DNA of 32,761 bases. It comes from Bacteroidales bacterium (GTDB lineage: Bacteria; Bacteroidota; Bacteroidia; Bacteroidales; UBA12077). The notes beneath the pieces were generated by a model. That model was not told the DNA's origin. It was given only the letters and a program-made list of their open reading frames with translations, and searched no databases. Numbering within the stretch: the stretch's first letter is position 1; every line of letters begins with the position of its first letter. Made by a program: the position numbers and the translations under genes. The stretch is from contig JAQIBH010000173.1 in assembly GCA_027859205.1 (NCBI GenBank), positions 1 through 32,761 of the forward strand, in the 5' to 3' direction. This document shows positions 1-32,761 of the stretch, in pieces.

Positions 1-57
1 CCAAGAAAAAATAATTTTTGAGAAAAACTTATTTTCTGGATAATCTTTGTTTTAACA

Positions 58-87
58 TGAAAACACTGGGATACAGCTATGTTTTCA
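58..87. repeat. Small inverted repeat (hairpin)
   Basis: TGAAAACA at 58-65 is the exact reverse complement of TGTTTTCA at 80-87, and CTG/CAG inside the loop can extend the stem. There is no T-run next to it, so it is not a typical terminator. Bases 1-179 otherwise show no coding frame of useful length; the neighbouring gene at 180 is transcribed toward this element. Confidence 0.4.
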
Positions 88-179
88 CTAATTATTCAAA
101 AACTTTCGGATGCTAGTGGTTGAGTTTATAATATTTGATTAATAATGTTTGCGATTAAATGGCTTCCTTTTAAATGCAA

Positions 180-1211
180 TTATTTATTAAAATTCAGGAT
201 TAAATATGTAGGTAAGTGATCACTATATCCACCATTATATTTATAACCTACAAACGTTCTATTAGGTTTGTATCCAAAAAAAGCTTTGTCTGTTTCAAGT
301 AAAAAATCAGGACTAAATATATGGATGTCATCAATGGAGGTAAACATCTTATTTCTTTTATTAAGTAGATTTCCGGAAATTATGAATTGATCAAGAATAC
401 CCCATTCACCTTGATATTTATAAGTCCCAATATTATTTGTTTTTGAAATTGTCGATGATAAATTATAAAGTGCATTTCCCGTAATTTGGCTAAATTCTTG
501 TTTAGCATCCAAAATATTCTTTATGCTTTTATTTTCGGGATAATCATTAAAATCACCCATAATAACTATATTAGATTTTGGATTTGATTTAAAAATCGAA
601 TCAACTTTTGCTTTTAAAACGCTTGCTACATATATTCTTCGATCTTCCGATTCAAGTTGGCCACCCCAACGCGAAGGCCAGTGATTAACAAAAACATCGA
701 GTGTGTCTGTGTTTTTCACAACTCCTTTTACATATAAAATATCACGGGTTCTACTTTCAATATTGCCTGGAAAATTTATTGGAATGGCTTTATATTTTAA
801 AGGAGTAAAAAGCTTGTCGCGATATAACAGAGCAACATCAATTCCTCTGTGATCAGGAGATTCCTCATGAATAATTTTATATTCAAATTTAACTAGGGGC
901 GTATTATTTACTAAATCACTAATTACCTTTTTGTTTTCAATTTCACATATGCCAATTATTGCAGGAGAATTCCATTCTCCAACAGCAACAATTACTTTGT
1001 AAATATTATTTAGTTTTGAATAGTATTTGTATGTATTCCAATAACGATCTCCTTTTGGTAAAAATTCTTCGTCATTTATTAAGCTATCATCAAATGTGTC
1101 AAATAGATTTTCCACATTATAAAACATTATTTTATAACTATCATGCTGGTTTTGTGATTGCCCAGAATGTACAATAATTGTTAATAGAATAGTTATCAAG
1201 AAATTTTTCAT
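180..1211 (-). CDS. Secreted endonuclease/exonuclease/phosphatase family protein
   Basis: This 343-aa protein has an N-terminal signal peptide (about residues 1-20, ending in SGQSQ) followed by one EEP (DNase I-like) domain. The family hallmarks are in order: YNVENLFD (31-38), the metal-binding Glu in CEIEN (E90), the catalytic His in VNHWPSR (H177), the Asp/Asn pair in GDFNDYP (D220, N222) and the terminal SDHLP (D331, H332). All catalytic positions look intact, so it is probably an active metal-dependent phosphodiesterase acting outside the cytoplasm. The substrate (nucleic acid, nucleotide or phospholipid) cannot be told from the sequence. It lies 6 bp downstream of the beta-helix lipoprotein gene, so the two are probably cotranscribed. 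Confidence 0.88.
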   Translation of the reverse strand: MKNFLITILLTIIVHSGQSQNQHDSYKIMFYNVENLFDTFDDSLINDEEFLPKGDRYWNTYKYYSKLNNIYKVIVAVGEWNSPAIIGICEIENKKVISDLVNNTPLVKFEYKIIHEESPDHRGIDVALLYRDKLFTPLKYKAIPINFPGNIESRTRDILYVKGVVKNTDTLDVFVNHWPSRWGGQLESEDRRIYVASVLKAKVDSIFKSNPKSNIVIMGDFNDYPENKSIKNILDAKQEFSQITGNALYNLSSTISKTNNIGTYKYQGEWGILDQFIISGNLLNKRNKMFTSIDDIHIFSPDFLLETDKAFFGYKPNRTFVGYKYNGGYSDHLPTYLILNFNK

Positions 1212-1217
1212 AATTTT

Positions 1218-2654
1218 TTACGGAGTTTCTATGCGTTCATAAGCTCCCAAATCAGGTCCTGAGTCTGAAGTTCTGTCTTGTAAAAGTATATCTAAATCGA
1301 TATAGGATAAATCGTGATATCGTTTCCCAAAATCTTTAGCAACAGAAAGAATGTCTAACACAAAATTTCCTTCATATGGATCAATAAAATTAGGATCTAT
1401 GTTTACGATCACTTCCTCAAAAAAATCGGAATTTGATGTTGAAAATTCAGAGTCAACTTTAATTAAAGTATGATCGAATTTGTAGTTTAGTTCACCTTCA
1501 TCTGTTTCAGACTTGTCAATATAAATTTCGGACATTTTATTGCCATAAATTATACAATTTGCAAATAAAGCTTTTGTAATTGGTCTAATGTGTGTACTAC
1601 CATTTATATCAACATAATAATTATTAAGTAAAAGCGAAGGAGTGTTCCTTGTAGAATAACCCCAGTAATTTCCTATAGTGCAATGGTAAAACTCATATGA
1701 ACCTCCAATGGTTAATGCTACACCAAATTGTCCGCAGTTTGATATTACATTATTGAATGCTTTAATTGTAGATCCTTGAGCATAAATAGCTGTAGACGTC
1801 ATATTTGAGATTTTGCTATTAGAAATAAGCAATGTAGGATTTATCTCATTCGCAAATGTGTCAACTTGAATCCCGATTATTGCATTTTTAATTTCAGAGA
1901 AATTGAATACATTATCTTTGCTGCCTGCCATTAGCCATATCCCATCCCATTGGCCAGGTATATTTTCATAATCATCTTCTAATCTGTCACCTTGAAATAT
2001 TATTGGAGACTCAAATGTTCCATTTGCTTCAATTGTTCCGGCAACAAACAATCTCGAATTTTTATGAAAATGCATTATAACTCCAGGCTCTATTGTGAGA
2101 ACGCTGTTTGATTCAACCAGCATTGAATTATAAATTAAATATGGCTTATCATTTATCCATGTTTGTGACCCATTTATCATACCGCTAGAATCTTTTCCAT
2201 CTATCTTATTAACATCTTGTCCAAATGCTATAAGCTTAATATCTTGTTGTGTGTTATTAAATGAAAATATAATAGAATCTTTCACTATCAGTGGTAAATT
2301 AGAATTGTTTGGATCAATAGTTATTTCAACAAAAATATATAAACTGTCTTTTTCTTTTAGCTCAATATCTCGTAATTGAATCCCAGAATATCCGTCAATA
2401 TTAAGTCTGAATGGAGAAGTTTCCCCGCCGGCTAAACTAATTGAAGATAATTTAATACTTTCATTATATGGATTTTTTACTTTAAATAGTTGAGTTGAAG
2501 ATCCTATTGTTGTGAATATCGTATCAAAAAGAACCGTATCTGTAGAAAATATTAATTTAGCATCAAATGAAGTGTTAAATTCTTCTTTCTCGCAAGAATA
2601 AAAAACTTGAAATAGAATTATAGATATAATGATATATTTTAATGATTTAGGCAT
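1218..2654 (-). CDS. Lipoprotein with right-handed beta-helix repeats
   Basis: The 478-aa product begins with a lipoprotein signal peptide whose lipobox is VFYSC (Cys21), so it should be lipid-anchored in the envelope. Residues about 30-130 form a beta-sandwich-like N-terminal region (contains DTVLFDTIFTTIGSS). The middle carries irregular Asn/Ile/Gly-rich stretches typical of a parallel beta-helix (for example around NSKISNMTSTAIYAQGS and NNVISNCGQFGVAL). The C-terminus ends in DLGAYERIE, a close relative of the PDxGAYE ending common in Bacteroidota beta-helix proteins. No polysaccharide-lyase catalytic signature is obvious, so the function is unknown; surface binding or structure is as likely as an enzyme. 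It is probably the first gene of a two-gene unit with the EEP-family gene. Confidence 0.8.
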   Translation of the reverse strand: MPKSLKYIIISIILFQVFYSCEKEEFNTSFDAKLIFSTDTVLFDTIFTTIGSSTQLFKVKNPYNESIKLSSISLAGGETSPFRLNIDGYSGIQLRDIELKEKDSLYIFVEITIDPNNSNLPLIVKDSIIFSFNNTQQDIKLIAFGQDVNKIDGKDSSGMINGSQTWINDKPYLIYNSMLVESNSVLTIEPGVIMHFHKNSRLFVAGTIEANGTFESPIIFQGDRLEDDYENIPGQWDGIWLMAGSKDNVFNFSEIKNAIIGIQVDTFANEINPTLLISNSKISNMTSTAIYAQGSTIKAFNNVISNCGQFGVALTIGGSYEFYHCTIGNYWGYSTRNTPSLLLNNYYVDINGSTHIRPITKALFANCIIYGNKMSEIYIDKSETDEGELNYKFDHTLIKVDSEFSTSNSDFFEEVIVNIDPNFIDPYEGNFVLDILSVAKDFGKRYHDLSYIDLDILLQDRTSDSGPDLGAYERIETP

Positions 2655-2767
2655 TCTAGTAAACTCAATTTTAAATTACGAATTAACATAAAATAAACGA
2701 TACTATCTATGATAAATTTTAAATTACCTATACTTTTTATTAAGATTGATAAAGTTTTATAATTATA

Positions 2768-2802
2768 TTTGAAGTACAGATTTAAATATTTGATTACATT
2801 TG
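2768..2802 (+). promoter_or_regulatory. Putative Bacteroidota-type promoter for the GNAT gene
   Basis: TTTG at 2768-2771 is followed after 23 bp by TACATTTG at 2795-2802, matching the Bacteroidota -33/-7 consensus (TTTG, TAnnTTTG), with spacing at the long end. Transcription would start near 2808-2812, which argues for the ATG at 2837 over the in-frame TTG at 2810. Confidence 0.4.
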
Positions 2803-2836
2803 TTAATATTTGAAATTTATATATTCCTTTATTGAT

Positions 2837-3337
2837 ATGCAAGTAGAAAAAGCAAACCGTGGAAATGTATTAGAAGTAATGTATTTACTTAATCATTGCA
2901 TCGAGGATTTTAATAAAAATAGTGTATATCAGTGGAATCATTCATATCCGGATTATAATAAATTGGTACACGAAGTTGAAAAAGGCACATTATATATTAT
3001 AAAATATAAAGGTGTCGGTATTGGGACAATTACATTTGACATGTACCAGGAACCTGTTTTTGATTCGGTTGATTGGAAAAATAAAACAGATAAATTCCTT
3101 GTTATTCACCGTATTGCAGTTTTCCCAACCTGGCAAAAAAAGGGAATTGGTCGAAAACTAATAGAATTTGTAGAAAGTTTTGCCAAGGAAAATAATTATA
3201 ATTCGATTAGATTAGATGTGACAAGTTCTAGTGAACATATAATTAAATTGTACGAAAGTATAGGATATGCCTTTACAGGAGAAATTCTTTATCCCAAACA
3301 GAAAGAGACATTTAAATGTTTAGAGAAAATCATTTAA
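2837..3337 (+). CDS. GNAT family N-acetyltransferase
   Basis: This 166-aa protein (from the ATG at 2837) matches the GNAT fold. It has a central strand with HRIAVFPTWQKKGIGRKLI (acetyl-CoA-binding motif A with Q-x-x-G-x-G/A spacing), followed by SIRLDVTSSS and the LYESIGY segment (motif B). These proteins transfer an acetyl group from acetyl-CoA to an amine; the acceptor here is unknown. An upstream in-frame TTG at 2810 would add nine residues, but it falls at the predicted transcription start. The gene stands alone between divergent and convergent neighbours and is followed by a clear terminator. Confidence 0.85.
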   Translation: MQVEKANRGNVLEVMYLLNHCIEDFNKNSVYQWNHSYPDYNKLVHEVEKGTLYIIKYKGVGIGTITFDMYQEPVFDSVDWKNKTDKFLVIHRIAVFPTWQKKGIGRKLIEFVESFAKENNYNSIRLDVTSSSEHIIKLYESIGYAFTGEILYPKQKETFKCLEKII

Positions 3338-3361
3338 TAAATATAAGTTAAAATTTGAGTT

Positions 3362-3383
3362 GGAGCGTTAAGCTCCTTTTTTT
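3362..3383 (+). terminator. Rho-independent terminator after the GNAT gene
   Basis: GGAGC (3362-3366), a 5-nt loop, GCTCC (3372-3376) and a T7 tract starting at 3377, 25 bp after the GNAT stop codon. Confidence 0.75.
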
Positions 3384-3392
3384 ATTGATTAA

Positions 3393-3417
3393 AACGTCCG
3401 GATTTTATCCGGACGTT
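3393..3417. repeat. GC-rich perfect inverted repeat, possible terminator for tolC
   Basis: AACGTCCGGAT (3393-3403) and ATCCGGACGTT (3407-3417) form a perfect 11-bp stem with a TTT loop, much more GC-rich than its surroundings. On the minus strand the stem is followed by only four T's, so it could be a weak terminator for the TolC-family gene that ends at 3517, or a dispersed intergenic repeat. Confidence 0.5.
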
Positions 3418-3516
3418 GGGGAAGCAAACATGAAAATTAAGTAATAATCCTAAACTATAAATAAATCAATGAATATATAATTAACCCTAATTTTTAACCA
3501 TGAAAGACGATTTAAT

Positions 3517-4863
3517 TTATAGTGTAATTTGCTCTCCTCTATAGAATTCTAATATTTTAGTTCTGAAAATATACTCGTATTTAGCTTGTGCCAAATCAGA
3601 ATTAGATTTATTTAATTGATTTTTAGCTGTATTATATTCTAATATATCAACTAATCCAACTTGGTATTTTTGTTCTGTATATCTAAAAGCCTCTTCCATT
3701 GCCTTAACTGCCTCAAGGTTAGCCTTGTATCTGTCCAGTGATGCAATTGCTTGTGTTTTTACAAGTTGAATATCTTTATAAAGATTCTGTTTTTGAAGAT
3801 CTAAAAATAATCCTGCATCATTTAAACTAATTTTTGCTTGATTAATTGAATTTCCTGTTCTCCAGTTATTAAAAAGAGGAATTCTTAAGGCTAGATATAT
3901 TGCTTGAGATGCATTGTCTCCAATTTGTTCAAGATAGGGGTAGTTTGAACCTGGATCAGCAATATTTGTTGCTAATTCATTATATCTTGACTGATATTGA
4001 TACCCAAAAGTTAAACTTGGACTTATGCTACCATAAGAAATTGCTAAATTCATTTCCGAACTTTTTAAATATAATTCTGCACTTTTTATTTCAGGTAAAA
4101 ATGCTAAAGCATCATTATAAACGTCATTAACAGTGGTTATGTTATTTCCTAAAGTAATGTCTAGTATTTCGGGAATAACAATATCAAAATTATTTGGATC
4201 TTCTAAGTATAATAACTGAACAAGGTCAAGATAAGATATTTTCAAATTGTTTTCGGCATCTGTTAAAGCCGCTTTTTCACCGGCAGCCTGAGATTGTATT
4301 TGCAGTAAATCTCCTTTGGAAGCATTACCTATTTCATATAATGTTTTTGTTTTTTCAATTTGTTTAATTGTTATATCAATTTGTTGTTGAGCATTATCAC
4401 GGAGTTCTTTATTTAAAAGAATCTGTAAATACGAAGTTGCAACATTTAATGTTATATCATTTTTTACTTTTTCAACTGATTCTAATTGAGCCAGGAGATC
4501 AAGTTTATTTTTTCTAATAGTATTAAAATTTTGCAATCCATTAAAAATTGTCAATTCCGAAGAAATATTAAATCTCCCACCTTGATAAGTTTGATCTTCG
4601 TAAGTATAAGTTTCTGTATTTAGCGTTTTACCAGAGTTTATATAATGATTTCCAGTTGTATTAGCATTAGGTAACAATTCCATTAACGATTGGAAATGTG
4701 CTTTGTCAGCTGCATCGGCCGATAATTCTTCCCGTTTTACAGTAATATTATTTTCAATTGCATAATTTATACAATCTTCTAATGTCCAAACTTTTTGTGC
4801 TTGTGAGCTAATTGAAAGAGTAATTGATAGAATTGTTATTACTAATAATTGAATTGATTTCAT
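3517..4863 (-). CDS. TolC family outer-membrane efflux protein
   Basis: The 448-aa product has a Sec signal peptide (about residues 1-22, ending SSQAQ) and the architecture of the outer-membrane efflux (OEP/TolC) family: two similar halves, each rich in long coiled-coil helices, beginning with WTLEDCINYAIENN. The second half starts near the LPEIKSAELYLKSSEMNLAIS segment, and the YQVGLVDILEYNTAKNQL stretch near the C-terminus is a typical TolC repeat signature. It would form the trimeric outer-membrane duct of a tripartite efflux pump or type I secretion system. The usual partners (RND or ABC pump, membrane-fusion protein) are not downstream inside the window; at the 5' side the next gene is divergent, so the gene appears to be monocistronic. 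Confidence 0.9.
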   Translation of the reverse strand: MKSIQLLVITILSITLSISSQAQKVWTLEDCINYAIENNITVKREELSADAADKAHFQSLMELLPNANTTGNHYINSGKTLNTETYTYEDQTYQGGRFNISSELTIFNGLQNFNTIRKNKLDLLAQLESVEKVKNDITLNVATSYLQILLNKELRDNAQQQIDITIKQIEKTKTLYEIGNASKGDLLQIQSQAAGEKAALTDAENNLKISYLDLVQLLYLEDPNNFDIVIPEILDITLGNNITTVNDVYNDALAFLPEIKSAELYLKSSEMNLAISYGSISPSLTFGYQYQSRYNELATNIADPGSNYPYLEQIGDNASQAIYLALRIPLFNNWRTGNSINQAKISLNDAGLFLDLQKQNLYKDIQLVKTQAIASLDRYKANLEAVKAMEEAFRYTEQKYQVGLVDILEYNTAKNQLNKSNSDLAQAKYEYIFRTKILEFYRGEQITL

Positions 4864-5176
4864 CGTGTAGGTTTTATTTTTGTTTCCAATTTAAATTCGT
4901 TTCTAAGTTACATATATTATGCCATTTGACTTAATTGTAAGATTTGTACTGTTTTAGCTCCTGCTAATGTTATAGCTTTTAACAAAGAGTTGACCGATTA
5001 TGAAACACCCTGTGTGCGATAACGAACGGCAAGTTTCAATCTTTTTTTTTTATTTGATTGCGTTAATTTAAGAAAAAGTAACGATAAATTAATAAATCCA
5101 TACGATAAAAAAGTCATAAAAAACCTGTAACTAATATAATATATTTTAGCATCATAAATAATTATGAGGAAAAATT
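4864..5176. other. Gene-free intergenic region between divergent transcription units
   Basis: This 313-bp stretch separates the minus-strand TolC-family gene from the plus-strand cluster starting at 5177. No reading frame of useful length was found. The visible structure is an imperfect hairpin with a T10 tract near 4996-5051 (listed separately). A good TAnnTTTG box could not be found for either flanking gene; TATATTTTAG near 5140 is only a near match. Confidence 0.6.
4996..5051 (+). ncRNA. Possible small RNA 3' end or orphan terminator
   Basis: GATTATGAAAC (4996-5006) can pair imperfectly (two-base bulge) with GTTTCAATC (5033-5041), enclosing a G+C-richer loop, and is followed directly by ten T's (5042-5051). 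This is the shape of an intrinsic terminator on the plus strand, yet the nearest upstream plus-strand gene ends about 1.65 kb away and has its own terminator. A short RNA starting near 4930-4990 would explain it, but no convincing promoter was found. Confidence 0.25.
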
Positions 5177-5305
5177 ATGAAAAAGATATTATACTCAATC
5201 AAAGATAGGATTATAACAACTCATAATATCGATTTTGGTGTGCTTATTTTATTTTCATTAGTTAGCATAGTATTTATAATTTCACTTTTTAATGTTTTTA
5301 CATAG
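5177..5305 (+). CDS. Possible 42-aa single-pass membrane peptide
   Basis: A short frame starting MKKILYSIKDRII runs to a TAG at 5303. Residues about 19-39 (FGVLILFSLVSIVFIISLF) make a clear hydrophobic segment, preceded by a basic N-terminus, so a small inner-membrane peptide with a cytoplasmic N-terminus is predicted. GAGGA sits 9 bp upstream of the ATG. It lies 40 bp before the 93-aa hypothetical gene on the same strand and could head the cluster. No family is recognised, and a chance frame of this size in AT-rich DNA cannot be excluded. Confidence 0.4.
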   Translation: MKKILYSIKDRIITTHNIDFGVLILFSLVSIVFIISLFNVFT

Positions 5306-5345
5306 TAAATAGTACGATTACTTACGTGTTTTGGTAAATTAAGAT

Positions 5346-5627
5346 ATGAATACAGTTAATATTTATGTAAAAGTTAGTAATAAATCAGAGATGGTAAATC
5401 TGGTTTTATTTCAAAAAATTTACGCCACAAATGCGGGAATTGTAAATTATTGGGTTACGAATAGCAATTCAGAATATAGATTAGAAATAATATTTGATGA
5501 AAATGATTTATCAATTAACCCTTTGAAAATTACTAAATCGGAAAGCATATTAACTGATGAATCGAATATAGCAGATCAAATGATGAAGTTGCAAGGAAAT
5601 GAAAATTTCCAATTGCATAATAATTAA
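5346..5627 (+). CDS. Hypothetical protein (93 aa)
   Basis: I do not recognise this 93-aa protein. It has no signal peptide or membrane segment. The first two thirds look like a compact alpha/beta domain (MNTVNIYVKVSN, then a helix around MVNLVLFQKIYA, then strands around IVNYWVTN and EYRLEIIF), and the C-terminal 25 residues are polar and probably flexible (DQMMKLQGNENFQL). It is 33 bp upstream of the trypsin-fold gene on the same strand, so the two are likely cotranscribed and may work together. Confidence 0.6.
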   Translation: MNTVNIYVKVSNKSEMVNLVLFQKIYATNAGIVNYWVTNSNSEYRLEIIFDENDLSINPLKITKSESILTDESNIADQMMKLQGNENFQLHNN

Positions 5628-5660
5628 AGTAAACATTTATTATAACTAAATTCATTAACC

Positions 5661-6491
5661 ATGTATAAACCCGTTTGGAATAAATGTCAATGCTCTGTTT
5701 GCCAACTTAATTTTTATAGTTCTTCAGGAATAAAACTTCTGTCGATGACAGGTTTTAAAGTTAATGATCAATATTTAATTACTGACAATAATTTATTTAA
5801 AATTACTAAAGCAGTAAAGGTTACAATAGTTTTTGTAAATTCAGATGGACACACTGAAAACACGAGTGTTGAAATTTCAATGGATGAACTAAAAAGGAGA
5901 ATAATTAATGAAATTGATAAAGAAAAAACGTTTGCAGCTGTAAACATTGACTTTGAGGAATTTAAAAGTATCCCATCGCTGAAATTAAGTAAAGAAAATA
6001 TTGAAATTGGACAAAATATTGCTGTTTTAGGTTATCAATTGGATCATAATAATCTTTCAATTAAAACTGGAATAGTTTCCTCGACTCTTGTGCATGAAAA
6101 TGGATTAAATTATTTACAGGTTGAGTCGAATGTTAATCAAGGAAATTCAGGAAGTCCTTTAATAAGTTTGGAAACTGGTGAAGTTATTGGAGTAATAGGA
6201 CAAAATCTTGCTACGATAACACAGTCTCATCGAAAAATGAAACAAATTATTAATAATAATCTTGCAATATTAAAGAAGTCGCAAGGTAAATTTAATGTGG
6301 AAGAAATTGACCCCATTCAGGTTTTAATAGCAAATCAGAATCAGATAAAATATATAACAAATGAAATGTATAAAAATGCAACTATAAGTATTGGTTGTGC
6401 ATTAAATATCTCTTATGTACGTGATCTTTTTGAAGAGTTCATTGATGCTGAGGTTTCGCAATCCTTTTTGAAACCAAAGATTGATGTATAG
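5661..6491 (+). CDS. Trypsin-like (S1C/HtrA-type fold) protein with degenerate active site
   Basis: This 276-aa protein shows the two-barrel trypsin-like fold: TGFKVNDQYLITDNNLF (30-46) in the first barrel, then SLKLSKENIEIGQNIAVLGYQLD, and NVNQGNSGSPLIS with the nucleophile-position Ser163 followed by a typical GEVIGVIGQN strand. The catalytic His normally found in an LxTNxHV context appears to be Asn44, and where family members read D-x-A-x-L-x-I it reads TFAAVNI, so the Asp seems lost as well. The N-terminus holds a compact CQCSVC cluster (C9, C11, C14) that could bind metal; there is no signal peptide, so a cytoplasmic location is inferred. About 75 C-terminal residues after the protease domain are unassigned. 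Alignment was by eye. It is probably a pseudoprotease used for binding rather than cleavage. Confidence 0.65.
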   Translation: MYKPVWNKCQCSVCQLNFYSSSGIKLLSMTGFKVNDQYLITDNNLFKITKAVKVTIVFVNSDGHTENTSVEISMDELKRRIINEIDKEKTFAAVNIDFEEFKSIPSLKLSKENIEIGQNIAVLGYQLDHNNLSIKTGIVSSTLVHENGLNYLQVESNVNQGNSGSPLISLETGEVIGVIGQNLATITQSHRKMKQIINNNLAILKKSQGKFNVEEIDPIQVLIANQNQIKYITNEMYKNATISIGCALNISYVRDLFEEFIDAEVSQSFLKPKIDV

Positions 6492-6519
6492 TTCCTTAAT
6501 GTAGGATGGTTTAGGTTAG

Positions 6520-6550
6520 AGAGTTACTCTTAAAAGAGTAACTCTTTTTT
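6520..6550 (+). terminator. Rho-independent terminator of the 5177-6491 cluster
   Basis: AGAGTTACTCTT (6520-6531) and AAGAGTAACTCT (6534-6545) form a perfect 12-bp stem, followed by T's through 6550. It ends at the stop codon of the convergent xseB gene. Confidence 0.8.
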
Positions 6551-6752
6551 ATTCATCAGAAATATTTTCCAATATTTTTTGAACTTCTTCTTCGGTTTGA
6601 TGAAGCTTCTTTTTACAAAGTTTAACTAAAGAAGAAACTTTTTTCACTTTCTCAGTTAAAATATCTATATCTAGTTCTTCGTTTTCTAATTGCTGTAATA
6701 TTTGTTCAATTTCTCCTACAGCTTCATTATATGAGATCTCTTTTTTTGCCAT
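6549..6752 (-). CDS. xseB: Exodeoxyribonuclease VII small subunit
   Basis: The 67-aa product is a standard-size XseB: it begins MAKKEISYNEAVGEIEQIL, continues with the conserved LENEELDID segment and ends in a long Lys/Glu-rich helix. Several XseB copies bind the helical region of XseA to make exonuclease VII, which degrades single-stranded DNA to acid-soluble oligonucleotides. The gene starts only 3 bp after the stop of a TPR histidine kinase, so it is very likely translated from the same message. The usual Bacteroidota neighbour, xseA, is about 5.4 kb upstream on the same strand, separated by two kinase genes. Confidence 0.93.
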   Translation of the reverse strand: MAKKEISYNEAVGEIEQILQQLENEELDIDILTEKVKKVSSLVKLCKKKLHQTEEEVQKILENISDE

Positions 6753-6755
6753 AAT

Positions 6756-9701
6756 TTAAGTTTGAGTATTTTTTGGTATTGTAAATTTAAAAGTACTTCC
6801 GCCTGCCTTGCTGTCAGGTAAGTTATTTATTTCGCTTTCAACCCATATTTTACCATTGTGTTTTTCTACAAATTCACGACAAAGAATTAGGCCTAATCCA
6901 CTTCCTTGCTCTTCCGAAGTACCTGAAGTAGAATGATGTACGTCAATTCTAAATAATTTATTCATATTTTCATTGCTAATTCCAACACCATTGTCCATAA
7001 CAGAAATCTCGGTATACTCTTTAAATTCTTTGCTACTAATACGTATAAAACTGTTGCTATTTGAGAATTTTATAGCATTAGAAATTAGATTTCTTAATAT
7101 AGCCGTAAGCATATCATAATCAGCAAGTAATATACTGCCTTGTTCTACTTCGCTTATTAAACTTATATCTTTTTTATCAGCATTTACCTGAAGAAGATTA
7201 AATGTTTTATTTATGATATCTGATAAAATTATTTCTTTTGGCGAGAATAGCATTTTACCTCGCTGAGATCTAGCCCAATGTAAAAGGTTTTCAAGCAATT
7301 CTAGTAAATCGTCAGAAGAATTATGAATTAACTCAAGCGATTGTTTTATTTCATTTGAATCAAACTCGTCATAATTAGTATACAAATGTTGTGTTAAACC
7401 ATGTAGTGCATTAAAAGGATTACGAAGGTCATGTGCAATAATTGAAAAGAATTTATCTTTAGTTGCATTTAATATTTTAAGATTTTCTTCTGAATCTTTA
7501 AGTTTTTTATTCGATTGGTCAACTTGTATAATCTTTTCATTTAGTAATACATTCGTTTTACGTTTCGAAATATATTGAGAAAAAATAAGTACCCCGGAAG
7601 TAAGAGTCAGCAGAACAATAATCAAAAGAAGGTTTCTTACATTTTTCTGCTTTTTAAGTTCTAGATCTCTAATTCTATTTTTGGCTGTTAATTCATCAAC
7701 CTCATTTTCAATTCGCGATATTTCATTATGGCTCTTTTCAAGCTCAAAATTCATTTGAATTTCAATCAGTCTTTGTGAATTTAATTTTGCAAGAATAGAG
7801 TCTTTAACTATTGTATAATTTAAATAATTCTCTAAAGCTTTATCCTTGGATCCCTTTTTGTTGAAGTATTGGAATAACTCAAAGTATGCATTTTTTATTA
7901 ATTCCAAATTGTCAATATTTTGTCCAATGTGTAATGATTCATTAATATTATCAATTCCATTTGTTTCTGAACCTTGAATTAATTGAATTGCACCTACTTT
8001 TCGAAGACAAAGGCCTTTTAATAATTGATCATTTGTTTTATTGCAAATATCTAAGGCTCTAAAGTAATAATCTAAGGATTGATCTAGCTTATTTATTTTA
8101 AAATAATAATTGCCAATATCATTAAGAATATCACTTAGTCCTTTCATGTCACCAATTTCGACTCTAATTTCATGAGCTTTGTTTAAATTGCTTATTGAAT
8201 TAACGTAATCGCTAAGTTCCATATATGTTTTACCAATACTCTTGTATGAGTTGGCAATAGTTACTTTATCTCCCACTTCTAATCTTAAGTTTAACGATTC
8301 GTTATAATGCTTTAATGCTTCATTATAATTTTTAAGCTTATGATAAGAGTTTCCTAAAACATGAAGAGAATATGCAATTTCCTGTTTATTACCAGTTTCC
8401 CGTTTAATATCTAATGCTCTTGAATATGATTCTAAAGCTTTAGAAGAATTATTTATATCGTCGTATATAATTCCAATATTATTTAAAATTGAAGCAATTT
8501 TATCTTGATTTTTTAATTCTTGCTGAATTTTTAATGCTTTCAAGTAATTTTCAAGTGCTAAATCATATTTATTTATTTTTTTATAAATGGTGCCGATTTG
8601 ATTTATTGAATTAGCAATTAATGATAAGTTTCCAATATTGGAGTAGTTATTTAATGACTTGTTAAAGTAACTCAAGGCTTCTTCATTCTTATTTAGTCTT
8701 TTATAAACAAGAGCAATATTGTTTTGTGTCTGAGCAATACCAAATATATCACTTATATTTTCGCGAATTTTTAGGGATAATAAATAAAATTCTATTGCTT
8801 TATCAATATCGTTAGTTGCAAGATATATGCTCCCAATATTATTATAGGATTTAGCAATATCTTTTCTATGACCTTTAATCATTCTTATTTCGAGTGCTTT
8901 TTGATTAAAATCGATTGCCATTTTAAATTCTCCAAGATTTTTATACACCGTACCAATATTTGTTAGAATATTAGCTTCGCCAATGCTGTCGGTTATTTCT
9001 CTATAAATTTCTAATGATTTTTCAAAAAACAATAACGAACTATCGTATTGACTTTTGCTCCAATAAAGGCTTCCTATGTAATTAAGAGTATTAGCAATTT
9101 CGTTTTGATCTAAAGCCAAATTAGCAGCATTAAGCGCTTGTTGATGATACTTGAAAGCTTCATTGAGTTCGCCCTTTAACTTGTAAACAATACCGATATT
9201 ATTATAAGCTTCTGATATTTTATTATCATGTTCGGCTAAATATAAGTTAAGAGGTTTTTGATAATAAAAAAGAGCATTATTGTAATTACCTAACATTTTT
9301 TCAGCATGACCCAACTTAGTGTAAATATATATCTTATTGTCTGAGGCTTTTTGTTCGTAAAAGTAATCTAGCGCTTTTTCATAAAACTCAATGGCCGGTT
9401 GATATCTATTCATTTCAAAATAAATATCTGCTATGTATATATTTGAAAAGGCCGTTTGAAGTTTATCTTTATACTTTTCTGACAATTCTAATGCTTTACC
9501 TGCATAATTTAAACTTCTATTTAAATCAACGGGAAAATAGGCCTTTGATAATTGACCTAAAATAGGAATTGCTTTGTCTTCTTTCGCTTTTTTTAATTCG
9601 ATTTCAAGACTATCAATAATTGAGCGATTAGTACCGAAAGTGGGATTAATACTAATAAAAGAAACAATTATAAAAAATAAATAAAAATGCACAATTCTCA
9701 T
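6756..9701 (-). CDS. TPR-repeat sensor histidine kinase (981 aa)
   Basis: A signal peptide-like N-terminus leads into roughly a dozen or more tandem tetratricopeptide repeats (about residues 60-620; recurring AxxxNNIGxIY and AxxxYxxALxI patterns), which should lie in the periplasm. A coiled coil (about 640-685) and one membrane span (about 687-707) follow, then the kinase core: H-box SIIAHDLRNPF (His757), N-box NLISNAIKFS, G1 DNGVGIS and G2 GSGLGLILC. All catalytic boxes are intact. No receiver or DNA-binding domain is fused and no response regulator is adjacent, so the partner is unknown. It is a paralogue of the kinase immediately upstream and sits directly before xseB. Confidence 0.9.
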   Translation of the reverse strand: MRIVHFYLFFIIVSFISINPTFGTNRSIIDSLEIELKKAKEDKAIPILGQLSKAYFPVDLNRSLNYAGKALELSEKYKDKLQTAFSNIYIADIYFEMNRYQPAIEFYEKALDYFYEQKASDNKIYIYTKLGHAEKMLGNYNNALFYYQKPLNLYLAEHDNKISEAYNNIGIVYKLKGELNEAFKYHQQALNAANLALDQNEIANTLNYIGSLYWSKSQYDSSLLFFEKSLEIYREITDSIGEANILTNIGTVYKNLGEFKMAIDFNQKALEIRMIKGHRKDIAKSYNNIGSIYLATNDIDKAIEFYLLSLKIRENISDIFGIAQTQNNIALVYKRLNKNEEALSYFNKSLNNYSNIGNLSLIANSINQIGTIYKKINKYDLALENYLKALKIQQELKNQDKIASILNNIGIIYDDINNSSKALESYSRALDIKRETGNKQEIAYSLHVLGNSYHKLKNYNEALKHYNESLNLRLEVGDKVTIANSYKSIGKTYMELSDYVNSISNLNKAHEIRVEIGDMKGLSDILNDIGNYYFKINKLDQSLDYYFRALDICNKTNDQLLKGLCLRKVGAIQLIQGSETNGIDNINESLHIGQNIDNLELIKNAYFELFQYFNKKGSKDKALENYLNYTIVKDSILAKLNSQRLIEIQMNFELEKSHNEISRIENEVDELTAKNRIRDLELKKQKNVRNLLLIIVLLTLTSGVLIFSQYISKRKTNVLLNEKIIQVDQSNKKLKDSEENLKILNATKDKFFSIIAHDLRNPFNALHGLTQHLYTNYDEFDSNEIKQSLELIHNSSDDLLELLENLLHWARSQRGKMLFSPKEIILSDIINKTFNLLQVNADKKDISLISEVEQGSILLADYDMLTAILRNLISNAIKFSNSNSFIRISSKEFKEYTEISVMDNGVGISNENMNKLFRIDVHHSTSGTSEEQGSGLGLILCREFVEKHNGKIWVESEINNLPDSKAGGSTFKFTIPKNTQT

Positions 9702-9772
9702 ACACTAATGTGTTATTTTAATAGTGAATGAATAATATTAGCTTTATTATATTCAATTTGCAATTTATTTTT

Positions 9773-12073
9773 TTATTTTCCTGAAACAGGCAATGTAAAT
9801 TGAAAATCACTTCCTTTTCCTAAAGTACTTTTTACAGAAATGTCACCATTACTTTGAGTAATTAATTCTTTACAAAGAATTAACCCTAGTCCTGTGCCTG
9901 ATTCGTTTTCAGTACCTTTAGTCGAGTAGCTTTGATCAATTTTAAATAGTTTTTTGAGGTTTTCTTCGCTTATACCTTTGCCATTATCCTTTACTGAAAT
10001 AGTAATAGAATTCTCGGAGGTAATGGAAGATAGCTCTATTTTCCCTCCATGATTGGTGAATTTTAATGCGTTACTAATTAGATTTCTTATAACGCTAGAT
10101 ATCATATGTTTATCTGCATATGCAATGTCTTCTTTTGAAATTAAACTCACAATTTTAATATTCTTTTTCTGAGCTATTAATTCAATGAGTTCTAAAACTT
10201 CATCAACAGACTCAAATAGATTTATTTTTTTTGGTAATAAATTCATGCTTCCCAATTGAGATTTTGACCATTCTAATAAATTTCCTAATAAATTAAAAAG
10301 ATTTTGAGATGATTCATAAATAATTTGGGAATACTCATTGATCTCTTCTTTATTTAATTCTTCTGTTTGATTATATAAAGCTTCGGAAAAGCCTAGAAGA
10401 GATTGAAAAGGATTTTTCAAATCATGAGCAATAATTGAAAAAAACTTGTCTTTAGTAGCATTTAATTCTTTTAAATTATTCTCCGAAATTGTTAGTTTTT
10501 CATTTGTCTCTCTTAATTGATTATTTTTTGATTTTAATAAGTTATTTGTATTTTTCTTTAGTTGGAATTGACGGAAACTTAAAATAGCCAGGGCTAATAT
10601 CAAAATCGAAAATGCAATCCAATAATTTTTTATGTTTCGTTGACGATTTAACTCAAGTAAATGAATCTCATTATCTTTTTTTAATAATTCATTTTCAGTT
10701 TCAAGATTTCCGGTTTCGAACTTTATCTTCATTTCGGTAACACGATTCGTACTTGTAGCTTTAAATATAGTATCATTCATTTCGGAATATAATTTATAAT
10801 ACTCTAGAGCTTTTTTATAATTGTTTTGTTCAGAATACAGCTGGTAATAAAGATCGTATGATTCAGTAAGCCATTCTTTAACTTTAATTTTTTTAGATAA
10901 TTCAATGGATTGATTTAAATAATATTGAGCTTTTGAATATTGTTTTTGAATTACAAATAACTTAGCCAGATTGTTGTAATTGTTGGCTAAAGAATAATTG
11001 TCATTTAAGCCTTTAGATAAATCTGTAGATTCTTTTAAATTTGCGTAAGCTTTATCAAACTCTCCTAAATCTAGATATACTAATCCAATATTATTTAGTG
11101 CTGTAGCAAGACCTGAAGAATAATCTAGTTCTTTATTTAATTGCAGAGATTTAGTATAATACTCCAGAGCTTTTTCCTTATCTCCTTTTTCGTCATATAC
11201 GGTTCCTATATTATTATAAGAATCTGCTTGTCCAAATTTTTGATCTTTTTTCAAATCAATTTCGAGAGCTTTTTGGTAATATTCAAGCGCACGATCATTT
11301 TCTTTAATCGATTGGTATACAATTCCTAAATTATTATAGATAACTGATAAGCCTGTTTGATTATCCGTTTTTTTATAAATTTCCAAAGCATCGAGGAAGT
11401 ATTTTAAAGCTTCTTCGTAACTTGAAATCTCGTGATATATATTACCCAAATTATTGTAGATTTTAGCAATTTCATTTTCTTGATTAATTTTTTGTGCAAT
11501 TTCTAGTGATAGTAAGAAATTCTTAATGGAGTTTTTATAATCACCAAGTTCTGCATAAGAAACTCCTATGGCACTGTAAAAAACAGAAATATCTTCTTTG
11601 TCGTTTCTGGTTTTACTTTCTTGAAGAGCTTTGTAGAAATATTCTAATGCCAACCCGTGTTGGTTTTCAGAACTGTAAACTACTGCGAAGTTATTATATA
11701 TGTCAGAAATGCCTTTTGAATCACCTAATTCAATTCTTATATCTAAACATTTATTGTAATATTCTAGTGCTAATTTATTTTCCTTTTTTTGAGAGTAAAC
11801 ATTTCCTATTCTATTGTATGCATCTGATATACCTTTTTGGCTTTGAGCTATATGAGCTAAATTAAGAGCCTCATTTGCAAAATATAAACTGCTATCTATT
11901 GAAAATTTCCAATAGTTCTTTGATAAGTTGTTAAGAATATCGATTTTAGATTTATCGTTAGCAGTTTCAAGTTCTTTAAATAAACTATCAATAATTGTTC
12001 TGTCATTTTGTGAAAACGAAAATAAACTTAAGAATAGTAATATTGACGAAATGTATAATTTGAATAAATGCAT
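9773..12073 (-). CDS. TPR-repeat sensor histidine kinase (766 aa)
   Basis: This kinase has the same plan as its downstream neighbour but with fewer repeats: signal peptide (about 1-21, FLSLFSFSQ), about nine or ten TPRs (about 45-420), coiled coil, one membrane span (about 484-503, WIAFSILILALAILSF), a second coiled coil, then SIIAHDLKNPFQSL (His550), NLISNALKFTN, DNGKGIS and GTGLGLILC. The active-site boxes are complete. The two kinases share almost the same H-box and coiled-coil (LNATKDKFFSIIAHDL), so they probably arose by tandem duplication with later change in repeat number. It lies 71 bp upstream of the other kinase and 77 bp after the xseA 3' remnant. Confidence 0.9.
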   Translation of the reverse strand: MHLFKLYISSILLFLSLFSFSQNDRTIIDSLFKELETANDKSKIDILNNLSKNYWKFSIDSSLYFANEALNLAHIAQSQKGISDAYNRIGNVYSQKKENKLALEYYNKCLDIRIELGDSKGISDIYNNFAVVYSSENQHGLALEYFYKALQESKTRNDKEDISVFYSAIGVSYAELGDYKNSIKNFLLSLEIAQKINQENEIAKIYNNLGNIYHEISSYEEALKYFLDALEIYKKTDNQTGLSVIYNNLGIVYQSIKENDRALEYYQKALEIDLKKDQKFGQADSYNNIGTVYDEKGDKEKALEYYTKSLQLNKELDYSSGLATALNNIGLVYLDLGEFDKAYANLKESTDLSKGLNDNYSLANNYNNLAKLFVIQKQYSKAQYYLNQSIELSKKIKVKEWLTESYDLYYQLYSEQNNYKKALEYYKLYSEMNDTIFKATSTNRVTEMKIKFETGNLETENELLKKDNEIHLLELNRQRNIKNYWIAFSILILALAILSFRQFQLKKNTNNLLKSKNNQLRETNEKLTISENNLKELNATKDKFFSIIAHDLKNPFQSLLGFSEALYNQTEELNKEEINEYSQIIYESSQNLFNLLGNLLEWSKSQLGSMNLLPKKINLFESVDEVLELIELIAQKKNIKIVSLISKEDIAYADKHMISSVIRNLISNALKFTNHGGKIELSSITSENSITISVKDNGKGISEENLKKLFKIDQSYSTKGTENESGTGLGLILCKELITQSNGDISVKSTLGKGSDFQFTLPVSGK

Positions 12074-12150
12074 CTAAAATTTATTATATTTAATTAGGGG
12101 TCAAATTATTAAATAATTGTCAATATAAAAAATAGCTAACAAGAAGATAA

Positions 12151-12453
12151 TTATTTTTTATATTTCTCTTCCACTTTACTACGTACAAATCCTGATAATA
12201 GTTCTGTAATTAGTTCATCATTTTCATTAATTTCATTAATATTTTTTAATGTTTTTCCATTAAGAGTTGTAATAGAATAACCTCTTTTAAGAATATTTTT
12301 AGGATTTAATAAAGTTAATTTATTTTCTATATTATCAATAATAAGATTTTGCTTTTGAATGTATAATAGGTTGCTGTTTTTAAGCTTATTAGAAAAATAT
12401 TGTATTTTTTGCAAGTTATCATAAATTATTTTTGTTGTATTCTTATCAACCAT
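12151..12453 (-). pseudogene. xseA: xseA 3' part (C-terminal region of ExoVII large subunit)
   Basis: This frame encodes the XseA C-terminus: a helical stretch followed by LLNPKNILKRGYSIT, the signature that closes the XseA coiled-coil arm, and a small beta-rich tail (ENDELITELLSG). It is in the same reading frame as the upstream 350-codon part and is separated from it only by one TAA at 12478-12480; the first Met after the stop is at 12453, with no clear ribosome-binding site. Together the parts give about 459 codons, a normal XseA length, so nothing but the stop breaks the gene. It may be a dead remnant, a reinitiated second polypeptide, or the result of a base-call error. Confidence 0.75.
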
Positions 12454-12477
12454 ATTTGAAAGTTTTATAAAAAACAA

Positions 12478-13530
12478 TTATTCCTGTTTTTTTAACTGAC
12501 TAATTCCATTCTTTAGTTTTTCAATCAGAAAATCTAATTGGGAATTTGATTTTTCAATGTTATTTTTTATTGAAGGAACAATAATTGCAAGAAGTTGAGC
12601 TAATTTAGTTTTTTGATCTTGAATATTAGATGCAACTATATCTAAAATGCTTTCTTTTAGAAAATTAAGATTGTTTTCAAATTCGGATACTTTTTCAATT
12701 AAAAATTCTGCAACAGCAGTTGGTGTTTTTAGTTTTTTGTAAGCAACAATATCTACAATTGATTCATCTTTATCATGACCGATACCTGTTATAACTGGCA
12801 ATGGAAACTGAGCAATGTTTGCAGCTAATAAGTAATTGTTAAAACAACTAAGATCCGATTGAGATCCACCTCCTCGTATAATTACAACGACATCAAAAAA
12901 ACTTTCATACTCATATATTTTTTCTAAAGAGTTTATAATTGATTCCTCTGCTTGTAAACCTTGCATAACAGCGGGGAACAATTTAGTGTAAAATTTATAT
13001 TCAAAACTATTATTAGTAAGTTGATTTATAAAGTCTTGATATCCTGCCGAAGAATCAGATGATATTATAGCTATTTTTTGTGGAACGGTAGGAAAACTAA
13101 TTTCCTTGTTCATATGAAGTACACCTTCGTCTTCAAGTTTTTTTAATATTTCTGTTTTTTTCTGAGCTAAATCTCCTATGGTGTAATTAGGATCAATATC
13201 TGTTATATTGAGGCTTAATCCATAAAGTTCATGAAATTCGATGTTAACTTGAACTAGAATCTTTATACCAGGACTTAATTGATGGCCTGTAGTATTCTCG
13301 AAATACGGGCGAAGCATTCGATACGTGAACGCCCATATGGTTGCTCTCGCTTTTGAAATGATATTATCAGTTATTACATCTTTTTCGATTAATTCAATGT
13401 AACAATGACCATTTCTATTTACATTTAATTCACTTATTTCTGCAACCACCCACACCTCGTTGGGGAAGTTTAATTTAATTTTTTCCTGAATATCTTTATT
13501 TAATTCAAGTAAAGTAAACTTCTGAATCAT
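12478..13530 (-). CDS. xseA: Exodeoxyribonuclease VII large subunit, truncated by in-frame stop
   Basis: The 350-aa product holds the N-terminal OB-fold DNA-binding domain (about 1-105, including EVWVVAEISELN and NGHCYIELIE) and the ExoVII catalytic domain (about 120-280, with IAIISSDSSAGYQDF, VVIIRGGGSQSDLSCFNN and TGIGHDKDESIVDIVAY). The following helix, which in the family forms the long XseB-binding arm, is cut by a TAA after QLKKQE. The missing C-terminal 100-odd residues are encoded in frame just downstream. Without the full arm, assembly with XseB should be impaired if no readthrough or reinitiation occurs. The gene starts 1 bp after the subtilisin gene stop. Confidence 0.85.
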   Translation of the reverse strand: MIQKFTLLELNKDIQEKIKLNFPNEVWVVAEISELNVNRNGHCYIELIEKDVITDNIISKARATIWAFTYRMLRPYFENTTGHQLSPGIKILVQVNIEFHELYGLSLNITDIDPNYTIGDLAQKKTEILKKLEDEGVLHMNKEISFPTVPQKIAIISSDSSAGYQDFINQLTNNSFEYKFYTKLFPAVMQGLQAEESIINSLEKIYEYESFFDVVVIIRGGGSQSDLSCFNNYLLAANIAQFPLPVITGIGHDKDESIVDIVAYKKLKTPTAVAEFLIEKVSEFENNLNFLKESILDIVASNIQDQKTKLAQLLAIIVPSIKNNIEKSNSQLDFLIEKLKNGISQLKKQE

Positions 13531-13531
13531 A

Positions 13532-15178
13532 TTAATTTATTTTACTGATTCTTTTTTGAGTTGTTCTGTCACCAATCTTAATTTTAAGCAAATAAATTCC
13601 TGAAGGTAAATCTTCCAAGTTGTTTATTTCGATGATCGATTGATCTATTATAGGTTTTTCTATTTTTATTATTTTCTCACCTATAATACTGTATAATTCA
13701 ATGCTTACTGTTTCATTTGATTTTTGGAGTAGTTCAATATTAATATAAGAATGGAATGGGTTAGGATAGATTCTTATAAGTATTTTTTCAGCAAAAGAGA
13801 TAATATTTGTATTTATCAAATTTGCTGCTTTACCAAAATCGGGAATACCATACCCAAGTTTATAATCTGGATTTGAATATTGATGAGCACTTTCTTCAAT
13901 TTTTTGAATTATTTGCATATTATTTAGCTCAGGATAATACTGCCATAAACATGCAGCCATTCCAGCTATAATGGGCGCAGAAAATGATGTTCCATTTGCT
14001 ACAGTTATCGACCCATCAATATCTTGTACAGCAGTTTGATAACCCATTGCAGCAACATTAGGTTTTATACGACCATCGGATGTTGGTCCAATTCCACTAA
14101 AAGTGGCGTATGTCGCAAATGCATCAACTGCTCCTATTGTTAATACGCTATCACCATCAGCAGGTGCAGATATATAATTCCATGGATCATCAGCTAAGTT
14201 ACCAGCGCTATTTACAACTAGTATTCCTTTTGATGCAGCAAGATCAGCAGCCTTGGTGATAAAAGTTGTATTACCATCCATATCCGAATATGAATAGTTT
14301 TGCAATGAATCATCGAATTCTGAATAACCTAATGATGATGTTATGATGTCAGCCCCAACACTATCAGCAAATTCTGCTGCAGCAGCCCAGTTATCTTCTT
14401 CAATTGAATATTCAGTAGCAACCTCTTCACTACGTAATAACCAATAATTTGCCTTTGGTGCTGTTCCAATTAATTCCCCTGAAATATTACCTCCCATTGT
14501 TGATAATACTTTCATACCATGGCTTGAAGCATCAAATACTTCAATGTCTCCATCAACAAAATCTTTAGTCCCTAGAATCTGAGCAGAATCCCAAAGACTT
14601 TCAAATGCCGGTAATAAATCAACATTATAAAAGCCTGCATCAATAACAGCAATTGTAATGCCTTGCCCTTTGTAATCGTTCTGATGTAAAACATGGCCAT
14701 TAAGCATGCTTATTTGGGTTGTAGCATATCCGTAATTTAATGGTTCGTCATTTTGAGATAAAATTGTTAAATCTTGTTTCTCAAATGATTTTTTATTTGA
14801 GTTAGTCTTAAGAACAGATGTCGTTTTTTGTTTAGATTTTATAAAGCCAATATTCGTAATAGTATCAATTAATGCCTGATTAGTAGTATGAACTACTACA
14901 GTATTTAACCATTTTGATTTATTAAGAATAGTTAAACCAAGTGTATTTAGACTGTCAAGATAAGCTTTAGAAATGGGTAAGTCGTTTATTTTAATTTCAA
15001 TGTTTTGCTGAAGCCTTCTATTAATAGCTTGTGGCGTAAGAAATTCGTCTGGGTTATTAATGGAATATGTATTATTATTTTTATCGGTTAAATATAAACG
15101 ATAACTATTCGTCGCAACCTGAGCAAAAGAAACGTTAGTTGTAATTAGTATAATTACTAATAATTTGATTTTTTTCAT
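13532..15178 (-). CDS. Secreted subtilisin-like (S8) serine protease with T9SS sorting domain
   Basis: From the ATG at 15178 the protein is 548 aa with a signal peptide (MKKIKLLVIILITTNVSFAQ); an upstream in-frame ATG at 15211 would add 11 residues ahead of it and is less likely. A propeptide-like region (about 25-150) is followed by the peptidase S8 domain with Asp in IAVIDAGFYN, His in SSHGMKVLSTMGG and Ser in NGTSFSAPIIAG, all triad members present. The last 80 residues match the type A C-terminal sorting domain of the type IX secretion system (IYPNPF at its start, GIYLLKI near its end), so the protease is exported through the outer membrane and released or anchored at the surface. It lies between the MORN-like gene (12 bp gap) and xseA (1 bp gap). 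Confidence 0.92.
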   Translation of the reverse strand: MKKIKLLVIILITTNVSFAQVATNSYRLYLTDKNNNTYSINNPDEFLTPQAINRRLQQNIEIKINDLPISKAYLDSLNTLGLTILNKSKWLNTVVVHTTNQALIDTITNIGFIKSKQKTTSVLKTNSNKKSFEKQDLTILSQNDEPLNYGYATTQISMLNGHVLHQNDYKGQGITIAVIDAGFYNVDLLPAFESLWDSAQILGTKDFVDGDIEVFDASSHGMKVLSTMGGNISGELIGTAPKANYWLLRSEEVATEYSIEEDNWAAAAEFADSVGADIITSSLGYSEFDDSLQNYSYSDMDGNTTFITKAADLAASKGILVVNSAGNLADDPWNYISAPADGDSVLTIGAVDAFATYATFSGIGPTSDGRIKPNVAAMGYQTAVQDIDGSITVANGTSFSAPIIAGMAACLWQYYPELNNMQIIQKIEESAHQYSNPDYKLGYGIPDFGKAANLINTNIISFAEKILIRIYPNPFHSYINIELLQKSNETVSIELYSIIGEKIIKIEKPIIDQSIIEINNLEDLPSGIYLLKIKIGDRTTQKRISKIN

Positions 15179-15223
15179 ATTAATAATACAAGAAATTAAA
15201 TTCTTCAGCATTCACTGAATTAA

Positions 15224-16027
15224 TTAGTTTTCGGGAGGAATAGTATTGTATATATTTCCCGTAGGATCCTGAATTTTGCCTTTGTTTTTTTCAAGTAATT
15301 CTAACTGTTCCATTTCTAAACGCTCTAGCTCTTCATGATTGTCCGCAATTCCGTTTGTATAATTCAATTCACTTTCAATGTGTCCATTTTTCTTATAATA
15401 AATCCATTTACCTTCACGTTTGTTGTTTTTGTACTGACCTTGAATTAATATTTTTTCATCAGCATCATAAACATTATATTCTCCGTTTAAAATCCCGTTC
15501 GTATATAAAATGCGAATCATTACATTTTTAGAATCATAATAGCGAATTGTTAATCCATCGTTAACTCCATTTGTCCATTCCGATATTTCAGAGATATTTC
15601 CACTTGGATAAAATTTTCGTTCAGTACCAATTTTTTTATCATTACGATACATTACTTCGTTTATCTTAAATCCTTCACTTGAATAATAATTCCAAATACT
15701 GTCTTTTAATTTTTCTATATAAATGCCTTTGGAATGCAAAACATTACTAGGATAATAGAACTTGGAATACACTTTGTTGGAATTTTTTACATATGTCATT
15801 TCAGCTTTTAATACACCTTCTTGGGTATATCTTTTTAATATTCCAATTGGTTTGTCGTTAATAAAACTGCCTGCGTATTGCATGTTGCCATTTGGATAAT
15901 GTTTCTCCCAATAACCTTGTTTTAAACCATCTTGATCAACATGATTAATTGTTTTTGTATTTTGAGCTACTACAACGGTGGTAATAGAAAAAAGAAGTAA
16001 AAAGAAAATTCGGATTAATTGTTTCAT
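15224..16027 (-). CDS. Secreted MORN-repeat-like (YwqK-type) protein
   Basis: The 267-aa product has a signal peptide (about 1-21, ending VVVAQ) and then eight or so repeats of about 22 residues with the pattern G-x-W/L-x-x-Y/F-x-x-x-G-x-x (for example QGYWEKHYPNGNMQYAGSF and REGKWIYYKKNGHIESEL). This is the MORN-related repeat of the YwqK family, often named toxin-antitoxin YwqK antitoxin, although no toxin is nearby and the secreted form in Bacteroidota has no established role. The last 30 residues are Glu-rich. It is the first gene of the minus-strand run leading to subtilisin and xseA and follows a -7 box. Confidence 0.8.
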   Translation of the reverse strand: MKQLIRIFFLLLFSITTVVVAQNTKTINHVDQDGLKQGYWEKHYPNGNMQYAGSFINDKPIGILKRYTQEGVLKAEMTYVKNSNKVYSKFYYPSNVLHSKGIYIEKLKDSIWNYYSSEGFKINEVMYRNDKKIGTERKFYPSGNISEISEWTNGVNDGLTIRYYDSKNVMIRILYTNGILNGEYNVYDADEKILIQGQYKNNKREGKWIYYKKNGHIESELNYTNGIADNHEELERLEMEQLELLEKNKGKIQDPTGNIYNTIPPEN

Positions 16028-16049
16028 AGTATATGTATATGATTTTATA

Positions 16050-16057
16050 CAAATGTA
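16050..16057 (-). promoter_or_regulatory. -7 box for the MORN-like/subtilisin/xseA run
   Basis: Read on the minus strand the sequence is TACATTTG, an exact match to TAnnTTTG, 22 bp before the start codon of the MORN-like gene. No clear TTTG at -33 was found. Confidence 0.4.
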
Positions 16058-16093
16058 AAAAAGAATTGTAAATTTTTAAATTTATACGCTTAT

Positions 16094-16128
16094 AATAAAA
16101 AAAGAGCTCTCAATTGAGAACTCTTTTT
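16094..16128 (-). terminator. Rho-independent terminator of dnaK
   Basis: AAAAAGAG (16099-16106) pairs with CTCTTTTT (16121-16128) around an inner CTCAATTGAG palindrome. On the minus strand the stem runs into a T-rich tract. It lies 19 bp after the dnaK stop codon. Confidence 0.75.
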
Positions 16129-16146
16129 AATGATAGTAAGGTTATG

Positions 16147-18060
16147 TTATTTTACTTCTTCGAAGTCTACATCAGTTACCTCAGCATCATCTTTACCTCC
16201 AGAAGCCTGTTGTCCTGGGTCTTGAGGCCCTTCAGAACCTTCTGGTCCTCCAGCTTCTTGACCTGCTTTGTACATTTCTTCTGAAGCTTCTTTCCAAGCG
16301 TTATTTAAAGCTTCTGTTTTAGCCTCAATGTTTTCTAAATCTTCTTTCTTATGAACCTCTTTTAGTTCTTCTAAAGCTTTCTCAATTGTAGCTTTTTTAT
16401 CAGCAGAAAGTTTATCACCAAACTCTTTTAGTTGTTTTTCTGTTGAGAAAATTAAGCTATCTGCTGCATTTACTTTGTCAACTTTCTCACGAACTAGTTT
16501 GTCAGCTTCTTCATTTACTTTAGCTTCATCGCGCATTTTCTTAATTTCTTCATCGGTTAAACCGGATGAGGATTCAATACGTATGCTTTGTTCTTTATTT
16601 GTTGCCTTATCTTTAGCAGTAACATGAATAATACCGTTAGCATCGATATCAAAAGTAACTTCAACTTGAGGTACTCCACGAGGTGCAGGTGGTAGTCCAT
16701 CTAAATGGAATCGTCCAATGGTTTTATTATCTTTTGCCATTGGTCTTTCACCCTGTAAAGCGTGAATTTCAACAGAAGGTTGATTATCGGCCGCAGTTGT
16801 AAATGTTTCTGATTTTTTTGTTGGAATTGTTGTATTTGCTTCAATTAATTTTGTAAATACACTACCCATAGTTTCAATTCCTAAAGAAAGAGGAGTAACA
16901 TCTAAAAGTAATACATCTTTAACATCACCTGTTAAAACACCACCTTGAATAGCAGCACCTACAGCCACAACTTCGTCAGGATTTACACCTTTTGAAGGTT
17001 TCTTGCCGAAGAACTTTTCAACAATTTCTTGAATTGCAGGCATACGTGTTGAACCTCCAACTAATATTACTTCGTCAATATCAGAAGGCTGCATATTAGC
17101 ATCTTTTAACGCTTTTTTACAAGGTGCTAAGGTCGCTTGAATTAGTTTATCTGCTAATTGTTCAAATTTAGCTCGTGATAAAGTTTTAACTAAGTGTTTT
17201 GGAACACCGTCAACAGGCATTATATAAGGTAAGTTAATTTCCGTACTTGTTGAGCTCGACAATTCTATTTTAGCTTTTTCTCCAGCTTCTTTTAATCTCT
17301 GAAGAGCCATAGGATCTTTTCTAAGATCAATTCCTTCATCTTTTAAAAATTCTGCTGCCAACCAGTCAATTATTACTTCATCAAAATCATCACCACCTAA
17401 ATGAGTATCACCATTTGTTGATTTTACTTCAAAAACACCTTCACCAAGTTCAAGAACAGAAATATCGAAAGTACCACCACCTAAGTCAAATACTGCAATT
17501 GTAATTTCTTTATTTTTTTTATCTAAACCATATGCTAAAGCAGCAGCTGTTGGCTCATTAATTATTCTTTTTACAACTAAACCGGCAATTTCACCAGCTT
17601 CTTTAGTTGCTTGACGTTGAGAATCGCCAAAATAAGCAGGTACAGTAATAACAGCCTCAGTTACTTCCTGACCAAGATAATCTTCAGCTGTTTTCTTCAT
17701 TTTTTGAAGAATCATTGCAGAAATTTCTTGTGGAGAGTATTGTCTGTCGTCTATCTGAACTCTTGCAGTATTATTTTCACCTTTAACAACTTTAAAGGAT
17801 ACTCGATTTATTTCTTTACTCATCTTATCATATGCTTCTCCCATAAATCGTTTAATAGAAGAAATTGTTTTTGTTGAATTCGTAATGGCTTGACGTTTTG
17901 CAGGGTCACCAACTTTACGTTCTCCATTTTCTATAAAAGCAACAATTGAAGGAGTTGTTCTTTTACCTTCGCTATTAGGAATAACAACTGGTTCGCTGCC
18001 TTCCATTACTGAAACACATGAATTAGTTGTTCCTAAATCTATACCAATTATTTTACTCAT
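16147..18060 (-). CDS. dnaK: Molecular chaperone DnaK (Hsp70)
   Basis: This 637-aa protein is a full-length DnaK. The ATPase domain starts [14 protein letters not shown], with phosphate-2 motif [13 protein letters not shown] (about 190-202) and adenosine motif [12 protein letters not shown] (about 335-346). The substrate-binding domain includes [14 protein letters not shown], and the C-terminal lid ends in the conserved [11 protein letters not shown] tail after a Gly-rich linker. It is the ATP-driven folding chaperone that normally works with DnaJ and GrpE; neither is adjacent here. The gene is monocistronic with its own terminator, and no CIRCE-type inverted repeat precedes it, so HrcA control is not indicated. 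Two adjacent small palindromes lie about 150 bp upstream. Confidence 0.98.
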
Positions 18061-18207
18061 TTTAATATTTATTTAATGTTATTATATGTTTTTTTGAATT
18101 ATGATTTACAATTATGATTTTATCAATCATTATGCCATTCAAGAAAATTAAGTTTTTAATGTAAATCTGACATTTATTAAGTATAATGTAAGGAATGATT
18201 CGACATG

Positions 18208-18232
18208 TTTTGTGACAAAAAGACATAATGTC
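18208..18232. promoter_or_regulatory. Two adjacent palindromes between dnaK and panB
   Basis: TTTTGTGACAAAA (18208-18220) and GACATAATGTC (18222-18232) are each perfect palindromes around one central base, one base apart. They lie in the divergent dnaK/panB intergenic region and could be an operator, but AT-rich DNA makes short palindromes common. Confidence 0.3.
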
Positions 18233-18298
18233 ATGTTTTAGCTTTTATTCAAAATATGGTTTATAATAAAATTTTAAACAATTGAATTGTATTATTTG

Positions 18299-18306
18299 TA
18301 GCTTTG
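18299..18306 (+). promoter_or_regulatory. -7 box for panB
   Basis: TAGCTTTG matches TAnnTTTG exactly and would place transcription start near 18312, giving panB a leader of about 20 nt. Confidence 0.5.
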
Positions 18307-18332
18307 TAACGTTGAAATAAATAAATAGGATT

Positions 18333-19148
18333 ATGTCAGTTCATCAAAAAATTAAGCGTGTAACAACTCATGTTTTGCATGAGATGAAACTTCGAAATGA
18401 AAAGATTGCTATGTTAACTGCCTATGATTATTCTATTGCTAGAATTATTGATCAAGCAGAAATAGATGTGATTCTTGTGGGAGATTCAGCATCTAATGTT
18501 ATGGCTGGTAATGAATCCACCTTGCCTATTACCATGGATGAAATGATTTATCATGCTAAATCTGTAGTAAGAGGCGTACAAAGAGCATTGGTTGTTGTTG
18601 ATTTACCTTTTGGCTCATATCAGGGAAACTCTAAAGAAGCCTTAACAAATGCTGTCCGAATGATGAAAGAAACCGGTGGGCATGCAGTTAAACTTGAAGG
18701 TGGACAAGAGATTATTGAATCTGTTCAAAGAATATTATCGGCGGGAATTCCAGTTATGGGACATTTGGGATTAACACCTCAATCTATTCATAAATTTGGA
18801 ACTTATGTTGTAAGAGCAAGAGAAGACGAAGAGGCAAATAAACTAATTGAAGATGCGCACAAATTACAAGAAGCTGGTTGTTTTGCCATAGTATTAGAGA
18901 AAATCCCGGCAAAACTTGCCGAGAGAGTTGCTAAAGAATTAAGAATTCCAATTATTGGAATTGGAGCAGGAATTGGTGTTGATGGTCAAGTGTTAGTAAT
19001 TCATGATATGCTTGGTATTACACAAGAATTCTCTCCGCGTTTTTTACGTAGATACCATAACTTATCTGAAGAAATAAAAGGTTCAGTAAAGTCGTATATT
19101 TCTGATGTAAAGACTAAGGATTTTCCGAACGAGAAGGAACAGTATTAA
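18333..19148 (+). CDS. panB: 3-methyl-2-oxobutanoate hydroxymethyltransferase
   Basis: This 271-aa protein has the full PanB set of motifs: [12 protein letters not shown] near the N-terminus, VGDSASNVM (metal-binding Asp), [29 protein letters not shown] and the C-terminal [22 protein letters not shown]. It transfers a hydroxymethyl group from 5,10-methylenetetrahydrofolate to alpha-ketoisovalerate to give ketopantoate, the first committed step of pantothenate and CoA synthesis, in the cytoplasm. panC and panD are not in the window. The RluA-type gene follows 40 bp downstream on the same strand and is probably cotranscribed. Confidence 0.97.
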
Positions 19149-19188
19149 AATGATTGGATTTTTATATAAAAAAATAAGAAAATTGTAG

Positions 19189-19866
19189 ATGGAGGTTCTA
19201 TACGAAGATAATCATATTGTAGCTGTTAACAAGAAGAGTTCAGATTTAGTTCAAGGTGATAAAACGGGCGATGAACCTTTATCAGAAAAAGTAAAATCAT
19301 ATATTAAAGAAAAGTATGAAAAACCGGGTGCAGTTTTTTTAGGAGTTATTCATAGACTGGATCGGCCTGTTAGTGGGGCTTTGCTTTTTGCAAAAACAAG
19401 TAAAGCATTAACCAGAATGAACAATATGTTTTCTGAAAAAGAAGTGAAAAAAACATATTGGGCAATTGTTAAAGAAAGACCACATAAAGAATCAGATACA
19501 CTAAATCATTACATTGTAAGGGATCAAAAAAAGAATAAATCTTTTGCATATGATAAAGAAGTAAAGAATTCAAAGCTGGCAAGTTTATCCTATAAGTTGG
19601 TTGCATTTTCAGATAATTATAGTTTGCTCGAAGTTGATTTACATACAGGTCGACATCATCAAATAAGATGTCAGTTAGCAAAAATAGGCTGTTCAATAAA
19701 AGGTGATTTGAAGTATGGTTTTCCAAGATCAAATCCTGATGGAGGAATAAGTTTACATTCAAGAAAAATTGAGTTTTTACATCCGGTGAAAAAAGAAAAC
19801 GTTACAGTCATAGCAAAGCCACCAAAAGATTCTTTATGGGATTACTTTCTTACTGTTCTTTCATGA
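19189..19866 (+). CDS. RluA family RNA pseudouridine synthase
   Basis: The 225-aa product is a compact RluA-type enzyme without an S4 domain. It starts EVLYEDNHIVAVNK, carries the catalytic Asp in GVIHRLDRPVSG (Asp58) and the LHTGRHHQIRCQLA motif near residue 150 that shapes the active site. It isomerises uridine to pseudouridine in rRNA or tRNA; which site cannot be said from the sequence. The length is normal for the short RluA subgroup. It lies downstream of panB and about 100 bp upstream of the LytTR regulator. Confidence 0.92.
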   Translation: MEVLYEDNHIVAVNKKSSDLVQGDKTGDEPLSEKVKSYIKEKYEKPGAVFLGVIHRLDRPVSGALLFAKTSKALTRMNNMFSEKEVKKTYWAIVKERPHKESDTLNHYIVRDQKKNKSFAYDKEVKNSKLASLSYKLVAFSDNYSLLEVDLHTGRHHQIRCQLAKIGCSIKGDLKYGFPRSNPDGGISLHSRKIEFLHPVKKENVTVIAKPPKDSLWDYFLTVLS

Positions 19867-19971
19867 TTTAAACTACTGTTTATTAGTAAATAATATTCAG
19901 TATTATTTTTAAGTAAATAATTGAAAAAAAATTATAATTTAGTGCAATCAAAAAATATTACAATTCTTATT

Positions 19972-20808
19972 ATGGCCAATTTCTTAAAAAAACCATATCC
20001 TTTTAACGATGATTTAAAGTATAATAGTAAACTTATATTTTTTATAAGTGTTGGGGTTTTAGTTTTTTTGTACTTATTTCAACCTCTGGATGTAAGTACA
20101 CTGGCTAATGAACAGAAAATATATGTAGCAATTGGTTTAGGTTTGGTAACATTTCTTTCGTTAAGCTTAAATTTATTAATACTCCCGAGTTTATTTCCGA
20201 AAATGTTTTTTAAGAATATTTGGAATATATGGAAAGAGATCATCTGGAATATTTGGATTTTATCTACAATCTCTGTCGGTTATTTTCTATATTATAAAGC
20301 TTTAGGGATATTCGATATTGATTTTAATACAATTGTTGGACTAATTTTAATTGGTGTTATCCCAATAACTGGGCTAATTACAGTTAATCAAAACAGAAAA
20401 CTGCGATCATATCTTAATCTTGCGGAAGGAATTAATAAAAAACTTAAGGAGAATAAGTCTATTGAGGAAAAGTTAGTGCATTTTGAATCAGATTATGTAA
20501 AAGACAATTTGTCGATAAAAGTTAGTTTTTTAATGTTGATTCGATCTGCTAACAATTATATTGAAGTGTTTTGGAAAGAAGGAGAGAGAGTAAAAAGTCA
20601 GATGATTCGTACAAGTTTACTTAAAGCAGAATTGTTATTAAAAGAACATAAATTTATTTTTAAATGTCATCGGTCATACATGGTGAATATAAACTTTATT
20701 GATAAAATAGAAGGGAACATTCAAGGATATAAATTATTTTTTGAAAGTCTTGATTTTTCTATACCCGTATCAAAAAATTTCGCGTATAAATTAAAAGAAC
20801 TTATTTAA
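19972..20808 (+). CDS. Membrane-anchored LytTR-domain transcriptional regulator
   Basis: From the ATG at 19972 the protein is 278 aa (an in-frame TTG at 19921 would add 17 polar residues before the typical MxxFLKKPYPFNDD start). Four predicted membrane segments lie at about 21-37, 51-73, 90-108 and 117-135, followed by a short linker helix and a C-terminal LytTR DNA-binding domain (about 180-278) with LIRSANNYIEVFW, TSLLKAEL, FKCHRSYMVNINFID and the ending IPVSKNFAYKLKEL. It is a one-component regulator that would sense something at the membrane and bind DNA directly; no separate histidine kinase is next to it. A set of regularly spaced repeats just after the gene is a likely target. Confidence 0.9.
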   Translation: MANFLKKPYPFNDDLKYNSKLIFFISVGVLVFLYLFQPLDVSTLANEQKIYVAIGLGLVTFLSLSLNLLILPSLFPKMFFKNIWNIWKEIIWNIWILSTISVGYFLYYKALGIFDIDFNTIVGLILIGVIPITGLITVNQNRKLRSYLNLAEGINKKLKENKSIEEKLVHFESDYVKDNLSIKVSFLMLIRSANNYIEVFWKEGERVKSQMIRTSLLKAELLLKEHKFIFKCHRSYMVNINFIDKIEGNIQGYKLFFESLDFSIPVSKNFAYKLKELI

Positions 20809-20830
20809 TTCACCTCCAAATCATATAGAA

Positions 20831-20900
20831 TTCACACCTGAATAGAGATTTTTCATCCCTAAACAGCGTTTTTCAAACCTAACTTACTTCATTTAAACCT
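20831..20900 (+). promoter_or_regulatory. Array of four direct repeats, probable LytTR operator
   Basis: TTCACACCT (20831-20839), TTCATCCCT (20852-20860), TTCAAACCT (20872-20880) and TTTAAACCT (20892-20900) fit TTYAnnCCT with start-to-start spacing of 21, 20 and 20 bp. A weaker TTCACCT occurs at 20809-20815. Nine-base direct repeats about two helical turns apart are the known layout of LytTR-family sites. The array lies between the LytTR gene and the nitronate-monooxygenase-like gene, directly upstream of a -7 box. Its assignment to this regulator is inference. Confidence 0.6.
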
Positions 20901-20928
20901 TTTTTTTTACAAAAACAGGCATTAATAG

Positions 20929-20936
20929 TAGTTTTG
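20929..20936 (+). promoter_or_regulatory. -7 box for the nitronate-monooxygenase-like gene
   Basis: TAGTTTTG matches TAnnTTTG and lies 27 bp before the ATG at 20964. There is no TTG in the expected -33 region (a T8 tract and A-rich DNA lie there), as expected for an activator-dependent promoter. Confidence 0.45.
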
Positions 20937-20963
20937 TAAAATCATTTAAATTGATTTTATATT

Positions 20964-22139
20964 ATGAATTCATTAAATATAGGGAATTTAAAAGTTAATT
21001 TGCCCGTAATTCAAGGTGGAATGGGAGTGGCTATATCTTTATCAGGATTGGCTTCTGCAGTTGCAAATGCTGGTGGTATTGGAGTTATTTCTGCTGTAGC
21101 AATCGGAATGACCGAACCCGATTACATGAAAAATTATCGAGAAGCCAATAAAAGAGCATTACGTAAGGAGATAAGAAAAGCAAGAACATTAACTGATGGT
21201 GTTTTAGGTGTAAATTTAATGATAGCAGTAACAGATTATGAAGAGTTATTTACTGTTGCCCTTGAGGAAAAGATCGACGTAATAATTTTAGGAGCAGGTC
21301 TGCCTCTTAAACTGCCAAAATATGTAACAGATAAAGGAATTGAGAATATTCATACAAAATTCATTACCAAAGTATCATCAGCAAAAGCTGCTAAAGTAAT
21401 TTTTTCGTATTGGGCCAAAAATTTTAATTATATTCCTGATGCTGTTGTGGTTGAAGGACCAATGGCGGGAGGACATCTAGGTTTTAAAAGAGAAGATTTA
21501 GATGGAGAGCTTGTTCCTTTAGGAGATTTAGTTGAAGAAACCGTAGCTGAATTAAAGCATTTTGAAAATGAGTTTGGGAAAGAAGTTCCTGTAATTGCAG
21601 GTGGAGGAATATATTCCGGTAGCGATATGTATGACATTATGCAAAAAGGTGCAAAAGGTGTGAAAATGGGAACTCGGTTTGTAACTACTAACGAATGTGA
21701 TGCATCTGAAAAGTTTAAACAGACTTATGTAGATAGTAAAGAAGAAGATATAGTAATAATAAAAAGTCCGGTTGGGCTGCCTGGAAGAGCAATAAAAAAT
21801 AGTTTTATAGATAAAGTTAACTCAGGAAATGCGGAACCTTTTAAATGTTATTGGAAGTGTTTGAAATCATGTGATTCGAAAAATGTTCCTTACTGTATTG
21901 CTCAGGCATTACACAATGCATCAAAAGGAGATATGGATAAAGGCTTCGCTTTTGCAGGATCAAAAGCATTTATGGCTACTAAAATACAACCAGTTTTTCA
22001 AGTAGTTTTAGAGTTGAAGTTAGAATTTTATAAGAAGAAATATCTGGAGTACTTAAGAAATTTCCTTGATCAAAGATTTATTCCTGAACGGATTAATATT
22101 CCGAGTGTTATACCATACATAAATATTAGAATGGCATAA
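20964..22139 (+). CDS. Nitronate monooxygenase-family FMN flavoprotein
   Basis: The 391-aa product has the TIM-barrel signature of the 2-nitropropane dioxygenase/nitronate monooxygenase family: LPVIQGGMGVAIS at the N-terminus, VVVEGPMAGGHLGF with the likely catalytic His171, VIAGGGIYSG and GVKMGTRFVTT (FMN phosphate contacts). A cysteine cluster follows the barrel (C295, C299, C303 and C311, in the CYWKCLKSC region), which could ligate a metal or iron-sulphur centre; this makes the protein longer than the classic enzymes. The substrate is uncertain: nitronate oxidation and an enoyl-ACP-reductase-like role (FabK fold) are alternatives. It is the first gene after the LytTR repeat array and may be its target. 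Confidence 0.85.
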   Translation: MNSLNIGNLKVNLPVIQGGMGVAISLSGLASAVANAGGIGVISAVAIGMTEPDYMKNYREANKRALRKEIRKARTLTDGVLGVNLMIAVTDYEELFTVALEEKIDVIILGAGLPLKLPKYVTDKGIENIHTKFITKVSSAKAAKVIFSYWAKNFNYIPDAVVVEGPMAGGHLGFKREDLDGELVPLGDLVEETVAELKHFENEFGKEVPVIAGGGIYSGSDMYDIMQKGAKGVKMGTRFVTTNECDASEKFKQTYVDSKEEDIVIIKSPVGLPGRAIKNSFIDKVNSGNAEPFKCYWKCLKSCDSKNVPYCIAQALHNASKGDMDKGFAFAGSKAFMATKIQPVFQVVLELKLEFYKKKYLEYLRNFLDQRFIPERINIPSVIPYINIRMA

Positions 22140-22193
22140 TTCGTTAAAGGTCATTTTTCTTGGTATATTTAATAGTCGTATTAAATATATGTT

Positions 22194-22201
22194 TATCTTT
22201 G
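22194..22201 (+). promoter_or_regulatory. -7 box for the cold-shock gene
   Basis: TATCTTTG matches TAnnTTTG and lies 23 bp before the ATG at 22225. No good -33 element is at the usual distance. Confidence 0.4.
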
Positions 22202-22224
22202 TACAAATTTTTTAAAATAATATT

Positions 22225-22416
22225 ATGAATAACGGAACAGTAAAATTTTTTAATGAATCAAAAGGTTATGGATTCATTAAAGACACAGAAACAGAAAAAG
22301 AGTACTTTGTACACGTATCTGGATTAATTGATGAAATTAACGAAAATGACGAAGTTACTTTCGAATTACAAGAAGGTAAAAAAGGATTAAATGCAGTAAA
22401 TGTGAAATTAGCTTAG
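22225..22416 (+). CDS. Cold-shock domain protein (CspA-like)
   Basis: A 63-aa single cold-shock domain: GTVKFFNESKGYGFI holds RNP1 (KGYGFI), and RNP2 is the YFVHVS segment. The five-strand OB-fold length is normal. Such proteins bind single-stranded RNA and DNA and act as RNA chaperones, in the cold or constitutively. The gene has its own -7 box and terminator, so it is probably expressed alone. Confidence 0.95.
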   Translation: MNNGTVKFFNESKGYGFIKDTETEKEYFVHVSGLIDEINENDEVTFELQEGKKGLNAVNVKLA

Positions 22417-22437
22417 TCTAAAGATATTTAATGCTTA

Positions 22438-22473
22438 TTTAAGAACGAAGTCTTGTTTAAGAACGAAGTCTTG
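22438..22473 (+). repeat. Tandem 18-bp duplication at the csp terminator
   Basis: TTTAAGAACGAAGTCTTG occurs at 22438-22455 and again, identically and directly adjacent, at 22456-22473. The second copy supplies the left arm of the terminator stem (AGTCTT at 22467-22472), so the duplication created a second possible left arm. Confidence 0.85.
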
Positions 22474-22497
22474 CTAATATTAGTAAGACTTTTTTTT
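22467..22497 (+). terminator. Rho-independent terminator of the cold-shock gene
   Basis: AGTCTTGCTAAT and ATTAGTAAGACT (22467-22490) pair with a single G-U position, followed by T7 (22491-22497). Confidence 0.8.
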
Positions 22498-22586
22498 AAT
22501 TTTGATCCCAATTAAACTTTAATTAGAATTACGTATCAAAGATGTTTAACATTAAGTAATATTTAATAATTAAAATAGATATAAAA

Positions 22587-24686
22587 ATGAAAAAACTATT
22601 ATTCATCATTATGGCGTTAGGCATAACAATTACTTCATGTAATAAAAAAGAGGGAACAAAAAATAATCCTTTGTTATCGGAATATAACACTCCTTTTAAC
22701 GTTCCCCCGTTTGAAGACATTAAACTTGAACATTTTAAACCTGCTTTTGAAGAAGCTATGAAGCAACATAAAGCAGAAATTGAGGTTATTTTAACAAATG
22801 CAGAGGAGCCAACTTTTGAAAACACTGTTGAAGCTTCTTTTTATGCAGGTGAGTTGCTTGGTAAAGTAGGCACTGTATTCGGAACTTTTAATAGTGTAAA
22901 TATTAGTCCTGAGATCCAAACTTTAGCTCAAGAAATGTATCCAAAGCTTTCCGCTCATAGTGATGAAATTAATCTTGATCCAAGATATTGGGAACGAATT
23001 AAGACAGTTTATACTAACAAAGAAAAGTTTAGTTTAAACGAAGAACAGTCTTTTTTATTCGAAAATGTTTATAAAGGATTTATTAGAAGTGGAGCGGATT
23101 TATCCGAAGATAAAAAAGAAATATTAAAAGAGATAAATCAAGAATTGTCTTCATTAACCTTAAAGTTTAGTCAGAACGTTTTGGCTGAGGTTAATGATTT
23201 TAAGTTAATTGTTGAAAGTGAAACTGATTTAACAGGCCTCCCAAAATCATCAATTCAAGCTGCTGCCGAAGCTGCTTCAAATGATAGTATTGAAGGTTGG
23301 GTTTTTACAATAAATAAGCCAAGTATGATTCCTTTTTTACAATATGCTGATAATCGTGAATTACGAAAAGAGATTTATAATGCATATGTAAATCAAGGAA
23401 ATCATGACGATGAAAAAGATAATAAGGAAATTCTTTCTAAAATAATAAATCTAAGAGTTAAAAAAGCACAATTATTAGGTTATGAATCACATGCCGCACT
23501 TCGAACTGAAAATAGAATGGCTCAGAATCCTGAACGAGTATTTGATTTATTAAATAAATTATGGGAAGGTATTTTACCAAAAGTAAAAGAAGAAAGAGCT
23601 GCATTGCAAGCTATGATAACTAAAGAAGGTGGTAAATTTATGTTAGAGCCACATGATTGGTTTTATTATACTGAAAAACTTCGTAAGGAAAAATATGACC
23701 TTAATGAAAGGGAAGTAAGACCATACTTTGAGTTAGAAAATGTTCGCAATGGAATTTTTGCTGTTGCTAAAAAATTATATGGAATTTCATTCACTGCTAT
23801 TGATGGCATTCCTGTACCACATCAGGAAACAACTGTTTACGAGGTAAAAGAAGCTGACGGTTCACATATTGGAGTATTCTTTATGGATATGCATCCAAGA
23901 GCTAGCAAACGTGGTGGTGCATGGTGTGGTAGTTATCAAGATCATCATTTTACAAAGGATGGTAAAGAAATAACCCCTTTAGTAAATAATGTATGTAATT
24001 TTACTCGCCCAAGCGGTGATATACCTGCTTTATTAAGTGTTGATGAAGTAGAAACTATGTTCCATGAGTTTGGTCATGGTTTAAATTTTTTATTTTTACA
24101 ATCTTCTTATCAGGCAGGAAATATTGCAACGGATTTTGTAGAGTTGCCATCTCAAATTATGGAACATTGGGCTTTTGAACCAGAAGTTCTTAAATTGTAT
24201 GCAATGCATTACGAAACAGGAGAAGTAATTCCAGATGAATTAATTGAAAAATTAAAATCAAGTGCTAACTTTAACCAAGGTTTTGAGAAAACAGAACTTC
24301 TTGCGGCTTCAATACTTGATATGAAATTCCATATGCTAACTGAAGAAGATAAAAATTTAGATGTAATGGATTTTGAAAAGGAATATATGAACGAAATTGG
24401 TTTAATTCCTGAAATTTATTCAAGATACAGACCAACATATTTCCGCCACATAATGGGTGGATATGATGCGGGATATTATTCATATACTTGGGCAAATGTT
24501 TTAGATTATGATGCATTTGGAGCTTTCAAGGAAACGGATATATTTGATCAAGCAACAGCAAAATCATTTAGAGATAACGTTCTTGCAATGAATAGTATTA
24601 AAGATGCAATGGAGATATATGTTGCATTTAGAGGTCGTGAGCCAAAGATTGATGCTTTATTAAAAAGTTTAGGAATTGAAAATTAA
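22587..24686 (+). CDS. M3 family zinc metallopeptidase lipoprotein (Dcp/oligopeptidase A type)
   Basis: This 699-aa protein begins with a lipoprotein signal whose lipobox ends at Cys18 (ITITSC), so it should be attached to an envelope membrane rather than cytoplasmic like E. coli Dcp or PrlC. The helical M3 fold carries the zinc motif HEFGH (His493, Glu494, His497) and the third ligand Glu519 in FVELPSQ. RPTYFRHIMGGYDAGYYSY near the C-terminus is the substrate-binding segment typical of Dcp-like enzymes. It would remove dipeptides from, or cleave, short peptides in the periplasm for nutrition or turnover. It is flanked by terminators on both sides, so it is monocistronic. Confidence 0.93.
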   Translation: MKKLLFIIMALGITITSCNKKEGTKNNPLLSEYNTPFNVPPFEDIKLEHFKPAFEEAMKQHKAEIEVILTNAEEPTFENTVEASFYAGELLGKVGTVFGTFNSVNISPEIQTLAQEMYPKLSAHSDEINLDPRYWERIKTVYTNKEKFSLNEEQSFLFENVYKGFIRSGADLSEDKKEILKEINQELSSLTLKFSQNVLAEVNDFKLIVESETDLTGLPKSSIQAAAEAASNDSIEGWVFTINKPSMIPFLQYADNRELRKEIYNAYVNQGNHDDEKDNKEILSKIINLRVKKAQLLGYESHAALRTENRMAQNPERVFDLLNKLWEGILPKVKEERAALQAMITKEGGKFMLEPHDWFYYTEKLRKEKYDLNEREVRPYFELENVRNGIFAVAKKLYGISFTAIDGIPVPHQETTVYEVKEADGSHIGVFFMDMHPRASKRGGAWCGSYQDHHFTKDGKEITPLVNNVCNFTRPSGDIPALLSVDEVETMFHEFGHGLNFLFLQSSYQAGNIATDFVELPSQIMEHWAFEPEVLKLYAMHYETGEVIPDELIEKLKSSANFNQGFEKTELLAASILDMKFHMLTEEDKNLDVMDFEKEYMNEIGLIPEIYSRYRPTYFRHIMGGYDAGYYSYTWANVLDYDAFGAFKETDIFDQATAKSFRDNVLAMNSIKDAMEIYVAFRGREPKIDALLKSLGIEN

Positions 24687-24707
24687 TTCATTCCAAAAAA
24701 ACAGAAG

Positions 24708-24736
24708 AGCCGTTCCAATAGTGAGCGGTTTTTTTT
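24708..24736 (+). terminator. Rho-independent terminator of the M3 peptidase gene
   Basis: AGCCGTTC (24708-24715) pairs with GAGCGGTT (24723-24730), with two wobble pairs and a 7-nt loop, and runs into T8. The end of its T-tract overlaps the -33 element of the next gene. Confidence 0.65.
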
Positions 24737-24762
24737 GCATATTATCAAATTGTATATATTTG
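24734..24762 (+). promoter_or_regulatory. Promoter of the isochorismatase-like gene
   Basis: TTTG (24734-24737), 17 bp, then TATATTTG (24755-24762): the best full match to the Bacteroidota consensus in the window. The leader before the ATG at 24853 would be about 85 nt. Confidence 0.55.
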
Positions 24763-24852
24763 TTAATATATTATAAAACTAATTAAATGTTTAGTTGAAA
24801 AATTTAGGATTGTATAAATTCGTCTTGATAATAACCAATTAAATAATTAATT

Positions 24853-25434
24853 ATGAAAAAGAACTTAGTAGTTATATTCCTTTATGCATTGTTGATCCTT
24901 ATTTTTAAAAGTGCAAATGCTCAATCTGAAAATAATCCATTAAGTAACAAAATTGTAATTGTAGTGCATATGCAGGAACAATCAACAAAGGATGAATTAT
25001 TAAAAGAAACTACCACAGTTGCTATTAAAAAAATCAATCAAGTAATTGAAGAGGCCGTGCCTGAAAATATTGTTTATGCAAAAATTGCACATAAAATATT
25101 AAACCTTACTTTGAAAAAGATTTACGTTGAGAAAATTAACACAGATTTGGATAGTCGGTTAAAAATTGTGAATAAAAATATTTTTACAGATTATAATGGG
25201 GATATTTTTAGTTCCGATGAGCTTAAAGAATTCTTAAAAGGAAAAAACATCAATGAAATTGTTATTGTCGGACGAGCTGTTGAAGAATGTATTAAAACAT
25301 CTACACTAAAAGGATTAAAATTAGGATATGAGATGTATTTAGTACCTGATGCAATTATTGGGCAATCAGAAGAAAGCAAGAGTAAAGCAATTCATAAATT
25401 AGAAAATAAAGGGGCAAAGATTCTTAACATTTAA
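24853..25434 (+). CDS. Secreted isochorismatase-like (cysteine hydrolase fold) protein
   Basis: The 193-aa product has a signal peptide (about 1-23, ending SANA). The mature part fits the isochorismatase-like fold: strand KIVIVVHMQ (33-41), Lys108 before a KxxFTDY segment, and VIVGRAVEECIKTSTLKGLKLGYEMYL with the nucleophile-position Cys146, followed by VPDAI. The first triad residue, an Asp in the usual IDMQ, is His39 here. Most members are cytoplasmic amidases or hydrolases, so export and the Asp-to-His change are both unusual. The activity cannot be predicted. It has a good promoter of its own and is followed by ilvE 106 bp later. Confidence 0.72.
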   Translation: MKKNLVVIFLYALLILIFKSANAQSENNPLSNKIVIVVHMQEQSTKDELLKETTTVAIKKINQVIEEAVPENIVYAKIAHKILNLTLKKIYVEKINTDLDSRLKIVNKNIFTDYNGDIFSSDELKEFLKGKNINEIVIVGRAVEECIKTSTLKGLKLGYEMYLVPDAIIGQSEESKSKAIHKLENKGAKILNI

Positions 25435-25506
25435 TAAGCTTAAAATAATCTTTATTTTCATGTTGTGAAATATTATAATTTTAAAAATATCAATAATCTA
25501 TTTTGG

Positions 25507-25514
25507 TATCTTTG
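25507..25514 (+). promoter_or_regulatory. -7 box for ilvE
   Basis: TATCTTTG matches TAnnTTTG and lies 26 bp before the ATG at 25541. No clear -33 TTG is at the usual distance. Confidence 0.45.
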
Positions 25515-25540
25515 AAACCGAAAATTAAATTAAAATAATT

Positions 25541-26560
25541 ATGGCAAACTTAGAATGGAGTCAATTACCTTTTGGTTATTTAAAAACTGATTATAATGTA
25601 AGATGTTATTATAGAGATGGTAAGTGGGGAGAATTAGAAATTTCTTCATCAGAAAATTTAAATTTACATATTTCGGCAACTGCACTGCATTATGGGCAAC
25701 AAGCATTCGAAGGAATGAAAGCTTACCGAGGTAAAGATGGCAAAATAAGGGTGTTTCGCTGGGAAGAGAATTATAAGAGAATGGAGCGTTCAGCCAATGG
25801 CATTTTAATGCAAGCCATCACAAAAGATATTTTTAAAGAAGCTATTATAAAAGCTGTTTTATTAAATGAGCGTTTTGTCCCTCCTTATGGAACGGGCGCA
25901 ACATTATATTTACGCCCTTTATTAATTGGTTCTGGACCACAAATTGGTGTAAAACCAGCTGAAGAGTATTTATTCTTGGTATTTGTTTCTCCGGTCGGAC
26001 CATATTTTAAAGAAGGATTTACTCCTGTTAAAATAGCTGTAGTGAGAGATTCTGATCGTGCGGCACCTCTTGGGACTGGGAGCATCAAAGTTGGAGGAAA
26101 TTATGCTTCAAGTTTAAAAGGTGTAAAAAAGGCTCACGATGAGGGTTACGGTGCACCTATGTATTTAGATTCAGTACATAAAAAGTATATTGATGAAATA
26201 GGAGCTGCAAATTTCTTTGGTATAAAAGATAATACATATATCACGCCTAAATCACCTTCAATTTTGCCTTCTATCACAAATATGAGTATTATGCAATTGG
26301 CTGAAGATATGGGTATGAAGGTTGAAAGAAGACCTATTGATATTGAAGAGTTAGATTCATTTGAGGAAATAGGTGCTTGTGGTACTGCTGCTATTATTTC
26401 TCCTATTGGCGAAATTTATGATATCGATAAAGACAAGAAATATCTTTTTTGTAAAGATGGGAAAGCAGGACCTCTATCAACAAAAATTTATGAAAAATTA
26501 GTTGCAATCCAACATGGTGATGAAGCTGATCCGCATAACTGGGTAGAAATTATTAAGTAG
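25541..26560 (+). CDS. ilvE: Branched-chain amino acid aminotransferase
   Basis: This 339-aa protein is a class IV (fold type IV) PLP aminotransferase of the BCAT type: ALHYGQQAFEGMKAYRG near the N-terminus, RPLLIGSGPQIGV, the Schiff-base lysine in SIKVGGNYASS (Lys183) and the conserved EEIGACGTAAIISPIG near residue 280. It moves amino groups between glutamate and the 2-oxo acids of leucine, isoleucine and valine in the cytoplasm, and so uses the same alpha-ketoisovalerate pool as PanB in this window. The length and motifs are normal. No other ilv or leu genes are adjacent. Confidence 0.96.
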   Translation: MANLEWSQLPFGYLKTDYNVRCYYRDGKWGELEISSSENLNLHISATALHYGQQAFEGMKAYRGKDGKIRVFRWEENYKRMERSANGILMQAITKDIFKEAIIKAVLLNERFVPPYGTGATLYLRPLLIGSGPQIGVKPAEEYLFLVFVSPVGPYFKEGFTPVKIAVVRDSDRAAPLGTGSIKVGGNYASSLKGVKKAHDEGYGAPMYLDSVHKKYIDEIGAANFFGIKDNTYITPKSPSILPSITNMSIMQLAEDMGMKVERRPIDIEELDSFEEIGACGTAAIISPIGEIYDIDKDKKYLFCKDGKAGPLSTKIYEKLVAIQHGDEADPHNWVEIIK

Positions 26561-26573
26561 AATAATAAAATAT

Positions 26574-26606
26574 AAAAGAGGGCTTTCGTTTTGAAAGCCC
26601 TCTTTT
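26574..26606. terminator. Bidirectional terminator between ilvE and the 26633 gene
   Basis: AAAAGAGGGCTTTC (26574-26587) and GAAAGCCCTCTTTT (26593-26606) make a perfect 14-bp stem with a 5-nt loop and A/T tracts on both sides, serving both convergent genes. Confidence 0.85.
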
Positions 26607-26632
26607 ATTTTGTGATAACGTAATATTAATAG

Positions 26633-27103
26633 TTATTCTTCTTTTTTATGATTTCCACCTTCGCTTATCTTCTTCAATAAATAAGTTTTAAATTCGTAGT
26701 CGGCGAGATATATCTTCATTACCTTGTCAATGGGTAATATTTCTTTGAACTTAACATGATATTCATCGAGTAATTCTGCTAATGCCATTTCAAAACCAAT
26801 ATATTGATCAGCGTATCTTATCATTTCATCATTGCTCATATTTTCAATATTTTCAGAAAAATATGTCATGTTTTCTTTTCGTGTTGAAATGATTTTATTT
26901 TTCTTGGCCCAATAATTATTGTATACAGGCCAGAAAATTTGCGCTTCTTCAGGTGTAAGTCCAATTTTATTAGTAAAAAAGGCAATTTTTTGAGATTTTA
27001 TTTTTTGTTCTTTATCTAATTTTGATTCAGAATCCTGACCACGAACGGAAAAAACAAATCCTACTAATAAAACAATAATAGTTATAAACTTTAATGTTTT
27101 CAT
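26633..27103 (-). CDS. Periplasmic Spy/CpxP-like helical protein of an ECF sigma locus
   Basis: The 156-aa product has a signal peptide (about 1-22, ending VRGQ) and is then almost entirely helical and charged, with IAFFTNKIGLTPEEAQIFWPVYNNYW, a pattern seen in small periplasmic proteins that sit beside ECF sigma factors in Bacteroidota and are loosely called sensors of ECF-type sigma factor. Its layout recalls the Spy/CpxP hairpin (LTxxQ-like stretches), so a stress-sensing or chaperone role is a guess. It starts 8 bp after the single-span protein gene and ends the three-gene run. Confidence 0.7.
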   Translation of the reverse strand: MKTLKFITIIVLLVGFVFSVRGQDSESKLDKEQKIKSQKIAFFTNKIGLTPEEAQIFWPVYNNYWAKKNKIISTRKENMTYFSENIENMSNDEMIRYADQYIGFEMALAELLDEYHVKFKEILPIDKVMKIYLADYEFKTYLLKKISEGGNHKKEE

Positions 27104-27111
27104 AATATGAA

Positions 27112-27558
27112 TTAATATAATGCTTCAATCAATGTTTGGTAATCTATATCTTCATCAATAAGGTAGTGTATGTAGAATTCAGAATCTTCCGTTGAGTGAT
27201 CATTTACTTTTTTCTTATCATCTAACAAAACATCTATAAAATGTTGTTCTGTAAATTCAGAAGCATCAACTTCAATAGTTCTTGTATATAGATCATTGTC
27301 TATTGTAGAATTAGAACTATTCGTTTGAATAAAATTAACTGTTGTTATGGCAATTAATGCAAAAGCAACAATCATTAAACCTAAAGCAACTTGAGGCTTA
27401 ACAAACCTAAATAGCTTTATTATCCATATATATTCTCTGTTTTCGTATATGATTTTTTCTTGCAATTCTGTTGGAAAGCTTTCAAAATACCCTTTTGGAA
27501 CAGAAAATGGATTTGTATTTCCTTTTAATTTTCCCAATTTCTTGTTAAAATCATTCAT
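27112..27558 (-). CDS. Single-span membrane protein, probable anti-sigma partner
   Basis: This 148-aa protein has a cytoplasmic N-terminal segment (about 1-60, with NPFSVPKGYFESFP, a motif common to proteins encoded after Bacteroidota ECF sigma genes), one transmembrane helix (about 68-91, ALGLMIVAFALIAITTV) and a short acidic outer part of about 55 residues. No zinc-type anti-sigma motif (HxxxCxxC) is present. Position and topology suggest that it holds or tunes the sigma factor encoded 59 bp upstream. That role is inference. Confidence 0.65.
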   Translation of the reverse strand: MNDFNKKLGKLKGNTNPFSVPKGYFESFPTELQEKIIYENREYIWIIKLFRFVKPQVALGLMIVAFALIAITTVNFIQTNSSNSTIDNDLYTRTIEVDASEFTEQHFIDVLLDDKKKVNDHSTEDSEFYIHYLIDEDIDYQTLIEALY

Positions 27559-27617
27559 TTTTAATTTCCCCTAAATTTGTTTCCCCTGTCTTTTTGACTT
27601 TCAAAGATTTTAATAGT

Positions 27618-28166
27618 TTAATCTTCGGTAAAATATTTCTCAATTTTCTTCACTGCATGATGATATGAAGCCTTTAATGCTCCGACAGATGTTTCAAGGA
27701 TTTTGGACATATCATCATATTTCATTTCATCAAAATACTTCATATTAAAAACTATCCTTTGTTTTTCTGGTAAATCTAATACGGCCTTTTGTAGTTTACA
27801 TTGTATTTCATTCCCGTTAAAATACACATCACTTACAAGTGTTTCTTTCAAGTTATTTTCGTAATCTACAATTGGCAATAAGTATTTTGTCTTTTGTTGT
27901 TTTAAAAAAGTAAGTGATTCATTAGTTGCTATTCTGTATAACCAAGTATATAGTTTCGAATCTTCTCTAAATCCATCAAGGCCTTTCCAGACCTTAATAA
28001 ATGTATTTTGTAATATATCATTTGAATCCTCATGTTTAATTACAATCTTACGAATATGCCAATACAATTTTTCCTGATATTTTCTAACAATCAGATTAAA
28101 TGCATAATTTCTCTTTTCGACGTCTTTAAAAAGAGCTAGTAACTCTTTATCATTGTATTCAGACAT
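27618..28166 (-). CDS. ECF-family RNA polymerase sigma factor
   Basis: This 182-aa protein has sigma region 2 (about 20-85, including EDSNDILQNTFIKVWKGL and LYTWLYRIATNESLTFLK) and region 4 (about 125-180, LPEKQRIVFNMKYFDEMKYDDMS with a helix-turn-helix ending TSVGALKASYHHAVKKI). Regions 1 and 3 are absent, as expected for ECF/RpoE-type factors. It would direct RNA polymerase to a small stress regulon. It is the first of three same-strand genes with two envelope proteins behind it, and follows the transketolase operon by 51 bp. Confidence 0.93.
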   Translation of the reverse strand: MSEYNDKELLALFKDVEKRNYAFNLIVRKYQEKLYWHIRKIVIKHEDSNDILQNTFIKVWKGLDGFREDSKLYTWLYRIATNESLTFLKQQKTKYLLPIVDYENNLKETLVSDVYFNGNEIQCKLQKAVLDLPEKQRIVFNMKYFDEMKYDDMSKILETSVGALKASYHHAVKKIEKYFTED

Positions 28167-28217
28167 AATGTAGAAAGGAAAATAAGATTAACTAAAATAA
28201 GTAATTGCAAAACAATT

Positions 28218-29171
28218 TTATTTTCTTTTAAGCACAGCTTCAACAGCCGACACAATATTTTCAGTGTCGACATCATATTTTGTAAGTAACTCTTCTGGAG
28301 TTCCACTTTCACCAAACGTATCGTTAACGGCAACCATTTCTATTGGAGCAGGTAATTTTCTGCTTAATAGTTGAGCAATGGAATCACCTAAACCGCCATT
28401 CATCATATGTTCTTCGGCCGTAACAACTGCTTTTGTTTTTGAAACAGATTGTAAAATTGTTTTCTCATCAAGAGGTTTAATGGTATGAATATTAATTATC
28501 TCACAAGAAATATTTTTTTGTTCTAAAATTTCAGCAGCTTCAATTGCCTTCCAAACTAAATGACCTGTAGCAAAAATAGTTACATCAGTACCTTCATCTA
28601 ATAACAATGCTTTTCCTATTTCAAATTTTTGATTTTCAGGAGTAAAATTAGGTACTTTTGGCCTTCCAAATCGAAGATAAACAGGTCCTTCATATTCGGA
28701 AATTGCAATCGTAGCAGCTTTTGTTTGGTTATAATCACAAGGATTAATAACAACCATTCCTGGAAGCATTTTCATTAATCCAATGTCTTCTAAAATTTGG
28801 TGAGTAGCTCCATCTTCACCTAGTGTTAAGCCTGCGTGTGAAGCACAAATTTTAACATTTTTATTGGAATACGCTACTGATTGTCTGATTTGATCATAAA
28901 CTCGACCTGTTGCAAAATTTGCAAATGTACCTGCAAAAGGAATTTTACCCCCAATTGTTAATCCTGCCGCTGTTCCAATCATGTTTGCTTCTGCTATACC
29001 ACATTGTATAAATCTTTCAGGAAACTCATCTGCAAACTGATTCATTTTTAAAGATCCAGTAAGATCTGCACACAATGCTACTACATTTTTATTTTTCTTT
29101 CCAGCTTCAAATAATCCGGCTCCAAAACCAGATCGAGTATCTTTCCTGTCTTTATAGTTGAATGTTTTCAT
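28218..29171 (-). CDS. Transketolase, C-terminal subunit
   Basis: The 317-aa product covers the pyrimidine-binding and C-terminal domains of transketolase: [17 protein letters not shown], the catalytic Glu in [10 protein letters not shown] (Glu61), [18 protein letters not shown] and the C-terminal TVAEEH-like [13 protein letters not shown] segment. With the separately encoded N-terminal subunit it would form the thiamine diphosphate enzyme that moves two-carbon units between sugar phosphates in the pentose phosphate pathway. Split transketolases are well known in archaea and many bacteria, normally with adjacent genes; here the partner is about 1.9 kb upstream, separated by a methylglyoxal-synthase-like and a VWA gene. 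The gap to the VWA gene is 7 bp. Confidence 0.93.
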
Positions 29172-29178
29172 ATTATAT

Positions 29179-30603
29179 TTAATAAAGTATTATTTTTTTT
29201 GATGATCCTGATTTTATGGTAAATTTTTTATTTATAGTATAAATTGACTGCTTAATATTCTTAGGTCTGTATACTACTCTATAATTTCCTGGTTGCATTA
29301 TAATATTTTGATGTAATTTTCTTTCATCAAGGTTATAAATCCATTTCAATGTGTCTGCTGTTTCAACATAAATACTTCCAAATCCACTCGATGCAATTGA
29401 GAAGTTTGCTATTCCAGGGCGGGGAATGGCAATATTTGTTGTGGTACTTTGATCTATTTTAACATTATTCACATAAACTCGTGGAATTGAAAGTATTTCC
29501 AAATCATATTCTCCAACCAGATATTTAACTTTTGTATTATTATTTTGAATATTAAGAGTTTGATGATTAGCGCTTTGGCGAATAATGATATCTAAATCTT
29601 TATACTGATTGCTTCCAGGGCATGTTATATGTAAAGAACCTTGAGGCGTATGTAATCCTATCATGTTATGTTTTCCCTCTGTTAGAATTATTTCTTCTTT
29701 TTTTACAGCAGGTAAAGTATGAACAACTACATCATACTCTATTAATGGATCAATAATAAGAGTGTCTGGATTACCCATATAATTTATTGTATGCACAAAA
29801 TTGTATTTAACTCTCCCTGAAATATGATCAAAAAAGGTCATGTTCACATTCGTTTCTGAAGGCGTACCATGAATGTCGAGTAAATTTACCTGTGCAGTTG
29901 TTGAATTTAAGGCTCTGGAGATTACAACCCCTAATACTTCTTGAAATTTTTCTTCGTTTGGGGTGTTATAGAAATGACCAACACATTCAAATGTTTTTTC
30001 AAAATTTGGATCAATACCTATTCCAATAACAAATGGTTTTAATATAATACCTTTTTTCTGTAAGTTAAGTGATGCTTGGCAAGGATCTCCATCACAAGCT
30101 TCAATTCCATCTGTAATTAATATAATAATATTACGGCAATTATCGCAAGGGGGAAAATCATTTGCAGCTAACTCTAAAGAATTAGCGATTGGTGTTGTTC
30201 CTTTTGGTATAAGATAGCGAAGTTTTTGTCGTATTTGACCTTCGTTTCCCGGACTAAAGGGAACTTCTAGTTTTGTATCACTGCAATCTTGTGGTGGAAC
30301 AGGGCTTTGATGACCATATACTCTAAGTGCTAATTGAATATTGTCCATCTGTTCTAAACTATCAATAATTTGGATTAAATAGTTTCGTGCAATATTAATT
30401 TTCTTGCCACTTTCCCAGGTTCCATACATACTTTGTGATGCATCGAATACAAATAAAATCCGCGAAGTAGGAGGTGTGGGATTTATTTTCTGTGCCTGTG
30501 AATAAGTTGTACAGAATGAAAGAATAAAAAATAATATATATTTAAATGTAATTTTCAATTTCTGATTTGGATTAATTATATAATCAACTTTTATTATTTT
30601 CAT
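29179..30603 (-). CDS. Secreted von Willebrand factor A domain protein
   Basis: The 474-aa product has a signal peptide (hydrophobic core about 19-32, ending TTYSQAQ) and a VWA domain (about 46-240) with an intact metal-ion-dependent adhesion site: DASQS (Asp54, Ser56, Ser58), the Thr in KGTTPIANS and the Asp in [10 protein letters not shown]. Several cysteines in the VWA domain (for example PPCDNCRN and CDGDPC) may form disulphides. The remaining 230 residues look like beta-sandwich repeats and there is no C-terminal membrane span or sorting domain. Its role is unknown; VWA domains mediate metal-dependent protein binding. Its ATG overlaps the stop codon of the MgsA-like gene by 4 bp, so it is translationally coupled inside a carbohydrate-metabolism operon. 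Confidence 0.85.
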
Positions 30604-31001
30604 TCTTCTCTTAATTTTCGTCTTTCATAATCCTCTTTTTTAATGTGTCCAAGAATCATTAATTCAGCACTTGCGTAATTTGTCGCTAATGGAATATTAT
30701 AAGTGTTGCATGCTTCCAGTAAAGATTGGATGTCTTCGTGATGACCTTGTTTAATTAGTGGATCACGTAAAAATATTACTATATCAATTTCTTTACTTTT
30801 AATTCTTTCGGTAATTTCTAAATAACCTCCTGATTCCCCTGGGCTTAAGTGCTCAACTTTAATGCCTTGTGATTCGACAAACTCTGCGGTTCTTCCGGTT
30901 GCTATTAATTTTACTCCATAAATCCAATCTCTACGGTCATTTAAAAATTGAACCATTTCAGATTTTTTAACATCATGTGCAATTACAACAATATTCTTCA
31001 T
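30600..31001 (-). CDS. Methylglyoxal synthase-like protein lacking the catalytic Asp
   Basis: This 133-aa protein is a full MGS-like domain: IAHDVKKSE (His9, Asp10, Lys13, matching E. coli His19, Asp20, Lys23), the phosphate-loop ATGRTA, the LSPGESGGY loop and LRDPLIKQGHHEDI (His87 and Asp90, matching His98 and Asp101). The residue aligned with catalytic base Asp71 is Tyr60, with identical 22-residue spacing to the DPL motif, and Thr47 of the phosphate site is Arg37. MgsA normally turns dihydroxyacetone phosphate into methylglyoxal; these changes suggest an inactive or re-purposed, perhaps ligand-sensing, protein. It lies 36 bp after the transketolase N-half gene and overlaps the VWA gene. 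Confidence 0.82.
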   Translation of the reverse strand: MKNIVVIAHDVKKSEMVQFLNDRRDWIYGVKLIATGRTAEFVESQGIKVEHLSPGESGGYLEITERIKSKEIDIVIFLRDPLIKQGHHEDIQSLLEACNTYNIPLATNYASAELMILGHIKKEDYERRKLREE

Positions 31002-31037
31002 AATTTTAAATATTTTTATTGTTCAAACAAATAAAAT

Positions 31038-31883
31038 TTAATAATCTCCTAAGGTTTCTTCTAATTGATTTAGTGCTGTTTGAAGTTGTTCATCATTTGG
31101 AGCAACACCATGCCATTTATGCGATCCCATCATGAAATCAACACCCATACCCATTTCAGTTTTCATTAAAATCACAATAGGTTTATCGTTTCCCGTAAGT
31201 GTTTTTGCATGATTTAGAGTCTTCACAACATCAGCCATATTGTTCCCGTCCATTTCTAGAACCTTCCATCCAAAACTTTCCCATTTTGCTGTAAGGTTTC
31301 CAAGAGTCATTATGTCATCCACAGGACCATCAATTTGCTGACCATTAAAATCAACTGTAGCAATTAAATTGTCAATTTTATGATGAGCTGCAAATAAAGC
31401 TGCTTCCCAAATCTGACCTTCTTGTAATTCGCCATCGCCATGAAGGGTATACACAATGTGAGGATCATTATTTAGTTTTTTGGTAATGGCTGTTCCACAA
31501 GCAACAGATAAGCCTTGTCCTAAAGAACCTGAAGCAACACGTATTCCAGGTAAGTTTTCTTTTGTAGCCGGATGACCCTGTAATCTTGAATTTAGGGTTC
31601 TGAATGTTGACAATTCTTTAGTCTCAAAAGCACCTGAACGAGCTAAAACACTATACCATAAGGCTGAAAGGTGTCCGTTCGAAAGAAAGAAGACATCTTG
31701 ATCTTTTGCATCCATATCAAAATTCTTTGGATCGTAATCCATAATTTCAAAATAAAGTGATGTAAGAAAATCAGCACATCCCAATGATCCTCCGGGGTGA
31801 CCAGAATTTTGAGCATGTACCATTCTTACTATATCTCGGCGTACTTGCGATGCTATTTGTTTTAAGTTTTGAGTATCAGACAT
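31038..31883 (-). CDS. Transketolase, N-terminal subunit
   Basis: The 281-aa product is the thiamine-diphosphate-binding half of transketolase: HAQNSGHPGGSLGCADFL (substrate and pyrophosphate contacts), FLSNGHLSALWYSVLA, ASGSLGQGLSVACG and the ThDP motif running from HGDGELQEG (Gly149-Asp150-Gly151) to Asn180. It pairs with the C-terminal subunit encoded at 28218-29171. It is the first gene of a four-gene run (N-half, MgsA-like, VWA, C-half) with gaps of 36 bp, a 4-bp overlap and 7 bp. The divergent YchF gene lies upstream; no clear -7 box was found within 100 bp of the start. Confidence 0.95.
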   Translation of the reverse strand: MSDTQNLKQIASQVRRDIVRMVHAQNSGHPGGSLGCADFLTSLYFEIMDYDPKNFDMDAKDQDVFFLSNGHLSALWYSVLARSGAFETKELSTFRTLNSRLQGHPATKENLPGIRVASGSLGQGLSVACGTAITKKLNNDPHIVYTLHGDGELQEGQIWEAALFAAHHKIDNLIATVDFNGQQIDGPVDDIMTLGNLTAKWESFGWKVLEMDGNNMADVVKTLNHAKTLTGNDKPIVILMKTEMGMGVDFMMGSHKWHGVAPNDEQLQTALNQLEETLGDY

Positions 31884-32061
31884 ATTCTATTTATATATGA
31901 TTTATTTTATGTTAGAAAAATTAATTAAACAAGGCAGTAAAAGTACAGTTTTTCCTAATAAAAATTGAGATATGTTTTTAATTTATTATAAACATGTTAG
32001 TGTATATTATTCAGCTGCTTGTTTTTTATTAAAAAGCTCTTTTTAAAATGCTTAAAAAGTG

Positions 32062-32069
32062 TAATTTTG
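32062..32069 (+). promoter_or_regulatory. -7 box for the YchF-like gene
   Basis: TAATTTTG matches TAnnTTTG and lies 32 bp before the ATG at 32102. On the other strand TATTTTTG at 32086-32093 is another possible -7 box, which would point toward the transketolase operon with a leader of about 200 nt. Confidence 0.35.
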
Positions 32070-32101
32070 AACCTTCAAATTGATTCAAAAATACATATAT
32101 T

Positions 32102-32761
32102 ATGAGTTTACAGTGTGGAATAATCGGGATAACAAATGTTGGTAAATCAACTCTATTTAATTGTATGTCAAACACAAAAGTTGAAACTACGAATTTTGCG
32201 TTTAGTTCAAATAAATCGAATTTAGGGATAATTAATGTTCCTGATCAGAGATTGTTGGAACTTGAAAAGATACAAGCGACCGACAAACTTATTCCGGCAA
32301 CAGTCGAAATTGTTGATATTCCTGGTTTAACAAAAGGTGCAAATCAAGGTGAGGGTGTTGGGAATAAATTTTTAGGTGATATAAGAAATACCGATGCATT
32401 AATTAATGTAATAAGATGTTTTGATGATGAAAATCTTCCGCATGTTGATGGATCAGTTGATCCGGTTCGGGATATTGAAACAATTGATTTTGAACTGCAA
32501 GTACAGGATTTGGAATCAGTAGAAAAGAAAATTCAACGTTTAGGAAAGCTTGTAAAAATTGGTGATAAAGATGCTAAACATGGTATTGAAGTTTTAAATG
32601 GTGTAAAAGGGCATTTAGAATCTATGCAAAATGCACGTGATTACAAGATGTCGGAAGCTGATAAAAAATACCTTGACGATATATTTCTTTTTACTGAAAA
32701 ACCGGTAATATACGTTTGTAATGTTGATGAAGCTTCGGCAATATCAGGTAATGCATATGTT
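32102..32761 (+). CDS. ychF: YchF/Obg-family P-loop ATPase, 5' part only
   Basis: The first 220 codons are in the window; the gene runs off the end. It has the P-loop GITNVGKST (9-17), the DIPGL switch II motif, GANQGEGVGNKF, VIRCFDDENLPHVDGSVDPVRD and the YchF-type specificity motif CNVDE near residue 210, all diagnostic of YchF (a ribosome-associated, ATP-preferring member of the Obg GTPases). The switch I segment, TIEPN in typical members, is SNKSN here (Ser36 to Asn40), with no gap in the alignment. It may therefore be a second, divergent YchF copy rather than the housekeeping one. The C-terminal TGS-like domain is outside the window. Confidence 0.9.
   Translation, partial: MSLQCGIIGITNVGKSTLFNCMSNTKVETTNFAFSSNKSNLGIINVPDQRLLELEKIQATDKLIPATVEIVDIPGLTKGANQGEGVGNKFLGDIRNTDALINVIRCFDDENLPHVDGSVDPVRDIETIDFELQVQDLESVEKKIQRLGKLVKIGDKDAKHGIEVLNGVKGHLESMQNARDYKMSEADKKYLDDIFLFTEKPVIYVCNVDEASAISGNAYV

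Follow-up and report, generated by a model that had tools for sequence, protein, structure and literature searches.

The window, a stretch of 32,761 nucleotides from a Bacteroidales genome, carries on its forward strand a compact locus composed of two genes and the short intergenic region that separates them. The upstream gene (19972-20808) encodes a 278-aa LytTR-family regulator (Pfam LytTR, 8.3e-11), while the downstream gene (20964-22139), its presumed target, encodes a 391-aa FabX-like flavoprotein with FabX as its closest solved relative. Between them lie four 9-bp direct repeats, regarded here as putative operator sites on the same strand: S1 (TTCACACCT; 20831-20839), S2 (TTCATCCCT; 20852-20860), S3 (TTCAAACCT; 20872-20880) and S4 (TTTAAACCT; 20892-20900). 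An earlier note on this DNA had reported repeats with starts spaced by 21, 20 and 20 bp, and these are confirmed at 20831, 20852, 20872 and 20892, with gaps of 12, 11 and 11 bp between the sites. Also confirmed is its observation that the array ends 28 bp before a -7-type promoter box of the pattern TAnnTTTG (TAGTTTTG; 20929-20936, forward strand).

The four sites were scored with a position weight matrix (PWM) trained on 25 distant loci (LytTR identity below 70%), with the window excluded. In this held-out model, S2 is the strongest site (16.0 bits), followed by S1 (11.0 bits), S3 (10.0 bits) and S4, the weakest (6.6 bits). The combined four-site score is 43.6; among 205 first-order resamples drawn from the 41 intergenic regions described below, the highest score was 22.9. 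When the six best four-site scores on each strand of the 32.8-kb window are considered, those on the forward strand are the array and its shifts, and the best on the reverse strand is -3.3. Beyond S1-S4, no position exceeds 3.5 bits in the scored intergenic stretch, to the edge of which position 20809 lies too near for scoring there. A weaker fifth repeat had been proposed at that position (TTCACCTCC; 20809-20817, forward strand); at 4.4 bits it is unsupported and was rejected as a site. TTCAC-like words do recur around this position in same-genus loci. A generic repeat finder using exact seeds of 9 lists no repeat at the array, as the copies are too degenerate for seeds of this kind.

Conservation and geometry of the array

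The array is deeply conserved. Searches of genome contigs with the LytTR protein returned 47 loci, 40 of which also show a FabX-like gene in the retrieved sequence and, together with the window, form a set of 41. The FabX-like gene is downstream and in the same orientation in those 40, at 144-307 bp from BLAST end to start. An exception is L065, where about 1 kb separates the array from the FabX-like gene, rendering the box-to-ATG figures for this locus meaningless. The seven loci without a FabX match were excluded: four are cut by contig ends (L077, L080, L082 and L074, the last of which retains the array and the start of a MKALHIGDLEV-type frame), and in three a FabX match was not found though the DNA continues (L076, L078 and L079). 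LytTR homologues among the 41 loci range down to 42% identity, and the record titles span Bacteroidales, Bacteroidetes, Marinilabiliales, Chlorobiota and Kapaibacterium, together with one isolate, Breznakibacter (B. xylanolyticus DSM 6779; L061), in which the box is at S4+37.

Loss of the repeats from relatives that keep both genes had been named as an outcome that would refute a regulatory role; instead, the four-site array is present in 41/41 loci, the lowest real score (29.0) exceeding the highest of the 205 resamples. This score is non-independent for 25 of the regions, which sit among the 41 and trained the matrix, with the window and 15 near relatives held out. The S1-S2 spacing is exactly 21 bp in every locus, even though it was left freer in the search. 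Slightly more variation occurs at S2-S3 (19 bp in 24 loci, 20 in 16 and 21 in one) and S3-S4 (19 bp in one locus, 20 in 21 and 21 in 19), with the total from S1 to S4 confined to 60-62 bp throughout. The exact TAnnTTTG box begins 37 bp after the S4 start in 34/41 loci, at +36 in three and at +38 in one, with no exact match in the remaining 3/41. The distance from the LytTR stop codon to S1 varies from 3 to 163 bp while that from S4 to the box is rigid, which indicates that the position of the array is set relative to the promoter and not to the gene before it. The absence of a -33 element, pointed out in the earlier note, is family-wide. In the window, the would-be -33 position falls in a T-rich stretch (20901-20910, forward strand); across the 41 loci, T predominates in the ten bases that follow S4, with at most 7% G per position and no TTG consensus.

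The regulator and its FabX-like neighbour

The upstream protein is a member of the LytTR DNA-binding family by both profile and fold, and 9-bp repeats 10-13 bp apart, the published arrangement of LytTR sites (PMC11347149; PMC6193735), lie near the promoter of its presumed target. The Pfam domain covers residues 182-278 (42.4 bits against a cut-off of 22.6). It is predicted to follow four membrane helices and a long connecting helix: in an AlphaFold2 model (mean pLDDT 84.5, pTM 0.54) built on an alignment of 41 rows, helices at residues 15-36, 46-74, 86-111 and 118-161 coincide with hydrophobic stretches. At E below 0.001, Foldseek matches to this model are exclusively LytTR domains or ComE, including 3d6w and the AgrA-DNA entries 4xqn and 3bs1. 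Pfam at E up to 0.001 likewise identifies LytTR only, with no MHYT domain. The regulator gene is flanked by a pseudouridylate synthase gene and the FabX-like gene; no separate membrane inhibitor gene is found among these neighbours, the membrane part being fused to the LytTR domain. In a FastTree phylogeny of 77 sequences, which leaves out L081 (partial LytTR) and a 53%-identical paralogue at L029, the LytTR proteins encoded beside a fabX-like gene form one clade (40/40 tips, support 0.951). Autoregulation through the same motif was rejected, given that in 40 loci this motif model detects no array in the 350 bp that precede the LytTR gene (best score -13.9).

The downstream protein is probably FabX-like, a flavoprotein with a [4Fe-4S] cluster that acts in unsaturated fatty acid synthesis, judging from its sequence, its fold and four invariant cysteines. 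The nearest solved relative is Helicobacter pylori FabX (E about 2e-63 to PDB 7E1Q, named as FabX in PMC8626469, and related entries), Foldseek ranks 1-5 are all FabX, and identity to the H. pylori enzyme is 40.7% over 339 aligned residues. Cys295, Cys299, Cys303 and Cys311 align to the cluster cysteines C300, C304, C308 and C320, and His171 to the catalytic H182, all five positions being invariant in 36/36 aligned sequences. The window protein thus has the same four cluster cysteines and catalytic histidine as the characterized enzyme, but differs from it at the acyl carrier protein (ACP) contacts T130 and R164 (L115 and N153 here; PMC8626469), for which reason it is termed FabX-like rather than FabX. 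The FMN contact Q240 is also replaced, by lysine, and with these three substitutions the partner or substrate of the enzyme may differ. A Bacteroidales protein about 40% identical to H. pylori FabX is named FabX in PMC11300592, which cites a Neisseria homologue for anaerobic unsaturated fatty acid synthesis; the word LytTR is absent from the main text of that paper.

The earlier note had described this gene as nitronate-monooxygenase-like. If the enzyme were a true nitronate monooxygenase or a FabK-type enoyl reductase, the regulation would concern detoxification or saturated fatty acid synthesis, an alternative that is quite unlikely. It draws on the Pfam NMO match (6.7e-51), a family that is the parent of both nitronate monooxygenase and FabK, and on the best NCBIfam match, FabK, whose 142 bits fall short of the 453-bit cut-off. 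However, FabX is far closer than either by fold and by E-value (1.9e-63, compared with 4.9e-26 for Thermotoga maritima FabK, 5.5e-26 for TM0800 (3bo9), titled a putative nitroalkan dioxygenase, and 3e-12 or weaker for other solved nitroalkane or nitronate enzymes), and the invariant cluster cysteines also speak against it. The nitronate monooxygenase assignment was consequently rejected and the target corrected to FabX-like, suggesting that some would-be nitronate monooxygenases in these genomes are FabX-like enzymes. Elsewhere in the window's genome, a 366-aa relative of fatty acid desaturases is encoded (L149 185-1285; G000:C206), and a second route to unsaturated lipids may therefore coexist.

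Motif specificity and paralogous LytTR systems

Within the 3.6-Mb genome of the window, the dimer pattern suggested in the earlier note has five matches, three of which are the array itself and two of which (in contigs C75 and C105) are inside open frames. The first of these frames presumably encodes a fumarate reductase/succinate dehydrogenase flavoprotein, the second a 108-aa protein; given the position of both extra matches, a larger regulon in this genome was rejected. A relaxed search allowing three mismatches on both strands is uninformative as a count (16 matches versus 15 in the backward control); it brought out the array of a paralogue in contig C97. The strict form TTYRYCCCT-N11/12-TTYRYCCCT, which the window's own array fails, has ten matches in 19 same-genus genomes and none in the backward control. 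Nine of the ten coincide with the coordinates of a LytTR-fabX locus, in keeping with the rarity elsewhere that a genuine operator motif had been expected to show, and the tenth (G019:C237) is within a hairpin-like stretch, AAGGGATAAA...TTTATCCCTT.

On a class-wide scale, TTCRYCCCT-N11/12-TTCRYCCCT occurs in two of 247 genomes, neither of which has a FabX match. FabX homologues (E <= 1e-60) were identified in 4/247 class genomes, including that of the window. For the other three, tblastn of three LytTR queries against the retrieved DNA gave no match (best E 0.62), and the 600 bp upstream contain no array, with scores of -11.1, -6.6 and -14.3 compared with the minimum of 29.0 among the conserved loci. 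An FA_desaturase_2 gene (L125 363-1358; 4.1e-140) converges on one of these LytTR-less homologues, which fits a role in unsaturated lipids. In the two class genomes that have this stricter motif but no FabX match, it lies beside other genes, at loci whose retrieved 3 kb gave no LytTR match. At L120 (1501-1550, reverse strand; G088:C24:3056-3104), three TTCGTCCCT words with exactly 20 bp spacing precede the gene for a 131-aa protein resembling DUF4907 (below cut-off), and at L121 (about 1510, reverse strand; G084:C12), two TTCACCCCT words are upstream of a 482-aa frame.

The window's genome contains 16 LytTR-domain matches, among which the proteins encoded in contigs C97 and C21 share the membrane-plus-LytTR layout with the window's regulator (30% and 36% identity to it, respectively). 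In most cases, these genes and their same-genus orthologues have phased sites of a different sequence downstream, roughly TTC[AG]CCCCA for the C97 type and TTCATCACA for the C21 type. The C97 gene is accompanied by an array of four TTCACCCCA-like sites (G000:C97:9860-10060, reverse strand; L116 about 3860-4060) with TATATTTC at S4+37, and the C21 gene by phased TTCAACACA-like sites (G000:C21:6790-6930; L117 3291-3430), then a 115-aa protein. Among loci with enough sequence, the TA of the box is found at S4+37 in 11/11 of the C97 type and 9/10 of the C21 type, and the fuller box pattern at +37 in 9/11 and 9/10, respectively. The C21 type comprises 14 rows, with L145 and L029 representing the same locus, counted twice in the ten; in four of the 14 (L031, L033, L035 and L138) there is no room for a box within the 230 bp taken, and three of these show only three sites. 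Also in this clade, both the array and a match to the small target are missing at L137, and L034 has the array but its retrieved sequence does not match the target.

In the FastTree phylogeny, each of the three LytTR clades is monophyletic, and their motifs are distinct: PWM cross-scores are 52.6, 47.7 and 40.2 for loci of the same clade and at most 23.9 off the diagonal, each PWM being trained and scored on the same loci. A weak, motif-free test for phased repeats found at most five of 100 shuffles reaching the observed value in 8/17 regions, with one of 18 regions too short, and nothing at L029, L033 or L035. The putative target of the C97 type is lipid-methyltransferase-like, with a methyltransferase match in 11/11 loci and, as best NCBIfam models, phthiotriol and fatty-acid O-methyltransferases, both below cut-off. 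The 115-aa C21-type target has no Pfam match.

Other LytTR genes were observed near related or different repeats. At L029, in one same-genus genome, the gene for the 53%-identical paralogue (1501-2337, reverse strand; G011:C23) has downstream of it, at a spacing of 19 bp, TTCGCCCCT and TTACTCCCT; these are two good sites of the window's motif, with an array score of 18.4, and the frame downstream is one we take to be glycosyltransferase-like. Considering this frame, and the occurrence of the motif by other genes at L120 and L121, one motif need not mean one target. Five other membrane LytTR genes of Bacteroidota (L025, L026, L076, L078 and L079) precede a MNxLLxYPKYPDTYWSF-like frame, with CACAA- or CCC-rich words between gene and frame. 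The frame of L078, the only one tested, has B12-binding and radical SAM matches.

Regulatory interpretation and known systems

It is probable, on the sequence evidence assembled above, that the array serves as operator for the LytTR protein encoded upstream, a membrane-anchored activator dedicated to a single fabX-like gene. Copies of the four-helix membrane protein would bind the four 9-bp sites, whose spacing, close to two turns of the helix, places them along nearly the same face of the DNA, and the 20-21 bp spacing would allow several copies to be accommodated side by side. The bound protein may then recruit RNA polymerase to a promoter that has a -7 box and no recognisable -33 element, turning on the FabX-like flavoprotein, which is expected to add double bonds during fatty acid synthesis. 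Soluble LytTR activators likewise work from repeats that are upstream of -35 (PMC6193735; PMC11347149), and each of the paralogous membrane LytTR proteins would bind an operator of its own downstream of its gene. As the target likely functions in unsaturated fatty acid synthesis, a regulator embedded in the bilayer may sense what its target changes; the membrane part would respond to a membrane property, and product and sensor would together constitute a lipid-homeostasis loop. The membrane environment has been raised as a possible input for transmembrane regulators generally (PMC10269533). We infer the roles of the LytTR protein as binder and activator, and of its membrane part as sensor, from these sequence features, and the sign of regulation from site position alone. 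The proposal of the earlier note that the upstream regulator controls the next gene through the array gained from the two refutation tests that could be run, in which the array proved conserved and the motif rare elsewhere, and from the clade-specific motifs found beside paralogous LytTR genes.

The same architecture could serve repression, with the LytTR protein bound to the array and the fabX-like gene released when the membrane needs more unsaturation. CoxC provides a precedent as a membrane-bound LytTR repressor with three repeats (PMC11347149), and the architecture by itself gives no sign. However, the CoxC sites overlap the -35 region, whereas S4 ends 28 bp before the -7 box, a position upstream of the -33 region and clear of it. 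The promoter has no conserved -33 element, as expected of one that depends on an activator, and the binding sites of most LytTR activators are upstream of -35 (PMC11347149; PMC6193735). Repression is thus unlikely, and activation is the preferred sign. It is very unlikely that another transcription factor binds the array and that the LytTR gene is just a conserved neighbour. This explanation would be compatible with the presence of 16 LytTR-domain matches in the genome, with a link between regulator and array that is drawn from sequence, and with the occurrence of the strict motif in two class genomes that lack a FabX match and whose retrieved 3 kb gave no LytTR match. Yet the motifs shift with the LytTR clade while the geometry stays constant, FabX homologues that have no LytTR gene have no array, and site length and spacing are of the LytTR type.

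The probability that the repeats arose by chance or from low complexity, or that they act in the RNA as leader or terminator of the LytTR transcript, is close to negligible. The sites are short AT-rich words in an AT-rich genome, and the generic repeat finder was empty; nevertheless, held-out scores, the resample control and conservation refute a chance origin in the main, and the spacing is rigid to the promoter box rather than to either gene. An RNA feature was rejected, as the region has no Rfam match at gathering cut-offs and no listed inverted repeats.

Membrane-bound LytTR proteins (CoxC, HigX and the LytTR regulatory system (LRS)-like regulators of Bacteroides), LytTR repeats and three-repeat operators are already in print. 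The earlier note had held four or five sites to be more than the usual two, though more than two repeats has precedent in the three of RcoM1 and CoxC (PMC11347149). CoxC of Afipia carboxidovorans, an MHYT-LytTR protein, resembles the window's system in being membrane-bound and in using more than two direct repeats about two helical turns apart. It differs in having three repeats, seven membrane segments with an MHYT domain, a repressing role with sites over -35, and CO oxidation as its target (PMC11347149). RcoM1 of Paraburkholderia xenovorans, considered here through the same paper, is a LytTR protein with three repeats compared with four in the window. In LRS (HdrRM and BrsRM), a LytTR activator is likewise under membrane control and acts through direct repeats just upstream of the promoter, and Bacteroides LRS-like regulators also have several membrane segments and a TATCTTTG box (PMC6193735). 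Unlike LRS, in which the membrane inhibitor is a protein of its own and the two repeats lie at the promoter of the LRS operon itself (PMC6193735), the window's system combines the membrane part and DNA-binding domain in one protein, and its four sites would serve the downstream gene. HigX of Caulobacter crescentus also has four membrane helices followed by a LytTR domain, and envelope-related targets, but is reported to have an 8-bp imperfect inverted repeat as its motif, with ChIP-seq peaks at many places (PMC13384398). Searches of the open-access literature yielded no paper on a LytTR-fabX pair or a four-site array with fixed promoter geometry, which is weak evidence.

If the activator reading is right, the locus would represent a compact system for tuning membrane unsaturation in mostly uncultured Bacteroidota, comprising one protein, one operator and one target gene. 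The loci in which four-site geometry is fixed while paralogue sites differ would provide a natural set for studying LytTR DNA specificity, as well as cooperative activation at promoters that have no -33 element. The combination of motif and geometry could also be used to predict what membrane LytTR proteins that are as yet uncharacterised control. A further reading, which is less likely than not, is that Bacteroidota possess a widespread class of membrane-embedded four-helix LytTR regulators that sense the bilayer directly, each controlling one membrane-modifying gene through its own four-site operator with 37 bp from the S4 start to the box. The window would then hold the unsaturated-fatty-acid member, and a paralogue would control a methyltransferase related to fatty-acid O-methyltransferases. 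Such a class, if real, would give bacteria a counterpart of membrane-lipid sensing in a single protein.

Away from this locus, the window contains two abutting open reading frames in the same frame on the reverse strand (12151-13530), of 350 and 108 aa, with one in-frame stop between them. Together they resemble what we take to be the exonuclease VII large subunit.
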